64,000 nucleotides of DNA from Ammoniphilus oxalaticus (GTDB lineage Bacteria; Bacillota; Bacilli; Aneurinibacillales; RAOX-1). Each line of letters starts with the position of its first letter. Positions within the stretch are counted from its first letter, which is position 1. Both the position numbers and the translations under genes were made by a program. The stretch spans positions 1 through 64,000 of the forward strand of contig NZ_MCHY01000002.1 in NCBI RefSeq assembly GCF_003609605.1. Direction: 5' to 3'. Positions 1 to 64,000 of the stretch are shown here, piece after piece. Below the pieces are notes generated by a model. The model was not told the origin of the DNA and searched no databases. It saw only the letters and a list, made by a program, of their open reading frames with translations.

Positions 1-738
1 ATGAGTATGTTTCAGCGGCGCTTTTCCATTAGCGGAATTCTCCGAAGCAACTGCTTTATCATACGCTTGCTTTACTGCATTTGCTGTTGCGGCCTGCGCG
101 GTCGATGTACTCGTCACTGTGTTGTTTAGCTGTACATGTCCTTTTTTTGTTAGTGACGCATCTTCCGCCAAATGCGTAGCAACAGTCTGGTTCAATTGGT
201 CGTGCTCAACCTTTGTAGCTTGCTTAACATTATCTACATTCGGCAGCCCGACATCATTTTTCGTTAAGCTAACATCCCCAGTCTTACCGGCTACGCTTTT
301 TACGGGAGCAAAAGTATCGATTGCCTGTCTCGTCCGTTGCGGCGTCATATATTTCGTGCTAGATAGGCCCGCCTCCGCTTCTAATTGAGTAGCGACACCA
401 TAGTTTATCACGTTGCCTAATCCAACATCCGATTTCGTGACGCCACTTCGCACCTGTGCTAATGTCTGTCCGCCTACCTTTTCCGCATCCCCTACGCGAC
501 CACTCGAATTAGTGACAGCCAATCGATTCGCTTGTGCGCCTCCCGCTGTTGTCTTCGCCGCAGCATCAATGCCCGCAATAGGAATAGGCGCCCCATCTCC
601 TGCCGCTCCCGTGTGCTTATGGCCCGCTGATCCAGCGAACTTACTGTCAATAATATCGGCGTTTTGGTTTAAATCATCGATATTAACCGTGTCCGTTCCT
701 TCTGGCTTGTTCAAATTTAAGTTCGATGTTTTTAACAC
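1..738 (-). CDS. Tail fibre protein, C-terminus cut by window edge
   Basis: Only the first 246 codons are in the window. I start the gene at a GTG at 738 (protein begins MLKTSNLNLNKPEG) because a GGGGGATGAA-type ribosome site precedes it and the other two frames stop within a few codons. The N-terminus has NIDDLNQNADIID and SAGHKHTG, then repeats of the TKSDVGLGNV and KNDVGLPNV kind and a KKGHVQLNN motif, all typical of phage fibre shafts. It would bind the host surface at the end of the tail. It lies 12 bases after the YmfQ-like gene, in the same late operon. Confidence 0.8.
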   Translation of the reverse strand, partial: MLKTSNLNLNKPEGTDTVNIDDLNQNADIIDSKFAGSAGHKHTGAAGDGAPIPIAGIDAAAKTTAGGAQANRLAVTNSSGRVGDAEKVGGQTLAQVRSGVTKSDVGLGNVINYGVATQLEAEAGLSSTKYMTPQRTRQAIDTFAPVKSVAGKTGDVSLTKNDVGLPNVDNVKQATKVEHDQLNQTVATHLAEDASLTKKGHVQLNNTVTSTSTAQAATANAVKQAYDKAVASENSANGKAPLKHTH

Positions 739-750
739 ACTTCATCCCCC

Positions 751-1365
751 TTACTCATAAACTCGTAAATCATTCCATGTCATTGTCTGTGCATCGCCCC
801 ACGTAAGTTCCGATATTTTATCCCACCATGTGTACGTATACTTAAAGCTGTACGCTAGGTGAGCAGGCTTGATATTGTCGATGGCGTCAATTAAGCCACT
901 CATGTTAGGTGGGATCCCCCTCACGCCGATAAATTGGATCTCAAAACGGTATTCTCTTGGATGCTCATGAACATCAACTTCTCCGCCTGAGAATGCCGCC
1001 GCAACACTCTTCACCATCTCTTTTGTAGTCGTACCCGCACCGCGCATTTTAGCCTTGATCACTTCTCGGCGACGCTCGTATGATCTAGATCGATCAGTAG
1101 ATATTCCATACTCCATCTCCCATAGATCAAGACCCCACGTAGCTGTATCGACAAACATTTGACGGCGCAAATCATCAATAGCATAGTTAAGTTTTTCGAG
1201 TTGTTCTTCATTGGCGTTTTGGATCGCTCTCATGATATTGCTTTTTATATAATATCGCGGCAGGTACGACATCAAATCAGGGCGATAACCTTGAATATCA
1301 TCGGAGGTAGCGCCAGGTTGTCCGCTGTATAAAAATGTTCCGTACTGACCTGTTCCGTAACTCAT
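751..1365 (-). CDS. Baseplate protein, YmfQ/DUF2313 family (XkdU-like)
   Basis: 204 residues; belongs to the YmfQ family of baseplate proteins that in PBSX-like phages follow the baseplate J protein and are thought to link baseplate to fibre. Family-like features are YLPRYYIKSNIMRAIQNANEEQ near residue 33, the RRREVIKAKMRGAGT segment and a C-terminal YTWWDKISELTWGD. The ATG follows GGGGGTGT at good spacing. Here the usual neighbour order is changed: a 647-residue fibre-like gene sits between it and the baseplate J gene. Confidence 0.8.
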   Translation of the reverse strand: MSYGTGQYGTFLYSGQPGATSDDIQGYRPDLMSYLPRYYIKSNIMRAIQNANEEQLEKLNYAIDDLRRQMFVDTATWGLDLWEMEYGISTDRSRSYERRREVIKAKMRGAGTTTKEMVKSVAAAFSGGEVDVHEHPREYRFEIQFIGVRGIPPNMSGLIDAIDNIKPAHLAYSFKYTYTWWDKISELTWGDAQTMTWNDLRVYE

Positions 1366-1368
1366 CGG

Positions 1369-3312
1369 CTACACCCCCTTTAGCTGATTCCAAGTGATAG
1401 GGCCAGCAGGCATCATGTCCTCGGGCGCGGGAGTCCAATCAGAGGCTTTGTGTCCTTTTTCTATCATCACTTCTGAAATTGAGCCGCCCTCATTTGATAA
1501 ATATACAGCTAAAAAATTAGCACCAGCAGGGACAGTAATACTTTCAATTTTATAAAAATTATCGCGATCGATCTCTCCAAAATAAGGAACATTATGGGCG
1601 GGTTCTACTTCCGTGAATCCAACTCTAAATCTATTATTTTCAAGAGTCTTCCTAGAAATTGAATAAATCTCCCCCTCGTTAACCCGCATGTAATAACCAA
1701 CGTAATTCCTGTTATTAGTTACTACCAATCCTTGTGACGTGAAAGCGATTTGCGAAACTAAATTCCGCCTAAAATAATTCCTACTACCTATTTCAATAGC
1801 GTCAATCTTAGCCTGTGCCCCCGCTGGCGTTTCTTTAGAATCCAATTCGGCTTGCAATCCCGTAATATTTCCAATTGTGTGCGGATGGCCAGACGGCGGA
1901 AACGTACTCGGTTTACCCGTCACCCCTGTCCATGGAACGCTATCCGCGGTTTCAGCGGCATCTACTTTTCCGTTATTGTTTTTGTCATAGACAGCTTTGG
2001 TCATGTCGCCATAACCCGCATTACCAAGCTCGGATTGCGTCACGTAATTTTTATCATTACTTAGTTCGCTTACTTTCGTTGGCTTGATACTGTCTGCATA
2101 TGATTTGGCGTTGGTTTCAGCCGTATTTGCCTTAGTTTGGGCGCCATCGGTTGTTTCGAATTCTTTCCACGACGTCCAGCCCCCGCCTGTCACGAGTATA
2201 TTGTTTGAGGTTCTCACAAAAATCCTTATTGAGTTCCTTGGAAAGTATATCTGGTTCCCCATTGTGACGGTTGCTGTTGATCGTCTACCAATATGAAGAA
2301 TAGTGCCTGCGGAATCAGCTTCAGCGGGCAACCCCTCAGTCGATGCCTCCGTCCTATATAACCCAGACTCTACTAGGGTGTTTCCGTCGGATACGGTGTT
2401 GTTAATAACAGTCCCTATACCAAAGCTCTTCGCCCATTCAATAGCGTTCTGCTCTGCTGTATCCGCTTTTGACTGTGCTCCTGACGGCGTTTCTTTTGCG
2501 TTCCATAACGCCTTCTCAACGTCGCTTACGAATCCTTTATCCGATGTTTCAACTATTATGCTCGCGGGATGAGTAGTAGGGTGGGTGTACTTGTTCGCCC
2601 CTGCCTCCACTCCCGCAAGTTTTCCTTTTTCCGCTGTCGTAAAGTCCTCGGTACTTAATCCTTTGCCAGCAACCTTATCAACTTTTTCAGCCAAGGAATT
2701 AGTCACAGTCGCGGCAAAGTCTGGGTCCTCATCCAATGCCCTAGCTATCTTCCCAAGAGTATCCAACGCTTCTGGAGCAGCGTCGATGATGTCCTCTATC
2801 TTTTGCAACACTTCTTCTTTCGTGTATACCTGATCTTTGTCGTATTTCTTATTCAATTCCGTATCTACATACGTCTTTTCAGCCTTAGTATCCTCGACGT
2901 CGGTTAGTCGTATATCTATTTCGTCAACAACCTGATCATTCTCCGACTTATACCGATCTACTTCCTCTTGCGTGGCGGTCATACTATCTTGCAAACGGTT
3001 AATGTCTTCCGCTTCCACCTGATCGCCGGTAGTTTCGTAAGTTGCATAAACGACATCCGCGTCCGAGAATACTTTTATATGCCGTTTCCAAGGGGTTTCC
3101 GATGGTGTAGAAATAATGAAGTTTTCAATTTTAGAGCCCGTTAGCTTCGGTCCAGTAAAAAACGAAATACTTTCGTAACTTACGTTATCGTGTTCCAAAA
3201 AACCTTCGTAAACCCCGTTAACCATATGAAGTTCTTCTTCGATGACGTATACGCCACCAGCTTGTTTTTTATTTAGGAGATCAACAAATTGATCGATCTG
3301 TTCAGGGTACAA
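1369..3312 (-). CDS. Large tail fibre or receptor-binding protein
   Basis: 647 residues starting at TTG after GGAGGTGTAAAA. The N-terminal 100 residues form a globular part I do not recognise. Residues about 105-180 are coiled coil. From about 220 there are fibre-type blocks (STEDFTTAEKGKLAGVEAGANKY is a common fibre signature), several QTKANTAETNAKSYAD-type helices, a GHPHTIGNITGLQAEL segment and a C-terminal beta-rich domain ending in KASDWTPAPED. The middle segment with TVTMGNQIYFPRNSIRIFVR and GWTSWKEFET resembles pyocin-knob-type domains. Role: host recognition. Placement between the baseplate J and YmfQ genes is unusual. Confidence 0.75.
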   Translation of the reverse strand: MYPEQIDQFVDLLNKKQAGGVYVIEEELHMVNGVYEGFLEHDNVSYESISFFTGPKLTGSKIENFIISTPSETPWKRHIKVFSDADVVYATYETTGDQVEAEDINRLQDSMTATQEEVDRYKSENDQVVDEIDIRLTDVEDTKAEKTYVDTELNKKYDKDQVYTKEEVLQKIEDIIDAAPEALDTLGKIARALDEDPDFAATVTNSLAEKVDKVAGKGLSTEDFTTAEKGKLAGVEAGANKYTHPTTHPASIIVETSDKGFVSDVEKALWNAKETPSGAQSKADTAEQNAIEWAKSFGIGTVINNTVSDGNTLVESGLYRTEASTEGLPAEADSAGTILHIGRRSTATVTMGNQIYFPRNSIRIFVRTSNNILVTGGGWTSWKEFETTDGAQTKANTAETNAKSYADSIKPTKVSELSNDKNYVTQSELGNAGYGDMTKAVYDKNNNGKVDAAETADSVPWTGVTGKPSTFPPSGHPHTIGNITGLQAELDSKETPAGAQAKIDAIEIGSRNYFRRNLVSQIAFTSQGLVVTNNRNYVGYYMRVNEGEIYSISRKTLENNRFRVGFTEVEPAHNVPYFGEIDRDNFYKIESITVPAGANFLAVYLSNEGGSISEVMIEKGHKASDWTPAPEDMMPAGPITWNQLKGV

Positions 3313-3314
3313 TT

Positions 3315-4361
3315 TTACACCTCCAATAGCACACTACCTAAAACAGGCACTTCCTCATCAGTAAGAGGAACGTTTGCCATCGATCCATTAACGTGTAAAT
3401 CTGTGTAATCAAGGACCCCTTGCGTAGCTAATAAAATAGACCCTATTTTTGCGTAACTGACATATACTTCTTTAAATGCTATTTCTTTAAAGTATTCATT
3501 TAACGAACCAACAAACCGATCGCGCACACCTTGTAGCGAAAATCCTTTTGCGATATTAACATTTGCGTTTACATCAATTGTTTTCTCAGCTACAGATACT
3601 ACGGTGACCTCAACACATATTGGTCGTTTACTTTCGATGTGTTCATAAGTGGAGTTTACCAACTCACTTTCAGCAGCTCGCATGTTGGCATTAACGATGA
3701 CAACTTTTACTGTACCTGGCCCATCCCATCGTTCATATGCTTCCGCACCTCCAACGCCAGGCACCTCTTTAGCCCACATTTCATAATGGGCTTTATTTCC
3801 GCTTGTTGCAGGGTTTTTGATTCGTTCGTCATATCGCAACCAGAATTCCTCATCTGACTCTTCTTCGTAGCCCCCCGCGGTCGGTTCGTGATTAATTACA
3901 GATTGCAAACCAGGTATCGAAAGAGGCGTGTCTATGATTTGTTCAGAAGGAACATTCCCTATGGTTCCTGGCAAGATCGATCGAATAGGAACGGTCCCTC
4001 TCTCCTGAATTACTTTTTTCTCCATGACCTCAAACTGAATGCCAGTCGGAGTTTGGATGATGACCCCTTCTTCTAGAACGACATCTCCTACTACTTCCAC
4101 GTTCCCAATCGCATATGTAGCTGGTAGGCGGGTCTGGCCCGTCCGTTGGTTTACAAATCTGTCCAAGTCTTTTCCGCGCAGGTTTGCGGCATTTAGTAAT
4201 CTTGTTGCCGCCTGTATACGCTCGTATGCCTTTTCGAGCTGATGAGAAACTGGTCGGGTAGCGTCGAATATAAAAAAACCAACTGTTTTATCGTATTTAT
4301 TTGGGATTTCGCTCAACATCTCTTTGTGAATGTTTGCTGTTGTTTTATCCTCATGCACCAT
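3315..4361 (-). CDS. xkdT: Baseplate J family protein (XkdT-like)
   Basis: 348 residues from an ATG at 4361 that follows AGGAGGTTGGGT; it overlaps the end of the upstream gene by 11 bases, consistent with coupled translation. The protein has the baseplate J pattern: an N-terminal segment about founding the wedge (LRGKDLDRFVNQRTGQTR), a central VRPGTIGNVP-like motif seen here as ILPGTIGNVPSEQI, and the ESDEEFWLRYDERIKNPATS segment that is highly typical. J proteins form the baseplate wedge that triggers sheath contraction. A longer in-frame start at 4388 exists but lacks a ribosome site. Confidence 0.9.
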   Translation of the reverse strand: MVHEDKTTANIHKEMLSEIPNKYDKTVGFFIFDATRPVSHQLEKAYERIQAATRLLNAANLRGKDLDRFVNQRTGQTRLPATYAIGNVEVVGDVVLEEGVIIQTPTGIQFEVMEKKVIQERGTVPIRSILPGTIGNVPSEQIIDTPLSIPGLQSVINHEPTAGGYEEESDEEFWLRYDERIKNPATSGNKAHYEMWAKEVPGVGGAEAYERWDGPGTVKVVIVNANMRAAESELVNSTYEHIESKRPICVEVTVVSVAEKTIDVNANVNIAKGFSLQGVRDRFVGSLNEYFKEIAFKEVYVSYAKIGSILLATQGVLDYTDLHVNGSMANVPLTDEEVPVLGSVLLEV

Positions 4362-4794
4362 ACCCAACCTCCTGTTCAAACGCTCCATCAGGAGTAATTA
4401 CACGGAATTGCACACGCATCCACTTTCCATCACGCTCAAATCGCCAATCCTGTATATCATCAATATACGGATGCTGGATCAGTGATTCAGTCACTTCTCG
4501 TTTTATCTCTGCTTCCACAAAAGCGCGAGGTAGATTAGAACCGATTAAATCCTCTAGCGTGACACCATATTCAACGCCCTCATAAACCCTGAAGCGATAA
4601 CGCTCCGTCCTCATGCATTTCTCAATCCACACTTTGAGAGCATCTAATCCCTCCACTTCAACCATCTTTCCATTACGTAAGACAAACTCACCTTTGGTAA
4701 AATCAAATAAAAAAGACTTACCCATTGGTTCTAACTCATTAGGTAAGTCCTGTGTCTCAAATTCCAATTGTGCAATCTCTGGCAGCACGCTCAT
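4351..4794 (-). CDS. xkdS: Baseplate protein, DUF2634 family (XkdS-like)
   Basis: 147 residues; fits DUF2634, the gp25/XkdS type wedge protein found directly before baseplate J in PBSX-like phages. Features are SFLFDFTKGEFV near the N-terminus, the LKVWIEKCMRTERYRFRVY segment and GVTLEDLIG. The ATG follows GAGGTT and overlaps the preceding stop. Expected to act in the baseplate as a wedge or sheath initiator component. Confidence 0.85.
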   Translation of the reverse strand: MSVLPEIAQLEFETQDLPNELEPMGKSFLFDFTKGEFVLRNGKMVEVEGLDALKVWIEKCMRTERYRFRVYEGVEYGVTLEDLIGSNLPRAFVEAEIKREVTESLIQHPYIDDIQDWRFERDGKWMRVQFRVITPDGAFEQEVGYGA

Positions 4795-5234
4795 AACCTC
4801 ACCGCCTTATCAACTAAAAAGTACGTTTGATTATCCTGTGAGGGGATTAAGATAACCTCATCACCCTTTTTTAACGTATCCACGTACTCCATTCGACCAC
4901 TTATCTTACTTGCTGAGCTTTGAGCTATATCCAAGTCCATAATGCTATAAGATGTTGTGGTTGCAGGGTTTGTTGGCAACGGCGGATCTCGTAATGTAAT
5001 ATCTCCCTCATCCGTGTTTTGGTTGTCGATCGTAACGCTCGTTAGTTCCAAGTCCCGCTTATATCCATCTAACACATGGGCCGCTATGATTAGTTGATCT
5101 TTCCATAGAATCCTTGGCCCTGCTATAACAACAATTTCAGGTGGGGGACTTTCCACGATTCCAATCTGCGGGCCTGCGTATGGTTCTTTGTCTAATTCTT
5201 CAAACATCAACGCCATTTCTGTTAATCCAGGCAT
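4791..5234 (-). CDS. xkdR: DUF2577 baseplate-associated protein (XkdR-like)
   Basis: 147 residues from ATG at 5234, whose A is shared with the stop of the upstream gene; GGAGG lies 7 bases ahead. The sequence matches DUF2577, including ILWKDQLIIAAHVL, a disordered middle and the C-terminal LKKGDEVILIPSQDNQTYFL, which looks like a small beta-barrel (OB-like) module. In PBSX this gene lies between the hub protein XkdQ and XkdS, as here. Precise function is not established. Confidence 0.8.
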   Translation of the reverse strand: MPGLTEMALMFEELDKEPYAGPQIGIVESPPPEIVVIAGPRILWKDQLIIAAHVLDGYKRDLELTSVTIDNQNTDEGDITLRDPPLPTNPATTTSYSIMDLDIAQSSASKISGRMEYVDTLKKGDEVILIPSQDNQTYFLVDKAVRL

Positions 5235-6208
5235 CACCTCACCTCCAATGACAGTTGCATAGTATGGATGCCACTAGTGATTGTGTGAGTAACGTCATCT
5301 ATTAAATATTGACCCTTTAAACCTGTTACTGGTTCGTCAAGTTCGATCAATCTCCCTGCCCGTACGCTATCATCACCTGGCAAGATTATAGAGGCGGTTT
5401 CAAATACTTTCCCCAAATCTTTTAGTAAGTTTTGTGCTATTTGCTTTGGTTTCTTTTTTTCTTCATCGCTCGATACCTGATTGACCTCTTGTAACAGTCC
5501 GAATCGCTTAATCAAATTATCATCTTTCACCTGGGCAACGACCTTGCCATCAACGACAACCTCAATGCTGTTTTTCATATCCTCTATGCTACGTGTCCTG
5601 CTTGGCTCACTAATCGCTAATGTTGCGTCAATCTCTCCCCATACAAATTTAAACTTAGGATTTACGATTGTTTGTCCCTGAGGCTCAAGGTAAAACTTCC
5701 CTTGCCTCATCTCATGGCGATATTTTATTCCGTTGGATTTAGTAGCAATCTCTAAGATGTCCTTAATGGTGCTTGATCTCTCGTCTCTCTCGTATATCTT
5801 GGTAATAGGGATTGGGATACTTACTATACTACCAATAGGCACACCCGCATCAGACACAATCTTTCTAATCGCTTGATCCGCTTGCATCTTCTCAAACTGA
5901 TAAAACTTCTTCGATTTATTTAGATAAAAAGCATAGTCAAAGGCGTTATAGGATATAGGATTTCTACCATTCCTCGTCTCATTTATAATGACTGCTCTAG
6001 TGATTTCAACACCGTCTTTGCCTTCCAAAATGACAACATCGCCTAAATCACAAGGATTCTTAGGAAAGTACCTAGCATCATTAAAAGCAACATCAAAGCT
6101 TATTTCCTCGCCTAATTCATTCACGTTGCCACGCCAGCTTAGCGTACCGATCAATGGTGTAATATCAATCATTTTGTCGGGTTTAACAAGCCACAATTTA
6201 TGAGCCAT
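5234..6208 (-). CDS. xkdQ: Baseplate hub protein (XkdQ-like)
   Basis: 324 residues from an ATG at 6208 preceded by AGGGG with 8-base spacing. The family resembles gpD/gp27 late-control hub proteins: it starts with a SWRGNVNELGEEISFDV beta segment, has NAFDYAFYLNKS near residue 95 and ends in a module that fits gp27-like hubs (RAGRLIELDEPVTGLKGQYLIDDV). Expected to form the central hub at the tail tip where the needle docks. Stop and next start overlap as TGATG. Confidence 0.85.
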   Translation of the reverse strand: MAHKLWLVKPDKMIDITPLIGTLSWRGNVNELGEEISFDVAFNDARYFPKNPCDLGDVVILEGKDGVEITRAVIINETRNGRNPISYNAFDYAFYLNKSKKFYQFEKMQADQAIRKIVSDAGVPIGSIVSIPIPITKIYERDERSSTIKDILEIATKSNGIKYRHEMRQGKFYLEPQGQTIVNPKFKFVWGEIDATLAISEPSRTRSIEDMKNSIEVVVDGKVVAQVKDDNLIKRFGLLQEVNQVSSDEEKKKPKQIAQNLLKDLGKVFETASIILPGDDSVRAGRLIELDEPVTGLKGQYLIDDVTHTITSGIHTMQLSLEVR

Positions 6209-6209
6209 A

Positions 6210-6629
6210 CTAAACACCCCTGCTTTTCAATTCAATAAATTTAAACTCAGTCAACGGCAGCGTATAATACACATCGCCCGATCCATCTCTTGGTCCATAT
6301 TCAAAATCATCAATCGTCACAGCCATGTTAATCGGTGTGTTAGTGATGATTAGCCTTATTGGTACTTCGCGATCAATCCAAGACTGTATGATGTCTACGT
6401 ACTCCCAACCCCAATATTGGCGACTGCGCAGAAAGGGATAGTCCTTTGAAGGGAAAAAGCTATCAATTGTAATTGTTTGCAGACCTCTCTTGCCGATCAG
6501 CCTAATGTCACCTTGATTAATCGTTGTAAAAGTCTCGTGATTTTGTGGATTTGGAATCCTAAACTCGGATGGCACAACGGGAAGTTGGATGACTTGCTCA
6601 CGGTTATTTATTGATAAAAAAATATCCAT
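6210..6629 (-). CDS. Tail tip protein, XkdP N-terminal type without LysM
   Basis: 139 residues, short for XkdP, which in PBSX carries a C-terminal LysM peptidoglycan-binding module. Here only the N-terminal part is present (VIQLPVVPSEFRIPNPQNHE, FPSKDYPFLRSRQYWGW, PIRLIITNTPINMAVTIDDFEYG). The gene ends cleanly and the hub gene starts two bases later, so the loss is not an obvious frameshift. It lies between tape measure and hub genes, the standard place. Likely a baseplate hub connector. Confidence 0.75.
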   Translation of the reverse strand: MDIFLSINNREQVIQLPVVPSEFRIPNPQNHETFTTINQGDIRLIGKRGLQTITIDSFFPSKDYPFLRSRQYWGWEYVDIIQSWIDREVPIRLIITNTPINMAVTIDDFEYGPRDGSGDVYYTLPLTEFKFIELKSRGV

Positions 6630-6641
6630 TCTCCCAACCTC

Positions 6642-8792
6642 CTACAGATTTGCCCTTCTCATTTTAAGTAGTGGTACTAGCTCATTTACGATCTCTGTAA
6701 CCGATTTGTTATATCCGTCAATCGTGACGTATACATCGCCTTTCGGCATATTATTAATTACTTGGATTAATTGCGCCAATTGATCCGCAAGCCCGCTATT
6801 GTTTGTGTTTGACGTATTCGTTACATTGGTAACCTGTCTCACAGGTGCTTGCCTATCGACGTTGTTGATTGTCACACCTTGTTTACGTAGGTTGGTCGCC
6901 TGTGTCGCAGGCACAACCATTTCGTTTTTGTGCAACTCTGCAATATACCCATCGTATGGCACCCGATCAAGACCACTGGCGTGGGAACCACTAATAAAGT
7001 TTCTAACTTTACTTGCGCCCGTAGCAATAGCTCCGCCTATTTTCATCACCCATTCAGGTGGTTGGAAGCTAGTTATTGTGGATTTGAAATCATTGAATCT
7101 ATCAGAAAGACCTTGGAAGAAGCTGATCACGGGTTGTATCTTTTCAACTCCCCAATCATAGATGCCACCAAACACCTCTTTGGTTTTATCCCATAGTTCG
7201 CCAGCTTTTTCTCTTACAGTGTCCCAATTTTTATACAAAGCAACGCCAGCAGCGACTACTATACCAATTCCGACAGCAACCCACGTTAATGGGTTGGCTA
7301 GCATGGCTGTATTTAGACCAAGCTGTGCAAGTGTTTGTGCTACGGTTCCCGCCCTCATGGCCGCTATCAATATATTAAAAGTGCTGATCGCCGAGGAAAT
7401 ACCTGACACAATCTTGAATCCTGTCAAAGCCGTTATGATGCCAGCTGTAGCAGATATGACTAAATCGGAATTATCCTTAATCCACCCAACAGCACCAGTG
7501 ACGCCTTCTACCGCTGTTTTAACCAACCCCATAACACCAGTTCCGTCCTGCCACTCCTTCTTCATATCTTTCATTTTTTCTGTGGCTGTGCCGATAGCAC
7601 TTTCAACTGTGGCTTGTATAGCTGGCATATTATCTGTGATATTATCCGCTAGCGAACGAATAACAGGAGCCAGCCCTTTTCCGATGGTTATTTTTACATC
7701 GTCTATCGCTGAACCCATGAGTGTCATGGATCCCTGGAATGTATCCAGTTGTGTATTGGCCATATCCATAAGAGCGCCATCTGCACCTTGAATTTCTGTC
7801 TTCAGGCTGTCGTATTCATCACCTAATCCTTTGATTAATTTATCAAAGGATTTACCGTGATCTAATCCCGAAATCATGTTTTGGTAATGCTCTCTTTGTT
7901 TGTCTGTCATCCCACCCAGCTTATCAGCCGTTTCCTTAAGGACCACCTCTAATCCTCTAAAATTTCCCTCTGCATCATAAGCTGAAACTCCTATATCTCC
8001 TAACGCCTTCGCCGCTGGCCCTGTTGTGGATGCTAGTCGGGTCATGATCGCGTTCATCGCTGTTCCTGCTTCACTTCCCTTAGTACCTCGGTTTGCGAGA
8101 ATACCCATCAAGGCGTTAGATTCTTCTAGCGGGGTGTTAAATCGAGAAAACGTACCGCCTGCAACAACCATACCTTCCATAAATTCATCAATATCGGTGT
8201 TTGACCGCCTAGCTGTTTGAGCCACCTTATCCAAGTAATTATCAAGGCCATCAACCCCGATTCCCATGGCCGCCATACTATCTGTTGCCAAGTCAGATGC
8301 GCGACCTAAATCTAACGCGCCCGCTTCGGACAGACGGAGGACGGGTTCAATTCCAGTAAGCATTTGTTCTGTGTCCCATCCTGCCAAAGCTAAGTACTGT
8401 AATCCATCTGCCGCTTCCGAGGCAGTCTTAGATGTAGCGCGCCCCATCTCTCTAGCCTTGTCACTTAGCGCCTGGAACTCTTCACCCGCAACACCTGATA
8501 CAGCTTTAACGTTCGCCATACCTTGCTCAAAATCACCAAAGGCCTGCAAGGATGATCCGAATAAATCACTCACGCCTCTTACAGCAACAAATCCGGCGGC
8601 CAACCCAGCAGCTCCTAGAGCTATATTTTTAAAGTTCCCTGTCGCCGATTTGCCAAACTTTTTAATGCTATTTCCTGTGTGTTTTACCTTTCTGTCTAAA
8701 TCTTTAGTGGCGGAGGTGGCTTTTTGTGCGTTAGTCGCGAAGTCTTTATCTTTTAGCGTGAGAACCGCCGATATAACACGACCTCTTGCCAT
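6642..8792 (-). CDS. Tail tape measure protein
   Basis: 716 residues. Residues 1-60 are charged and helical, followed by a TP901-type tape measure core (FAVRGVSDLFGSS, then AREMGRATSKTASEAADGLQYLALAGWDTEQML). Hydrophobic segments occur near residues 56-72 and 485-535 (for example VAVGIGIVVAAGVALY). The C-terminus has SHASGLDRVPYDGYIAELHKNEMVVP, typical of these proteins. It sets tail length and probably passes into the cell envelope during infection. The ATG follows GGTGAGA. A terminator-like hairpin lies about 30 bases before its start. Confidence 0.9.
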   Translation of the reverse strand: MARGRVISAVLTLKDKDFATNAQKATSATKDLDRKVKHTGNSIKKFGKSATGNFKNIALGAAGLAAGFVAVRGVSDLFGSSLQAFGDFEQGMANVKAVSGVAGEEFQALSDKAREMGRATSKTASEAADGLQYLALAGWDTEQMLTGIEPVLRLSEAGALDLGRASDLATDSMAAMGIGVDGLDNYLDKVAQTARRSNTDIDEFMEGMVVAGGTFSRFNTPLEESNALMGILANRGTKGSEAGTAMNAIMTRLASTTGPAAKALGDIGVSAYDAEGNFRGLEVVLKETADKLGGMTDKQREHYQNMISGLDHGKSFDKLIKGLGDEYDSLKTEIQGADGALMDMANTQLDTFQGSMTLMGSAIDDVKITIGKGLAPVIRSLADNITDNMPAIQATVESAIGTATEKMKDMKKEWQDGTGVMGLVKTAVEGVTGAVGWIKDNSDLVISATAGIITALTGFKIVSGISSAISTFNILIAAMRAGTVAQTLAQLGLNTAMLANPLTWVAVGIGIVVAAGVALYKNWDTVREKAGELWDKTKEVFGGIYDWGVEKIQPVISFFQGLSDRFNDFKSTITSFQPPEWVMKIGGAIATGASKVRNFISGSHASGLDRVPYDGYIAELHKNEMVVPATQATNLRKQGVTINNVDRQAPVRQVTNVTNTSNTNNSGLADQLAQLIQVINNMPKGDVYVTIDGYNKSVTEIVNELVPLLKMRRANL

Positions 8793-8820
8793 GAATCATC
8801 TCACCGTCTTTCACTTAAAA

Positions 8821-8851
8821 GGAAAAAGGCTAGGTGGATGTCCACTTAGCC
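8821..8851 (-). terminator. Terminator hairpin before the tape measure gene
   Basis: On the minus strand the stem GGCTAaGTGGA / TCCACcTAGCC has ten pairs with one A-C mismatch and a tiny loop, followed by TTTTTCC. This is a convincing intrinsic terminator inside the late operon. The stop codon of the frameshifted chaperone (8830-8832) lies in its 3' arm. Confidence 0.75.
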
Positions 8852-8988
8852 GCTTCCTCAAAATATAAGGACATACTAGCTCGCATTAATAACTTATCTG
8901 CAAGGGGAAGATTTAATAAACTTTCCACCGTATGTCCTTTGTGTATATAGTGATGAAGAAAGTAAAAATCATCATCACTTTTAATTAG
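8830..8988 (-). CDS. Minus-one frame extension of tail assembly chaperone
   Basis: A 52-residue open frame (starting LIKSDDDFYFLHHYI, ending FEEAAKWTST) without its own start or ribosome site. It joins the upstream chaperone frame through a -1 slip at 8988-8994, giving a 181-residue fusion. This matches the G and GT organisation described for lambda and conserved in many long-tailed phages, where the fusion brings major tail protein and tape measure together. The segment is rich in aromatic and Leu residues, as usual for the T part. It ends within a terminator hairpin. Confidence 0.85.
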   Translation of the reverse strand, partial: LIKSDDDFYFLHHYIHKGHTVESLLNLPLADKLLMRASMSLYFEEAAKWTST

Positions 8989-8994
8989 TTTTTT
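8950..8994 (-). promoter_or_regulatory. Programmed -1 ribosomal frameshift signal
   Basis: Zero-frame codons TTA AAA AAC contain the canonical slippery heptamer A AAA AAC (8988-8994), directly before the zero-frame stop TAA (8985-8987). Nine bases downstream a hairpin forms (GTGATGA pairing with TCATCAC, 8950-8978), which would act as stimulator. After the slip the next codon is CTA and the frame stays open for 52 codons. Confidence 0.85.
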
Positions 8995-9374
8995 AAGTCT
9001 TCAACCACCTTAATCTGTTCACCATATCCAGCCAAATCTAGGGCGAGTTGTGCTATCTTAGGAATTTCACCTGGTTCGAAAATTTTCAAAACAATATCTG
9101 TTGGCTCAACACATTTGTATGCTTTTTGAAGCTCGGGATCCTTCAGGTTCGGTTCCGCGATTGTGCTATAGGCTAAAAACACATCACCATCGCGGTCATC
9201 ACCATTACCCATCTGTATAGATTCGATGCACAAAGATCGTTCTGGTTTTCTGATAGTGATGCTTGCGCCTAATCTTGGAATAAACAACTCTCTTGTAACG
9301 TCATCTTTGACTTGGTACTTTTCCTTATCTTTAATTAAATCTGCAACCGTTAACTTTTCAATGTTTTTGTTCAT
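8985..9374 (-). CDS. xkdN: Tail assembly chaperone, zero-frame product (XkdN-like)
   Basis: 129 residues; XkdN/YqbN family, which lies between tube and tape measure genes in PBSX-like phages. Seen features are TVADLIKDKEKY near the N-terminus, FIPRLGASITIRKPERS and DIVLKIFEPGEIPKIAQLALDL at the C-terminus. It is the short (G-like) form of a pair made by -1 frameshifting at its last codons. It should hold tail tube subunits and tape measure until the tube polymerises. Start ATG at 9374 follows AAAGGAGATG. Confidence 0.85.
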   Translation of the reverse strand: MNKNIEKLTVADLIKDKEKYQVKDDVTRELFIPRLGASITIRKPERSLCIESIQMGNGDDRDGDVFLAYSTIAEPNLKDPELQKAYKCVEPTDIVLKIFEPGEIPKIAQLALDLAGYGEQIKVVEDLKN

Positions 9375-9393
9375 TTAATTACATCTCCTTTTA

Positions 9394-9825
9394 TTATGAA
9401 ATTGACTCAATCATGTCATAATCGCTAAAGTTATATGATAACTCCTCGGTCATCCTTGTCTTTTGTTCAAATTTCAAAAGTGTGAACTCGTTAAACGTTA
9501 CGCCTTTGATAGCCACTCGCTCCGCTCCGAAGGCATCGGGATCAGCCAGCTTACCCACAATATTGATTTCTGGCAGCACTCCAGTTTTGACAGCATTAGC
9601 TAAAAGGGCAGCGCCTCGGCTGTATACCTTCTTTACCGTCATGCTGCCCTCACCGTTCCAACCAATTAACTTTTTATGAGTAGCTAAATCCTCGGCCATA
9701 TTCACATCTTCATATTCTGGATTTACTTTCGCCTCAAAAGATTCAACATCTAACCATTTTTCATTATTTACCCACACCGCGCCAAATGTGCCGTTAATCT
9801 GCTTATTAGCAGGTAACTTTGACAT
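9394..9825 (-). CDS. xkdM: Tail tube protein (XkdM-like)
   Basis: 143 residues of the XkdM / phage-like element PBSX tail tube family. Typical features are an N-terminal NGTFGAVWVNNEKW, EYEDVNMAEDLATHKKLIGWNGEGSMTVKKVYSRGA in the middle (here broken for description: residues about 40-75) and a C-terminal EQKTRMTEELSYNFSDYD. It polymerises into the inner tube that crosses the envelope. It directly follows the sheath gene, as expected for contractile tails. Confidence 0.9.
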   Translation of the reverse strand: MSKLPANKQINGTFGAVWVNNEKWLDVESFEAKVNPEYEDVNMAEDLATHKKLIGWNGEGSMTVKKVYSRGAALLANAVKTGVLPEINIVGKLADPDAFGAERVAIKGVTFNEFTLLKFEQKTRMTEELSYNFSDYDMIESIS

Positions 9826-9840
9826 GCGTTATCACTCCTT

Positions 9841-10899
9841 TTAAACCGCGATATTGAAATCTAAATCTTCCATTGCATCAACGATTTTAATTCTTCCAGC
9901 CAGATACACATTCCGTCTAAACGATCTATTCTTTACTTCCTGATCATCCCAATCAGATGTATCTGTACCGATTTCTTCCCACGCCAGACGCTGTTTGCGG
10001 ACATCTACATCCGCTCTGTTATCCTCGTTAGGATCTAGGATTTCATCATCACCCAACCCCGCAAAGTAAGCATTAACCGATGTGATGAATAACACCTGAT
10101 TATCATAGATGTTATTAACCTTACCAACATAATGCTTGTCGAACGTTTCGCGAATATCATCTTTGATCATATGCATTACCTCAATAACACGGATAGATTT
10201 AAAATCTTCTGTTTTCTCAGTCGATGTAGTTGTCAGGCTGTTAACCCCGCGTCCGATTTTAATGTTTTCACCATCGTTAATTAAGATCAATTCACCTGCA
10301 TCAATAGCCGCGTCAGGATCCTCAACTTCTTTAATCGATTCAATTTCGGGAAACTCGTAATAAGTAATCGAACGCGTAAATGGCAACCCTGCAACCGCCC
10401 CTGCCACACGCGCCGTATACTCTGCTGTCGTATATTCTTTACCCTCAGCAACGATCTCTTCAGCGGTGAAATTGAGGATGCATTCATGGTCTCCTTTGAC
10501 ATTTGGCAAGACTACTTTAAACGTTCGCTTATCATTATCGTGCTTAGATTTAATCCAACTTGCGATAATCTCAGTGTCTACTTGTCCAATCTGAGGAATG
10601 GCAAGGTAATTCCACCGCTTACTATTCAAGCGTTTTAGAGCTTCGTTATAGTTATCTGCATCCTCTGGCAATCGCTCAACGATCACCCTACTGGGCGTTC
10701 CTCTAAATGCCTTTTCGATGTAGTCATAACATTTCTCAGACCATTCTTCTGGCTCGACTTCTTCTATGCTTCTATATACAATCGTGTCTTTTTCCTGTGT
10801 ATCATCTTTTAAGATGAGGGCGACGATGCCTAGTTGACTTCGCCGAACCGCAGTAACGGCTCGACCCTTAAACTCGATGTTGATTTGTGGTAAGCCCAA
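9841..10899 (-). CDS. xkdK: Tail sheath protein (XkdK-like)
   Basis: 352 residues, the length of XkdK-type short sheaths. The protein starts GLPQINIEFKGRAVTAVRRS, has a Rossmann-like middle segment (WNYLAIPQIGQVDTEIIASW) and a C-terminal half rich in conserved sheath motifs: AAIDAGELILINDGENIKIGRGVNSL and RVIEVMHMIKDDIRETF, ending in RIKIVDAMEDLDFNIAV. It forms the contractile outer cylinder. Presence of this gene is what identifies the phage as a myovirus. Confidence 0.92.
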   Translation of the reverse strand: MGLPQINIEFKGRAVTAVRRSQLGIVALILKDDTQEKDTIVYRSIEEVEPEEWSEKCYDYIEKAFRGTPSRVIVERLPEDADNYNEALKRLNSKRWNYLAIPQIGQVDTEIIASWIKSKHDNDKRTFKVVLPNVKGDHECILNFTAEEIVAEGKEYTTAEYTARVAGAVAGLPFTRSITYYEFPEIESIKEVEDPDAAIDAGELILINDGENIKIGRGVNSLTTTSTEKTEDFKSIRVIEVMHMIKDDIRETFDKHYVGKVNNIYDNQVLFITSVNAYFAGLGDDEILDPNEDNRADVDVRKQRLAWEEIGTDTSDWDDQEVKNRSFRRNVYLAGRIKIVDAMEDLDFNIAV

Positions 10900-10905
10900 T
10901 CTTAA

Positions 10906-11361
10906 TCACTCCTTTTCAAAATCTAATTCTTCCATTTTTTCTATTGGATGTTCATCAATAAATTCTTTCTCCTTGTCGGCGGCCCATTCTATATCTCGAC
11001 CATCGTAAAACTCAATATCAAAACTCACGTTGAGCACACCATCATTTACGAGACTAATATATTCATCCACGTTAATATAGCGATCCTTGATCCGTAACTT
11101 GAGGTCAAATATATCTTCAAGTTTTTCTTGCATATCCAGTACTTCAATGGCGTACTCGTATCGATCTTTCGGAAAGTAATAAATTCTAACGGTTAATGAC
11201 CTTTGTACTTGGCTTTCATCACCTGAACGGTTCACGTTATCTAATTGCACAAAAAAAGAAGGCCGCTTAAAGCCTTCTTCTATATCACCACTATTTATTT
11301 CAATGCCTGTCTTTGCAAGCTGTCGATTGATCGCTATTCGTATATCCCTCAGTGTAATCAT
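10906..11361 (-). CDS. Tail terminator-like protein, DUF6838 family
   Basis: 151 residues, acidic, with RDIRIAINRQLAKTG at the N-terminus, GFKRPSFFVQL and RSLTVRIYYFPKDRYEYAIE in the middle. These match the DUF6838 group that lies between the gp10-like protein and the sheath in contractile Bacillales phages; by position it is a tail terminator that caps the tail for joining to the head. Assignment to a structural role is inference from family and place. Confidence 0.75.
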   Translation of the reverse strand: MITLRDIRIAINRQLAKTGIEINSGDIEEGFKRPSFFVQLDNVNRSGDESQVQRSLTVRIYYFPKDRYEYAIEVLDMQEKLEDIFDLKLRIKDRYINVDEYISLVNDGVLNVSFDIEFYDGRDIEWAADKEKEFIDEHPIEKMEELDFEKE

Positions 11362-11363
11362 CG

Positions 11364-11801
11364 TTACAATCCCTTGCTATCTAGCATCTCGTCCAACCAA
11401 TCAGACAACATCTTTTCAAAATCACCGCTATTGTCGAAGTTTTTAGCGCCATTGGACATGACGTGCTTGCCCGGTACAAATCCAACCTCTCTACCATCTT
11501 TCGTGACTTGTTTATGGCCATACTCTATAAGGTGGGCATGGGGTGCTGAGTTAATCACACGGGTAACGATCTTACCCTCCTTATCCTTAAACACACGGCC
11601 GCGCTTAATTCGTTTATAGTAATTACCGGTTGGTCCCCTTCCGTTTTTTCCGACCTTCGCTCGGGCTTCTCTGCGTACATGGGTGGTCGCCCTCGTGCCA
11701 ATTCTCCCCATAATCCTGTTAGTTTCACGCGGGAGGGTTTCCTGCGCTAATTCTAGCAGGTCTTTTTGAAATTCGGATAGACCTTCAAACTCAATAGGCA
11801 T
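11364..11801 (-). CDS. HK97 gp10-like tail completion protein
   Basis: 145 residues from ATG at 11801, which overlaps the upstream stop as TGATG. The sequence fits the HK97-gp10 family: a helical N-terminus (GLSEFQKDLLELAQETLPRE), then RRARAKVGKNGRGPTGNYYKRIKRGRV-like basic stretch and SAPHAHLIEYGHK, the most typical motif. These proteins act at the head-tail joint. In the operon it lies between head closure and tail terminator genes. Confidence 0.85.
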   Translation of the reverse strand: MPIEFEGLSEFQKDLLELAQETLPRETNRIMGRIGTRATTHVRREARAKVGKNGRGPTGNYYKRIKRGRVFKDKEGKIVTRVINSAPHAHLIEYGHKQVTKDGREVGFVPGKHVMSNGAKNFDNSGDFEKMLSDWLDEMLDSKGL

Positions 11802-12163
11802 CAGTCCATCAACTCCCGACAAAATATTTCTATCGTTTCATTTCGCTCATGTAGGTTATCAATATAAATGATCTCCATTACTCTTCCATTGAAATGGAGT
11901 TGCATGTCTTTTGTAATGTCTCTTCCCGCGGAATAACGGACGACAACCTTATGTGTCGTATGGGTTAACATCGTTTCGGCTTGTTGCCTTTGCAACCTCC
12001 CCGTTTGAGTAACAACAGAAGCCCAGATTTCTTTAATCCTACCGAAACGGCGTGACTTTTCACCGAGTTCATTCTTGTATGGGATATCTCCATAAATCTG
12101 TATTCGATTCCGAAGGTCACTCAATCTGACTTTTCTTCTGTTATTAAGGTTCGTCAGGCTCAT
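11801..12163 (-). CDS. Head closure protein (SPP1 gp16-like, head-tail joining)
   Basis: 120 residues from ATG at 12163 after AGGTG. It matches the phage head-tail joining family: LRNRIQIYGDIPYKNELGE, FGRIKEIWASVVTQTGRLQ, and the closing VRYSAGRDITKDMQLHFNGR followed by IIYIDNLHERNETIEIFC. Such proteins plug the connector after DNA packaging. A GTG three codons upstream is a possible alternative start. Confidence 0.85.
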   Translation of the reverse strand: MSLTNLNNRRKVRLSDLRNRIQIYGDIPYKNELGEKSRRFGRIKEIWASVVTQTGRLQRQQAETMLTHTTHKVVVRYSAGRDITKDMQLHFNGRVMEIIYIDNLHERNETIEIFCRELMD

Positions 12164-12164
12164 T

Positions 12165-12422
12165 CTATTCACCTAATCCCATTTGCAAAATAATTGACTT
12201 AATACCCAATGGTAAGTTTCGGGGAGTGGATCCTGTCACCTGTTCCCTATTTTCATACCAATGAGTAACAATCATAATGACGGCTAACTTATATAAGTGC
12301 TTCTCGCTCTCATCTACACCCGCATTACGTAGATATGCTTTAGCAGATTCGATAAGCAGGGAAAGTAATCCGTCATCCTGATCCCCGTCAATTCTTAAAT
12401 ATGCCTTTATGCTATCTAACAT
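12165..12422 (-). CDS. Head-tail connector adaptor (gp6-like)
   Basis: 85 residues, matching the short gp6/YqbG-like adaptor family: LDSIKAYLRIDGDQDDGLLS at the N-terminus, then LLIESAKAYLRNAGV and the C-terminal LPLGIKSIILQMGLGE. It forms the ring below the portal. It starts 47 bases after the capsid stop, beyond a hairpin, and overlaps slightly with nothing; the head closure gene begins one base after its stop. Confidence 0.88.
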   Translation of the reverse strand: MLDSIKAYLRIDGDQDDGLLSLLIESAKAYLRNAGVDESEKHLYKLAVIMIVTHWYENREQVTGSTPRNLPLGIKSIILQMGLGE

Positions 12423-12444
12423 ATGATCACCTCAACAACATAAA

Positions 12445-12462
12445 GGGCTAGGGTACTAGCCC
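12445..12462 (-). terminator. Hairpin behind the major capsid gene
   Basis: A perfect 7-pair stem (GGGCTAG / CTAGCCC, 4-base loop) sits just after the capsid stop and is followed on the minus strand by AGTCCC on one side and TTTATG on the other. The U-run is short, so it may be a partial terminator or mRNA stabiliser that keeps capsid transcripts more abundant than those of the connector genes. Confidence 0.45.
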
Positions 12463-12468
12463 AGTCCC

Positions 12469-13629
12469 TTATGCACCTGTTTCTGGTTCTTCGTATTCTG
12501 TTGGAATATTAACAGTTACTTTATAAATGTTTACTTTAGTATGTTCATCCTCAACTTTCCCAACATCATTCCTGATCGCCACACCTAGGCATTCGCCAAA
12601 ATGTAAATAGTTTGTCCATTGAACACGTACTTGGGAACGATCAAAATAAACAATTTCTCTTAAATCCCCAACGAACATAGTTGTTTTGTTAGGAAAATAT
12701 TCATCATCTAGCACTTCGATCTCTTTACCAAGCAATCGGTATCCAGTTTCAGAAGTAACAGATTCCTGAAGGAGGTAGCGACCATTTTTATCTTTGATTC
12801 GATCAAGATTATCAAAAACAGACTGGCTAGCAAGAATCTTAATGCGATTCTTTTTTCCTGCGGAAAATCCTGTGTTTAGTAATGTTTTTAATGCATCAAT
12901 AGAATTGACAGTTTTTCCCCGGACTGTATTTAATTCGGCTAGAATGTCGTCGTTTTCCGTGTTAACAACAACCTCGCCGATAAATTGTTTTAAATCCGCC
13001 ACAAGGTTAAGTCCATCTTGCTTGTATTCTTCGGAATATGGAATATACCCGCGTTTCGTTTTGACCTTGTAGTCAACTTCCGTGAATGGAGTAACTCCAA
13101 TTGCTGGGCTGGCTGCCAATTCTTCAACTGTGCTTAATTTTGCTTTCGCCGTAGTTCGGACTGGCTGCGTGCCGCTTGAAGTTGACACAGGCTTTACTGT
13201 GACGAATTTCTTAAGGCTTACAATATCATCCGCAAGTTCAATAATCTTCTTGCTCTCTTCTTTTGGGATAATAACATACCCTTCGTCCGTTTTTAATCCG
13301 TCCGTCTCGATGTCGCGGGTTTCGAGATAACTTTCAAAGGCCGCGCGCTCTTCCTGTTCAGGTGTCTTTTCGCCGCTTCCTACCTTGCGGAAATTTGATT
13401 GTCCTTCTTGTTTACGTTGTTCGCTACCTTCTGGGTTATCGTCTCCGGGTTCGTGATCCCCCAAGCCTTCATGCATCCTCTGGCGCGCTTCGATTTCCAT
13501 TTTTTCTTTTTGTAATTCACGAACTTCTTTTTCTAAATCCGAAAAGGTCGTGTCCCCTCGCTTTTCATCATCCTCCAACATTCCTCGAATTTCGTTTAGT
13601 CTCGCTTCGATTTCTTGTAGTCTATTCAT
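12469..13629 (-). CDS. Major capsid protein, HK97 fold with delta domain
   Basis: 386 residues. Residues 1-60 are a coiled coil (LNEIRGMLEDDEKRGDTTFS, EVRELQKEKMEIEARQ) corresponding to the HK97 delta scaffold that the protease removes. A disordered stretch to about 100 leads into the HK97-type shell domain (VTPFTEVDYKVKTKRGYIPY, ILASQSVFDNLDRIKDKNGR, MFVGDLREIVYFDRSQVRVQ). It directly follows the protease gene, the classic order portal-protease-capsid. Confidence 0.92.
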   Translation of the reverse strand: MNRLQEIEARLNEIRGMLEDDEKRGDTTFSDLEKEVRELQKEKMEIEARQRMHEGLGDHEPGDDNPEGSEQRKQEGQSNFRKVGSGEKTPEQEERAAFESYLETRDIETDGLKTDEGYVIIPKEESKKIIELADDIVSLKKFVTVKPVSTSSGTQPVRTTAKAKLSTVEELAASPAIGVTPFTEVDYKVKTKRGYIPYSEEYKQDGLNLVADLKQFIGEVVVNTENDDILAELNTVRGKTVNSIDALKTLLNTGFSAGKKNRIKILASQSVFDNLDRIKDKNGRYLLQESVTSETGYRLLGKEIEVLDDEYFPNKTTMFVGDLREIVYFDRSQVRVQWTNYLHFGECLGVAIRNDVGKVEDEHTKVNIYKVTVNIPTEYEEPETGA

Positions 13630-13631
13630 TA

Positions 13632-14231
13632 CTAGAGTCCTCCTAATTCAATTAAGGTTTTTATTTTCGAAACTTGTTCTTCCTGATATTCTTTTAATTC
13701 TTCTTTATAAACTTTCATTCTGTCGTATCCTCGGGCGCTTACCTCTGAATCTGGATAAGCTGGAAATGCAACAGCGCTGACTTCTATCAGATCTGCCTTT
13801 TTAATCGTCCTTAATGGAATATCGTCATCAAATTCTTCGACATGGTCATCGGGGTTACGGAAGCCAAACGAAACACCATCCACATCACCACGCTTGATAG
13901 ATTCATATGTGTCATTACCAAGCGTTGTATTCGGTAAATCTAATTCAAAATACAATCCGACATCATCTTCCTTAAGGCGCAAACTGTTATTTTTAATACG
14001 ACCAAGGACTTTTGAGGAATCGTGAGACCATAAAAAACGCTGATCCCCGTTTTCTAGAGAATCAGCGAACGCACCCCTTTTAAATTGTTCACGAAACTTC
14101 ATAAAGTAACCTAAAACATGTGATTTCTTTTCCCATTTAACTGCATATCCGCTTATAGTGCGATTACCATCATCATCTTCGCGGATTTCAATCTGCTCCG
14201 TTATCAATTCCCTTGTTTCCGTTTTGTCCAT
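13632..14231 (-). CDS. Prohead protease (HK97 family)
   Basis: 199 residues of the U35-type prohead serine protease. The N-terminus has the typical RTISGYAVKWEKKSHVLGY and FREQFKRGAFADSL; FLWSHDSSKVLGRIKNNSLR holds the catalytic His region and VDGVSFGFRNPDD holds the catalytic Ser. It cuts the capsid delta domain and other prohead proteins. Its ATG at 14231 lies inside the portal gene (44-base overlap) after GGTGAGG. Confidence 0.92.
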   Translation of the reverse strand: MDKTETRELITEQIEIREDDDGNRTISGYAVKWEKKSHVLGYFMKFREQFKRGAFADSLENGDQRFLWSHDSSKVLGRIKNNSLRLKEDDVGLYFELDLPNTTLGNDTYESIKRGDVDGVSFGFRNPDDHVEEFDDDIPLRTIKKADLIEVSAVAFPAYPDSEVSARGYDRMKVYKEELKEYQEEQVSKIKTLIELGGL

Positions 14232-15438
14232 CTACCTCACCACCTTTCAAATACTGTTTTCCCGCCATTTCAACAGGGATCATATTTCCATTGAAATAAA
14301 GCCTGTCCCCTTCAGGCTCAGGAGGTAAATTTTCTTTCGCTCTAGCCTCATTCGGTTTCAAATAGCCACCCTGAACTCCCCAGCTAAATGCTTCATACCG
14401 CTCCTTAAGGCTACTACGTAACATAGCATCCACATTGAACCGAATGAACATTCCATTCATGCGTTCATTCTTTGTGAGTAACTTGTAATCTATTTCTTGC
14501 TCATAACCAGTAAGCTTTGGTTGCAGTGTTTCGACGTAGAATTCTTTTTGTTGATGTTCAATATTGGAGTGTGTGGAACGTTCTAAGTTGTTTAATTGGT
14601 GCATTTTCACACCCAAAGAACTTGCGATCTGCCTCTCAGTTAATTCTTGGATTTCCGTAAATTGAGCATCCTTTAGGCTCGTGCTAATCGATTGGTAGTC
14701 AAAGCCTAGTGGTAAAGGCATTAGCTGCCCTGCTTTCTCAATCCCTCCCGAAACACGATTAAACCTTGCTTGTAGTTCTTTTTGATTCTGTTCGCTCAGA
14801 TCCCCAACATATTTAACAACGCCCCGAGAATGTAAGCCGTTTTTAAGATAAAAATTAGTGTATCTATGAGCTTGTTCAGCATTTTCAAGCAACGTCTTTA
14901 ATTGCTCCTTAAGAGGCATTGGGCTAATGCCATCCGCGGTCATACCTACGAAATAAAGAACTTCATCGTATTGAAAAAGATACTCGTGACCCGCTTGTTT
15001 ATACTCAAAATAAATTGGTTCCTTTTTGTTATCAAGCAACCCTACATCATCAATGTACATCGTTACATGTTCCATATTTAACGGTATAAGTGACTTGACT
15101 TTGTTATTTATTTTTTCGATTGCGACAACGGAATAACCAAACCAATTAACCTGGTATTCTATTGTTCGCCAAAGCGTAGATGCACTCATTATTCTGTTTG
15201 GTCTGAGTTTTAAAATATCGTTCAAATAATGACTGTCATCAACGCCGTTATCTTTATGCACTTTTAAAGGAAGCTTACTTACGCTATCTGATAAAATTCT
15301 TAAGCACGTGTAAAGAGTCGTTTCTTTAAAATCACGTGACTTCATATCCACGCCGAACATGTTTTGAAATGCTGTTGATTCCATCAACTTATCAACATCA
15401 ATATCCTCTTTTGTAATGGTTCTTCCAAATAGTTTCAC
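14188..15438 (-). CDS. Phage portal protein (HK97 family)
   Basis: 416 residues. The N-terminus MKLFGRTITKEDIDVDKL leads into a portal core with CLRILSDSVSKLPLKVHK, HYLNDILKLRPNRIMSAS, TNFYLKNGLHSRGVVKY and the stem/clip region LTERQIASSLGVKMHQLNN. The C-terminal FSWGVQGGYLKPNEARAKEN and LYFNGNMIPV are also family-typical. The dodecameric portal is the DNA entry gate. It sits between the small membrane protein and the protease. Confidence 0.93.
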   Translation of the reverse strand: MKLFGRTITKEDIDVDKLMESTAFQNMFGVDMKSRDFKETTLYTCLRILSDSVSKLPLKVHKDNGVDDSHYLNDILKLRPNRIMSASTLWRTIEYQVNWFGYSVVAIEKINNKVKSLIPLNMEHVTMYIDDVGLLDNKKEPIYFEYKQAGHEYLFQYDEVLYFVGMTADGISPMPLKEQLKTLLENAEQAHRYTNFYLKNGLHSRGVVKYVGDLSEQNQKELQARFNRVSGGIEKAGQLMPLPLGFDYQSISTSLKDAQFTEIQELTERQIASSLGVKMHQLNNLERSTHSNIEHQQKEFYVETLQPKLTGYEQEIDYKLLTKNERMNGMFIRFNVDAMLRSSLKERYEAFSWGVQGGYLKPNEARAKENLPPEPEGDRLYFNGNMIPVEMAGKQYLKGGEVDGQNGNKGIDNGAD

Positions 15439-15445
15439 AAACTAA

Positions 15446-15634
15446 TCACCCCTTTCGAGTCCAGGCTAAGAATAGTCCAAATAAAATAAGGACCACCCCT
15501 AGTAGGTACATAGCAGCGATCAAATTAATTTGATATGTTGCCGCTACCCAAAGAGAAAGTCCTGACAAAATAAAAACTTCATTGATTATATTGCCAATGA
15601 GGTTTTTACACTTAGATGTTATTTTTTTAATCAC
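15446..15634 (-). CDS. Small membrane protein between terminase and portal
   Basis: 62 residues if started at the GTG at 15634, which follows GAGGTGA at 11 bases. Two hydrophobic segments are visible (INEVFILSGLSLWVAATY and LIAAMYLLGVVLILFGLFLA), ending in Trp-Thr-Arg-Lys-Gly. Similar small membrane ORFs are often found between terL and portal genes in Bacillales phages; the function is unknown. An in-frame ATG at 15700 would overlap terL by 50 bases and has no good ribosome site. Confidence 0.6.
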   Translation of the reverse strand: MIKKITSKCKNLIGNIINEVFILSGLSLWVAATYQINLIAAMYLLGVVLILFGLFLAWTRKG

Positions 15635-15650
15635 TTTAATGTGGATCACC

Positions 15651-17264
15651 TCAAGTATTAGCAGCCCAATCCTCGACAGCTTTATTTGGATCGTATTCAT
15701 TTTTCTTATTATTGGCCATCGCCCTTGTCAATCCCATAAGCATGGCAATAATTCCGTCAATTTTACCTTTCCTCTTATCAAAACGAAGTTTACCTGTACT
15801 GTTTTCTTCTGCAAATGTATTTTCGGACATCCAATTCATTACGGGATTATTGTTATGTTTAATTCTTTTATCGAACAGTAAATCATAAAAATCTGATATT
15901 GTAGGGCTGAATCCGAAACCTTGTATATGATCGACCATTACAAAACCATCATTTTGCAGATCGGACGCTATGCCAGATGATGCAAACATATCGAATGCTA
16001 TTTCTTTTATATCATAGATCCTAGCCAACTCATTTATCTTATGTCTTACGTGTCGATAGTTAACGTAATCCCCTTCAGTGGCTTCAATGAACCCTTGCTT
16101 CGCATAAGTAACATACGGAAAATCATCTGTTTTACCATCCTCGGCAAGAGTGTCTTTTGGTTTAAACAGATAGGGGATAACATAATATTGATCTTCTATT
16201 GGAAACACCATTACGAACGCTGAAAAGTCCTTATTAATTGATAAGTCCAAGCCCGCGTAACAAGGTTTTCCTTTGAGGAACGACAAATCGTCGACTACAG
16301 CCATCTTCCAATACTCTTGATTGATTGCCCTCTCACTCACCAACACAACGTGCTGATTCAGATAATATCGTCTGAACTCTGGTTCCTTTACTGGATTGAG
16401 GACCGCCTGTCTTGCAAAACGCTCTATTTCTTCCGATTTCCTAAATCCACCGGGTAAGAGATCAATGCCTGGATTCGACTTTATCCATTGTTCTTGATCC
16501 ATAAGATCACAATCATCATCCGCCCTAAAAATGGCAGAATAAAAAGCGTCGTCTTTTACCTCGCCGCTTCTAACTTTTAATGCATATTCATACTTTTCAT
16601 ATTCTAAATTGTGTTTATTTTGACCGTCAGATGCGGTAGTCACCGAAAAAATAAGAGGTTCATCCCATTGCCCCATGCCCGTCTGAAGCTTTGTAAATGA
16701 TTCCCCGCGAGTCGTATCTTCATGGGTCTCATCTACGAGTGCTACATACGGTTTAAATGAGTCGAGTCTGCCCGCATCTGAACTCATGACTCGGATATAA
16801 GAGCCGCCTTTTCGTCTGTAAATCGTTCTTCTACTATCAACTATTCGACAGTGTTTCATTAAAGTCGGATTGTTTTCAACCATATACTTAATCATTTCAA
16901 ACACGTTCGCGGCTTGATCCCGACTGTTGGCTACTATGATATTTTGTTGCCCTCGTTGTTTATCCGTAAAAAATATATAGAGCATAATCAATGCGACCAG
17001 AAATGATTTTGCGTTTTTTCGAGGCATAGTAATAAATACTTCGCGGAAACGTCTGGTCCCATCCCTTACTCGCTTTATTGCAAGTATTTCAATGGCAATC
17101 AATAATTGGAACATCAATAGTTCGACTAAAGTTCCCTCTGGATTATCCGGCAACCAGAGCTTGCTATAAAACCTTTTAAACTTCTGGGCTTCCTCTTCGT
17201 CAAAATAATATTCATCAGTTAAGTATTCCTTATTTATTAATTCTTTTAGTTTCTCATTCGACAT
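15651..17264 (-). CDS. terL: Terminase large subunit
   Basis: About 537 residues; start chosen at ATG 17264, 10 bases after AAAGGA (TTG at 17273 is an alternative). The ATPase half shows a Walker A variant (ITMPRKNAKSFLVALIML), Walker B (PYVALVDETHEDTTRGES) and SVTTASDG as coupling motif. The nuclease half has CYAGLDLSINKDFSAFVMVF, EIAFDMFASSGI and a C-terminal GKIDGIIAMLMGLTRA, giving the acidic residues of the RNase H-like site. It cuts and pumps phage DNA into the head with TerS and, probably, the HNH protein. Confidence 0.95.
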   Translation of the reverse strand: MSNEKLKELINKEYLTDEYYFDEEEAQKFKRFYSKLWLPDNPEGTLVELLMFQLLIAIEILAIKRVRDGTRRFREVFITMPRKNAKSFLVALIMLYIFFTDKQRGQQNIIVANSRDQAANVFEMIKYMVENNPTLMKHCRIVDSRRTIYRRKGGSYIRVMSSDAGRLDSFKPYVALVDETHEDTTRGESFTKLQTGMGQWDEPLIFSVTTASDGQNKHNLEYEKYEYALKVRSGEVKDDAFYSAIFRADDDCDLMDQEQWIKSNPGIDLLPGGFRKSEEIERFARQAVLNPVKEPEFRRYYLNQHVVLVSERAINQEYWKMAVVDDLSFLKGKPCYAGLDLSINKDFSAFVMVFPIEDQYYVIPYLFKPKDTLAEDGKTDDFPYVTYAKQGFIEATEGDYVNYRHVRHKINELARIYDIKEIAFDMFASSGIASDLQNDGFVMVDHIQGFGFSPTISDFYDLLFDKRIKHNNNPVMNWMSENTFAEENSTGKLRFDKRKGKIDGIIAMLMGLTRAMANNKKNEYDPNKAVEDWAANT

Positions 17265-17278
17265 CCCCCTCAAATCCT

Positions 17279-17668
17279 TTAACTAATCATATCTTCCATT
17301 TCCTGATCGTGGACTTTCCCGTTTGACCCACCACTTGATCCTTCGCCCCTGTTTTTATCCATCCGAATACGAGAGGCAGGTGTAAATCCTAATTCTTTTG
17401 AAATGGATTGCATATCACTTAGAGCATTATTGGATATGCTAACTTCGGGCCTTTGTTGTTCGTATCCATTCGGGGTGGTGAATGTGTACCCTTTATCCAT
17501 AAGAATGATTTCGCATCTTTTCCATTTAGCATACGCTTGACAATAAGCCTCCAGGGCTTTCAAGTCTGTCTCATTGAATGTCTCTAAGTCGAGCAATTCC
17601 CGCACTCTTTTCCATTCAGTTTTAGCCATGTTATCTAGCCAAGAAGGAACTCTAAGTTTTTGTTTCAC
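17279..17668 (-). CDS. terS: Terminase small subunit, P27 family
   Basis: 129 residues; P27-type small terminase with WLDNMAKTEWKRVRELLD, DLKALEAYCQAYAKWKRCE, and the characteristic KELGFTPASRIRM at the C-terminus. It recognises the packaging site and loads TerL. P27 terminases are commonly paired with an HNH endonuclease and a cos site, as appears here. Confidence 0.92.
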   Translation of the reverse strand: MKQKLRVPSWLDNMAKTEWKRVRELLDLETFNETDLKALEAYCQAYAKWKRCEIILMDKGYTFTTPNGYEQQRPEVSISNNALSDMQSISKELGFTPASRIRMDKNRGEGSSGGSNGKVHDQEMEDMIS

Positions 17669-17691
17669 ATAAAATCACCCACTTTTAAAAA

Positions 17692-17795
17692 TTAAACACC
17701 CCCCCACCCCTAAAAAGCGAAAAAGTTGCACGAAAGGTGGGGGGAGCGGTCTAGGCGTTCTCTGCCTTAAAATTCCTGACCACCCCCTACCCCTT
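17692..17795. other. Candidate cos (packaging) site
   Basis: The 130-base gap between HNH and terS contains a GC-rich symmetric segment. On the minus strand GGGGGTGGTC pairs with GACCGCTCCCCC around an inner AGGC/GCCT stem, and a G-run (AGGGGTGGGGGGG) follows. In HK97-like phages cos lies between the HNH gene and terS, so the location is right. The exact nick positions cannot be read from the sequence. Confidence 0.5.
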
Positions 17796-17798
17796 TGT

Positions 17799-18194
17799 CT
17801 ATTCGTTTTTGTATTTCTCTTTATCTCTTGCTGTCTTTTTGTTATGACAGCTGTGGCACAGTGGCTGACAGTTGCTGGGTGTCAATCTTAAGGACCAGTC
17901 CGCTGTAACGGGAACAATGTGGTCTACCACGTCGGCAGGTACAGGCTCTAACTCTCCATGGGCATCGGATACACAAAGATGATTGTAAACGGACAATATA
18001 TGCTGCCTTAACCTCCTCCACTCTGCGCTGTTGTAAAACTTAATCAGCATGGGGTCCCTTTGACTATCGTATGCCCTTTGGCGTTCTTGCTCTTTCAGAC
18101 GCCTGATGTCCTTATGATCGTCGCAATAAGTTTCTTTGGTTAGGTTATCGCAATTAATCTTTCTACATATCTTAAAAGGCTTTACGCTAATCAT
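17799..18194 (-). CDS. HNH endonuclease, packaging-associated
   Basis: 131 residues from ATG at 18194 after GGGAGGGG. The C-terminal half is an HNH domain: VVDHIVPVTADWSLRL contains the first catalytic His, and NCQPLCHSCHNKKTARD the zinc-binding Cys pair and last His; a first Cys pair is near the N-terminus (CRKINCDNLTKETYCDDH). HNH proteins beside terminase genes are required with TerL for cos cleavage in HK97 and its relatives, so that is the probable role rather than homing. Confidence 0.9.
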   Translation of the reverse strand: MISVKPFKICRKINCDNLTKETYCDDHKDIRRLKEQERQRAYDSQRDPMLIKFYNSAEWRRLRQHILSVYNHLCVSDAHGELEPVPADVVDHIVPVTADWSLRLTPSNCQPLCHSCHNKKTARDKEKYKNE

Positions 18195-18217
18195 GATTGG
18201 TAGCCCCTCCCACATAC

Positions 18218-18245
18218 AAAAAAGACACCCACCTGTGTGAGTGCC
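18218..18245 (-). terminator. Terminator behind the lipoprotein gene
   Basis: On the minus strand GGCACTCA pairs with TGGGTGTC (8 pairs, two wobble) and is followed by TTTTTT. It separates the lipoprotein gene from the HNH/terminase operon. Confidence 0.8.
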
Positions 18246-18257
18246 CCTTTGCTACAT

Positions 18258-18800
18258 TTAATTGATTTCTATTTCCTGTATATCCCCATCTGGGTATATG
18301 ACATAACTCCCTAACAGCATGCCCGATCCTAGTTTTTTTGCATCATGTTCTTCCTTGTCTACATACTCTTTGATATCCACGTACAAAAGGCCGCTCAATT
18401 TATTAACTACTGTTGTTGTATTGCGGCTAAAGTTAACAATGAAATGGATCTCGTCTTCTTCCATATGTAAATCGTGGTATGATAACGCGTATTCCTCAAT
18501 ATCCACACTATCCGCTATGGTGCTTTTTCTCCAGTTGCCCGTATTGTCATTTCTTACATTTGACGGTTTGCTTTTTGTGATATCCGAATAATCCTTATCA
18601 CTCTTTCCTACGATCTTATCCATCTCTTTCAGATCATCCCACGAGCCATCTACTTCATTCGACTCAGGTTCTTCCACAGTCGTTTCTTCTACCTCATTAT
18701 TAGCAACCTCATCTACTGGATCTGTTGTCGATTCCTCTGTTTCTCCACAAGCAACTAGTAATATTGCTGACATCATAAATGTAAAAAGTAATTTTTTCAT
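18258..18800 (-). CDS. Prophage-encoded lipoprotein (moron candidate)
   Basis: 180 residues from ATG at 18800 after GGAGGGGAT. It has a classical lipoprotein signal: MKKLLFTFMMSAILLVACGE with lipobox LVAC and Cys at residue 17. A disordered acidic linker (residues 20-55, rich in E, T, D) anchors a globular domain that ends SYVIYPDGDIQEIEIN. No domain recognised. It stands alone between two terminators at the boundary of early and late genes, the position where phages carry lysogenic-conversion genes. A role in host surface change or superinfection exclusion is possible but unproven. Confidence 0.85.
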   Translation of the reverse strand: MKKLLFTFMMSAILLVACGETEESTTDPVDEVANNEVEETTVEEPESNEVDGSWDDLKEMDKIVGKSDKDYSDITKSKPSNVRNDNTGNWRKSTIADSVDIEEYALSYHDLHMEEDEIHFIVNFSRNTTTVVNKLSGLLYVDIKEYVDKEEHDAKKLGSGMLLGSYVIYPDGDIQEIEIN

Positions 18801-19019
18801 CCTTATCCCCTCCATAGGTATACATTACCATATGAGATTTATCTTTAGTACCCGTAGCATCAAATCTGTCGTTATCCATCAGATTTTGTTGATAAGTCTC
18901 CCTTATACCAATTGGTTATTTATGGTACATTTAAATAGGAGTAAAATCATAAGGCTTTCTCTTCCTGATTTATATGGCCCGTTCCCACCCAATGGATTGG
19001 GCCCCTTCTTTTTGTGCAT

Positions 19020-19052
19020 TAAAATAGCCCGCACCGTTTAAGATGCGAGCTA
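19020..19052 (-). terminator. Terminator behind the candidate structured RNA
   Basis: On the minus strand AGCTCGCATC pairs with GGTGCGGGCT (10 pairs, two of them wobble plus one T-G) around TTAAAC, followed by ATTTTAATG. The U-run is modest. Confidence 0.65.
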
Positions 19053-19201
19053 CTGGAAGGAATATGAAATTGGCAATGTACACAAATTTCAACAATATAT
19101 CATCGCGTCGCCGCTTTACCCGTCACGTTCTACGTGGTGGGCGACCGCCCCCGATCCAACGGCAGCGCGAATATATAGGAGTGATTAATCAGTGTTTGCC
19201 T
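19025..19201 (-). ncRNA. Candidate structured phage RNA or late-operon leader
   Basis: This gap of over 400 bases between the late regulator and the lipoprotein has no convincing protein gene. A TATAAT box at 19208-19213 would start a transcript near 19201. Within it a GC-rich domain folds well: outer stem 19096-19113 with 19160-19175 (CGCGCTGCCG pairing with CGGCGACGCG, then TATAT with ATATA), enclosing hairpins at 19139-19150 (GGGCG/CGCCC) and 19124-19136 (CACGT/ACGTG). A terminator ends it at 19020-19052. It could be a small RNA or an attenuated leader for the late genes. I recognise no known family. Confidence 0.45.
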
Positions 19202-19207
19202 AATATC

Positions 19208-19213
19208 ATTATA
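19208..19213 (-). promoter_or_regulatory. Extended -10 box, probable phage promoter
   Basis: TATAAT preceded by TGTGA on the minus strand. No good -35 lies 17 bases upstream, which would fit a promoter needing an activator such as the ArpU/sigma-like protein encoded just upstream. Confidence 0.45.
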
Positions 19214-19248
19214 TCACAATTTTTCAAATAAAAAGTATCATCTTGGTA

Positions 19249-19680
19249 TCATTTATTTATCTTGCTGCTAATCCTCTTTATATGAACAAGACTATATCCA
19301 AGTTCCTCGGCTATCTCACGCAGCCTCATCTTTTTAAGATCCCTCATATATGCTACTTTGTATGCCAGTCCCTCCAGGCTATCAAGCTTCTTCTCTATCG
19401 CTTTTCTGTATTTTTCCTTGCCTGACTTCAGTCGGCGTAGATCATCTAATGTGTGATCAATTCGTTTCATTCGATCTGTGATCTTATCTAACGGCATTGG
19501 GACATATCCATTTTGAACGATTTCTCTACTGTAATCTATTGCACCTAAGTTATTTATCGGCGCGTTGTCGTACATGCTTTTTCGTAAATAATCCCGTTCC
19601 CGTTCCATATCCTCGATTCTCAGCTCTAGCATATCTATCTCTGTGCAAAGGTCATTGTAAGATGGAATAAATTCAATCAT
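19249..19680 (-). CDS. Late transcription regulator, ArpU/sigma region 4-like
   Basis: 143 residues. A long helical N-terminus (TEIDMLELRIEDMERERDYL) and a middle helix lead to a C-terminal helix-turn-helix resembling sigma-70 region 4 (ALKVAYMRD-like segment here LAYKVAYMRDLKKMRLREIA, then EELGYSLVHIKRISSKI). This architecture is that of ArpU/RinA-type late activators in Gram-positive phages, always just before the terminase region. Overlaps the helicase stop by four bases. It probably turns on late genes. Confidence 0.75.
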   Translation of the reverse strand: MIEFIPSYNDLCTEIDMLELRIEDMERERDYLRKSMYDNAPINNLGAIDYSREIVQNGYVPMPLDKITDRMKRIDHTLDDLRRLKSGKEKYRKAIEKKLDSLEGLAYKVAYMRDLKKMRLREIAEELGYSLVHIKRISSKINK

Positions 19681-21047
19681 GCTTTTCCTCCCGCCTCCCT
19701 GATCCGTGCCTTGACCGCTTCCAGCAAGGCGTCTTGGTTTTGTTCTTTTCCTTGCAGCACATTTAAAACCTGTTCGTCCACTGAACCCGCAACAAGCAGA
19801 TGGTGGACGATCACGCTGTTCTTTTGGCCCTGTCGGTCTAATCTAGAATTCGCTTGTTGATATAATTCCAAGCTCCACGTTAGGCCGAACCAAACGATGA
19901 TATGGCCGCCATCTTGCAAGTTAAGACCGTGTCCCGCCGAAGCTGGATGGGCGACAAGCAAAGGGATTTCTCCTTTATTCCATCGGGCTATTGAATCTTC
20001 CCAATTTAATTCCTCCGCTTGCTTGAATCGCTTCAAGATCCGATCACGGTCATGCTTGAAGCTGTAAAAAAGTAGAATCGGCTGTCCTTGGCTTTCCTCG
20101 ATCACTTCTTCCAAGGCATCCAGTTTCTTATCGTGAATATGGACCGTATCACCTTCATCGTCATACACTTCTCCGTTTGCGAGTTGAAGAAGCTTTCCCA
20201 TCAATCCCGCCGCACTGTTTGCTAAAACATCCTGCTCGTCAAATTCAAGGAGCTTGTCTCTTTCAAGTCGTTTATAGATTTCTCGCTCTTTCGGATCCAA
20301 CTGGACGCTGATCACATTGTCTATTCTTTCTGGAAGCTGCAGATGATCCTTGGCTTTCATGGAAATGCAAATATCTCCGATCTGCTCATGTATTGCGTCT
20401 TCCGCGCCATCTTTCGGCACCCAATTGTAAACGATGTATTTCGATGGATCGCGGCGGCCAGGATTGAAATATTGATTTCTGTACCCCGTGATTGTCGGGC
20501 CTAGCCTTTCTCCTCGATCCAACAGATACAATTGCGGCCATAGATCGATCAAACTATTAGGCGCTGGGGTTCCAGTCAGTCCGACAATCCGCTTGATCAA
20601 CGGACGTACTTTCCGTAATTGCTTGAATCGCTTAGATGCCGATGATTTAAAACTGCTCAGTTCGTCAATCACGACCATGTCAAATGGCCAATCCTTTCCG
20701 TAATGCTTTACCAACCAATCGACGTTTTCGCGATTAATAATATATAAATCCGCTTTTTCCTTCAGCGCGGCTTCTCTTGTTTTGATAGGACCTAACACTT
20801 TCGATATTTTCAAGTATCGCGTATGCTGCCATTTTTCGGTTTCTCGGGACCACGTATCTTCCGCCACTCGTTTCGGGGCGATCACCAAAACCTTGTGAAC
20901 ACTGAAATAGTTATGCAGCAGTTCCGTAACGGCTGTTAGCGTTGTGATCGTCTTCCCTAGCCCCATGTCCAAGAAAAGCCCTATTTCGGGCTTCTCAATC
21001 ACTTCGTTGATCGCATACGCCTGATAACTGTGCGGCACGAATTTCAC
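19677..21047 (-). CDS. SNF2-type DEAD/DEAH helicase of phage replication module
   Basis: 456 residues if started at GTG 21047 (protein begins MKFVPHSYQAYAINEV), 9 bases after GAGGAGG; the longer frame start at 21083 lies deeper inside the upstream gene. Motifs: LFLDMGLGKTITTLTAV (Walker A), MVVIDELSSFKS (DE box, DELS), GLTGTPAPNSLIDLW (motif III), and in the second RecA domain LLVAHPASAGHGLNLQ and QQANSRLDRQGQKNSVIVHHL. Standard partner of VRR-NUC and VapE genes in siphovirus-type replication modules. Confidence 0.92.
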   Translation of the reverse strand: MKFVPHSYQAYAINEVIEKPEIGLFLDMGLGKTITTLTAVTELLHNYFSVHKVLVIAPKRVAEDTWSRETEKWQHTRYLKISKVLGPIKTREAALKEKADLYIINRENVDWLVKHYGKDWPFDMVVIDELSSFKSSASKRFKQLRKVRPLIKRIVGLTGTPAPNSLIDLWPQLYLLDRGERLGPTITGYRNQYFNPGRRDPSKYIVYNWVPKDGAEDAIHEQIGDICISMKAKDHLQLPERIDNVISVQLDPKEREIYKRLERDKLLEFDEQDVLANSAAGLMGKLLQLANGEVYDDEGDTVHIHDKKLDALEEVIEESQGQPILLFYSFKHDRDRILKRFKQAEELNWEDSIARWNKGEIPLLVAHPASAGHGLNLQDGGHIIVWFGLTWSLELYQQANSRLDRQGQKNSVIVHHLLVAGSVDEQVLNVLQGKEQNQDALLEAVKARIREAGGKA

Positions 21048-21309
21048 GACATACCTCCTCGATCCGTTCGATGGAATCCACAACTTCCACTTGGAAGCCC
21101 ATCTTCTCTAAATCTCGTTTTCGTTTTTGCTGCAACGGCCGTAATTTTTGTTTCGGCTTTTTCAGTTCGACAAAGATGATCTTCCCGCCCGGTATCAGTA
21201 CGATCCGATCAGGCATCCCAGCCGTCCCTGGCGATGTGAACTTTAAAGCTTGCGCCCCGTCTTCCCTTACCGATCCCACGAACCTTTTCTCTAAAGAACT
21301 TTCCAGCAT
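20995..21309 (-). CDS. VRR-NUC domain nuclease
   Basis: 104 residues, essentially a single VRR-NUC (PD-(D/E)XK superfamily) domain: ALKFTSPGTAGMPDRIVLIP carries the Gly-x-Pro-Asp, and KIIFVELKKPKQKLRPLQQK the Glu-x-Lys of the active site. Stand-alone phage VRR-NUC proteins act as structure-specific nucleases and are found next to the SNF2 helicase, as here, with a 53-base overlap. Confidence 0.92.
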   Translation of the reverse strand: MLESSLEKRFVGSVREDGAQALKFTSPGTAGMPDRIVLIPGGKIIFVELKKPKQKLRPLQQKRKRDLEKMGFQVEVVDSIERIEEVCREIRAAQLSGVCDQRSD

Positions 21310-21344
21310 TTTTATATTTTCGCGTCCTCCCTAAAAAGATGATT

Positions 21345-21649
21345 GTGTTCAAAGTGTTCGATGTTCCGCTGATTCCTATAACGTATACGGGAATAAGGAT
21401 TTAAAGGGTCTATATACGTGTATATATGTGTGTATTTCTCTTATTTCTTATATATTTAACTTTAATAAGTTATTATGAACATATTGAACACGTTAGGGGT
21501 CTAGCCCTTGCCCCTATTGGCTTTGTGGCGTGTTCGTAGGGTGTGTTCATTACGTTTTAGTTCGAACACAATGAACACACCAGGACCTTGCTGCCGTGTT
21601 CAAAGTTTTTGGAGCGAACACACCTATAAGTGGTTACGAACACACCTAT
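21345..21649. other. Candidate phage replication origin with GAACAC iterons
   Basis: The 339-base gap between VapE and VRR-NUC holds ten copies of the hexamer GAACAC or its complement: plus-strand GTGTTC at 21345, 21354, 21530, 21543, 21596 and GAACAC at 21486, 21564, 21573, 21616, 21638. Four extend to GAACACACC (one inverted), and GAACACACCTAT recurs 22 bases apart at 21616 and 21638. Between the outer groups, 21405-21478 is very A+T-rich. Iterons plus an A+T-rich segment beside a primase-helicase gene are what an origin looks like. Confidence 0.6.
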
Positions 21650-24126
21650 CAAGCAAGTAATCCAAACCCGATATCCTCAGATTCTTGCTCTCTGACATAA
21701 GCTCTTTGGACTCCAATTTCAGCTCCAAAACGCAGTCTACCGGACGAATTTCCATCATACGTTTTCCACCCAGGAAGCTGTCTTAAAATCGAATTGATCT
21801 CGCGCTGCTCCATCCTAGGGAACCTCTCAGGGCGCCCATTTAGAAGCTCTATCCATATCTCTAAGGCGCATACACGGTCCCTTTTAACTGTTCCTGTATC
21901 CCCTAAATCAAACGTATCGTCGAAAAACTCGCGCCGCTCTTGCATCGTCATTTCGTTAAAGTTTTCAGGCACTAATCGCTCCAAATGCTCCTGGATCGGA
22001 CCCACTAAAGGGCTTTCTTCGGTGTGCCCCTTCTGAACGTCCCACATCTGTTCTTCTAGATGATCAGGAAGCCAAAGCTGTTCTCCATCTTTAAATCGCT
22101 GAACCGCCTCCGCCCATATCTGATCGACTTCATCTTTTGTTAGCGTGTGCCAAGGTTTTTTTATTTCAGTCTTGCCTACTGGCATCACCCAAAAGCGGCG
22201 ATTGCCTGTCTGATCGCGGAGAAACTCTACATCATTCGTTGTTCCGATAAACACGCATTGGCGCGGGAAGTCCGTCACATGCCGCCCATAAGCGACCCGA
22301 AAGCGATCAATGCGCTTAGTTAGGAAGTGTTTGATAGATTCCACATCCGCTTTCCTTGCCGCAGATAGCTCCCCCATCTCCACGATCCAAGCCCCTTGAA
22401 GCTGTTCATAGGCTTCTTTCCCGTTCACTGTTGTAAGGGAATCACTGAACCATTCTCCGCCTAGCTTCCCAAACAAGCTGCTCTTCCCGATCCCCTGCGC
22501 GCCAACAAGCGTCAACATATAGTCCATCTTGCAACCGGGGTTGAACACGCGGGCCACAGCAGCCACGAACGTCTTCCTTGTGACCACTCGATTTAACTCG
22601 TTGTCTTCGGCGCCTAGCGTATCGATTAAAAGCTTGTCGAGCCGCCCCACTCCATCCCAGGTTAAATCATTCAGGTAATCCTTGATTGGGTGGAACTTAT
22701 GAGCATGGAAAACCTGCGCCATAGCGTCTTGCGTCTTTAAGACGGAGGATAGCCCATACACTCGCTCTAAATAATTCCGCAGCCCCGCCTCATCGAAGTC
22801 ATTAAAGAAGTCATTCGGTCCTTCGGCTTTTCGCCAAGGCAGGTCACCCGTAACGAGGGCCCGCTGCGCGAACTCATTCAAAGCAAACTTCCCTTTCAGG
22901 TTAGGGTCGTTCTCGAGAATCAATAGAAGGTTTGTCCTTGTATCTTCAAATCCGCCATCCCGCTTTATCGCAAGTTTTTTCATCCACCCGCTACGGTCTT
23001 TTTCTCCCCCTTCTGCAACAACCTCGCCCTCAAAATCTACTTCCGCTTCTTCCAGCCTTGCGCTAACAATCGATTCCTTCACACGACCGTCTTCCTGTGC
23101 GAGTCTTGACATTGCAAGCGTAGACGGCATCCGCGAAATCGGCGTTCCGTCCTTTGCTTCATCATCTAACGCCGCGAACTTATGGAGTCTTACTAAATCG
23201 AAGCTATTAACGAGCAACCCGCTACATGGATCCGTGCCGTGGTGAGAGTAGGCGAACTTGCCATCCTCGTATAAAACTAGTCCGCCCGCTGTGCTTCCCT
23301 CGCTATATGTGTATCGCCCCTCTGAATGTTGGGCATACTTATCAGGCAGGAAGGTTTCAATTGCCCCCTCTATCGAATAAGCACGGCAGAAGGCTCCAAC
23401 CATTCCCGCTTTTTCATGAGGATCACCTTGCCGATCCGCCATACGTTTATGGACTTGTTGCTGCCTAGATGACTCTGGCCATTCGAGCGGGTCCCGCCAA
23501 TCTTCATATCGGGCTAACATCGTATCAGGATCCAACCATGGCGCGTCTTGCACCTTGAATAGATACTCCGCATCCTTTGCTGTTGACGGCCAATACATCA
23601 ACCGATGCGGCTCGTATGTTGTATCGTCAAACAGATCAATGCCAATGTCAGCCGCGATCCGCTTGGCAACCGCTACGTATTCTTCTGCGGATACTGTGCG
23701 GCTTAAAGGGATGACCAGTCGCACTTTAGGCCGATCATGTCTATGCGAATGAGTGGAATAAACTACACAGGCATAGTCAAACAGCATCTCAACGAGCGAC
23801 CAGAAATCCCCTTTCACATGGTCGGCATCCAAGGTAATAACTTGCCGCCATCCAACCGAATCCGCTTTACGGCGCCCGCCTTTGAGCGAACCTCCGACAA
23901 ACCCACCAACGTCTTTAACCGCGTCCCGATCCCGCTTAGACATCTTCTGATATTCTGCATAAGTTTCAGCTGTTCGTATCGTGTTAGACAGCCTCATAAT
24001 GAAGTCAGACCAAAGTACATCTGAGTTTTTCCACGTCTTTGAGAAGCGGCTGTTCGCGGTTGAAACCACGAACGAGCCGTCATGTTTAATTCTTATCTGT
24101 TCTCTTTCTTCCGATTTCTCTATCAT
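21649..24126 (-). CDS. VapE-type primase-helicase
   Basis: 825 residues in two parts. The N-terminal 230 residues look like a primase/polymerase-type domain (VITLDADHVKGDFWSLVEML, then VYSTHSHRHDRPKVRLVIPL and EPHRLMYWPS). The C-terminal part from about 470 is the virulence-associated E ATPase: LTLVGAQGIGKSSLFGKLGG is Walker A, IVEMGELSAARKADVESIK the Walker B region, and FIGTTNDVEFLRDQTGNRRF carries sensor and arginine residues. It is likely the replication initiator-helicase of the phage and sits beside the candidate origin. Confidence 0.93.
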   Translation of the reverse strand: MIEKSEEREQIRIKHDGSFVVSTANSRFSKTWKNSDVLWSDFIMRLSNTIRTAETYAEYQKMSKRDRDAVKDVGGFVGGSLKGGRRKADSVGWRQVITLDADHVKGDFWSLVEMLFDYACVVYSTHSHRHDRPKVRLVIPLSRTVSAEEYVAVAKRIAADIGIDLFDDTTYEPHRLMYWPSTAKDAEYLFKVQDAPWLDPDTMLARYEDWRDPLEWPESSRQQQVHKRMADRQGDPHEKAGMVGAFCRAYSIEGAIETFLPDKYAQHSEGRYTYSEGSTAGGLVLYEDGKFAYSHHGTDPCSGLLVNSFDLVRLHKFAALDDEAKDGTPISRMPSTLAMSRLAQEDGRVKESIVSARLEEAEVDFEGEVVAEGGEKDRSGWMKKLAIKRDGGFEDTRTNLLLILENDPNLKGKFALNEFAQRALVTGDLPWRKAEGPNDFFNDFDEAGLRNYLERVYGLSSVLKTQDAMAQVFHAHKFHPIKDYLNDLTWDGVGRLDKLLIDTLGAEDNELNRVVTRKTFVAAVARVFNPGCKMDYMLTLVGAQGIGKSSLFGKLGGEWFSDSLTTVNGKEAYEQLQGAWIVEMGELSAARKADVESIKHFLTKRIDRFRVAYGRHVTDFPRQCVFIGTTNDVEFLRDQTGNRRFWVMPVGKTEIKKPWHTLTKDEVDQIWAEAVQRFKDGEQLWLPDHLEEQMWDVQKGHTEESPLVGPIQEHLERLVPENFNEMTMQERREFFDDTFDLGDTGTVKRDRVCALEIWIELLNGRPERFPRMEQREINSILRQLPGWKTYDGNSSGRLRFGAEIGVQRAYVREQESEDIGFGLLA

Positions 24127-24152
24127 TTAGTGACCTCTCCTTTGCAGGGCAA

Positions 24153-24698
24153 TCACACTGTCCTGTTAATGCTTGCTTCTTGACTAAAACCATTCGGATA
24201 TCGTTTCTTTAATTTCATAATGTTGTATGAAGCGGCGCCTTCTAAATCCACAACGCCGATCAACGTACACAATCCCGCCGCGTAATGCAGCACGTCCCCG
24301 ATTTCTGACACCAACGCTTCCCTGTCCAACTTATGACCGTGATGAACATGCTTTTTAAGTAAATCCACGACCTCTCCCGCTTCCCCCGCGAGCCCCATCG
24401 CGTAATTGGATATTTGCAATTTACGATCTTCCGAAGACTCCCACAAAGGCGGCAATGTCCGTTTGCTTAACTCTTGATACTTATTGAACGTCATACCTTT
24501 TGAGTCTTGTAATCTATTAATCTCTTTTTGCTGGTATTGAAGGGCATCGATCAACTCTTCAATGACCATGAGATTCCAATCGTAATCACTCGGATCACAG
24601 TCCTCTAAAGAATGCCCGTATTTGTTCAGTCCTTTACTGTTCTGTTCATCAATCAAACCGCTAATCGTTCGTAATATTTCCGTTTTATATGAAACCAT
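24153..24698 (-). CDS. MazG-like nucleotide pyrophosphohydrolase
   Basis: 181 residues. The C-terminal half is a MazG domain: MGLAGEAGEVVDLLKKHVHH gives the EAGEVVD metal site, and VSEIGDVLHYAAGLCTLIG the second acidic pair. The N-terminal half has DWNLMVIEELIDALQYQQKE, a helical EExxDA pattern that looks like a second, shorter all-alpha NTP-PPase-like element. Phage MazG enzymes hydrolyse (d)NTPs or alarmones. Located in the nucleotide/replication module. Confidence 0.85.
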   Translation of the reverse strand: MVSYKTEILRTISGLIDEQNSKGLNKYGHSLEDCDPSDYDWNLMVIEELIDALQYQQKEINRLQDSKGMTFNKYQELSKRTLPPLWESSEDRKLQISNYAMGLAGEAGEVVDLLKKHVHHGHKLDREALVSEIGDVLHYAAGLCTLIGVVDLEGAASYNIMKLKKRYPNGFSQEASINRTV

Positions 24699-24701
24699 CT
24701 T

Positions 24702-24953
24702 TTATTTCTCCCTCCGATTAATCGATCCTTGAATGTAGTAATACATACTGAGAAATCCCATTAGAGTGCATATTGATAGAAACACTGTTTTCTTTCCTGT
24801 TACAAAATAATGAGACTCACTAAACCCGACTCGATCCCTCACTCTATCCAAGTGTTCTTTTGACAAGACTTCATCTACGAAAATTAACTTGATCCCTGTT
24901 AAGAAACCAATCACTAACCACAACATCAATGCCATGCTTAAATTCAGCAACAT
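24702..24953 (-). CDS. Small two-helix membrane protein
   Basis: 83 residues with hydrophobic helices at about 5-23 (LSMALMLWLVIGFLTGIKLI) and 57-74 (VFLSICTLMGFLSMYYYI) joined by a charged loop. No family recognised. It ends three bases before the MazG start and follows another small membrane gene. Confidence 0.6.
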   Translation of the reverse strand: MLLNLSMALMLWLVIGFLTGIKLIFVDEVLSKEHLDRVRDRVGFSESHYFVTGKKTVFLSICTLMGFLSMYYYIQGSINRREK

Positions 24954-24994
24954 ATATCACGCCCCTTACTACGCTTAATGAACGAACTGTGCGT

Positions 24995-25195
24995 CTATTT
25001 TTTAATTCGATTCCACTTCCACTGACCTCTTTGATCGAATGGGTTCCCAGCCAACTCGTAGATGGGCCAATATATAAAATCGTAAAACCAAAGAACCATT
25101 ACGCTCACACCATGAAAGAATCCGTAAACGATAATCAAAGACAACAATAGCGGCGACAATACCAAAAGAATTATCGCCCCGATATACTTCTTCAC
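24995..25195 (-). CDS. Small membrane protein
   Basis: 66 residues from GTG at 25195 after GGGAGAGTGT. Starts MKKYIGAIILLVLSPLLLSL, followed by a second hydrophobic stretch (HGVSVMVLWFYDFIYWPIY) and a basic tail. No family recognised. A competing frame at 25002-25214 has no such profile and no ribosome site. Confidence 0.6.
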   Translation of the reverse strand: MKKYIGAIILLVLSPLLLSLIIVYGFFHGVSVMVLWFYDFIYWPIYELAGNPFDQRGQWKWNRIKK

Positions 25196-25237
25196 TGCAC
25201 ACTCTCCCTTCCACTTCGCCTGATTCGTCTATGTGAA

Positions 25238-25426
25238 CTAAATAAAATTGTTTTTGATCTCTTGAAACATATCAAAATCCCTTTCTAATTCTCTTAATCG
25301 TCTCTCGAGATGGGGCTTTATAAATGGATCTGTGGCTGTCTTAAGTGTTTCTTTTAATGATTCGATCTCGTTTTCTAAAAAGGATAGTGCATATCCCAAA
25401 GCTTTACTTTGCTGATTTCCGTTCAA
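25238..25426 (-). CDS. Small coiled-coil phage protein
   Basis: 62 residues from TTG at 25426 after GGGGGAAGAAG. Mostly helical and charged (LGYALSFLENEIESLKETLK, PHLERRLRELERDFDMF). Similar short ORFs are common in replication modules of Bacillales phages. No function known. Confidence 0.55.
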   Translation of the reverse strand: MNGNQQSKALGYALSFLENEIESLKETLKTATDPFIKPHLERRLRELERDFDMFQEIKNNFI

Positions 25427-25471
25427 TCTTCTTCCCCCTCTCGTTGCTTCACGGTTTGCGTCAGACGCGCA

Positions 25472-25699
25472 TTACCAACGGCGCCGCTTTTTCCATTTCT
25501 TCCAGTTCCTTTGTTGCGATTTCTTTTTTCTATGGTGTATTTTCATGACATGCTTTTCTTCTAACTTTCTTTTCTTAAATATCTTTGCCGCCTCTTTGGC
25601 GACCGTCTCCGCAACATTTGAAAATGCTTTTAAAAACCTTGAAATGCGTAATGCCGCTACTTTTAACATAGAACTGACCGCGGTAGCTAACCTATTCAC
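25472..25699 (-). CDS. Small highly basic phage protein
   Basis: 75 residues from GTG at 25699, eight bases inside the upstream gene and just after its GGAGGGCGG, so probably coupled. An Ala-rich helix (RFLKAFSNVAETVAKEAAKI) is followed by a strongly basic tail that ends KKWKKRRRW. A nucleic acid-binding role would fit the charge, but I know no family. Confidence 0.5.
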   Translation of the reverse strand: MNRLATAVSSMLKVAALRISRFLKAFSNVAETVAKEAAKIFKKRKLEEKHVMKIHHRKKKSQQRNWKKWKKRRRW

Positions 25700-26414
25700 C
25701 CCCGCCGCCCTCCATAATTTCCAACAGTTTATTCCCATACCAGACCATCTTTTTAACGTCCTCAGGGCTAAACTGAGGTCCTGAGGAATGTTTTAAGACG
25801 TTCCCGATCAAATACCCTTTGAAGTGTTCCGCCGACATCCGCGCTTGCATGAAATCAATTGTGGAAACAGCTGTATCTGCTTGTTGTGTCAGCGCTCTTG
25901 CGGAATCCTTTTTAACCGGCTCCGCCTCATGCTCAGTCACTTTGGGAAGCGGCTTTTGTACCGTTTCCTTTTCTTTCGGTTTAGCAGTCTTCATAGTAGG
26001 TCGTTTTCTTGGTTTGCTTAATCCCCAATCGGACCGCCTGCTGTAAAGTGTCGCCTCGCTGATTTTGTAACGTAAGGCTATCGCTCTATTCGTCAAGCCT
26101 TGATCTCTAAGTTTTATATAAGTTTCCTTTGTTAACTCTTCCTTCGATTTGTTAGGCGTCGCCTTCACTTGTATTTCCTCCTTCACGGGAGCTTCAAGCT
26201 CCTTCCTTAATCGCTTTAATCCCCCTGGCTCTAAGAAGCCTCTCAGTTTCTGAATCTTCGGATAGACGCTACAATTTGACTCGCAAAATCGAAATTGATT
26301 GCCTCCGCTTATATGGCTCACCTTATCGCAGCCCTTACAATTCACATCCAGCATTTTCCCGATCTCAACTCGAACGTGTTTTTTTAACTCTCGATCGCTA
26401 ATCTCATGGGTCAT
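25692..26414 (-). CDS. Zinc-finger and HTH protein with DUF3310-like C-terminus
   Basis: 240 residues in three parts. Residues 18-60 hold a Cys cluster (CKGCDKVSHISGG, then CESNC) like the small zinc-finger family seen in Bacillales phages. Residues 95-135 form a helix-turn-helix (IKLRDQGLTNRAIALRYKIS). A disordered Lys/Pro/Glu linker leads to a C-terminal helical segment (AEHFKGYLIGNVLKHSSG, VKKMVWYGNKLLEIM) resembling DUF3310. The gene follows the DNA polymerase by 11 bases. Likely a DNA-binding replication accessory. Confidence 0.65.
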   Translation of the reverse strand: MTHEISDRELKKHVRVEIGKMLDVNCKGCDKVSHISGGNQFRFCESNCSVYPKIQKLRGFLEPGGLKRLRKELEAPVKEEIQVKATPNKSKEELTKETYIKLRDQGLTNRAIALRYKISEATLYSRRSDWGLSKPRKRPTMKTAKPKEKETVQKPLPKVTEHEAEPVKKDSARALTQQADTAVSTIDFMQARMSAEHFKGYLIGNVLKHSSGPQFSPEDVKKMVWYGNKLLEIMEGGGGE

Positions 26415-26425
26415 ACGAGCACCCC

Positions 26426-28372
26426 CTAATCTTTCATATAAAACTCCGTTTCAAAGCCATCTGCATTGAGCGGCAAGCCTGGCGCCCAATCAATCGGCTG
26501 CGACATGATCTCTTCCATTTCAGACAAACTTCCAACGCCATAAGGCATGTCCGCAACAACTTCGTCATGAACGTGCATGATGATGTTATAGCCCGCCTGA
26601 TCCAGCCGCATCATGGAGACAGCTAGACAATCCCGAGCGGTTGCCTGAACAATGTTCTCCACTAGTTTCCCGCCATACGTTTCAACGGGCCCCCACTTAT
26701 TTGCGGCGTTTAGTCCGTCAAATTCGATAGCGGGTTGTCCAAATTTCCCTGTAATGATTCGCGGACGAACATAAGCTAACTTTCTGCCGCTAGGCAAAGT
26801 AATAAACAGAATCCCGCGATAGCACTGGAACACGACCCCGTGCGTTTGTGTTGTTGTCTTGTCTTGAATGGCTTCGATTGCCGCGCGGTTACAGGACCAC
26901 CAAAAATCCACAATGTTTTTGTTTGCTGCTCTCCAAGCCGAGACTAGACCAGGTAATTCGCTTTCTTGAAGCCCCCCTTCAAGGGCTCCCATGGAGATCA
27001 GCGCGCCAGGTCCACCCTGATAACCAAGCGCCAGTTCCGCGATCTTCCCCTTCTCCCTCAGTTCGGATCCGCGATCAATTGATTCGATTGGGACGTTAAA
27101 CATCGCCGCGGCAGACGCTTCGTAAATCTTCCCATGCGTCTGAAAGACGTTTAGGCGCCACTTTTCTTGAGCGAACCAAGCAATGATTCGCGCCTCAATC
27201 GCGCTGAAGTCCGATACGATCAACCGATTCCCTTCGGATGCAACGAGCGCCGTCCTAACAAGTTGGGAAAGAATATCATTTCGGCTTTCATCAAATAGCA
27301 GATCGATAGAATCAAAAGCCCCTGCCTTGATAAGCTTGCTTGCGTTCTCGATGTCATGAATGTAATTCTTTGTGAGATTCTGAACCTGGACTAATCTCCC
27401 TGCCCATCTACCCGTTCGACCCGCGCCATAGAATTGAAGCAAGCCGCGAACCCTGCCATCCGAACAGACCGCGCGTTCCATCGCTCGATACTTGGACACG
27501 GAAGCCCTTGAAAGCTCTTGCCTGTGTTCAAGGACCGTTCTAACATTCGGAGGAACATCGTCTTTAAGCATCCGTTCCACATCGTCTTTACGAAGCGTTT
27601 CTGTTTCGGCGCCTTGTTCTTTCAACCAATCGAGCAACTGATTCCGACTGTTTGGATTGGCAAGACCCGTGATCTTTCTTGATTCTTCGGTCAATATCTT
27701 TTCAAACTCAATATTGCAATCAATCGCTTTTTCGACTAATTGCATATCCAGCCGAACGCCGCGGTCGTTGATTTTCTGGTCCAGCGTCCAAAGGTCCTGT
27801 TCAAACGAACTAATCTCTAAAGCGGGATCGATCTTCTCCCGAATCGCCATCTCCACTTCCACGTCGCGGCGATTGTATTCGACGTACTGCTGCCATCTTT
27901 CAGGGTCATGCTCTGGAAGGTTTCGAGCACGACCACCATTCGCCTTGGTTGGTCTACACGGCTTAGAAAAATAGTTAATCAGTGTTGTACCCGCTGAATC
28001 CTTCTGAATGTCCAACCTCAGCGCTTCCGCCACGCCCGCAAGATACCCGGGCAATCCTAGCCTAGAGGAGTCGACCGCCGTACACCGCCATTGTTCGGGC
28101 GGCATTTCCTTTCCGAAATGGGCCGCTAAACATACCCGCTCAAAATTAGCGTTAAAAGCAATCTTCGTAATGTCTGGGTCAATAATCATGAGCTGTATAA
28201 TTGAGGGGATCGTTTCCCCTTGCGCTAGATCAATCACCCTTACGGGACCGCCATCAATCGAATAAGCGAAAAGCACAATTTCAAAGTCGGGTGAATCGGC
28301 GTAAGCGTAAACCCCGCATCTTGGAAGATCCACACTGCTGAACGTTTCAATATCGATATTGAGCGTTTTCAA
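26426..28372 (-). CDS. Phage DNA polymerase, family A
   Basis: 648 residues. The exonuclease domain begins at once with NIDIETF (Asp7, Glu9) and continues with FNANFERVCLAAHFG and YNRRDVEVEMAIREKI. The polymerase part has GRTGRWAGRLVQVQNL, motif A VSDFSAIEARIIAWFAQE, the O-helix REKGKIAELALGYQGG and motif C MHVHDEVVADMP. All catalytic carboxylates look present, so it should be an active proofreading replicase. Its length is standard for phages of this module type. Confidence 0.95.
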   Translation of the reverse strand: MKTLNIDIETFSSVDLPRCGVYAYADSPDFEIVLFAYSIDGGPVRVIDLAQGETIPSIIQLMIIDPDITKIAFNANFERVCLAAHFGKEMPPEQWRCTAVDSSRLGLPGYLAGVAEALRLDIQKDSAGTTLINYFSKPCRPTKANGGRARNLPEHDPERWQQYVEYNRRDVEVEMAIREKIDPALEISSFEQDLWTLDQKINDRGVRLDMQLVEKAIDCNIEFEKILTEESRKITGLANPNSRNQLLDWLKEQGAETETLRKDDVERMLKDDVPPNVRTVLEHRQELSRASVSKYRAMERAVCSDGRVRGLLQFYGAGRTGRWAGRLVQVQNLTKNYIHDIENASKLIKAGAFDSIDLLFDESRNDILSQLVRTALVASEGNRLIVSDFSAIEARIIAWFAQEKWRLNVFQTHGKIYEASAAAMFNVPIESIDRGSELREKGKIAELALGYQGGPGALISMGALEGGLQESELPGLVSAWRAANKNIVDFWWSCNRAAIEAIQDKTTTQTHGVVFQCYRGILFITLPSGRKLAYVRPRIITGKFGQPAIEFDGLNAANKWGPVETYGGKLVENIVQATARDCLAVSMMRLDQAGYNIIMHVHDEVVADMPYGVGSLSEMEEIMSQPIDWAPGLPLNADGFETEFYMKD

Positions 28373-28432
28373 GTTTTTTCCTCCTGAAATTTGTATAAAA
28401 ATAGGGAGCTATAAAGCCCCCTATTGGGTTGT

Positions 28433-28999
28433 TTATCCTAAGAAATCTGGCGTATCATCGTCACTAAGCATATCCGCGAAATCATCTTCTGGATTCGACC
28501 TTCCACCAAACGCTTCGCCGTCCCGCGTAAACAACAGGTTATTTAATCCGCAAGCAACCCCTCGATTTCCGTTTGCATTGTATGGGTAGAAATTAACCGC
28601 CGCTACACCGTAGCACCCGCTGTAGAACTCTGATTCGTCCGAAATCTCAATGAGACCAGCAGACCCTTTCTTGAATACTCCTGGTTTTGTTCTGGATGAA
28701 GCGTTGATGAACCAATGTCCTGCGTACGCCTCGTCATCTGGTCGATCGGTGTCACCGTCACGTAATGGAAGCTTTAAGTTTGGCGGCATCTTACCGCTCC
28801 ACTTGGAATCCTTTCCTTCTTTCTTCGCTGTTTCAATTGCCTTTTCGATCATTTGAACCGTCTCCGTATCCGTCTTTGGAATCAGAATAGAAACGCTGTA
28901 TTTCGGGTCATTCCCTTCCATCGCGTGAGGCTCAAACACATGAGCGTATGAAAATCTAACCTCGTTCGTTGTTACTCTCGTTCCGTTTAATTTAGCCAT
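28433..28999 (-). CDS. DUF2815 protein, likely single-strand DNA binding
   Basis: 188 residues from ATG at 28999, 10 bases after AAAGGAG; protein begins MAKLNGTRVTTNEVRFSY. Matches DUF2815: HVFEPHAMEGNDPKYSVSIL, IPKTDTETVQ and SGCYGVAAVNFYPYNANGNR, with an acidic C-terminal tail (EDDFADMLSDDDTPDFLG) as in SSBs. DUF2815 replaces SSB/RecT-like proteins in modules with a family A polymerase. The same frame stays open for another 65 codons upstream (TTG at 29194, 253 residues in all), which is treated separately. Confidence 0.85.
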   Translation of the reverse strand: MAKLNGTRVTTNEVRFSYAHVFEPHAMEGNDPKYSVSILIPKTDTETVQMIEKAIETAKKEGKDSKWSGKMPPNLKLPLRDGDTDRPDDEAYAGHWFINASSRTKPGVFKKGSAGLIEISDESEFYSGCYGVAAVNFYPYNANGNRGVACGLNNLLFTRDGEAFGGRSNPEDDFADMLSDDDTPDFLG

Positions 29000-29194
29000 T
29001 TTTACATTTCTCCTTTTTGTTTGTTGTTTTACTTTTTTGTGCTTTCTTCTTCTAATTTCAAAACGCCAGTTATAGGCATCTTTACCGATTTTGTTATAGA
29101 GAGCTTGCCAAGCTTTCCGTTTTGTTGGCTCCTTAATCCCAAAAACTTCTTTCTTAGACCAAATACTGAAAACAACGTAATAAAAATCTTGCAA
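29000..29194 (-). CDS. Possible upstream ORF or N-terminal extension of DUF2815
   Basis: The frame upstream of the DUF2815 ATG is open from a TTG at 29194 and encodes a basic, aromatic 65-residue stretch (begins MQDFYYVVFSIWSKKEVFGI, contains RKAWQALYNKIGKDAYNWRF). It has no strong ribosome site and the family normally starts at 28999. It may be a small gene that has lost its stop, or an alternative long form. Confidence 0.35.
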
Positions 29195-29196
29195 CT

Positions 29197-29403
29197 TTAG
29201 ATATTCTCAATCTCGCCTGTTAGGCAATCCAAACAGATAAACAGCGGTTTATTCCGTTGAGACAGTATGATCTGCCCAGCGACTATCATTGATAGCGGTT
29301 TTTCAAGCAGTACATTGTTTTCGGGCTCCTCCATGCAGAAATCACATTTGGTTTTTACGGTAGTGCCTCCGTCATATTGAGCTTCAATTACTTCACCTTT
29401 CAT
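29197..29403 (-). CDS. Small zinc-ribbon-like phage protein
   Basis: 68 residues from ATG at 29403 after AGGGGGAGGG. Two Cys pairs (KCDFCMEEPENN and FICLDCLTGEIEN) about 30 residues apart suggest a zinc ribbon. It lies between the DUF2800 and DUF2815 genes. Function unknown. Confidence 0.6.
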   Translation of the reverse strand: MKGEVIEAQYDGGTTVKTKCDFCMEEPENNVLLEKPLSMIVAGQIILSQRNKPLFICLDCLTGEIENI

Positions 29404-29426
29404 AAGGCACCCTCCCCCTTCTACTT

Positions 29427-30617
29427 TTAGATGCTATCCGCAAAATCTTCTTCCGCCGATTCAACGGATTGCAGTTCTGGTCGCTTGTCCGATACAGGAG
29501 CAAGCGTAGGCTTACCTTGCGGCTTCACGATCAGGTCGCCCAATACTTCGGAGAATGTCTTTTTCCCGATCTCCCTTTCAAGAGCGGTGATCGTTTTAAT
29601 TTCCCTTGGTCTAAAGATGACTTCCTCGTCGAATCCGTTCTCATGCAACGTGTGGGCGACTTCCTCTGGATCGGAATATCTTCGGTTGCTTCTCCCTTCA
29701 ACTAGCTTCCATCCGCTAAACTTGACGCCGTGTTTCTCCGCTTGTTCTAGCGCGTAATCCTTGATATCCTTCGCCCATTTTTGAAGCTCGTCTGCTTGCT
29801 CTAGGATTCTAGCAATTTCATCATTTGATAGAGTCGGAGGATCAGCAAAATCAAATTCAGCCAGCTTCAAGTTTTCCCTCGCCCGAGCCCGACACGTCGG
29901 AGCGATCTTGCAGAAACGACAATGTTCGCCTGAAACAAAATCACCTTCCCCCTCCCACGCCATATCCGCTTTTGGCTTTACCTCGGTATCTCCCCAGGCA
30001 AGCAGATCATCAGCGGATAAGGTTTCGCTTGAAATACTGTCCAAGCGCGGTTGAACAATCGTCATACGAACCCGATCAATGTCATACAACATGCTGTAAC
30101 GATCGTAGGCGCCAAGCCCGTACAACCTCATTTGCGAATTGTTCTCCGCGCTGACGGGTACGCCTTGACCAAATTTCAGGTCGATCACTTCCAATTGACC
30201 ATCCGCAATAATCAAAACGTCACCCGTCCCAAATCCTTCTGGGACCCATCGAGAGAAATCTAAACGCTGTTCGATCATGACAAGCGCATCAGGTGTCGAG
30301 GCTTTCGCCTCGTTGATCCGCTCAACCACAACGTCTACATAAGATTGAACATGATCCTCCATTGCTTGACTGTAATACTCGTTTTCTCTTTCAAACTTGT
30401 TTCGTCTTAACGTGCGCGCCCGTTGACTGATCTCCCCGATCTCATGCAGCAGGAAGATCTCCGATAACTCATGGGCTGCCGTCCCTTCTTCCGCAAATAC
30501 TGACGTAGTATCGGGTAGCTCATTTTCGAGCGCGGCGGATGGGGTGCAAGTCATCCACCGCGACGATCCCGAAGCGCTTAACTTTGCGTGAGCTCTTTCA
30601 CTGTGCGCTACAGTCAT
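29427..30617 (-). CDS. DUF2800 nuclease, RecB-like
   Basis: 396 residues. The N-terminal signature HAKLSASGSSRWMTCTPSAA and a central GTGDVLIIADGQLEVIDLKF contain the Asp and Glu-x-Lys-like (DLK) residues of a PD-(D/E)XK nuclease. The Cys cluster EHCRFCKIAPTCRARARENL, together with the early Cys, resembles the iron-sulfur staple of AddB/Cas4-type enzymes. It is expected to be the recombination exonuclease of the phage, working with DUF2815. Overlaps the next gene by four bases. Confidence 0.88.
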   Translation of the reverse strand: MTVAHSERAHAKLSASGSSRWMTCTPSAALENELPDTTSVFAEEGTAAHELSEIFLLHEIGEISQRARTLRRNKFERENEYYSQAMEDHVQSYVDVVVERINEAKASTPDALVMIEQRLDFSRWVPEGFGTGDVLIIADGQLEVIDLKFGQGVPVSAENNSQMRLYGLGAYDRYSMLYDIDRVRMTIVQPRLDSISSETLSADDLLAWGDTEVKPKADMAWEGEGDFVSGEHCRFCKIAPTCRARARENLKLAEFDFADPPTLSNDEIARILEQADELQKWAKDIKDYALEQAEKHGVKFSGWKLVEGRSNRRYSDPEEVAHTLHENGFDEEVIFRPREIKTITALEREIGKKTFSEVLGDLIVKPQGKPTLAPVSDKRPELQSVESAEEDFADSI

Positions 30618-31057
30618 GCGGAAAGCCCTACAGCTTCAAGAAGCTTTTGATAATCTTTCGGGTCCACTTCAGTCAGCTTACTGACGCCTAAATCTTTAAT
30701 GGCCCCTTGCACCTTCTCTTGATGCTCCTTAGCGTCTCGCATGAAGTCGGTTAGCTTGCCGCGTACAACTTCAAGAGTGATTTTTGGTTCTTCTTTCTCT
30801 GCTGCCTTTTCTACCTCTTTAGCAGGCGCCGCATTAGATTCTTCTTTGATCGGCTCGGCTTTCTTCTCTTCTTTTGCGAGAGCGGGTTCTGCTTCTTCCT
30901 TAGGCTGCGGAGTTTCTACTTTCGGCTGTTCCTCGACCTTTGTATCCTCTTTTTCATAATCAAACAGAACAACGTTTCCCGCTGAACAAATAGCCAAAGC
31001 TAAGTTATTGATCGCTTCCGCTAATTCGGGAGCGTCAATCGATATTTTGATTTGCAT
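30614..31057 (-). CDS. Phage protein with Lys/Glu/Ala-rich linker
   Basis: 147 residues from ATG at 31057 after GGAGAGGAAG. A short N-terminal domain (IKISIDAPELAEAINNLALA) and a C-terminal helical domain (VRGKLTDFMRDAKEHQEKVQ, AIKDLGVSKLTEVDPKDYQKLL) flank a 60-residue low-complexity linker of E, K, A, P. Proteins of this shape precede DUF2800 in many Bacillales phages and are sometimes mislabelled as rRNA biogenesis proteins. Function unknown. Confidence 0.7.
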   Translation of the reverse strand: MQIKISIDAPELAEAINNLALAICSAGNVVLFDYEKEDTKVEEQPKVETPQPKEEAEPALAKEEKKAEPIKEESNAAPAKEVEKAAEKEEPKITLEVVRGKLTDFMRDAKEHQEKVQGAIKDLGVSKLTEVDPKDYQKLLEAVGLSA

Positions 31058-31135
31058 TCATACTTCCTCTCCATTCGTGGTATATTAATAGTGATTAAAC
31101 TTTTACCGAGACGCCCACTTTGCCGAGTGGGTGTT

Positions 31136-31327
31136 TTATTTTCCTTCCATCCATTTCGACAAGCGGATACTGTCCCGCCTTATTTCATGCAGTTTGTTCT
31201 TCAATTCAGCTCGATTTTTATCGGAATCCCAGTCGGCGATTACGAAAGTTGCGTCTTCATTAAGAAGCTCAATCGCCCTTTCCATCTGAGCGATTAGCAA
31301 CCTGCGGGTTATGTCCTCTTGCCCCAA
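31136..31327 (-). CDS. Short phage protein of unknown function
   Basis: 63 residues if started at TTG 31327, 7 bases after AAAGGGGG (the frame stays open to 31387 without a ribosome site). It is helical with RRLLIAQMERAIELLNEDA, FVIADWDSDKNRAELKNKL and ends RLSKWMEGK. Not recognised. Divergent from the plus-strand gene at 31408. Confidence 0.5.
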   Translation of the reverse strand: MGQEDITRRLLIAQMERAIELLNEDATFVIADWDSDKNRAELKNKLHEIRRDSIRLSKWMEGK

Positions 31328-31407
31328 ACCCTCACCCCCTTTCAAGATGTATGATGTTTCCAATAACTTCCCATCTGGTAGAATCAATATGAAGGGAGGA
31401 GCTAGAG

Positions 31408-31704
31408 TTGAATAAAAATGACTTGCACAATCAACCTAAAGCGTTTGAATATTTGACCCCAGGGGAGAGACGCCGTCTAACCGAGTGGGTTAAGGCTAAT
31501 CTGACGCCCATTCAGTCTTTTAACGTCCGCCACACTTCTTACGGCTTAAAACATATTTTTGAGAAGAATGGCGGGTTCTACATTGGTAATGGTGCTTTCA
31601 AAGGAGCTATGATCGAATGCGGTTTTAAAGTCCAAGATAAAACCGCACTAAATTGGGTTTTTAATGTATCCGAGAAATCTATCAAAGCTATCACAAATCA
31701 ATAG
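31408..31704 (+). CDS. Phage protein on the opposite strand, unknown
   Basis: 98 residues from TTG at 31408 after GGGAGG; protein begins MNKNDLHNQPKAFEYLTPGE. It contains TPIQSFNVRHTSYGLKHIFE and ends VFNVSEKSIKAITNQ. The fold looks mixed alpha/beta and the sequence is well composed, so I think it is a gene. It runs against the early operon and overlaps the end of the minus-strand gene at 31691 by 14 bases. Confidence 0.6.
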   Translation: MNKNDLHNQPKAFEYLTPGERRRLTEWVKANLTPIQSFNVRHTSYGLKHIFEKNGGFYIGNGAFKGAMIECGFKVQDKTALNWVFNVSEKSIKAITNQ

Positions 31705-31951
31705 GTTCATCTAAAACAATTTTTGCGCACTCCCATTCTTCAAAAACCAAGATGTTTTGGCTCTCAAGAATGTTCTTCAAAGAAGTCTTACCAGTTGGCT
31801 TCTGGGCACCGGTTATGATGATGGGAGTGTTATTTTTCACTGCTGAAACAATTAACTCCTTGGTACTATTTGAAAGCCAAAAAGGTAATTTAATTTCCGA
31901 TTCATGCCTGTCATACTTCCTACGCACACTAACAGCTTGATAATTTTTCAA
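31691..31951 (-). CDS. Small P-loop-like phage protein
   Basis: 86 residues from TTG at 31951. It has a clear P-loop-like motif (PIIITGAQKPTGKTSLKNIL; GxxxPTGKTS) and an EEWECAKIVLDEPIDL C-terminus that could supply an acidic residue. It is much shorter than normal P-loop kinases. It overlaps the preceding small gene. Function unknown; nucleotide binding is inference. Confidence 0.6.
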   Translation of the reverse strand: MKNYQAVSVRRKYDRHESEIKLPFWLSNSTKELIVSAVKNNTPIIITGAQKPTGKTSLKNILESQNILVFEEWECAKIVLDEPIDL

Positions 31952-32063
31952 CTGCCCCGCTCCCCTTCAATGCAATTAATACAGCCTTCAGATCCTTTGC
32001 TTTGCCTACAAACTGAAACACCTGACGATTACCCTTTCCCCGTTCATCCCACGCAATTCTCAT
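31929..32063 (-). CDS. Tiny phage ORF, 44 residues
   Basis: Starts at ATG 32063, overlapping the stop of the upstream tiny gene as TAATG, so probably coupled. Protein begins MRIAWDERGKGNRQVFQFVG, ends VEKLSSC. It overlaps the P-loop gene start by 23 bases. Not recognised; supported only by coupling, spacing and codon content. Confidence 0.5.
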   Translation of the reverse strand: MRIAWDERGKGNRQVFQFVGKAKDLKAVLIALKGSGAVEKLSSC

Positions 32064-32221
32064 TAGCGATACTCCTTCTCAAACTCTCGCAATCTAGCAT
32101 CGTAGTCTTGCGCAATAGCCTTCATATCAAAATTATTCCTTTTGCAGAACTGGTCCAGTAACTCCAGATCTTTTTCTTTTCTCTTCGTTAAAGTTTCCGC
32201 CATTTTTAGATTTACGTTCAT
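32063..32221 (-). CDS. Tiny phage ORF, 52 residues
   Basis: ATG at 32221 follows GGGAGAGG at seven bases. Charged helical protein: MNVNLKMAETLTKRKEKDLE, then LLDQFCKRNNFDMKAIAQDY. The good ribosome site and tight packing support it. No family recognised. Confidence 0.55.
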   Translation of the reverse strand: MNVNLKMAETLTKRKEKDLELLDQFCKRNNFDMKAIAQDYDARLREFEKEYR

Positions 32222-32283
32222 TCGACAACCTCTCCCTTATTTAAGTTATTATGTTAAGTAGTCTAATAAAGAATTTGAATTTA

Positions 32284-32454
32284 CTATTGATTAAGCAAGT
32301 TTGAGTCAATGTTTATTTTTATCTCTTTACTTGCCAGCTCATCTGCCAATGAGTTGGCTTCTTTTAATAGTTCCTTAAATCTCTCTACCTTCTTTAGAAC
32401 CTCCACCAGTTCAGTTGTATCCACATTCAAACTAATTGAATTTACTTTTTTCAT
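32284..32454 (-). CDS. Small coiled-coil phage protein
   Basis: 56 residues from ATG at 32454 after GGGGAGG (an in-frame start at 32487 lacks a site). Sequence MKKVNSISLNVDTTELVEVL followed by a helix (KKVERFKELLKEANSLADEL) resembles the short strand-plus-helix proteins common in early regions of Gram-positive phages. No function known. Confidence 0.6.
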   Translation of the reverse strand: MKKVNSISLNVDTTELVEVLKKVERFKELLKEANSLADELASKEIKINIDSNLLNQ

Positions 32455-32525
32455 GTATTTCTTACCTCCCCTTGATTTAATTGCCAATCAAAAATGTTAA
32501 AAAATTTACTCACCGCAGTGAGCAC

Positions 32526-32795
32526 TCAATATTTAGATTGTTCTTTAAGCCAGGTTATTAAAAAGGACTCTGTCTCTCTAGCAGGAAAGTACCACTTAGT
32601 TCCGACTCTATATTTCGGGAACCGATCATCATGAAAAAAGTGTTCACGTATATAGGGCTCGCTCATACTGGTCTGTCTGATCAGCTCCTTCATATCCCAA
32701 AACGTTTGGCGATGCTGTATTTCATCCAAGCGTCTTTTCAATTCCTCATGAAATATTTCCTCGACTTTGCGTTCATTGATCTGTAAATGGAGCAA
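32526..32795 (-). CDS. Excisionase/DUF771-like DNA-binding protein
   Basis: 89 residues from TTG at 32795, eight bases after GGAGG. The sequence TFWDMKELIRQTSMSEPYIR, then FFHDDRFPKYRVGTKWYFPA and a Trp near the C-terminus are typical of DUF771/winged-helix excisionase-like phage proteins, which read a MerR-like first half. It may control excision or early transcription. A few phages carry it just downstream of the immunity region, as here. Confidence 0.7.
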   Translation of the reverse strand: MLHLQINERKVEEIFHEELKRRLDEIQHRQTFWDMKELIRQTSMSEPYIREHFFHDDRFPKYRVGTKWYFPARETESFLITWLKEQSKY

Positions 32796-32864
32796 GAGTT
32801 TCACCTCCTTTATAGGACATTCATCCCTCCTGTCGAATTGAGACTAAAGAAGGGTGGTCATTAT

Positions 32865-33170
32865 ATGAATCCATATATGTTTGTGATTGATATCGTTCCG
32901 ATGCCGGATAATAATAAGTGTGACGATATTGCTGGAGCAAAGGCTCACATTTGGGTAATTTCAAAAGATAGAGAGAGTGCCAAGCTCCGTGTAATCAACT
33001 ACATCGAGAAGCATCTTTGGAGTGTTACAAATTTTGAATACGAGTTCGAGATTCAACAAGAGCTGATTCCTTCGTTGCATGCAGATGAAGCTCGGCTATA
33101 TGAATCGGCTCTGCGTCTAGGAATCGCCGCAGACTACGTTGCATTTCCGAAGAAGCCCGCTGAGAAGTAG
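32865..33170 (+). CDS. Plus-strand phage protein with own terminator, unknown
   Basis: 101 residues from ATG at 32865 after GGGTGG. Begins MNPYMFVIDIVPMPDNNKCD, contains AGAKAHIWVISKDRESAKLR and VTNFEYEFEIQQELIPSLHA. Two alpha-beta repeats are plausible. It stands alone on the plus strand within minus-strand early genes and is closed by its own terminator at 33186-33210, so it is an independent unit that could be expressed in the lysogen. No family recognised. Confidence 0.7.
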   Translation: MNPYMFVIDIVPMPDNNKCDDIAGAKAHIWVISKDRESAKLRVINYIEKHLWSVTNFEYEFEIQQELIPSLHADEARLYESALRLGIAADYVAFPKKPAEK

Positions 33171-33185
33171 CTTTCCTTTTGCCTT

Positions 33186-33210
33186 CCGCCGTTCCCGCGG
33201 CGGATTTTTT
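33186..33210 (+). terminator. Terminator of the plus-strand gene
   Basis: CCGCCG pairs with CGGCGG around TTCCCG and is followed by ATTTTTT. Confidence 0.85.
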
Positions 33211-33296
33211 CTTTATACCCTTGTCTCTTTTTACATTCAACCTTCTCACCCCCTCTCCTCACCTTCGTGCGATACCTTGTTTCAAGCTGATTTGAT

Positions 33297-34163
33297 TTAC
33301 GCCCAATCTGCCAAATTTAAGCGACTAGCATCAAAATTGTAGTTCTTGTCCCTCAGATTAATTATAGGTTCGTCAAGCGATAACCCCTGCAAGAAGGACA
33401 CAACCTTTTCAATAACGCTTTCTTTGTATTTGACCGTATCCCCCGTCCAATTCCCCTTGCTTTCTAGCACTCGCTTCAATTCATGTTCTTCTATTTCTCC
33501 GTGATCCGTTAAAAACGAGGTAATAGCAGCCACCAGCTGTTTGTGAGGTTTCCCGCTTTTGCTAAACAGTCCTACCTTTGTTCCGATCTCTTCGCAAGTA
33601 AACAGCTTTTCAGTTTCAGGAGCAGGAAGTAGACTTTGACCTGTTGATTGGTTGATTAGGTTTGATGCGATTAGTTGTTTCATGTCAGGAGACAGAACAT
33701 CTTTGAATGTCTCCGCTACCTCCATAGCAAATTGTTGTTTCTTTAGCCTTACAGATTCCAACCTAGCCTGCGCATTCAGATAACGAGCTTCGGTTGCTTG
33801 CTGTTTGATTTCTAAATCCTTCGATTTGTCGATCGTTACTTGGACTTGTGGCACTTGGAGTTGTTCTAGTTCATTAATCCTTTTGATTACCGCACGCCTT
33901 GTTTTAGCATCATATTTTAAGGCCAGTTGCATCGCCCCGTCTTTTCCAAATTCATAGCACGGTGAATCCCGATTGCTTTTGTCTTTATATGAGGTGAGCT
34001 CAAAAATGAGCCGACCTGTTTCCTCTCCTAAAGAATCAATTTCATTCCGAATATCCCGCATGACATTCTTGTGTTCCTTGCCTACAATTTCCGCAATGTC
34101 CAAACTCGTCATTTTAATTTCACTTACCATCACTTGATCCAATCCGCCTCCCCTTCTTAACAT
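33297..34163 (-). CDS. Rha family phage regulatory protein
   Basis: Up to 288 residues. The Rha signature is clear: MTSLDIAEIVGKEHKNVMRD, RDIRNEIDSLGEETGR and DSPCYEFGKDGAMQLALKYD followed by KTRRAVIKRINELE. The C-terminal half is helical with a second possible DNA-binding part (FTCEEIGTKVGLFSKSGKPH). The first ATG (34163) lies inside an operator palindrome; the ribosome site GGGGAGG lies after it, so translation more likely begins at TTG or GTG/ATG about 10 residues in (VSEIKMTSLD). Role: early regulation or antirepression. Confidence 0.85.
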   Translation of the reverse strand: MLRRGGGLDQVMVSEIKMTSLDIAEIVGKEHKNVMRDIRNEIDSLGEETGRLIFELTSYKDKSNRDSPCYEFGKDGAMQLALKYDAKTRRAVIKRINELEQLQVPQVQVTIDKSKDLEIKQQATEARYLNAQARLESVRLKKQQFAMEVAETFKDVLSPDMKQLIASNLINQSTGQSLLPAPETEKLFTCEEIGTKVGLFSKSGKPHKQLVAAITSFLTDHGEIEEHELKRVLESKGNWTGDTVKYKESVIEKVVSFLQGLSLDEPIINLRDKNYNFDASRLNLADWA

Positions 34164-34181
34164 GATTTATAATCATGTTAA
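34157..34181. promoter_or_regulatory. Operator O4, long palindrome
   Basis: A perfect inverted repeat with 11-base arms (TTAACATGATT / AATCATGTTAA) around TAT, containing ATGATTTATAATCAT at 34162-34176, identical to O2. It sits between the Cro-like and Rha genes. Confidence 0.75.
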
Positions 34182-34393
34182 CTGCAAATTTTTTTTTTGA
34201 TTCCCAATAGTTCGTCCGCACTTACATTAAAAAATAAACATAACCTCTTTAGGTGTCGAGACGAAATCACTTCAATGTCTTTTTCCCAAGCGCTTACGGT
34301 TGTCTGTGATGTGCCTATTTTCTCAGCCAATTCCTTTTGCGACATCTTTCCGTTCCTCGCTCTCAATTCGGCTATGGTTAACATTTCATTCAC
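34178..34393 (-). CDS. Cro-like XRE-family regulator
   Basis: 71 residues, a single helix-turn-helix domain: LTIAELRARNGKMSQKELAE, then KIGTSQTTVSAWEKDIEVIS and LCLFFNVSADELLGIKKK. The ATG at 34393 follows AAAGGGGTG. Divergent from the repressor and under a promoter whose spacer is an operator, so it takes the place of Cro: first gene of the lytic transcript. Confidence 0.9.
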   Translation of the reverse strand: MNEMLTIAELRARNGKMSQKELAEKIGTSQTTVSAWEKDIEVISSRHLKRLCLFFNVSADELLGIKKKICS

Positions 34394-34418
34394 CCCTTTC
34401 TGGTATCTTCTGATTTAT

Positions 34419-34447
34419 ACTATACATGATTTTTAATCATATAGCAA
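34419..34447 (-). promoter_or_regulatory. Lytic promoter PR
   Basis: TTGCTA (34442-34447), 17-base spacer, TATAGT (34419-34424) on the minus strand, reading into the Cro-like gene. The spacer contains operator O1 exactly, so bound repressor would block polymerase. Confidence 0.8.
34426..34440. promoter_or_regulatory. Operator O1
   Basis: Perfect inverted repeat ATGATTTTTAATCAT with 6-base arms, centred in the PR spacer. Confidence 0.8.
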
Positions 34448-34455
34448 GAAGTTTT

Positions 34456-34470
34456 ATGATTTATAATCAT
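34456..34470. promoter_or_regulatory. Operator O2
   Basis: ATGATTTATAATCAT, same arms as O1, its start 30 bases from that of O1, upstream of PR and of the repressor promoter. Three helical turns between O1 and O2 would allow cooperative binding on one DNA face. Confidence 0.8.
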
Positions 34471-34508
34471 TATTTAGTAACTAAAATCAAAGCTTCATTA
34501 AATATAAG

Positions 34509-34523
34509 TTGATTTATTATCAT
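34509..34523. promoter_or_regulatory. Operator O3
   Basis: TTGATTTATTATCAT, two mismatches from O2. It covers the -35 and half the spacer of the repressor promoter, so it is placed for negative control of the repressor gene. Confidence 0.65.
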
Positions 34524-34537
34524 GTATTAAGTATACT
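34509..34537 (+). promoter_or_regulatory. Repressor promoter PRM
   Basis: TTGATT (34509-34514), 17-base spacer, TATACT (34532-34537), reading into the repressor gene 23 bases on. Confidence 0.8.
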
Positions 34538-34560
34538 TAGTAAAGAAAGGAGGTGAGATC

Positions 34561-35199
34561 ATGAAGACGACAGGAGAAATAATCAAAGAATTACGGGAAT
34601 CAAGAGGGATGACACAACAACAATTAGCTAGCTTGATGGGTATGAAGACTTACACAACCATCACTAAATGGGAAAGTGGAGATAACTTCCCAAAGGGTAG
34701 AGATATAAAATTGTTAAGTGAGTATTTCAAGGTTAGTTCCGATTATATTTTGGGGATACAAGATGAGGTTGACCAAACGATCAAGGTTTCCGAATACCCT
34801 CACATCCCAATCGGTGTATCCGCTGGAATGCCTATAGAAGTAGATGGGATTGCTGATGTCGAGACAATTAGCATACCCGATAGTATTATGGGAAAGTGGG
34901 CAGGAGACCGTGACATATTTATCATGCACGTCAATGGAGAAAGTATGAACAAAGTCATGCCGCACGGATCGCTTATTGCGGTTAAACCCATCGAGAGACC
35001 ACATCTTAAAGACAGAGACATAGTTGTGTATAGTGACGGGTATGAATACGCTGTGAAAAGGTTTTACTTGCACCATGATGAACTGATATTCAGACCCGAC
35101 TCGGACAGTTTGGATTTTAGGGAATATCGAGCATCTATTAATAACGCAGAATTACAAATACACGGAAAAGTAGTTCTTTATATCGTGGAGTTAGAATAA
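34561..35199 (+). CDS. LexA-like phage repressor
   Basis: 212 residues. Residues 4-66 are an XRE helix-turn-helix (IKELRESRGMTQQQLASLMG, ITKWESG). The C-terminal half is an S24/LexA-type self-cleavage domain: cleavage site Ala88-Gly89 in GVSAGMP, catalytic Ser128 in NGESMN and Lys166 in YAVKRF. Hence induction by RecA after DNA damage is expected. ATG follows AAGGAGGTGAG. It should bind the ATGATTnnnAATCAT operators that flank it and hold the lysogenic state. Confidence 0.95.
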   Translation: MKTTGEIIKELRESRGMTQQQLASLMGMKTYTTITKWESGDNFPKGRDIKLLSEYFKVSSDYILGIQDEVDQTIKVSEYPHIPIGVSAGMPIEVDGIADVETISIPDSIMGKWAGDRDIFIMHVNGESMNKVMPHGSLIAVKPIERPHLKDRDIVVYSDGYEYAVKRFYLHHDELIFRPDSDSLDFREYRASINNAELQIHGKVVLYIVELE

Positions 35200-35221
35200 A
35201 CGTTTGGCCAAGCGTTTACAT

Positions 35222-35247
35222 GAGCAGATTAAACCCTGCTCTTTTTT
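35222..35247 (+). terminator. Terminator between repressor and integrase
   Basis: GAGCAG pairs with CTGCTC around ATTAAACC and is followed by six T. It lies between the repressor stop and the integrase ribosome site, so the integrase may be expressed mainly from readthrough or another promoter. Confidence 0.8.
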
Positions 35248-35266
35248 AATAAAGGAGGTTATACGT

Positions 35267-36433
35267 ATGGCTAGTTATCGTAGACGCGGATGTACTTGCA
35301 ATGGGAGAAGATGCGGTTGCGGCGCGCCATGGGAATATCGTATAAGGTACAAGGATCCATTTACCCAGAAGTACAAAGAGAAAACAAAGGGAGGGTTCAG
35401 AACGAAGAGAGAAGCGCAGATCGAGGCGATGGAGGAAGAACGAAAATTATTAGAGGGAATTGAGCAGGCGCCTATTTCTTTAAAAGACTACCTCAAAGAA
35501 TGGTTGATTCAATACAAAAAAGATGTTGTAAGGAAGAACACGTTTGAGATCCACGAACGAAACATTAGAAATCACATTGTTCCTTATTTCAAAAAAATAC
35601 AATTGTCAGACATTAAACCGATCATGTATCAGAAGTTTCTAAACCATATCATCGACCAAGGATACAGCAAACGAACAGGTGAGATCATCCACAGCACCAT
35701 GCATAATGCCCTAGAACGGGCAGTAACAATTGGCGCGCTGGAAAAGAACCCAACCGCAGGAGCCATAGTGAAAGGAGTAAAGAAAGAAAAAGACCTAAAG
35801 TACATGGAGTCAAACCACATTGCCCACTTTCTTCAAACCGCGTATCAATACAACTACATCTACTGGATATTTTTTAAGGTATTGATTGAAACAGGGATGC
35901 GGAAAGGAGAAGCAGCCGCTTTGCAATGGCCTGACATTGATTTAAAAGAAGGTAAGATCCATATAAACAAAACGTTAGATTTCAAAGCGAAAGCCAATGA
36001 GGACCGCTTCGGAGATACAAAAACATATAGCTCAAGGCGTACGATCACGATTAGTGCAGGGCTTGTTCAAGACTTACAGTTCCACATCAAACACCAAAAT
36101 CAAAACAAGCTGGCTTTGAATGACATCTATCATCACGATCTGAACCTGGTCTTATGTCGAAATGACGGGGACATCATGCCGACATCCACTTTATTCAATG
36201 CGTTTGCTCGCATCTTAAAGCAGGCAGGGCTCCCAAACTTACCGATCCACTCGCTGCGGCACACTCATGCAGTGCTCTTATTGGAAGCTGGCGCCGAAAT
36301 GAAATACATCCAGGAGCGCCTGGGGCATGGCAGCATCCAAGTAACATCCGACGTGTATGCGCACGTTTCCAAAAAGATAGATGAAGACACGATGGACAAA
36401 TTCGAGCAACACATGAAAGACGTGCTTCAATGA
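35267..36433 (+). CDS. int: Tyrosine integrase
   Basis: 388 residues from ATG at 35267 after AAAGGAGG; an in-frame start at 35204 lies before the terminator and is less likely. The N-terminus is Cys-rich (RRRGCTCNGRRCGCGAPWEY) and continues as an arm-binding/AP2-like domain (KTKGGFRTKREAQIEAMEE). A SAM-like core-binding domain follows, then the catalytic domain with Arg in LIETGMRKGEAAALQW, HSLRHTHAVLLLEAGA, ERLGHGSIQVT and the nucleophile Tyr in SDVYAHVS. It carries out integration and, with an excisionase, excision at the right end of the element. Confidence 0.95.
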   Translation: MASYRRRGCTCNGRRCGCGAPWEYRIRYKDPFTQKYKEKTKGGFRTKREAQIEAMEEERKLLEGIEQAPISLKDYLKEWLIQYKKDVVRKNTFEIHERNIRNHIVPYFKKIQLSDIKPIMYQKFLNHIIDQGYSKRTGEIIHSTMHNALERAVTIGALEKNPTAGAIVKGVKKEKDLKYMESNHIAHFLQTAYQYNYIYWIFFKVLIETGMRKGEAAALQWPDIDLKEGKIHINKTLDFKAKANEDRFGDTKTYSSRRTITISAGLVQDLQFHIKHQNQNKLALNDIYHHDLNLVLCRNDGDIMPTSTLFNAFARILKQAGLPNLPIHSLRHTHAVLLLEAGAEMKYIQERLGHGSIQVTSDVYAHVSKKIDEDTMDKFEQHMKDVLQ

Positions 36434-36436
36434 TTA

Positions 36437-36493
36437 TGTGGGCAAATTGTGGGCAACACCTACAATAGCCTAAAATTAACCCCCGCGCCCACA
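36437..36493. repeat. Direct repeats behind integrase, likely attachment-arm sites
   Basis: TGTGGGCAA occurs at 36437-36445 and 36448-36456, eleven bases apart, one helical turn, and the core TGTGGGC recurs inverted at 36487-36493. Such repeats beside an integrase gene fit integrase arm sites. The recombination core (attR) should lie here or in the adjoining glnA terminator. Confidence 0.5.
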
Positions 36494-36531
36494 AAAAGAA
36501 AAACCCTTAACACCAACGGTATCAAGGGTTT
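36492..36531 (-). terminator. glnA: glnA terminator at the prophage edge
   Basis: A 14-pair stem (AAACCCTTGATACC with GGTGTTAAGGGTTT, two wobble pairs, loop GTT) followed by TTCTTTTTG on the minus strand. It begins six bases after the glnA stop and marks where host sequence gives way to phage. Confidence 0.9.
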
Positions 36532-36537
36532 CCTCGT

Positions 36538-37878
36538 TTAATAATGCACCATATATTGATCGCGTTCCCACTGATGAATCTGCGTGCGGAACATATTCCA
36601 TTCGATTTCTTTTGCTTCAATAAAATTTAAAATGGCGTGTTCGCCTAGGGCTTCAACAATAATTGGATTGTTTTTTAAGGCGTCAACCGCTTCTTTTAGG
36701 TTGGCGGGTAATGTGCTGATTCCTGCTTCTTCTCTTTCCGTTTCGCTCATCACATAAATATTGCGATCAGTCGGAGGCGGGCAAACCATTTCATTTCTAA
36801 TTCCGTCCAGACCAGCGGCCAACATCACAGCTAGCGCCAAGTATGGATTCGCCGATGGATCCGGGCTACGCGCTTCCAAACGCGTGCTCACGCCGCGTGA
36901 AGAAGGAATTCGCACTAACGGACTGCGGTTACGAGCGGACCAAGCGACGTAACAAGGCGCTTCATAACCTGGCACTAACCGTTTATAGGAGTTCACCAGC
37001 GGATTCGTAATCGCGGAAAAGCCGCGAGCATGATGTAATAGTCCAGCCATGTACTGTTTGGCAGTTGCGCTTAAACCGAGTTCATCACTTTCATCATAGA
37101 ACACATTTTCTTCTCCAGAAAATAGCGATTGGTGACAATGCATCCCAGAACCAGCCACGCCAAACAACGGTTTCGGCATAAACGTCGCGTGTAAGCCATG
37201 TTGTCGAGCGACTGTCTTCACAACGAGCTTAAAAATCTGTATTTCATCCGCTGCTTTTAACGCATTCGCATATTTGAAATCAATTTCATGTTGTCCTGGC
37301 GCAACTTCATGGTGAGAGGCTTCAATTTCAAAGCCCATCTTTTCCAATGTCAAAACAATATCGCGACGGCAATTTTCACCTAAATCTAATGGCGCAAAGT
37401 CAAAATATCCGCCGTTATCATTCAAATCAAGCGTTGGTTCCCCTTTTTCATCTAGTTTAAATAAGAAAAATTCAGGCTCCGGTCCGACGTTCATCGTCGT
37501 ATAGCCCAACTCTTTCGCTGCTTGCAATTGACGTTTTAATATACCGCGAGGATCGCCAGGGAACGGAGTGACACCATCCGCTAAATAAACATCGCAGATT
37601 AGCATTGCTACTTTTCCAAAATCTCCGCCCCAAGGGAAGATCGTCCATGTATCTAAATCCGGATGCAAATACATATCCGATTCCTCGATCCGCACAAAGC
37701 CCTCAATCGAAGAGCCGTCAAACATCATTTTATTATCCAATGCTTTTTCTAACTGACTCACGGGAATCTCCACATTCTTAATCATTCCTAGTAAGTCGGT
37801 AAAACCTAAGCGAATATACTTGACATTCGCTTCTTTCGCTAAACGTTTGATGTCTTCCTTACGGGCAACAGTCATCAT
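36538..37878 (-). CDS. glnA: Glutamine synthetase type I
   Basis: 446 residues from ATG at 37878 (next codon is also ATG) after AGGAGGAG; usual length is 444. Makes glutamine from glutamate, ammonia and ATP in the cytoplasm. Seen motifs: [18 protein letters not shown], the ATP/metal segment [29 protein letters not shown] and [20 protein letters not shown]. No adenylylation-type Tyr loop as in enterobacteria is expected in this GSI-alpha group, which is instead feedback-inhibited and acts through GlnR and TnrA. Second gene of the glnRA operon, as in B. subtilis. Confidence 0.97.
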
Positions 37879-37924
37879 GTCTCCTCCTCGAAGTTGTCTT
37901 TCTTCATTATTTGGCGCATTCAAA

Positions 37925-38338
37925 TCAATTCTGATAAAAGCGATGAAGCTCTCCCCTGATCAACGGGGTCTCTCCTAGCTGTCTGTGAATAATTTGTTGC
38001 TTTAAAAATTGTCTTAGTTCAACATCCGTTAAATCTTGCCGCGGCTGCTCGGATTGATCTGTCGCATCAGAGCGCGCTTCAGATTTCGACGCAGCTTGTC
38101 CCATCTTCATCACCTGTTTAATGCCCGCAATATTCATACCCTTTTCTATGTAGGATTTAATCGTTAATAAACGATCGATATCATGAAAAGAAAAAAGCCG
38201 TTGATTGCTCGCACTGCGAGCAGGTTGAATCAGATGATTCGCCTCATAATAGCGGATCTGCCTAGCGGTTAGTTCAGTTAATTTTGTAACAATTCCAATC
38301 GGAAATAGGGCCATATGTCGACGGTTTTGATCGCTCAT
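37925..38338 (-). CDS. glnR: MerR-family nitrogen repressor GlnR
   Basis: 137 residues from ATG at 38338 after AAAGGGG. Winged helix-turn-helix of MerR type ([20 protein letters not shown], then [20 protein letters not shown]) with short coiled coil and a C-terminal tail ([15 protein letters not shown]) where feedback-inhibited glutamine synthetase binds in B. subtilis. It represses its own operon when glutamine is plentiful; two GlnR boxes overlap its promoter. glnA starts 46 bases after its stop. Confidence 0.95.
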
Positions 38339-38382
38339 CAAACACACCCCTTTATACATTCAAAATAGTTAAGATATATTTA

Positions 38383-38410
38383 TTTTATGGTTGGAAGTTG
38401 ATCCTGTCAA
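38383..38410 (-). promoter_or_regulatory. glnR: glnRA promoter
   Basis: Minus-strand TTGACA (38405-38410) and TAAAAT near 38383-38388 at about 17 bases. The -35 lies inside the first GlnR box. Confidence 0.8.
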
Positions 38411-38431
38411 TCCATGTCACAAAACCTTACA
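38405..38431. promoter_or_regulatory. Two overlapping GlnR boxes
   Basis: TGTCAATCCATGTCACA (38405-38421) and TGTCACAAAACCTTACA (38415-38431) each match the known GlnR/TnrA consensus TGTNAN7TNACA perfectly and overlap by seven bases. The first covers the -35, so GlnR binding would repress glnRA. Confidence 0.85.
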
Positions 38432-38448
38432 TAAGTAAAAAAAAGTAG

Positions 38449-38483
38449 GTGTAAGAAAACCGTTTGTCTTCTTACACCTACTG
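38449..38483 (-). terminator. ynbB terminator
   Basis: AGTAGGTGTAAGA pairs with TCTTACACCTACT around a 13-base loop and is followed by T8 on the minus strand; it separates ynbB from glnR. Confidence 0.92.
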
Positions 38484-38485
38484 AC

Positions 38486-39754
38486 TTAAAGTGTCAACAA
38501 TTTATTTTCAATTAACTCGTCTAGCGCGGTGAGCACACCCACTTTTACATGGGAATAGGTTAATCCCCCTTGAATAAATCCAAGATACGGGGCGCGAATC
38601 GGACCATCTGCGGAAAGCTCGATACTTGAGCCTTGAATAAACGTTCCGCCAGCCATAATCACAGGATCCGCATACCCTGGCATTTCGCTCGGTTCAGGTG
38701 ACACAAACGAATCAACAGGCGAAGCTTTCTGAATACCTTGGCAAAAAGCGATTAACCGTTCCGCAGTCCCAAATTCAACAGATTGAATTAAATCGGTGCG
38801 GGGATCCGCCCACTTTGGTTCTGTTTTGAAACCGACCATTTCTAACAATCCCGCCGTAAAAACAGCTCCTTTTAGCGCTTCGCCAACGACGTGTGGAGCG
38901 AGAAAAAAGCCCTGATACGTTTCAGGTAGTGAATAAAGGGTTGCTCCGACTTCTGCCCCGATGCCGGGGGCAGTCATTCGATAAGAAGACAATCGAACAT
39001 ACTCCTCTTTTCCTACAATATATCCGCCTGATTTTGCAATCCCGCCGCCTGGGTTCTTAATGAGCGATCCCGCCATGATATCCACGCCAACTTCGGTCGG
39101 TTCCAATGATTCAGTGAATTCCCCGTAGCAATTATCGACAAACACGATAACATCAGGCTTAATCTCTTTTACAAAGCGAACCATTTCTTTGATTTCCTCA
39201 ACGCGAAAAGACGGTCTATCCGCATATCCTTTGGAACGTTGAATACCGATTACTTTTGTGCGTTCAGAAATCGCTGCCTTGACCCGATCGTAATCGACGC
39301 GTCCGTCTTCTCGAAGGGCAATCGCCTGGTAATCGATCTGATAATCTTTCAATGAGCCTTGTCCGTCGCCGCGAACCCCGATGACTTCCTCTAACGTGTC
39401 ATAAGGAGCGCCTGTCATGTACATCAACTCATCGCCTGGTCGTAATAAACCGAACAAACAAATCGAGATCGCGTGTGTTCCCGATGCGATTTGCGGTCGC
39501 ACGAGCGCCGCTTCCGCGCCAAAGACAGTGGCGTAAACCGATTCGATCCCATCGCGACCGACATCATCATAACCGTAGCCTGTTGACGCGGCAAAATGAT
39601 AGTCGCTAATCGCTGCCTTTTGAAAAGCGCGCAGTACTTTGAACTGATTATAATCAGCCATGGCCTCGATCTCTTTCAGCCTCGGCTCAATTTTTTCTTC
39701 CAATTGTTTAATATATGGTTTAAGAAGCGCGCCATTTTTCAACATTGCATACAT
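38486..39754 (-). CDS. ynbB: PLP-dependent lyase of the YnbB/aluminium-resistance family
   Basis: 422 residues; fold-type I PLP enzyme related to methionine gamma-lyase and cystathionine enzymes. Motifs: FAASTGYGYDDVGRDGIESV, IASGTHAISICLFGLLRPGD, DVIVFVDNCYGEFTES (Asp binding the pyridine nitrogen) and GSLIKNPGGGIAKSGGYI with the Schiff-base Lys. The physiological substrate in Bacillales is not established; the aluminium-resistance label comes from a distant homologue. It sits between hflX and glnR as in B. subtilis. Confidence 0.9.
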   Translation of the reverse strand: MYAMLKNGALLKPYIKQLEEKIEPRLKEIEAMADYNQFKVLRAFQKAAISDYHFAASTGYGYDDVGRDGIESVYATVFGAEAALVRPQIASGTHAISICLFGLLRPGDELMYMTGAPYDTLEEVIGVRGDGQGSLKDYQIDYQAIALREDGRVDYDRVKAAISERTKVIGIQRSKGYADRPSFRVEEIKEMVRFVKEIKPDVIVFVDNCYGEFTESLEPTEVGVDIMAGSLIKNPGGGIAKSGGYIVGKEEYVRLSSYRMTAPGIGAEVGATLYSLPETYQGFFLAPHVVGEALKGAVFTAGLLEMVGFKTEPKWADPRTDLIQSVEFGTAERLIAFCQGIQKASPVDSFVSPEPSEMPGYADPVIMAGGTFIQGSSIELSADGPIRAPYLGFIQGGLTYSHVKVGVLTALDELIENKLLTL

Positions 39755-39786
39755 GATTTTATTACCCTCTCATTCGCTAAATTCCA

Positions 39787-41064
39787 TTAATCTACGTAAG
39801 GCGCCATTTCTTTTTCTAGTCGTCCGTATTCTTCCGCTGAAAGCCGCACAACAAGACGCCATCCTTCTTCCCCTTCTTCCTTCTCCATTACTTCGCCAAC
39901 TTGATGTAACTTCGAAACGAGAACGGGTTCATGGTAAGGAACAGACAAGGCGCACACCCGAGCGCTGGAAAACAACTTCGCCTGAATCAATTCCAATAAC
40001 TCGGGGATTCCTTCTCCAGTCAGCGCGGACACGAGGACTTCATCTTCACGAAGATACGGTTTGACGTCAACCTGATCCGCCTTGTTATACACTTTGATCA
40101 ACGGTCGATCCAGCGCTCCTAATTCGCCTAATACGTATTCAACTGTTTGTATTTGCTCGTCGCGATCCGGACTTGAACTATCAATCACATGCAACAACAA
40201 ATCAGCCTCCGCCGATTCTTCTAATGTACTTTGAAACGCTTTGACCAATTTGTGCGGCAAATTTTGAATAAAACCGACCGTATCAGAAATCAACCATTCC
40301 CAACCATTTTCTAATTCAATCTTACGCGTTGTTGTATCCAACGTTTTAAATAGTTTATCCTCGGTCTCAACCTGTTCCACTTGGTCTTTATGGACAAAAC
40401 GATAGATCGCATTGAATAAAGTAGATTTACCCGCATTCGTATAGCCGACAAATGAAACCGTAGGGATCCCGCTTTTTTTTCGTTGGGCTCTATGCAAGGC
40501 CCGGGTTCGTTTCACTTCTTCCAGTTGACGCCCGATCTCACCGATTCTTCGACGAATATGGCGACGATCCAACTCAAGCTTTTGCTCCCCAGCTCCCCTG
40601 GAACCGATCCCGCCGCCGAGTCGGCTTAACTCTTGTCCTTTTCCCGTCAAACGCGGCAACTTATATTCCAGTCTCGCCAATTCGACCTGCAAGATCCCTT
40701 CGCTACTTTTAGCTCGCATAGCAAAAATATCAAGGATTAAGGCGGTCCGATCCACGATTTTTAGATCGAGTAAATTTTCAAGGTTACGCTGTTGAATCGG
40801 GGTTAACTCCCCGTCAAAAATAATTAAATCGGCATCAAGTTGTTCAATTGCCGTTATTAATTCATCTACTTTTCCTTTTCCGATATACGTAACTGTGTCC
40901 GGACGCGGACGATTTTGCGTTAACGTCCCGACAACTTGGGCGCCTGCTGTATCCGCCAAATTTTCAAGTTCTTGTAGTGAAGATTGAAACGAATGCTCTG
41001 TCATCTGCGGCAGATTTAAACCTACCAATATGGCTCGTTCTACTGTCGGTGCTGTGATTTCCAT
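39787..41064 (-). CDS. hflX: GTPase HflX
   Basis: 425 residues from ATG at 41064 after GGGAGGAAT. The N-terminal HflX domain has [20 protein letters not shown] and [20 protein letters not shown]; a Gly-rich linker ([20 protein letters not shown]) and a coiled coil lead to the G domain: [15 protein letters not shown] (G1), DTTTRKIEL (G2), [16 protein letters not shown] (G3), KVYNKAD (G4). HflX splits or rescues stalled 70S ribosomes under stress. Confidence 0.96.
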
Positions 41065-41156
41065 TAGATTCCTCCCATTCACAATTCTGGGTTACCTGGA
41101 TACTCCCTTCATTATAGTCCTCTTTGTTCGGCGGTTCAACGCGTACCCCTGACGCC

Positions 41157-41195
41157 AAGAAAAAACGGGAAAACGCTCAGCGCATATCCCCGTTT
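41157..41195 (-). terminator. Terminator of the LytR-CpsA-Psr gene
   Basis: AAACGGG pairs with CCCGTTT across the stop codon region and is followed by TTTC on the minus strand. Confidence 0.7.
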
Positions 41196-42199
41196 AATAG
41201 CTCATTTAATTGTTCGCTCGCTGCTTTCAAATCTTCTTCGGGAATCACCGTTTGTAAAAGCCCTCCATCCCAGTAAACATTTGGTGTTTCAATCCTGTTT
41301 ATCTTGTCGGGATGAAACGAAGGCGCCCGCAAAAGAAGTTGTCTAATTTGAGTTTTTGTTAAATCCGTTTGAATATGAGCAGCCATAATATCCAGCGCAT
41401 CAAACACATTGGAAATACCCGTCATTGTTTTCATTTGCACAGCCACAGCGGTGATGACTTCCTGTTGTCTTCGGTTTCGATCAAAATCGCTAGAATAATG
41501 ATCAAGTCCACGGTCATCATGACGGTGTCGAACCCAATCGAGCGCCTCTTTCCCATTGACATGTTGCTGTCCAGGAAGCAGATGAATATGAGTCTGATCT
41601 GTCGGATCGTTGTAAATTAATTCACGCTCAACCTCGATTTCAATCCCGCCAATTTCATCGATCATCGCCATAAAACCTTTAAAATCAATCATTACATAGT
41701 GATCAATCGGAATCTCAAATAATTGACTGGCCATTTTTTTTGCGAGAGATGGACCATCGACACGGTTCGTTTTCTCTTGATCATTTTGTCTTTTCAAATA
41801 CTCCCCAATACTATAGGCTTCATTTGCTTTCACTCGTCTGCCTAAGTCTGCGAACCGCACTTTTGTATCTCGCGGAATCGAGACCATAGCGATCTGACCC
41901 TGCTTTGGATCTACTGCGGCCACAATCATCACATCCATAAGGTTCGTGCCTGTTTCTGGACGATTGTCGTTTCCTAAAATTAAAATGGAAAATGGCGCGC
42001 CAGCCGTTCCCTCTTCTTCAAAAGAGCCTGTTACCCCATCAAGGGCATGGTCGATCCGCCAGGATGCATATCCTAATGTACTCAATCCGATTAGTAAACA
42101 AAACAGGAGGAATAATAAAAATAAACGCGCTCTCCTCCTTCGTCTTCTGCGCCTTCTAATCAAATGGATCGATGGCCTTCGTTGGGTTTGCTTGTCCAT
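41177..42199 (-). CDS. LytR-CpsA-Psr family cell-wall ligase
   Basis: 340 residues from ATG at 42199, ten bases after AAAGGA. A cytoplasmic N-terminus with a run of nine Arg (IRRRRRRRRRARLF) precedes one membrane helix (LFLLFLLFCLLIGLSTLGY), so the catalytic domain is outside. LCP motifs: FSILILGNDNRPETGTNLMD, MVSIPRDTKVRF, YVMIDFKGFMAMIDEIGGIE, and EALDWVRHRHDDRGLDHYSS with Arg residues that bind the polyprenyl pyrophosphate. These enzymes link teichoic acids or other glycopolymers to peptidoglycan. It interrupts the spoVK-hflX adjacency known in B. subtilis. Confidence 0.92.
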   Translation of the reverse strand: MDKQTQRRPSIHLIRRRRRRRRRARLFLLFLLFCLLIGLSTLGYASWRIDHALDGVTGSFEEEGTAGAPFSILILGNDNRPETGTNLMDVMIVAAVDPKQGQIAMVSIPRDTKVRFADLGRRVKANEAYSIGEYLKRQNDQEKTNRVDGPSLAKKMASQLFEIPIDHYVMIDFKGFMAMIDEIGGIEIEVERELIYNDPTDQTHIHLLPGQQHVNGKEALDWVRHRHDDRGLDHYSSDFDRNRRQQEVITAVAVQMKTMTGISNVFDALDIMAAHIQTDLTKTQIRQLLLRAPSFHPDKINRIETPNVYWDGGLLQTVIPEEDLKAASEQLNELLNGDMR

Positions 42200-42278
42200 A
42201 CACCGACGTTCCTTTCTCCACACAATCTACTCAAACTACCTTAACCCAAGTGAAAGAAGTTAGGCAACCTTTTTCGAC

Positions 42279-42319
42279 AAAAAACACGGAGTCATCTTTT
42301 ATGAGAAAGATGACTCCGT
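42279..42319 (-). terminator. spoVK terminator
   Basis: A 14-pair perfect stem (ACGGAGTCATCTTT / AAAGATGACTCCGT) followed by GTTTTTTG on the minus strand. Confidence 0.92.
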
Positions 42320-42328
42320 AGCCTACCT

Positions 42329-43288
42329 TCACCACCGCGTGTGTTGAGAATCACAGCGTAGATCATCCGAACCAATCGTAATTAGATCTTCTTTACTTGG
42401 CGTTTGTTTCTGCATCAAGCGAACCGCTTGGAATCGAATCGACTTTTCGATCAGATTTCGGACATGTCGAGCATTGCTAAAAGAACGACTCGAATGCGAC
42501 AATTTTGTTTGTAAGTGTTTTCTTAATTTCTGTCGGGCATAACTAGAAAATTGATACTCCCGCTCTTCGACCATCATCTCCGCGATCTGCATCAGTTCAT
42601 CCAATAGATAATCAGGAAAGTCGACTTGAATCGGGAAACGCGAGGGCAATCCTGGGTTGGAGCTGAGGAAATCATCCATTTCTTCTGAGTAACCGGCAAG
42701 AATCAAAATGAAGTCATTGCGATGATCCTCCAACCCTTTAACTAAGCAATCAATTGCTTCCCTGCCGAAGTCTTTATCACCGCCGCGCGCAAGCGAATAC
42801 GCCTCATCAATAAACAAAATACCGCCCATCGCTTTTTTTATATGCTCACGCGTCTTCTGCGCCGTGTGACCAATATATTCACCGACAAGATCGGCCCTTT
42901 CCACCTCAACAAGATGCCCTTTCGACAACACGCCCATTTCCCTAAACAATTTTCCAACAATTCGAGCGACGGTCGTTTTCCCAGTCCCTGGGTTCCCCTT
43001 AAAAATCATATGCAACACTTGACCGTCTGTTTTCAGCCCTTCTTTTCGCCTGCATTGGTTAATGTAAAGCAAGGCATAAATTTCATATATTAAGTCTTTA
43101 ATACTTTTCATCCCAATTAAACGATCTAATTCTTTAGTAATTTGTAAAAAGCGCTCATGTGGGACGGCGCCTGAATCATTGGATATTTTAGAAAACGATT
43201 CGGTTAAAGATTTTGTGTTTTTAGTTTGTTGATTAATGACAACGTTTATCCGATTTGGCGCCTGTGTTGTTGTGGCACGCCATGTCAA
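42329..43288 (-). CDS. spoVK: Stage V sporulation protein K, AAA ATPase
   Basis: 319 residues from TTG at 43288 after GAGAGGTGA. AAA+ domain of CbbX/SpoVK type: MIFKGNPGTGKTTVARIVGK (Walker A), GGILFIDEAYSLARGGD (Walker B), FILILAGYSEEMDDFLSSN (sensor 1), GLPSRFPIQVDFPDY (Arg finger region). In B. subtilis it acts in the mother cell during spore maturation and is transcribed with sigma-E and then sigma-K; a sigma-K-like site lies upstream here. Confidence 0.95.
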   Translation of the reverse strand: MTWRATTTQAPNRINVVINQQTKNTKSLTESFSKISNDSGAVPHERFLQITKELDRLIGMKSIKDLIYEIYALLYINQCRRKEGLKTDGQVLHMIFKGNPGTGKTTVARIVGKLFREMGVLSKGHLVEVERADLVGEYIGHTAQKTREHIKKAMGGILFIDEAYSLARGGDKDFGREAIDCLVKGLEDHRNDFILILAGYSEEMDDFLSSNPGLPSRFPIQVDFPDYLLDELMQIAEMMVEEREYQFSSYARQKLRKHLQTKLSHSSRSFSNARHVRNLIEKSIRFQAVRLMQKQTPSKEDLITIGSDDLRCDSQHTRW

Positions 43289-43320
43289 AGTCTGTCACCT
43301 CTCTTTTTTTCTTCGTACCC

Positions 43321-43349
43321 TAACATATGCATAAACGCCCAGAGGGGTG
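43321..43349 (-). promoter_or_regulatory. spoVK: Sigma-K-like promoter of spoVK
   Basis: Minus-strand CATATGTTA (43321-43329) matches the -10 pattern CATANNNTA and CAC lies at 43347-43349, seventeen bases from it, matching the short AC-type -35. Confidence 0.65.
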
Positions 43350-43404
43350 AAGCCGAGTCGTTGACTTAGCGGATTCAAATCGCCAATTACACGGTCCAAT
43401 CAAA

Positions 43405-43457
43405 TACAAAAAATCCCCTAACATGAAACGATGCGCTCGCTCACGGCTAGGAGATTT
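43405..43457 (-). terminator. ykpA terminator
   Basis: AAATCTCCTA pairs with TAGGGGATTT (one wobble) around a 27-base loop that can form its own GC hairpin, followed by TTTG on the minus strand. Confidence 0.75.
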
Positions 43458-43465
43458 TTTAAAAT

Positions 43466-45088
43466 TTACGCGTACATTTTTTCGCGAAGTTGCTGTATTT
43501 CCTCGCTCGCCAAGTACTCGTCATAGGATGTCATTCGATCAATCAAGCCATTCGGTGTGATTTCAATGATACGGTTGGCAACCGTTTGCGTAAATTGATG
43601 GTCATGCGATACAAATAAAGCCGTTCCATCAAATTCAATCATCCCATTATTTAAAGAAGTAATCGATTCTAAGTCAAGGTGGTTGGTGGGTTCATCTAAA
43701 ATAAGCACATTTGAGCCAGACAACATCATCCGCGATAACATACAGCGCACTTTTTCTCCCCCGGATAAAACACTCGCCTTCTTTAAGGATTCCTCACCCG
43801 AAAACAGCATCCGTCCTAAGAAACCGCGCACAAACGTTTCATCTTGATCACTAGAATACTGACGCAACCAATCGACGAGATTTAGCTCAACCCCATCGAA
43901 ATATTCGGCATTGTCTTTCGGAAAATACGCTTGAGAGGTGGTTACGCCCCAACTGTATTCTCCTTGATCCGCCTCAAGTTCACCCATTAATATTTTAAAA
44001 AGCGTTGTTTTAGCCAAGCCATCTGGACCAACAAAAGCAATTTTATCGCCTTTATTAACAACAAAGCTAATGCCTTTTAAAACCTGATTGCCGTCAATTT
44101 GCTTTGATAGCTGGTCGACGGTCAAAATTTGTCTGCCTGCCTCACGCTCTGATTTGAAATTGACATACGGATATTTTCTTGAAGAAGGTCTAATATCTTC
44201 TAATGTTAGTTTTTCTAATTGTTTCTTACGTGAAGTCGCTTGTTTCGCTTTAGAAGCATTCGAACTAAAACGAGCAATAAACTTCTCTAACTCTTTCCGT
44301 TTTTCTTCTACTTTTTTGTTTTGATCACGTTGTAATTCAAGCGCAAGTTGACTTGATTCATACCAAAAATCATAGTTGCCAACATACAGCTGAATTTTTC
44401 CGAAATCAATATCGGCAATATGCGTACACACATGATTTAGAAAGTGTCGGTCATGAGAGACTACGATTACGGTTGTATCTTCGCCAATGTTAAGCAAGAA
44501 ATTTTGTAACCAGGCGATCGATTCCGCGTCTAGATGGTTTGTCGGCTCATCCAGCAACAGATTGTTTGGCCGTCCAAACAAGGCTTGGGCTAGTAAAACA
44601 CGGACTTTTTCGTTCCCTTCTAGATCCGCCATTTGCTTCTCATGAAGTTCCTTCGCAATCCCTAGTCCCATCAACAACTCCGCCGCTTCCGATTCCGCTT
44701 CCCAACCGTTTAACTCAGCGAATTCACCTTCTAATTCCGCCGCTCTCATTCCATCATCTTCATTAAAATCCGCTTTTGCGTAGAGCGCATCCTTTTCTTC
44801 CATAATTTCGTAAAGTCGTTCGTGACCCATAATCACCGTTTTTAGAACTTCGAACTCATCAAACTCGTAGTGATCCTGCTTTAAAACAGCTAAACGTTCA
44901 CCCGAGTGCATAATCACTTCGCCTTTGTTCGGTTCAATTTCACCGGCTAATATTTTTAGGAAAGTGGACTTACCAGCCCCGTTGGCGCCAATTAATCCAT
45001 AGCAATTGCCTGGTGTAAATTTAATATTTACATCTTCAAATAGCGCCCGTTTTCCATATCGTAAAGTAATTCCACTCGCTGTAATCAT
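43466..45088 (-). CDS. ykpA: ABC-F ATPase of the YkpA/YbiT type
   Basis: 540 residues from ATG at 45088 after AAAGGAAA. Two ABC domains joined by a linker with a coiled-coil arm (residues about 240-310), no membrane part; ABC-F proteins act on the ribosome. Domain 1 has an intact Walker A (GLIGANGAGKSTFLKILAG) and LLLDEPTNHLD, but its signature reads DLEGNEKVR instead of LSGGE. Domain 2 has an intact signature (VLSGGEKVRCML) but a broken Walker A (VGPDGLAKTTLFKIL). So one composite ATP site looks intact and the other degenerate, which I believe is a feature of the YkpA subgroup. Confidence 0.93.
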   Translation of the reverse strand: MITASGITLRYGKRALFEDVNIKFTPGNCYGLIGANGAGKSTFLKILAGEIEPNKGEVIMHSGERLAVLKQDHYEFDEFEVLKTVIMGHERLYEIMEEKDALYAKADFNEDDGMRAAELEGEFAELNGWEAESEAAELLMGLGIAKELHEKQMADLEGNEKVRVLLAQALFGRPNNLLLDEPTNHLDAESIAWLQNFLLNIGEDTTVIVVSHDRHFLNHVCTHIADIDFGKIQLYVGNYDFWYESSQLALELQRDQNKKVEEKRKELEKFIARFSSNASKAKQATSRKKQLEKLTLEDIRPSSRKYPYVNFKSEREAGRQILTVDQLSKQIDGNQVLKGISFVVNKGDKIAFVGPDGLAKTTLFKILMGELEADQGEYSWGVTTSQAYFPKDNAEYFDGVELNLVDWLRQYSSDQDETFVRGFLGRMLFSGEESLKKASVLSGGEKVRCMLSRMMLSGSNVLILDEPTNHLDLESITSLNNGMIEFDGTALFVSHDHQFTQTVANRIIEITPNGLIDRMTSYDEYLASEEIQQLREKMYA

Positions 45089-45266
45089 CGTTTTAATTTC
45101 CTTTCTTAACCCATCATTCTTCACTAAAGCAACGACTGTTCAGCATCCATCCCGTGGCACAAACTCCTTCTTTAACAAGGTAAAGGATTTACGCTGAAGT
45201 CAGTTAATATTCTATCACACTTCTACCGCAATAGACGAGACTATTTCTAATCAATGTCAATCGAAA

Positions 45267-46074
45267 TTAATGTTGGCAGTTTTTACAATAAAACACTTTT
45301 CTTCCCGACACTTTCTCCTGAATCACCCTATGCCCACAGCGATGGCACGGCTCACCGCTACGATCATACACTTTGCAAAGTGAACCATAGGAACCTGTTA
45401 TTGTATCTCCCCCGAATAGCGGGTGTTCCATATACCCGCCGTAATCAATGGCCTCTAGCAACACATCCTGTATTGCTTTATAAAGTTTTTTCTTTTCAGT
45501 TAGCGTAAGATCCTTTCCTTTCTTCAAAGGGAGAAGTTGAGCGGAAAAACATATCTCATCCGCATAACAATTACCGATACCTGCAATAAAATCTTGATTA
45601 ATCAAACTCGTTTTCAACCGTCCCGCCTTCGTATTCATTCTCATAACAAACTGCTCTTCAGTGAAATGGGGCTCTAGTGGTTCGGGACCTAAAAGCCAGT
45701 TTTTCTGTTAACGATTGGTAGTCGTAAAGATAAAGATAACCTAATCGCAATCCTATAAAATACAACGATCGGCGCGCGAATGAAAGAATGACTTGAAAAG
45801 TTCGATCAGGCTTGTCTTGATCCGAGCCAACGTACATCCACCCACCGAGCATCAAGTGAAGCAATAGAAACTGCCCATTGTCTAGTTCAAATATTAAATA
45901 TTTTGCTCGTCGTTGGATGGCAATCATTTTACGACCAAGCAGCCTAGTTTGAAAATGAAGCGAGTTTATATTAATCGATTTCTCACGGAACACGTCCACT
46001 TTTGTGATCGGCTGACCAACAATTAAACGTGAAAGCAACCTTCGATACGTTTCCATCTCAGGTAATTCAGGCAT
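45267..46074 (-). pseudogene. Frameshifted Fpg/Nei-family DNA glycosylase
   Basis: The N-terminal part (45658-46074) starts MPELPEMETYRRLLSRLIVG with the catalytic Pro2 and Glu3, has RRAKYLIFELD with the conserved Lys and LLHLMLGGWMYVG. It then leaves frame after LTEKLA. The C-terminal part continues in another frame at GPEPLEPHFTEEQFVMRMNT and runs to 45267 through NQDFIAGIGNCYADEICF and an intact zinc finger (CHRCGHRV, YCKNC). The break is at about 45689-45710 (runs of four A and five T on the plus strand). A two-base loss fits the family motif LADLGPEPL best. Otherwise both halves look undamaged, so the break may be recent or a sequencing error. Confidence 0.88.
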
Positions 46075-46150
46075 ACGCTAACAAGCCTCCTCCATCTTTC
46101 TTCTCGATTCAGTTTTTTCCCTTGTTAGCGTATCCTATACTTTTATGTCC

Positions 46151-47281
46151 TTACATTAAACTCGGATCATCCGTCTCCAATTCCTGCAATAACGAATCTA
46201 CATCAAATTCTCGTGAGTCAAGATAAATTTCATTTGAATCTCTTTCCTGCTCCTGAACCGAATCTAGCAATAATTCCTCTGGCGCATTTTCCCGAGCGCG
46301 TCGCTTGCGTAGTGTTCTTTTCTTCGACAAACGTTCTTTATAGGATGGCTGTGGCGCCATTTGCAACGACTCGTAGTTATTACTGTCGATCAGCGGGAGC
46401 TCGAGCGTTTGATTTGGAACCGGCCTGCTTCTTGCGTTTTTTGGAGCAAAAGGACGTTTCGGCGCTTTCTTACCGATCCTATTCTGTGGTTGCTGTCGAG
46501 GTGGAATCGGAGTTACTTTCTTTTTACTTGTCAACGATTTGCTCACTTCTTTCTTACCGGTCCTATTCTGTGGCTGCTGTCGAGGTGGAATCGGAGTTAC
46601 CTTCTTTTTACTTGTCGGCGTTCTGCTCACTTCTTTCTTATCGATCCTATTCTGGGGCCGCTGTCGAGGTGGAATCGGACTTACTTTCTTTTTACTTGTC
46701 AGCGTTCTGCTCACTTCTTTCTTATCGATCCTATTCTGGGGCTGCTGTCGAGGTGGAATCGGACTTACCTCCTTTTTAGTTGCCAACGGTTTAATTGGAT
46801 TCATACTAGAAACAAGATAAAAGGTGTATTTTCTATCTAATAGATGAAGGATTTCAAAAATCCTATATCTTGTATCACGGCAGACTCCTTTATAAAGGTC
46901 GTCTACATTAACGCGCAAGTAACGCAATTGGTCGATTATTCGTTTCGTTCTCCCCTGTCCAAAGGCCCTTTGCAGCTGCCCTCTTCGCATCCTCCTGCTC
47001 CGCGCGAAAACAGTCCGACTGAGTAGCGCCCAATTTCCGCCAATTTTGACCCTTACGTAAGTTCGATCGCTATGCTTCATTCGTGAAACAACTTGAGCTG
47101 TTAACCTTTCTATTCCTTTTAATTCATCACAAAGTCTTTGCTGTCTATCCTTTGGTAATGCGCGCATAAGCTGGGGGTGATATTTTGTTAGCGCCGCCAC
47201 ATTATACGTCAAGCGCGCCATCAATGTTTGCCACGCCCTTCGCTCGCTCGATTCGCTCGCGCCCTTTAATCGATTTTGCAA
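46151..47281 (-). CDS. Basic protein with four 28-residue repeats
   Basis: 376 residues if started at TTG 47281, eight bases after AAAGGAG; an ATG at 47305 has no ribosome site. Residues 1-165 are a helical basic domain (LERLTAQVVSRMKHSDR-like segments, VRVKIGGNWALLSRTVFARS) I do not recognise. Then four tandem repeats of the form KKKVTPIPPRQQPQNRIGKK plus EVSRTLTS, a Pro/Arg/Lys spacer and an acidic tail (EELLLDSVQEQERDSNEIYL). A CATAAGATA box upstream suggests sigma-K control. With the giant repeat gene next door it may be a spore coat or surface protein; this is inference. Confidence 0.75.
   Translation of the reverse strand: MQNRLKGASESSERRAWQTLMARLTYNVAALTKYHPQLMRALPKDRQQRLCDELKGIERLTAQVVSRMKHSDRTYVRVKIGGNWALLSRTVFARSRRMRRGQLQRAFGQGRTKRIIDQLRYLRVNVDDLYKGVCRDTRYRIFEILHLLDRKYTFYLVSSMNPIKPLATKKEVSPIPPRQQPQNRIDKKEVSRTLTSKKKVSPIPPRQRPQNRIDKKEVSRTPTSKKKVTPIPPRQQPQNRTGKKEVSKSLTSKKKVTPIPPRQQPQNRIGKKAPKRPFAPKNARSRPVPNQTLELPLIDSNNYESLQMAPQPSYKERLSKKRTLRKRRARENAPEELLLDSVQEQERDSNEIYLDSREFDVDSLLQELETDDPSLM
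46465..46800. repeat. Four tandem 84-base coding repeats
   Basis: Units begin near 46465, 46549, 46633 and 46717 and encode the 28-residue repeats. Because 84 is a multiple of three, several false plus-strand frames stay open across them. Confidence 0.9.
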
Positions 47282-47313
47282 CCGCTTCACTCCTTTGTGT
47301 ACCATTCCACTGT

Positions 47314-47322
47314 TATCTTATG
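47314..47322 (-). promoter_or_regulatory. Sigma-K-like -10 box
   Basis: CATAAGATA on the minus strand matches CATANNNTA. It would start transcription near 47307 and leave about 25 bases of leader containing AAAGGAG. No good -35 at 16-17 bases is seen. Confidence 0.4.
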
Positions 47323-47378
47323 GATGTAGGTATTTTACGGAAACGGCTGTAGCCCCTGGTTAGATCACACAAATACAG

Positions 47379-47409
47379 AAAAAATAAGCCTAGTTGCTTA
47401 ACTAGGCTT
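47379..47409 (-). terminator. Terminator of the giant repeat gene
   Basis: AAGCCTAGTT pairs perfectly with AACTAGGCTT (loop AAGC) and is followed by ATTTTTT on the minus strand. Confidence 0.93.
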
Positions 47410-47420
47410 TATGATTCAGT

Positions 47421-50400
47421 CTATCTTCTTTTTCGGCGTCTTCTATTTTTATACATTTGCTCAGTTTGTTCATTCGGCTCTTCTTGTACTTCTTCAACAT
47501 CTACTGGTTTCGCCGCTTTTTCGCCAATTGCAATCCAAGTGATCATTCCTTCCGCGGACTGATCTGATTTTCTGCGTGTAACAGTGACGACTGCGTGATC
47601 TGTCATTCGTTGCTTTAACGACACATAAACATTCGAATCATGGCACATCCCGACAAGGGCATAGTTCTCATTAGCGTACTGATCTTCAAAAGCAATAACT
47701 AGGTCGATTGTTTCCGCATCCCCTTCAAATTGATAGGCAGAAAAACCAAACTGTTGAATCGTATTTTTATTTCCTTTGCTCGTTTGGACTGGCTGAAATG
47801 CCAGTTTTGATGGGGTGATTGAATTTTCTTGGATGTGTTTTGGTTCAATCGCCGCTGGCTTGATTTTCTCTGCTGAAACACTTTCGTTTTTAAGCTTCTT
47901 CGTACTGATTGCTTGATCTTGTACATGCTCTTCATGAATCGTAAAATGATTAAGATGCGTCGCCGCAATGCTTCGGGACTGGATATGGTTGCCCTGAACA
48001 CTTTCTTCTTTAATATGAACCGATGTAATCGATTCATTAGCGACTTTTTCTGAAGTAACCGACTCATTGGCTAGTTTGGCTGTTGTTACACTGTCGTCCG
48101 CTAATTTGTTTGTAACGATTGCTTGCTCCTGCAGGTGTTCGCTCCCAATTGTCTGTTCAGCTAGATGGCTACCGCCAAGCGTACCAATCTCAAGATGTTC
48201 TCCCTTTAACGTTGCTGGTTGCAGATGTTCACCGCTTAGCGTTTCCTTAGCTACTTTCTCACCCGTAATCGCTGCCGTATTTATTTTTTCAGAAGTAACG
48301 CTCATGTCACTAAGTTTATCCGTTGATACGGCGCCATCGCGCAAATGTTCATCAGACACACTATCTTTGCTTAAATGGCCAGATGTCACACAGCGCGCTA
48401 CCAGGTGCTGACTGCCAATCGATTCGATTTGAATGTGGGCGCTATGAATTGACCCTTTCGCTATTTTTTCTTCCGTAATTGAATCTGCGGTCAATTTTTC
48501 TGTTGTCACACTGTCGTTCTGTAACTTTGCCCCCGTGACAGCTCCGTCCTTCAATTTGGTCTCGCTGATGCATTCATCCTGTAAATGCTCTGCCGTTACA
48601 CTCTGCTCCGCTATTTTTTCAGAGGTTATACTCATTTCTTGCAAGTGTTGCGTTTCGATTGATTCCGCTAGGAGATGCTCTCCTGTCAAGGTTCCTTTGA
48701 CTATTTTTTCGCCGACCACAGAGTCTGCAGCCAGTTTAGATACCGTAATGCTACCATCTTGCAGCTTACTCCCCGAAACCGAGCCGTCGATGATATGGTC
48801 TGAAGTAATGCTGTCCAGTTGAAGGTGTTTGCCTTCCCAAGCGCCAACCGCGATGTGTTTACCTGTAATGGATTCCTTAGCTAAATGCTCCCCTGTCACT
48901 GACTTCAATGCTAACTTATCCGCCGTTACGCTGTGCTCTTGGAGTTTGCTTGTAGAGATGGCACCGTCTCGGAGATGATCTGTTTCGATGGAATCTTTTC
49001 TTAAATGTCCAGATGATACGCTATCTTGGCGTAAATGGTTACCCTCTACCGTATCGGGCTGAATGTGATTTCCCGTAATTGATTTTTCGGTTAGGTGCTC
49101 CCCTGTCACTGACTTCAATGCTAACTGATCTGCCGTTACGCTTTGCTCTTGGAGTTTACTTGTGGAAATGACTCCGTCTTGGAGGTGAACAGTGTCAATG
49201 CATTCAGCTTGAAGATGATCTCCATGAATTGATCCTTTTTCAATTAGTTCACCGCTAAACGCATCTAAGTTTAACTTTTCTTTCGTGATTGAACCGGGGG
49301 CAAGTTTTTCCGACGTGACACTTTGGTTTTTTAATTTATCAGTAGAGATGATCTGATCTTGCAAATGGTCTTCCGTCACTGTGTATTGACTAATATGACC
49401 GGATGCAATGATTCGTAAGTTTAAATGCTTGCTTTGAATGCTTTCAGCTTGTATATGCGGGCTCGCTATTGCATCTTTGGCCAGCTTATCGGCTGTGACT
49501 GCTTCCGCGTCAATTTTTTCCGATGTCACACTTTTATCTTGAAGCTTCTCTGTGGAAACAGCATCATTTTGGACCTGTTGTTCAGAAATAACATTTTCAG
49601 CTAAATGTCTTGCCGTCACACTTCCCGATTGGATGTGTTCACCATGCACAACTTCTTTTTTTAGGTGATGAGTCGCAATTGAACCGTGAGCTAATTTATC
49701 GTCTGTAATCGATTCTTTGGCCAGTTTTTCAGTTGTGACACTTTGATCTTGGAGTTTATCCGTGGAGACCGATTCCTCAAGTAAATGCTTTTCCGCAACG
49801 ATGTTTTCTGCTAGGTGTCGAGATTGCACAACCATGGATTGAAGATGGCGCGCGGAGATCACAGATGATTGGAGGTGTGAGCCATCAACAGCTCCACTTT
49901 GGAGATGATCGCTATGAATGGAGTCTCGACTAATCTTTTCCCCTGTTACAGAATGAAAAGCAAGCTTGTCGGTTGTGACACTTTCATTTTGTAGTTTCCG
50001 CGAGCTAACAATACCATCTTGAAGATGTCTTACGGTGACGACGTTCTCATCAACGTGTTCAGACTTTATTGAGGCCGCTTTGATATGCTTGCTTTCCACT
50101 ACGCCGTCTCGAATGTGCTTGCTGTCGATCGCAGCTTCTGCAATGTTCTCGCCGACCACGCCTTCTGACGCAATATTCTTTGCCGATACAATCCCATCGC
50201 GCAAGTGGTCGCGATAAATACTTTTTCGTTGCAAATGAATCGGTTGCACCGTTTGTTCCTGAAGATGATCCCCGCGAATGGTTCCTTTCTTAATGTACAG
50301 ACCGTCAATCCCGTCTAAACTGATTTTATCGTCACTGATCGAATGCGGCGCAATTTTTTTGGCGGTCACGCTATGATCCTCTAGATGCGCAGCGGTGATC

Positions 50401-52010
50401 GAGTGATCTGCCAGTTTACGGGAGGTGACAGCTCCTTCGCTAATATGACTTTCTTGAATTGCATCTTCTTTAATTTGAAAAGAAGTGATTGCTTCGTCCC
50501 CAATATGTTCAGTAGTCACTGATCGTCGCGTCAAATTCCTGCCGGTAACAGATCCATCTTGAAGATGATCAGGCGTAATCACGTTTTTAGCCAACTTCTG
50601 CGCTGTGACACTTTGGTCCGCTAGTTTTTCGGTCGAAATCGAGTGGTCAATCAATTTGTCTCTTCCGACAGACTCTGGAGCCAGCTTGGCAGTTGTAATT
50701 GCGTTGTCTTCGATTTGCGCTGCGCTCACTGCGCCATCTTTCAAATGCTTTCTTTCGATAACGTCTTCTCCTATTTGTTTAGAAGTGATCGAACCTGCTG
50801 CCAATTTTGATGTGGTCACACTCTTTTCAGCCAATTTAGCGGCGGTAACAGAACCATCCCGCAAATGATTAGTTGATATTGAGGCATTTGCTATCTTTTC
50901 ATTGGTTACTGCTTGATGCGACAGTTTCTCTGTCGTCACCGCCGAGCTTTGTAACAGATCGGAGGCGATGGATCCCGGCGTAAGTTTCCTTCCAGAAATC
51001 GACTGATCTAAAAAGTGTTGACTTTGAATCGAGCCTTCCTTGATGTGCTGGCGGTCGATTGCCCCGTCTTGAATATGCTGAGAGGAGACCGCTTGGTTCG
51101 CTAGTTTCGTTGAAATAATCGTTTCATCTTTTAGATTAATGGAATCGACGACGCCAATCCCCAACTTTGCTGTGTCAATGGCATAATTTTTTAAATGGTC
51201 GGTATCGATCGTCCCTTTCTTTATTTTCCCCCCTGAAATCGTCTCATCCTGTAGGGTTTCATTCGTAATGGATTGTTCCTTCAGGTGTTTCGTTTCAATT
51301 GATTGATCCGCTATTTTCATCGCATCAATCGTTTTATCAGCCAACTTGTCAGATGTCACGCTATTATCCATCAGTTTGACACCAGAAATGGAACGATCTT
51401 TTAATTTTGCTCCCGATATGGACTGATCTAATAAATGAATTTCATCAATTGAGCCTGGAGCAATTTTACTGGCATTGACACTTTGATCGGCTAGTTTACG
51501 GTTATCGACTGCGTAATCCTTTAATACTTTCGTGTCGACGCTGCTATCTTTTAATTTGGAGGTGTCGATCGTCTTTTTTGCAATCTTCTCGCTCGTAACG
51601 GCATGGTCTCGAATATCATCGGTATAAATAATTGCTCGTTGAACATCATTTTTCCTTGATTTAATAATTTCGCGCTGCATAGCGGCGTCCGTCTTCTCAA
51701 CGTCCGCTTCTAACTTATCTTGCGCTTTTCTAGCGGGAAAAGGCGGATTTTCTATGACATCAAGGGCTGCCGCAACTTCCTGCGCTCGTGTTGGCCCTTG
51801 AGACTGAGCCGAAGGGCTTCCATCGTTTTCCCAAAATATATCTCTGCTCTCTAAGTCGTCTAAATTAAAATCGATATCGAGGTCAGGGTCAAACGTGGGA
51901 CGGGATTGATTTGAACTTCTTAAAAAATCCTTCGTCGGTTGAAGGGTAAGCAGCGGCCTATTGCCTTTACCTCTGCGTTTTTGTAATCGTCGGCTCCTCG
52001 GCTTAGACAT
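47421..52010 (-). CDS. Giant decapeptide-repeat fibre-like protein
   Basis: 1,529 residues. Residues 1-25 are strongly basic, 40-75 acidic, 75-130 helical. Residues about 134-1404 are about 126 tandem decapeptides of the kind DQSVTSEKLA or DGSIESKHLQ: Ile/Val at 4, Thr/Ser at 3 or 5, Lys or His at 8, Leu/Ile at 9. Such repeats occur in phage fibres and should form a long beta-solenoid or rod. Residues about 1415-1497 are a beta-rich tip domain ending ITWIAIGE, also fibre-like, followed by a basic tail RRRRKRR. No signal peptide, membrane segment or sortase motif is seen. A host fibre derived from phage is likely; spore or cell-surface location is a guess. Confidence 0.9.
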   Translation of the reverse strand: MSKPRSRRLQKRRGKGNRPLLTLQPTKDFLRSSNQSRPTFDPDLDIDFNLDDLESRDIFWENDGSPSAQSQGPTRAQEVAAALDVIENPPFPARKAQDKLEADVEKTDAAMQREIIKSRKNDVQRAIIYTDDIRDHAVTSEKIAKKTIDTSKLKDSSVDTKVLKDYAVDNRKLADQSVNASKIAPGSIDEIHLLDQSISGAKLKDRSISGVKLMDNSVTSDKLADKTIDAMKIADQSIETKHLKEQSITNETLQDETISGGKIKKGTIDTDHLKNYAIDTAKLGIGVVDSINLKDETIISTKLANQAVSSQHIQDGAIDRQHIKEGSIQSQHFLDQSISGRKLTPGSIASDLLQSSAVTTEKLSHQAVTNEKIANASISTNHLRDGSVTAAKLAEKSVTTSKLAAGSITSKQIGEDVIERKHLKDGAVSAAQIEDNAITTAKLAPESVGRDKLIDHSISTEKLADQSVTAQKLAKNVITPDHLQDGSVTGRNLTRRSVTTEHIGDEAITSFQIKEDAIQESHISEGAVTSRKLADHSITAAHLEDHSVTAKKIAPHSISDDKISLDGIDGLYIKKGTIRGDHLQEQTVQPIHLQRKSIYRDHLRDGIVSAKNIASEGVVGENIAEAAIDSKHIRDGVVESKHIKAASIKSEHVDENVVTVRHLQDGIVSSRKLQNESVTTDKLAFHSVTGEKISRDSIHSDHLQSGAVDGSHLQSSVISARHLQSMVVQSRHLAENIVAEKHLLEESVSTDKLQDQSVTTEKLAKESITDDKLAHGSIATHHLKKEVVHGEHIQSGSVTARHLAENVISEQQVQNDAVSTEKLQDKSVTSEKIDAEAVTADKLAKDAIASPHIQAESIQSKHLNLRIIASGHISQYTVTEDHLQDQIISTDKLKNQSVTSEKLAPGSITKEKLNLDAFSGELIEKGSIHGDHLQAECIDTVHLQDGVISTSKLQEQSVTADQLALKSVTGEHLTEKSITGNHIQPDTVEGNHLRQDSVSSGHLRKDSIETDHLRDGAISTSKLQEHSVTADKLALKSVTGEHLAKESITGKHIAVGAWEGKHLQLDSITSDHIIDGSVSGSKLQDGSITVSKLAADSVVGEKIVKGTLTGEHLLAESIETQHLQEMSITSEKIAEQSVTAEHLQDECISETKLKDGAVTGAKLQNDSVTTEKLTADSITEEKIAKGSIHSAHIQIESIGSQHLVARCVTSGHLSKDSVSDEHLRDGAVSTDKLSDMSVTSEKINTAAITGEKVAKETLSGEHLQPATLKGEHLEIGTLGGSHLAEQTIGSEHLQEQAIVTNKLADDSVTTAKLANESVTSEKVANESITSVHIKEESVQGNHIQSRSIAATHLNHFTIHEEHVQDQAISTKKLKNESVSAEKIKPAAIEPKHIQENSITPSKLAFQPVQTSKGNKNTIQQFGFSAYQFEGDAETIDLVIAFEDQYANENYALVGMCHDSNVYVSLKQRMTDHAVVTVTRRKSDQSAEGMITWIAIGEKAAKPVDVEEVQEEPNEQTEQMYKNRRRRKRR
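47820..51610. repeat. About 126 tandem 30-base coding repeats
   Basis: The repeats are strongly diverged at DNA level but keep the 30-base step without a frame break. Longer units exist: near-identical 70-base stretches at about 48889 and 49099 are 210 bases (seven repeats) apart. Confidence 0.9.
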
Positions 52011-52108
52011 CTTATGATCTCCCTTTCTCTAGACTTCTTAGCATTGCTAACATCACTTTATTCACCCGCCTAATACTCAGTGACAAATAGACTAGGAAAA
52101 TAAGCATA

Positions 52109-52137
52109 GAAAAAAGAGCCCGATGAACAGGCTCTTT
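52109..52137 (-). terminator. Terminator of the small membrane protein gene
   Basis: AAAGAGCC pairs with GGCTCTTT and is followed by TTTT on the minus strand. Confidence 0.88.
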
Positions 52138-52150
52138 ACCTAAATTATTA

Positions 52151-52339
52151 TCATACAAACAAAAATATAAGCAGCATAATCAACGTGATAATCACATAAA
52201 ACCACGTCAGTCTCGTAAAATTGCCGACTGTTTTCGTAGAATATTTCTTTTCCGCGCCCGGATCTTTGGCGACCCAAAGCGTCCCGATCAAGGACAACGC
52301 GATCAAGAAAAAACTAACAGGTAAAATAAGCGATTCCAT
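52151..52339 (-). CDS. Small two-helix membrane protein
   Basis: 62 residues: MESLILPVSFFLIALSLIGT, a polar loop with GAEKKYSTKTVGNFT, and a second helix FYVIITLIMLLIFLFV. Ribosome site AGAGAGGAAG precedes the ATG and a terminator follows, so it is a self-contained gene. No family recognised. Confidence 0.7.
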   Translation of the reverse strand: MESLILPVSFFLIALSLIGTLWVAKDPGAEKKYSTKTVGNFTRLTWFYVIITLIMLLIFLFV

Positions 52340-52433
52340 TCCGCTACTTCCTCTCTGACGTTAATTACTAGTATCAATACTATATTAACGCTTAAAAACT
52401 GTCTGTGACAACAGTCACGCGGCGCGCCTTCGG

Positions 52434-53642
52434 CTACAAAATGGGCGGGGACTCATTTCCGGGTTGCAGACGATTCAAAACCGTTGTTAAACGATCCATC
52501 CCGAGTTGGATCAGCTCAGGAGTAGCGTGCGTAAAGTTGAGGCGCAACGTATTAACCCGTGGATTCGCCACGTAAAAGGGAGCCCCCGGCACATACGCGA
52601 CTCCTTCTTTAATGGCGTCCATTAACAACACGGTCGTATCAACTTGTTCCCCTAACGTAACCCAAAGAAACATTCCGCCTTGCGGTTCAATCCAAGAAAT
52701 GGAATCCGATTCAATCTTTTTCAGATAATCTTGCATGATAACCATCCGCTTGTAATATTCTTCGCGCAACATGCGGATATGCCCTTTTAGATCAAAATCT
52801 TGCAACAGGTAGTACAGCGCTTGTTGATCAATTGAACTTGAATGAAGGTCGGAACATTGCTTCACTTGAGCCATCATCCGAATCACTTGGTAAGGCCCTG
52901 CTACCCATCCAATTCGCAAAGCGGGCACGACGGTCTTAGAGATGGTGCTCGTGTAGACGACATGTGTCCCTTCTTCATCAAAAGCGGCAATCGGCGTAAA
53001 CTCTTTTTGATCATCAAACTTGATTTCACCATACGGATCGTCTTCAAAGATCAATACGTTAAATCGCTGCGCTAAATTTAGCAATAATTGCCGACGTTCC
53101 GCGCTCCATACCTTTCCTTCAGGGTTTGAAAAAGTCGGTACAATATAAACAAATTTCGGACGGTATTGCCTCATTTTTTGTTCTAAATCATCGGGATCCA
53201 TCCCATCTTCATCGCTTTCAACCGCGATGATTTCAGCTTCATACGACTGAAACACCTGCAACGCGGCTAAATAGGTCGGATCCTCTGTTAAAACAACATC
53301 GCCAGGCGAAAGCATGGCCCGACTAAACAAGTCGATCGCTTGTTGCGAACCGGTCGTTAACAAAATATTCTCCGCGTCAAAACGCATCGACTGTTGCTTT
53401 AGTTGATCACTAAGCAGTTCCCGCAACGGCATAAATCCTTCTGTTAAACCATACTGCATTGAACTTTTCCCAGATTGAAAAACCTTGCTAAAAGCCCGCT
53501 CGACTGCTTCATTCGGAAAGAAATCTTCGAATGGCATCCCGCCGGCAAACGAAATGACATCCCCTTTTTGAATGACACTTAGAATATCTCGCACAGCAGA
53601 AGACTTAAACTTCTTGACTCGATCGGCGAAAGGGTATCTCAT
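52434..53642 (-). CDS. PLP-dependent aminotransferase, PatA/LysN-like
   Basis: 402 residues from ATG at 53642 after GGAGGA. Fold-type I aminotransferase close to the MocR-type aminotransferase domain but without a DNA-binding part. Motifs: DVISFAGGMPFEDFFPNEAV, LLTTGSQQAIDLFSRAMLSP, YIVPTFSNPEG (Asn/Pro), LIFEDDPYGEIKFD and TSTISKTVVPALRIGWVAGP with the Schiff-base Lys. It resembles 2-aminoadipate or branched-chain type enzymes (LysN); the substrate cannot be read from sequence. It is separated from the sulfur genes by a terminator. Confidence 0.88.
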   Translation of the reverse strand: MRYPFADRVKKFKSSAVRDILSVIQKGDVISFAGGMPFEDFFPNEAVERAFSKVFQSGKSSMQYGLTEGFMPLRELLSDQLKQQSMRFDAENILLTTGSQQAIDLFSRAMLSPGDVVLTEDPTYLAALQVFQSYEAEIIAVESDEDGMDPDDLEQKMRQYRPKFVYIVPTFSNPEGKVWSAERRQLLLNLAQRFNVLIFEDDPYGEIKFDDQKEFTPIAAFDEEGTHVVYTSTISKTVVPALRIGWVAGPYQVIRMMAQVKQCSDLHSSSIDQQALYYLLQDFDLKGHIRMLREEYYKRMVIMQDYLKKIESDSISWIEPQGGMFLWVTLGEQVDTTVLLMDAIKEGVAYVPGAPFYVANPRVNTLRLNFTHATPELIQLGMDRLTTVLNRLQPGNESPPIL

Positions 53643-53773
53643 GGACTGATCCTCCATTCACTTTTTATGTAACGAAAAACATTCCTAATTAGAAAAACTT
53701 TATCATACTCTCTACTTAATTTCTAGTTTCATTGTGAAACAAACAGAAATTCAACGACTTTCTTAACATAAAT

Positions 53774-53810
53774 AAAAAAACAGGGAGAAAAAGTATTTTT
53801 CTCCCTGTTT
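53774..53810 (-). terminator. Terminator of the sulfate-assimilation operon
   Basis: A 14-to-15-pair perfect stem (AAACAGGGAGAAAAA with TTTTTCTCCCTGTTT) followed by TTTT on the minus strand, directly behind cysC. Confidence 0.93.
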
Positions 53811-53818
53811 AGGACCGG

Positions 53819-54415
53819 TTAAATCAGTTGTTCTTTTTTTAAATATTCAATGATTTGCTCCACTGCTTGTTGAACGCTTAGTTGATCGTTTTCGATGACT
53901 AGTTCAGGATTCAACGGTTCCTCATACGGCGAAGAAATTCCTGTGAAATGCGGAATTTCGCCCCTTCTTGCCTTTTCATAAAGCCCTTTAGGATCCCTTC
54001 TTTCACATTCTTCCAACGAACATTTAACATAGATCTCAATGAATTCACTTGATTCTACCAAATCCCGCGCGACTTGACGATCCTGTTTAAATGGTGAGAT
54101 AAACGCAGTCAAGACGATCACGCCCGCATCAACAAACAGTTTCGACACCTCTGCGATTCTTCGAATGTTCTCTACGCGATCTTCGTCCGTAAAGCCTAGG
54201 TCTTGATTAAGTCCATGACGCACATTATCTCCGTCCAACGTATACGTTTTCGCGCCAAGCTCGAACAACTTTTTTTCCACCTCATTCGCTAACGTCGATT
54301 TGCCAGATCCGGATAACCCCGTAAACCAGAGAATACAACTTTTATGTTGATTTGATTGTTGACGCTCTTTCTTTTGCACTGTCGCCGTATGCCATACGAT
54401 ATTTGTAGCCGACAC
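53819..54415 (-). CDS. cysC: Adenylylsulfate kinase
   Basis: 198 residues from GTG at 54415 after GGAGGAG. Phosphorylates APS to PAPS. Motifs: [20 protein letters not shown] (P-loop), [18 protein letters not shown] (APS-binding), [14 protein letters not shown] and [20 protein letters not shown]. Last gene of the operon cysP-cysH-sat-cysC. Confidence 0.96.
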
Positions 54416-54434
54416 AGCAACTCCTCCTCTCCAC

Positions 54435-55580
54435 TTATTTAATAGCGACCGTTTTTTCAAGTCCTTTAATCAGAGTTTCAACGACTTCCTTACGGCTAAA
54501 CTCAGCTGGCGGCGCTTCCCCGCGACTTAACATCTCGCGAACTTTCGTGCCAGACAAAATGACGCGATCTTCCATCGGGTGTGGACATGTTTTCGTGGAG
54601 GCCATGTTGCCGCACGCCTTGCAGTAAAAGCTATGTTCAAAGAACAACGGTGTGATGCCGAGTTCATCTTCCGAAAATTGTTGAAAAATCAACTGAGCAT
54701 CGTAGGTTCCATAATAGTTTCCAACGCCCGCATGATCACGACCTACAATAAAGTGCGTGCAACCGTAGTTTTTGCGAACAATGGCATGGAATATAGCCTC
54801 TCGTGGCCCCGCGTAACGCATCGCGGCCGGGAAAACGGCTAAAAACACACGATCTTGCGGGTAGTAATGACGCAGCAACACTTGATAGCTTTCCATACGC
54901 ACATCCGCTGGGATATCATCTGATTTGGTTTCTCCGACCAATGGATTTAAGAAGAGTCCATCAACAATTTCAAGCGCTGTCTTTTGAATGTATTCATGGG
55001 CGCGATGGACGGGATTGCGCGTTTGAAAACCAACGACCGTTTTCCACCCACGCTCAGCAAACACCGCTCTTGTTTCTTGCGGATCTAAATAGAACTCCTT
55101 AAACTGGTTTTTCTCTGGTTTTTTCACCAAAGTAATCGGCCCGCCTATATAGACATCCGGGCGTTCAAATAACTTCCCAACCCCTGGATGAGCGAGATCA
55201 GTCGTTCGATAAACGGCTTCCGCTTCGCGCTCTTTATTCGGCTGGTAAATATCCGTAATTTCTAAGATCCCATAGACAGTCCCGTTTTGAACAAGACGGA
55301 CGCTGTCACCAACAACCAATTGTTCAGCTTGGTTCGGGCTCACAGGTAACGTAATCGGAATACTCCACACGACGCCATTTGCAAGCCTCATATTTTCCAC
55401 AACATTTTGATAGTCTTGTTCCGTCATAAAACCCGTCAACGGGCTGTAAGCGCCGATCGCAATCAATTCTAGGTCGGATAGGGCAAACGCATCGAGTTCT
55501 ATTTCTTTCGTAAGCGATTGAGTGTCCACACTCAAATCGATCCGGTTTATTAATGTTCCCCCGTGGGCTAAGTTACTCAT
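54435..55580 (-). CDS. sat: Sulfate adenylyltransferase (ATP sulfurylase)
   Basis: 381 residues, usual for the Bacillus single-domain enzyme. Forms APS from sulfate and ATP. Motifs: [20 protein letters not shown] (QxRNPxHxxH), [20 protein letters not shown], and a C-terminal zinc-like Cys set ([20 protein letters not shown]). Follows cysH by 22 bases. Confidence 0.97.
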
Positions 55581-55602
55581 CTACTCTTCCTCCATTTTCA
55601 TG

Positions 55603-56322
55603 TTAACTATGTAAACCACATTCTGTTTTTCCAGTTGTATGAGCCCAGCGGCCTAGTCTTGAGTCCGCGCCATCTTCAACAGGCAATGTGCACGTTTCAC
55701 AACCAATGCTCGGATAGCCTTGGTCATGCAATGGATTGTAAGGCAGCTGGAATGTTTTAATGTAGTTCCACACATCATCCCAAGTCCAATGAATTAACGG
55801 ACATACTTTAATGGATGAAAACTTAGGATCTGGATTAATATATTCCGTGTTTGCCCGTGTCGGCGATTGATCGCGACGCAAACCAGACAACCACGCTTGC
55901 GCTCCGTCCAACGCCTCATGAAGCGGCTTAATTTTACGCAGGTTGCAGCATAAATCTGGGTTGCTTTTCCACAGCTCATCACCATGCTGTTGCGCCTGTT
56001 GCTCAAGCGTTAAATCCGGTAGCTTTAACTCAATTTGCAACTCGGGATATCTACTCTTAACCTCATCGATTAACGTATATGTCTCTTTAAAATGCTTGTT
56101 CGTATCTAAAAATACGATTTTTGCATCTTTACGCACTTTGTAGATGAGGTCGATCATGACCATCGCCTCCGCGCCAAAACTGCAAGCGTAGACAAGTTTC
56201 TCGCCAAATTGTTGGTAAGCCCATTTCAATGTATCGAGTGTATCTCCCTTTGCTAAATGTTCATTCACCTGTTGATAATCTTGTTCAGCCAAAGTTGCAT
56301 AGGAGAACGTTTGATTACTCAT
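55603..56322 (-). CDS. cysH: Assimilatory (phospho)adenylylsulfate reductase
   Basis: 239 residues. Reduces APS and/or PAPS to sulfite with thioredoxin. The PP-loop motif is VYACSFGAEAMVMIDLIYK; the Cys pair CCNLRKIKPL and GCETCTLPVEDG together give the CC...CxxC set that binds a 4Fe-4S cluster in APS-type enzymes, and KTECGLHS holds the catalytic Cys. Both activities are known in B. subtilis CysH. The stop of cysP and start of cysH are adjacent. Confidence 0.96.
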   Translation of the reverse strand: MSNQTFSYATLAEQDYQQVNEHLAKGDTLDTLKWAYQQFGEKLVYACSFGAEAMVMIDLIYKVRKDAKIVFLDTNKHFKETYTLIDEVKSRYPELQIELKLPDLTLEQQAQQHGDELWKSNPDLCCNLRKIKPLHEALDGAQAWLSGLRRDQSPTRANTEYINPDPKFSSIKVCPLIHWTWDDVWNYIKTFQLPYNPLHDQGYPSIGCETCTLPVEDGADSRLGRWAHTTGKTECGLHS

Positions 56323-57402
56323 TTAAATTCCTCCACCTTGGTCGTTATAGGACCGATTTTCTCTGCGAATCGCTTGCGATAAACTGATGCTGCCGACTGT
56401 CGCAATCAACACGCTAATAATGACCGTAATAATATAGGGGTCCGGCTTTAGAGCGACATGAATGAGGACGAACGACACGACAAGAGAGGAAACTGGAGAG
56501 ACAATCCAAACCTTCATAATTTTCTTGATCACTCCCTTTTGCCACAAACGAAACCCGTGATCTGATGTCCCCACTCCTAAAATCGCGGATGTTGTAGCTT
56601 GGGTTAGTGGCACCGGAATCCCCATGATGGAAGCGACGACAACGAGCGTTCCGCTTGTCAGCGACACGGCGCTCCCTTGTAATAATGAAAGTCGCGTTAT
56701 CTTTTTCCCATTTGTCTCCAACACGCGTCCACCAAGCAATAGCGCGCCGAGCGCGACAAAAAATCCGCCGATCCAAACGGACCTCGTTTCGCTTAACAGC
56801 CCCGCGCCGACTAACGGCCCAACCGCGTTAGCGACATTATTCATCCCCGCAGAAAATGCTTCATAGAAGCCTGTCACAATTAAAAGCAGACTCAGCCACT
56901 TTTTCCATTTTCCTTTTCCCTTCAAAACGGGCCAACGAGCCTCTATTTTTCGGATCGCTTTACTTAAGAGAAAAGCCCCGATGAAAGAGACGATTGGCAC
57001 AATCAACCAAAAGCTCATAATAAACAGCAGTTTTTGCAAGTATACTTCCTGATACGCGATTCCAACTCCAACGATCGCTCCGACTGTCACTTCGCTGGTC
57101 GATAGTGGAATCCCCATGAGATTTGCGATAAACAGCGTTAATGTAGCGGATGTCAGGATGATCACAACAAGATTGACATCTAAAATTGTGGCGGGAATAA
57201 TTCCGCCGCTGATCGTTTTAACGACTGCCCCGCCGCCCAACACCGCGCCTGCCAAGGCGCCAATCGAGACTAAAATCATCGCCCATCGTTTCGAAATGGC
57301 ATCACTTCCATAGGCTGCTCCCATAGAGGCGGCTGTTCCGCTGGCGCCGATGTTCATTGCAAAAAATAAAGCTATTGCCATAGCTAGATAAAACATCAGC
57401 AT
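56323..57402 (-). CDS. cysP: Sulfate permease, PiT family (CysP-like)
   Basis: 359 residues with about ten to eleven membrane helices. The PiT duplicated signature is visible twice (FFAMNIGASGTAASMGAAYG and EAFSAGMNNVANAVGPLVGA). PiT proteins carry phosphate, but the one in the B. subtilis cysH operon is the sulfate permease CysP, and the position before cysH points the same way here. GGGGG precedes the ATG at 57402. Confidence 0.9.
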   Translation of the reverse strand: MLMFYLAMAIALFFAMNIGASGTAASMGAAYGSDAISKRWAMILVSIGALAGAVLGGGAVVKTISGGIIPATILDVNLVVIILTSATLTLFIANLMGIPLSTSEVTVGAIVGVGIAYQEVYLQKLLFIMSFWLIVPIVSFIGAFLLSKAIRKIEARWPVLKGKGKWKKWLSLLLIVTGFYEAFSAGMNNVANAVGPLVGAGLLSETRSVWIGGFFVALGALLLGGRVLETNGKKITRLSLLQGSAVSLTSGTLVVVASIMGIPVPLTQATTSAILGVGTSDHGFRLWQKGVIKKIMKVWIVSPVSSLVVSFVLIHVALKPDPYIITVIISVLIATVGSISLSQAIRRENRSYNDQGGGI

Positions 57403-57452
57403 GAACCCCCGCTCTTGTCTTTTATCACATATGTTTACTTGGTTTTATCGTT

Positions 57453-57482
57453 AAAAGAGCGAGGAGGCCAAGCCTCCCCTCG
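57453..57482 (-). terminator. Terminator between DUF3906 and cysP
   Basis: CGAG(GG)GAGGC pairs with GCCTCCTCG (two-base bulge, loop TTG) followed by CTCTTTTAAC on the minus strand. It separates the reductase unit from the cysP operon. Confidence 0.7.
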
Positions 57483-57504
57483 TCTTCTTACCTACACTGC
57501 CCTC

Positions 57505-57747
57505 TTAATCAAATGACAATGTTTCAATAACATAACCGACACCGCCGCGTGACAATGGTTTCTTTTCAACGATGCTTAACTGTTGTATATTCGGCGATGA
57601 AATAGTATGTCTAACAAGATTGTTTTCCGCAGAAGTAAACGCTTTTTCGTCCGAACCCGCGACGACAATAATCGTCATCAGCTTATTTTCAGATAAGACG
57701 GCTTCGACCTTATATAGAAAAACCTCGTTGGTAACTTCTCCTCTCAA
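57505..57747 (-). CDS. DUF3906 protein, partner of sulfite reductase by position
   Basis: 80 residues from TTG at 57747; the ribosome site GGGGGG is formed by the last codons of the reductase, so the two are coupled. Sequence: FLYKVEAVLSENKLMTIIVV, then AGSDEKAFTSAENNLVRH and SIVEKKPLSRGGVGYVIETL. It matches DUF3906 of Bacillales. Function unknown; tight coupling suggests it works with the reductase. Confidence 0.8.
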   Translation of the reverse strand: MRGEVTNEVFLYKVEAVLSENKLMTIIVVAGSDEKAFTSAENNLVRHTISSPNIQQLSIVEKKPLSRGGVGYVIETLSFD

Positions 57748-57751
57748 AACG

Positions 57752-59392
57752 CTACCCCCCTAGCTTCGCTCCCTCAATGATCTGATCTGCCTGGGCTTGG
57801 ATGTGTTCGACCCCGACACGCTCAACATATTGCCAATAGGACTCACCCTCAATCCGCTCTTCCTTATAAGAACCAATTAACTGGGCTAAGAAAGGACCTA
57901 ACCGATCCGCTTCAATCCGCGCTTTCAACCTTTGGTTAAACCGGGCTTGATCAAGCCCTAATGTTCCGCCAACATGCACATCGAAAGCGGAAATCATGCC
58001 TTCATCTGTTTTTAACAAGGCGCCTTGCAGGCCAATGTCCGCGATTTGGCGTTGTCCGCAAGAGTTAGGGCAACCGACCATATGGATTCGGACTGGCGTA
58101 TCGAGTTCAACCGTATCATCTAAATATTCAGCTAGTGATCGCATCCGCTCTTTTGTTTCAACAATCGCCAAGTTGCAATATTCGTTCCCCGTACAGGAAA
58201 CAGCATAGCCGACAAACGTATTCGGTTTCAGTTTAAAACGATTGACAATTAACGGCTCTTGTTTAAATTGTTCTACTTTTGAAGCGGGAATATTGCGTAT
58301 CAATACGTTCTGTGAGTTACACGTGCCAATCGTGCCGTCCCCGTAGGTTTCCGCCAGTTGAGCTAATTGGATCAATTCATCGGCATTCATGCGACCGACA
58401 GGCACCGACAAGCCCGCATAATAAAGGCCCGCTTGTTTTTGTTCGTGGATTCCGTAGAAATAACCAGCATTCCACCCCTTATATAAGTCCTCTCCGGCGC
58501 TCTCTAAAGGACCTGTCACTTTGACCAACTCTTCTTTAAATTTATCTACGCCCCAATTAGCGACTAAATATTTTAAACGAGCGTAATGACGTTTTTCACG
58601 GTAACCAAAGTCGCGGAATACGGTTGTTACGCCCGCTGCGACTTTCACCACTTCATCCTGTGGACAGAAAACGTCTAATTTTTGAGCCATATACGGTCTC
58701 GCTGATAAACCGCCGCCAACCCATACGTGAAAGCCGATTACTTCCTGCCCATCAATCACCTTTTTGGCGGGGGTAAACGCTAAATCATTTATTTCCGCAT
58801 GCCCCGTGTTGTACTGATTGGCAGAAATGGACATTTTATATTTGCGCGGTAAGTTGGAGAAATCGCGGTTCAACAAGAAAAATTGTTCCAATTCAGCGAC
58901 GAGTTCCCGCGTGTCAAACGCTTCGTGCGGATCGATACCCGCCAACGGATTACCGACGATCGTGCGCGGACAATCTCCACATGCTTCGAACGAAGACAAT
59001 CCGACCGCTGCCAAGCGCTCAAAAATATCAGGCAATGTCTCGACTGTTAACCAATGGAACTGAATCGCTTGACGCGTCGTCACATCTACTAAATCTCGTC
59101 CGTAATCTTTAGCAATCTCCGCTAAGGCGCGCCCCTGTTCACTCGTAATGATCCCGCCTGGGATTCGCACTCGCATCATAAAATGACCGTTATTTGGACG
59201 TTGCTGATAAACACCCGCCCATTTGAACCGATCCATATCAGTGGATTCAATCGAATCATAGCCTTCATTGGCATATTTGTTCACGATCGTATCGATAACG
59301 TCTAGTCCATCCTTTTCCAGTTTGGCAAGCTCCATTTTATGTAACTTTGGATCATTTGCCCATTTCCACTGCTTCACTGTCACTTCCCTCAT
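57752..59392 (-). CDS. Sirohaem sulfite (or nitrite) reductase, ferredoxin type
   Basis: About 546 residues; start taken at ATG 59392, but GTG at 59404 or 59377 are possible. The sirohaem-4Fe-4S ligands are in SCTGNEYCNLAIVETKER (C-x5-C) and MVGCPNSCGQRQIADIGLQG (C-x3-C). Substrate-site basics include MMRVRIPGGIITSEQGRALA and RQAIQFHWLTVE. It transfers six electrons to sulfite (or nitrite). Location among sulfur genes and the absence of cysJ nearby favour sulfite reduction with ferredoxin or another donor. Confidence 0.93.
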   Translation of the reverse strand: MREVTVKQWKWANDPKLHKMELAKLEKDGLDVIDTIVNKYANEGYDSIESTDMDRFKWAGVYQQRPNNGHFMMRVRIPGGIITSEQGRALAEIAKDYGRDLVDVTTRQAIQFHWLTVETLPDIFERLAAVGLSSFEACGDCPRTIVGNPLAGIDPHEAFDTRELVAELEQFFLLNRDFSNLPRKYKMSISANQYNTGHAEINDLAFTPAKKVIDGQEVIGFHVWVGGGLSARPYMAQKLDVFCPQDEVVKVAAGVTTVFRDFGYREKRHYARLKYLVANWGVDKFKEELVKVTGPLESAGEDLYKGWNAGYFYGIHEQKQAGLYYAGLSVPVGRMNADELIQLAQLAETYGDGTIGTCNSQNVLIRNIPASKVEQFKQEPLIVNRFKLKPNTFVGYAVSCTGNEYCNLAIVETKERMRSLAEYLDDTVELDTPVRIHMVGCPNSCGQRQIADIGLQGALLKTDEGMISAFDVHVGGTLGLDQARFNQRLKARIEADRLGPFLAQLIGSYKEERIEGESYWQYVERVGVEHIQAQADQIIEGAKLGG

Positions 59393-59455
59393 CTCCCTAT
59401 CCACTTATCTATTCAACCACAATGCCGAGTTAACAACTGGGCTTAATTGATTTTA

Positions 59456-59484
59456 AGTCTAGTCTATTCAAACAATTTAGTCAA
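59456..59484 (-). promoter_or_regulatory. Promoter of the sulfite reductase gene
   Basis: Minus-strand TTGACT (59479-59484), 17-base spacer, TAGACT (59456-59461). The -35 overlaps the last codons of sirB, so reductase and chelatase can be expressed separately. Confidence 0.7.
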
Positions 59485-60236
59485 TCACAATTTATTAAAT
59501 GCATATTAATCGTTTCTTCTAGCCAGTTCGTGATTAGCGGATCAGGCAGTAATGTTTTACCGTAATACACGCAATTGACATCAGCTAAAGCTTGCGGGAT
59601 CTTGTGTTGCGTGAAGTAACCCGCGCTAACAAATAAAGGGAGAACGAGCAACCGCCCCAGGCCCTCAAGCTCTTTAGCTCGTCGCGTTAATTGTTGGCTG
59701 TTTAGGGTTACGGCTTCTACTCTTTTAAAACTAACCGCATTCCTTAGCCTCTGCCCAAGCTGTTGTAACAATTGATCCCACCGTTCTTTAAACCCTGGCC
59801 AATCACTGCCATGCCCAACGAGCAAAACAATCTCTGACATCGATTCTTTAGATAATTCTCTCGCGCGCGCTTCGATAATACGAGAAACAATCGGATGATC
59901 TTCTAGCGGCGACGCCCAAATGAGCTTAGCTTCCGTTTTAACGGGCTTCAGATCAGTCGGAATGGCCGCCTTGTCAATCAACCCAAGCATATATTGAATT
60001 TCATTCAAATGGGAGCTGCCCATCGTCATAAACAAGGGGACCACAATGATTCGAGCTACTCCTTTGCGCTCAAGTTCCTCGATGCCATCTTGAATACTGC
60101 GACCAGCAACCAATTCTAAATAACCAATCGTAACCGAACAGTCCGTGTTTGCCTTTTGTACTGTTTCGTCAATCGCCGCGATCCACTTTGGATCACGCGA
60201 ACCGTGAGCGATGACTAACACCCCGCTCCTATTCAT
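59481..60236 (-). CDS. sirB: Sirohydrochlorin ferrochelatase (SirB/CbiX type)
   Basis: 251 residues from ATG at 60236, sharing ATGA with the upstream short gene. Two CbiX-like halves: VLVIAHGSRDPKWIAAIDET with the catalytic His and a second IVLLVGHGSDWPGF; HKIPQALADVNC near the end holds another His. Inserts iron into sirohydrochlorin, the last step to sirohaem, the cofactor of the neighbouring reductase. Confidence 0.92.
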   Translation of the reverse strand: MNRSGVLVIAHGSRDPKWIAAIDETVQKANTDCSVTIGYLELVAGRSIQDGIEELERKGVARIIVVPLFMTMGSSHLNEIQYMLGLIDKAAIPTDLKPVKTEAKLIWASPLEDHPIVSRIIEARARELSKESMSEIVLLVGHGSDWPGFKERWDQLLQQLGQRLRNAVSFKRVEAVTLNSQQLTRRAKELEGLGRLLVLPLFVSAGYFTQHKIPQALADVNCVYYGKTLLPDPLITNWLEETINMHLINCD

Positions 60237-60370
60237 TCCACTTCCCTCGGTTGACTGCAATCCCAAACTTGTTCGAATTCAACGTAACTCATATCCAAAG
60301 CTAAACAGATCAACGGTAACACCAATCTATTTTTCCATTTTTTCCATTCTGACGTCATCCGCTCGCCCAA
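60233..60370 (-). CDS. Short leader gene before sirB, 45 residues
   Basis: TTG at 60370 lies nine bases after AAGGGG, and the stop overlaps the sirB start as ATGA, so sirB translation may depend on it. The protein (starts MGERMTSEWKKWKNRLVLPL, then ICLALDMSYVEFEQVWDC) has an amphipathic basic start and a Cys/Trp-containing tail. I do not recognise it. It is the first gene behind a strong promoter. Confidence 0.6.
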   Translation of the reverse strand: MGERMTSEWKKWKNRLVLPLICLALDMSYVEFEQVWDCSQPREVE

Positions 60371-60412
60371 GTTTTCCAGCCCCTTCCCAATCCCGAGTTA
60401 TTAGATAAGAGT

Positions 60413-60441
60413 AATATAAATTATAAACCCCAAGCTGTCAA
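60413..60441 (-). promoter_or_regulatory. Promoter of the short gene and sirB
   Basis: Minus-strand TTGACA (60436-60441), 17-base spacer, TATATT (60413-60418), a near-consensus sigma-A promoter between the sirC terminator and the short gene. Confidence 0.85.
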
Positions 60442-60456
60442 CACATTTTTGGAAAT

Positions 60457-60493
60457 AAAAAAACAAACCCTATCAAATTAGTTGGGTTTGTTT
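60457..60493 (-). terminator. sirC terminator
   Basis: AAACAAACCC pairs with GGGTTTGTTT and is followed by TTTT on the minus strand; the stem includes the sirC stop codon region. Confidence 0.85.
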
Positions 60494-61122
60494 TTAAGTA
60501 TAGCGAGTTCCTCCAAGGCCGCCTGTTCTAACTCATCTAAAACACCCTCTTTTGCCGCTTCAACGTAACGTTCATCTAGGTACATACGCAAAAGCTTGGA
60601 CGTTTCCGTTTTATTTAAACCGAGGGAAAGGATCTGTTGGCGCACTTCTTTTAGAAAAGTAAGATATGACCCATATTCCAAGCCATACTCACGCTCTAAT
60701 TTTTTCCGCAAATGTTTAGCTAAACCCGGATAAGCCCCTGCTGTTGAGATCGATAGTTGTAAATCGCCTCGCGTCAAAACAGCAGGAAAAATAAAGGTAC
60801 TCAAGTCCGGTCGATCAGCAATGTTAATCCACTGCTGCGGCTTAACTGTTTCATAGACAGCAATGTTCACCTCGGCCTGATCCGTAGCGGCAACAATTAG
60901 CGTCGCGCCGCGCGCGTCATCCGCTTGAAACGTACGCTTTACCCATTCTACTTGTTCTTGCTGCGCCCATCCGCGAATGGTCGGTGTTGCCTGCGGACTA
61001 ACAACCCTTACTTTTGCCTTGGCCGCCAACAATTTTTTCAACTTCCTTTCAGCGACCGCCCCCGCGCCGACGACTAAACAATCTTTCCCTTGTATATTGA
61101 GCATTGCCGAGAAATAGGCCAA
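60478..61122 (-). CDS. sirC: Precorrin-2 dehydrogenase (SirC)
   Basis: 214 residues, TTG start with only a weak ribosome site. Rossmann fold at once: DCLVVGAGAVAERKLKKLLA; then LIVAATDQAEVN, STFIFPAVLTRGDLQLSIST (conserved in CysG N-domain/Met8) and a helical C-terminus. Oxidises precorrin-2 to sirohydrochlorin with NAD. It stands in its own unit apart from sirB; the methyltransferase SirA is not in the window. Confidence 0.93.
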   Translation of the reverse strand: MAYFSAMLNIQGKDCLVVGAGAVAERKLKKLLAAKAKVRVVSPQATPTIRGWAQQEQVEWVKRTFQADDARGATLIVAATDQAEVNIAVYETVKPQQWINIADRPDLSTFIFPAVLTRGDLQLSISTAGAYPGLAKHLRKKLEREYGLEYGSYLTFLKEVRQQILSLGLNKTETSKLLRMYLDERYVEAAKEGVLDELEQAALEELAILKNKPN

Positions 61123-61183
61123 TCTTCACGCACACCCTTTTTAAAAACAGTATACAACGCCAGCTCGTCCAGGTGAAGCAGAG

Positions 61184-61211
61184 AAAAACAAGCAGAAAAG
61201 TTCTTCTGCTT
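61184..61211 (-). terminator. Terminator of the patatin gene
   Basis: AAGCAGAA pairs with TTCTGCTT around GAACTT and is followed by GTTTTTC on the minus strand. Confidence 0.85.
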
Positions 61212-61219
61212 AATATTGG

Positions 61220-62137
61220 CTACACTTTCATTTTTGTTGCTGTCTGTCGATAGACCGAAACGTATTGTTCGAAATTCCAACGGATTAGAAAGTCGACCGC
61301 GGCATCCCTGCCGAGTTGAACAAGTTCTTCTTTTTCTGTGTTCGTCAGTCTGAAATCGGTAGCGGCATAAGGAATCCCCTTGACTGTAATGGTTCTGGCG
61401 GCGCTGTGGGCATCAATGAACACCTGTCCTTGCCCTTCAAGCATCGTCCGAATCAGGGCGACTCCAAGTCGAATGGGTCCCTTGATCTTCTGCGGTTGGG
61501 CTACCAATGGGGCGCCAGACAAGCGAAAACCAAAGGTCGGCCATTTTGGCCTTTCTTTCGAATCAAAGATCCAAACAGGGTAATTGCTTAACACACCGCC
61601 ATCAACGATTAAACTATTCTCTAGAAAAGTCGGACGGAAGAAAAAAGGAACAGAACAGCTCATTCGCACTGCAGCGGCGAGGGGAAATGTGTTAGGATCA
61701 ACTCCATAAGATGGAAGATCATCAGGGATAATCGACATTTTATTGCGAGTTACATCGGTTACAACGATCTTTAATTTTTGATCGGGTAAATCGCCAAACG
61801 CTATTTTTCCTGTTTGAATAAACTGTGTTTCTAACCATTGTTGCAACAAATCTAGTGAGTGAAGACCATTAAACATTCTTAGACAAAGATAAGGTCCCAA
61901 GTAAGGAATCCGATTCAAGCCTATTCCGACTTCTAATTTATGAAAGGGAAAGGACAAAAAGGCAGATACAATTTGTTTGCCGCTCATCCCCGTCGCCAAC
62001 AGCGCGGCAATGATCGAGCCTGCTGACGTACCCGCCAATCGTTCCCACTGATAGCCGGCTTCTTCCATTACTTCTACCGCTCCAAGAAAAGCAAGCCCTT
62101 TGATCCCGCCCCCTTCAAAAACAGCGTCAGCCTTCAT
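61220..62137 (-). CDS. Patatin-like phospholipase
   Basis: 305 residues. Oxyanion motif FEGGGIKGLAFLGAVEVME, nucleophile GTSAGSIIAALLATGMSG (GxSxG) and the second catalytic residue in LIVDGGVLSNYPVWIF (DGG). A soluble lipid acyl hydrolase of the RssA/YlbK group. The ATG at 62137 takes its ribosome site from the 3' arm of the terminator just upstream. Confidence 0.92.
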   Translation of the reverse strand: MKADAVFEGGGIKGLAFLGAVEVMEEAGYQWERLAGTSAGSIIAALLATGMSGKQIVSAFLSFPFHKLEVGIGLNRIPYLGPYLCLRMFNGLHSLDLLQQWLETQFIQTGKIAFGDLPDQKLKIVVTDVTRNKMSIIPDDLPSYGVDPNTFPLAAAVRMSCSVPFFFRPTFLENSLIVDGGVLSNYPVWIFDSKERPKWPTFGFRLSGAPLVAQPQKIKGPIRLGVALIRTMLEGQGQVFIDAHSAARTITVKGIPYAATDFRLTNTEKEELVQLGRDAAVDFLIRWNFEQYVSVYRQTATKMKV

Positions 62138-62139
62138 GT

Positions 62140-62183
62140 AAAAACCCCCTTACGTATCGCTTTACCATTGTATCGTAAGGGGG
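62140..62183 (-). terminator. Terminator before patatin that contains its ribosome site
   Basis: A perfect 10-pair stem (CCCCCTTACG / CGTAAGGGGG in plus-strand view) followed by TTTTT on the minus strand. It ends the coat-like gene. AAGGGGG of its 3' arm is also the ribosome site of the patatin gene. Confidence 0.85.
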
Positions 62184-62204
62184 CATCCGTTATTCCAATG
62201 TAAG

Positions 62205-62711
62205 TTAATAGAATGGGAAAGAAGAACTTGGATAATCGTATGAATCATAATGACTATAGGAGGAATAAGGGGAGTCGTAGTTCCGCTGATTCATGTAGAA
62301 CTCATATTTACTCAGATGATAGGCTCGCTTTTCCATGTAATATGCGTATTTACGCTTATGGTATCGATATTGCCGACATCTTTTCTCATAATGGCGTACT
62401 TTCTTCTTATGATAATGGACTTTTTCCATACAGATCGACATCGACATGTGTGACTGGTGCGGCTTCGGAACATGCGGTGATTTCGGCATTTTTGGCATCA
62501 AATGCTGCTGACTTGGACAATGCGAGGATTCTAGCGGAATATTCATTTCGTGCGCGGGCGCAAGCGGCATAACTGGCATTTGTGGCATTTTTGGCGGTTG
62601 CAGCGGCAGCGACGGTTGTGGCGGCATCTCCTGTTTTGGTTTTACAGGCGGTTGGTACGTCGATTCTGGTTTGATCGGGGGCATCGGCGGCATTTTCTTG
62701 TTGTTTTCCAT
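62205..62711 (-). CDS. Pro/Met-rich and Tyr/His-rich coat-like protein
   Basis: 168 residues from ATG at 62711 after AAAGGAGAGG. Residues 1-75 are rich in Pro, Met and Gln (KMPPMPPIKP, QMPVMPLAPA); residues 85-145 in His, Tyr, Lys, Arg (HYHKKKVRHYEKRCRQYRYH); the C-terminus in Tyr and Ser. Such composition is usual for spore coat or inner-coat proteins of Bacillales. A CATATGGTG box about 60 bases upstream with AC 17 bases further is weakly sigma-K-like. No domain found. Confidence 0.7.
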   Translation of the reverse strand: MENNKKMPPMPPIKPESTYQPPVKPKQEMPPQPSLPLQPPKMPQMPVMPLAPAHEMNIPLESSHCPSQQHLMPKMPKSPHVPKPHQSHMSMSICMEKVHYHKKKVRHYEKRCRQYRYHKRKYAYYMEKRAYHLSKYEFYMNQRNYDSPYSSYSHYDSYDYPSSSFPFY

Positions 62712-62819
62712 ATTATAAATCCCTCTCCTTTAGGTTTGTGTCTCTATACCACCATATGAAGGATTATAATTATGCGTAACGACACCCGCCTATCCCCCCC
62801 TTAAACCACCGCCTATTTT

Positions 62820-63524
62820 TCATTCATCGTAATCTGGCGTTTCCGTCTCCTCTTGTATCTTTGAAAAGATTTCCTCCATGATCAATGGGAATGGAAACGG
62901 AGAAATCCAAAACGGCGGCGTACCCGTTGGCTTGCGCGGAGTAGGTTGAAAATTCGTCCGCTGCGGCAGCGGAGTCAATTTGTATTCAGCTTGACGACGT
63001 TGTTGCTCATCATCCGTTTTTTGAACCTGTAACGAATCAAGCAGTTGGTCCCAATCCAATCCTCGAAATTGAAAAAAAAGCCTCGGATCTTGAACAAGCT
63101 GCTCCGCTACCTTCATCGCTACAGCTGCCAAATGTTTACAGGGCGGTTCGCCTTCTGCGCATGAGCAATTGTAATCAAACGATTTCGAGAGGAACAACGT
63201 TCGCAAGGGTTCGTTTAACAGCTGCTCATCAACTGTTTTGAGATAAGGCAGCATCACCAAACTTTGATTTGAGCGAAAGCTGTCGTATACCGCTTGCGCC
63301 TGATCGGGCGCAAGCGGGTGGCAGCTGATACGTTGGTCATAGATCATTTGCTGTTCATTGACCGTTGCCGTAATTTCTCCCGCATTTATAGTTAATTCGC
63401 TTACCCGTTGTTGGTCAAACAAGCTCTTCCCCCTTTGCCACCGTGAGACGATGGTCATTTGTTGTTGCCAAGCTGTTTTCCATTTTTGGGAAAGCCACGT
63501 TTCTGATTTTACCAATACACTCAC
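62820..63524 (-). CDS. SWIM zinc-finger protein
   Basis: 234 residues from GTG at 63524. The SWIM motif is YNCSCAEGEPPCKHLAAVAM (CxCxnCxH). The N-terminus (KTAWQQQMTIVSRWQRGKSL) and ELTINAGEITATVN match the SWIM proteins that pair with SNF2 helicases in Bacillales. The SNF2 gene ends eight bases upstream, so they are co-transcribed. SWIM domains bind DNA or proteins; the pair is thought to act in DNA repair, which is inference. Confidence 0.88.
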   Translation of the reverse strand: MSVLVKSETWLSQKWKTAWQQQMTIVSRWQRGKSLFDQQRVSELTINAGEITATVNEQQMIYDQRISCHPLAPDQAQAVYDSFRSNQSLVMLPYLKTVDEQLLNEPLRTLFLSKSFDYNCSCAEGEPPCKHLAAVAMKVAEQLVQDPRLFFQFRGLDWDQLLDSLQVQKTDDEQQRRQAEYKLTPLPQRTNFQPTPRKPTGTPPFWISPFPFPLIMEEIFSKIQEETETPDYDE

Positions 63525-63532
63525 CCGCTCAC

Positions 63533-64000
63533 TTAGAAATCTTCAATCAATTGGTGATGCAACGTCAATAAATCACGCAATTCATCCGAGCCCAGTTCCG
63601 TAATCCAGTTTTCTCCCGAACCAATCACATCCTGTACTAGATCTTGTTTGCGTTCAATCATCCGATCAATTTTTTCTTCTATCGTGCCTAAACAAATTAA
63701 TTTATGGACATGAACGGTTCGGGTTTGACCAATCCGAAACGCCCGATCAGTCGCCTGATTTTCCACGGCGGGATTCCACCAACGGTCAAAATGAATGACA
63801 CGATTTGCTCGCGTTAAATTTAAGCCAACTCCGCCCGCTTTCAAGGACAAAATCAAGATCGGCGAACTCCCTTTCTCTTGAAATTGATCAATCAATCCCT
63901 CGCGTTGCTGGGCTGGTACCCCTCCGTGTAAAAAAGGGATCGTTAACTTGAATTCTTCTTGTAATTTTCGTTGTAATAAATGTCCCATTTTTGTAAACTG
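63533..64000 (-). CDS. SNF2-family helicase, C-terminal part
   Basis: The frame is open to the window edge (156 codons), so the start lies beyond 64000. Helicase motifs of the second RecA domain are present: FTKMGHLLQRKLQEEF, LILSLKAGGVGLNLTRANRV (motif V), FDRWWNPAVENQATDRAFRI and GQTRTVHVHKLICLGTIEEK (motif VI). It ends ELRDLLTLHHQLIEDF. Partner of the SWIM protein that follows. Confidence 0.93.
   Translation of the reverse strand, partial: QFTKMGHLLQRKLQEEFKLTIPFLHGGVPAQQREGLIDQFQEKGSSPILILSLKAGGVGLNLTRANRVIHFDRWWNPAVENQATDRAFRIGQTRTVHVHKLICLGTIEEKIDRMIERKQDLVQDVIGSGENWITELGSDELRDLLTLHHQLIEDF

Follow-up and report, generated by a model that had tools for sequence, protein, structure and literature searches.

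A conserved terminator-like hairpin between the chaperone and tape measure genes of a prophage in Ammoniphilus oxalaticus

The stretch of DNA analysed here (the window) comprises 64,000 nucleotides of Ammoniphilus oxalaticus and contains a prophage, whose minus-strand genes run from capsid and head-tail genes through sheath, tube and chaperone (TAC) to tape measure and baseplate (Table 1). A hairpin followed by a U-tract lies between the last codons of TAC and the tape measure gene, and the stop codon of the -1 frame of TAC is contained in its 3' arm. A phage has to make capsid and tube subunits by the hundreds but few tape measures from one late operon, and to our knowledge little has been measured on how late-operon output is scaled in Gram-positive phages. 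Then, could such a hairpin limit the transcription of the tape measure gene, and could the frameshift control it? Both had been proposed in a first-pass annotation of the window, according to which the -1 shift rate could set how much transcription reaches the tape measure and baseplate genes.

Table 1. Positions of the late genes and RNA features considered in this study.
Feature	Position	Strand	Evidence
Major capsid gene	12469..13629	(-)	Phage_capsid PF05065 E 5.1e-22
Second terminator-like hairpin, 6 nt past the capsid stop, then TTTATGTT	12445..12462	(-)	dG -10.9
Tail sheath gene, terminator downstream	9841..10899	(-)	Phage_sheath_1C E 1.5e-16
Tail tube protein gene, terminator downstream	9394..9825	(-)	DUF2001 phage tail tube E 6.3e-47
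TAC, 0-frame product	8985..9374	(-)	Phage_TAC_5 (XkdN-like) E 3.7e-11; phrog_4976 E 9.7e-35
Slippery heptamer A AAA AAC, in frame for a -1 shift, then UAA	8988..8994	(-)	sequence
Stem-loop 8 nt past the heptamer, probable frameshift stimulator	8949..8979	(-)	dG -11.3, z -4.05; position kept in clade members
-1 extension of TAC, conserved domain and variable tail, UAG 8832-8830	8830..8991	(-)	
Terminator-like hairpin: 5' arm 8851-8842, loop 8841-8838, 3' arm 8837-8828 holding the -1 UAG	8828..8851	(-)	
U-tract UUUUUCCUUUU, predicted site of 3' ends	8817..8827	(-)	sequence
Tape measure gene	6642..8792	(-)	PhageMin_Tail E 2.2e-44

The chaperone gene and its frameshift

The 0-frame of TAC ends with GAC TTA AAA AAC TAA, and a shift into the -1 frame would extend the product by 52 codons. 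The combination of A AAA AAC and a stop codon is the same in every homology-anchored locus of the first set examined. In the table of 60 TAC loci, the heptamer is A AAA AAC in 55 and A AAA AAA or A AAA AAG in the other five; note that this table was anchored on AAAAAA[ACG] plus a stop, and absence of the heptamer cannot show up in it. The -1 extension is 26-57% identical to that of the window across the relatives, and third-codon-position changes are in excess in the -1 frame when the relatives are compared. The slippery heptamer, the conserved -1 coding extension and the place of the TAC family between the tube and tape measure genes, as judged from the Pfam neighbours, are all shared with the lambda G/GT type and with the XkdN-like Phage_TAC_5. 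The frameshift is of a known kind, and a fusion protein is predicted. The hairpin is located in the variable C-terminal tail of the -1 domain, and therefore its presence is not forced by protein conservation.

In addition, TAC of five viral contigs (L057, L058 and L060-L062) ends with A AAA AAA or A AAA AAG followed by UAG. Within their -1 ORF, about 60-110 nt further on, there is a long stem (dG -20 to -29), which differs from the short one in the clade to which the window belongs. One more XkdN-type TAC and a further tape measure gene are found elsewhere in the host genome, at G000:C9:10171-10530 and G000:C13:5810-6403, and the genome probably carries one or two further prophage tail clusters.

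The hairpin in the window and among relatives

The hairpin GGCUAaGUGGacauCCACcUAGCC at 8851-8828 (dG -12.4 kcal/mol, z -4.3) is GC-rich and runs directly into UUUUUCCUUUU on its 3' side, as intrinsic terminators do. It is composed of two helices, of 5 bp and 4 bp, on either side of an A.C mismatch, because of which a simple perfect-stem scan missed it; only one of 200 shuffled sequences gives an equally good fold. The stem begins 133 nt past the 0-frame stop, and all the coordinates on which the proposal of frameshift control was built, including the 0-frame stop at 8985, have been confirmed. Two further features could be summarized. The translated -1 ORF overlaps the hairpin and ends in its 3' arm, as in a ribosome-dependent attenuator, and the hairpin is intra-operonic, at the passage from high to low demand, with the tube and TAC genes upstream and the tape measure gene downstream, as in a terminator that sets stoichiometry. 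A scan of 8600-9400 against Rfam gave no match up to E 1.

Two other roles for RNA structure in this region were considered. Sequestration of the tape measure Shine-Dalgarno sequence by the stem was ruled out, since the SD-like GGUGA at 8805-8801 is outside the hairpin in the fold of the region. A perfect 10-bp inverted repeat, AAGGACATAC/GTATGTCCTT at 8939-8930/8876-8867 (-), is present in the -1 region, downstream of the frameshift stem and upstream of the terminator; it was set aside as a regulatory fold, as the relatives folded have no counterpart there.

In the tree of 60 TAC rows, the window falls into a clade of 11 rows (support 95/98) together with prophages of Lysinibacillus and Rummeliibacillus. 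The terminator (core dG -10.3 to -15.1) is present in all the 11 members, its 3' arm always contains the -1 UAG and a U-tract is found 3' of the stem, and the stem sequences are strongly divergent among them. The first-pass annotation had put forward covariation of the hairpin and the stop position in relatives as a check. In the clade, besides the nesting in 11/11, the two arms covary: the outer six pairs form in 54 of 54 cells (nine distinct clade members), compared with 70% when the arms are swapped between relatives. Here, the pairs were counted by register from the stem base, as MAFFT left the stems of the hairpin region unaligned, and the 11 members share descent and are not 11 independent cases. 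A chance hairpin without function would be in keeping with the terminator-like stems that also occur within genes of these loci at the same threshold (roughly one per 8 kb). The equivalent position of the studied hairpin in the whole clade, with arms that are divergent yet covary, argues against chance and makes this explanation highly improbable. We take it as established from the sequences that the hairpin is a terminator-like element under selection.

Outside the clade, the picture is diverse. Unlike the window, most of the relatives with a programmed -1 frameshift (40 of the 60 TAC loci) lack a terminator of this kind where the -1 ORF ends, and the tape measure start there often abuts or overlaps the -1 stop. 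Elsewhere in the TAC tree, differently built terminators occur at the equivalent place, and the -1 stop is located in the 3' arm in L119, in the loop in L023, L053, L109 and L113, in the 5' arm in L120, and 8 nt upstream of the hairpin in L110. Among 29 Bacilli loci with unrelated tape measure genes, 13 have some terminator-like stem within 350 nt upstream. Only a few of these stems look canonical and adjoin the tape measure gene, so that tape measure genes are not generally preceded by a terminator. In one unrelated Bacilli prophage (L145), a G/T-like pair, in which AAAAAG precedes the stop, is found 330 nt upstream of the tape measure frame. The end of its T-like ORF falls within a strong terminator hairpin at a distance of 25 nt from that frame; it is possibly an independent case of the same layout.

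Translation and termination in the host

Could the frameshift then gate termination at this hairpin? Under such a mechanism, a lead ribosome that shifts to the -1 frame would enter the hairpin and hold the stem open, so that the polymerase continues into the tape measure gene, while an unshifted lead ribosome would leave the message 133 nt earlier and the hairpin would terminate. Among the loci where a strong terminator occurs at the TAC end, 16 have a -1 stop that overlaps its hairpin. To see how common such nesting is, terminators at ORF ends, where ORFs stand in for genes, were surveyed in 805 kb of the host genome and in 250 kb of E. coli K-12. A terminator is present at 184 of the 701 ORF ends in the host sample. 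The stop codon is inside the hairpin in 19 of the 184, of which nine are in the 5' arm, seven in the loop or mixed, and three in the 3' arm. Of 276 co-directional host gene pairs with a gap of up to 50 nt, six carry a terminator, and the stop is always upstream of it. With so few stops in the 3' arm and so few terminators between close pairs, the nesting is unusual and not forced by compactness. This rarity is the best argument for gating by the frameshift, as a fixed terminator does not explain the nesting. A further point in its favor is that stalled ribosomes steer attenuation at vmlR, bmrCD and tlrB of B. subtilis (PMC9226507).

However, control by the shift rate needs a lead ribosome close behind the RNA polymerase at the hairpin. 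In runaway transcription the RNA polymerase outruns the lead ribosome, and short distances between stop and terminator go with it, according to work of 2020 as far as it is reported in PMC7858274; purine-rich coding strands accompany it as well (PMC13323073). In the host sample, the stem starts no more than 10 nt past the stop in 56 of the 184 terminators, with a median distance of 14 nt, whereas the E. coli sample gave 28 terminators, two with the stop inside and five within 10 nt, and a median of 21. The median purine excess of coding strands is 0.094 in the host, which falls in the same order as Aneurinibacillus, and 0.031 in E. coli. These proxies, the stop-to-stem distances and the purine bias, point to uncoupled host transcription of the runaway type, and control by the shift rate is not supported. 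The prophage ORFs themselves (20 ORFs in 1-33000 of the window) are more purine-rich still than those of the host, with a median excess of 0.154.

The features that could bring polymerase and ribosome together, or let the RNA choose between two folds, were also looked for. No competing antiterminator fold was found around the hairpin of the window, where the mean pair probability of the terminator is 0.99 in full context (it is weakest in L113, with a mean of 0.70), and an RNA antiterminator was rejected since the terminator dominates the ensemble. The NusG motif TTNTTT, the only pause signal scanned for, is absent within 80 nt of the stem in 16 loci, so that nothing of this kind would hold the polymerase there; NusG pausing assists attenuation at vmlR and tlrB (PMC9226507). 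Moreover, a pause at the slippery site would presumably delay, not advance, a shifted ribosome, and a terminator after the capsid gene exists without any frameshift (see below). As in the trp leader and in vmlR, bmrCD and tlrB (PMC9226507), a ribosome on a translated stretch that overlaps an RNA structure could in principle alter termination. In contrast to them, the phage site is deep within the late operon and has no antiterminator fold, no promoter-proximal leader peptide, and no known stall signal or NusG motif near the stem.

Taken together, one part of the original proposal stands: a conserved terminator-like hairpin, which shifted but not unshifted ribosomes would reach, precedes the tape measure gene, and probably attenuates transcription into this gene and the baseplate genes. 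The other part, in which the -1 shift rate sets the attenuation, is not supported, and we regard frameshift gating as unlikely. If it were true, a programmed frameshift would be a transcriptional switch, and the first ribosome on every transcript that reads through into the tape measure gene would have made the chaperone fusion. In either case, a frameshift stop nested in a terminator stem offers a clean test of whether translation gates termination in a host with uncoupled transcription.

Predicted terminators where demand falls

The hairpin before the tape measure gene is accompanied by another one behind the capsid gene. In 8 of 10 loci, a terminator-like hairpin occurs within about 110 nt 3' of the capsid gene, and in L034, L044 and L049 its 5' arm contains the capsid stop; there is no frameshift at the end of the capsid gene. 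Between sheath and baseplate, no gene boundary of these loci other than that before the tape measure gene has a terminator at the threshold used. A terminator in that position without a frameshift argues for a fixed role. The capsid is present in hundreds of copies, sheath and tube in about a hundred or more, and tape measure and baseplate proteins in a few. The two terminators therefore stand where demand falls.

Consequently, the reading that we favor, with somewhat better than even confidence, is that the hairpin would act as a fixed partial terminator, independent of frameshifting, at a boundary with the chaperone gene and the genes of the high-copy capsid, sheath and tube proteins upstream and those of the low-copy tape measure and baseplate proteins downstream. 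Some of the late transcripts would stop at 8827-8817, and the remainder would read through to give mRNA of the tape measure and downstream genes. Together with the capsid terminator, this would produce a stepwise fall of mRNA from capsid to sheath, tube and chaperone, and then to tape measure and baseplate. In an uncoupled host, the RNA polymerase would be past the hairpin, or would have already stopped, before any ribosome arrives, and the -1 frameshift would set the ratio of chaperone to fusion while the terminator separately sets the supply of tape measure. Termination in vivo, its partial extent, its stoichiometric purpose and its independence from frameshifting are all what we infer from the layout. 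Separate evidence against a fixed terminator comes from the 40 TAC loci that have none, which indicates that other phages manage without it.

Two other explanations leave the frameshift aside as well. After termination or cleavage, the stem could mark or protect the upstream mRNA at its 3' end, which would raise the capsid, tube and chaperone mRNA instead of limiting tape measure transcription. A stable stem at a copy-number boundary would suit this role, and in Clostridium cellulolyticum, intergenic stems have been described as sites where RNA is selectively processed and stabilised (PMC4423207). However, plain stabilising stems have no need of the U-tract that follows the stem in every clade member, and 3'-end protection appears about as improbable as frameshift gating. 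Alternatively, a full terminator could keep stray transcription in the lysogen from entering the tape measure, baseplate and lysis genes, and be overridden by a phage antitermination factor in the lytic cycle. The core dG of the terminator is near the host median of -12.8, and terminators of such ordinary host strength within a late operon are consistent with regulated insulation; the position at the boundary of tube and tape measure is better explained by stoichiometry, which leaves insulation a slightly smaller chance still.

A fixed partial terminator would not be without precedent. Internal intrinsic terminators set operon stoichiometry in the ABC importer operons of cellulolytic clostridia (PMC9045158), where, as here, a stem-loop and a U-tract lie within the operon between a high-demand gene and low-demand genes. 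The differences are that the present case is a phage late operon and that the upstream ORF (the frameshift product) ends inside the stem. While operon stoichiometry by internal terminators is already known, we found no description in the open-access literature of an internal terminator in a phage tail operon, or of one gated by a frameshift; the use in a phage tail operon would be new as far as that literature goes. A conserved pair of terminators at the copy-number boundaries would be a directly testable answer to how late-operon output is scaled.

Other terminator-like stems are found inside genes of the window. For example, a strong hairpin at 14067-14038 (-), with dG -15.8 and followed by TTTTTTAT, is located within ORF 14231..13632 just upstream of the capsid gene, an ORF that holds the position of the prohead protease. 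A similar hairpin is located at 4749-4715, inside ORF 4794..4351.
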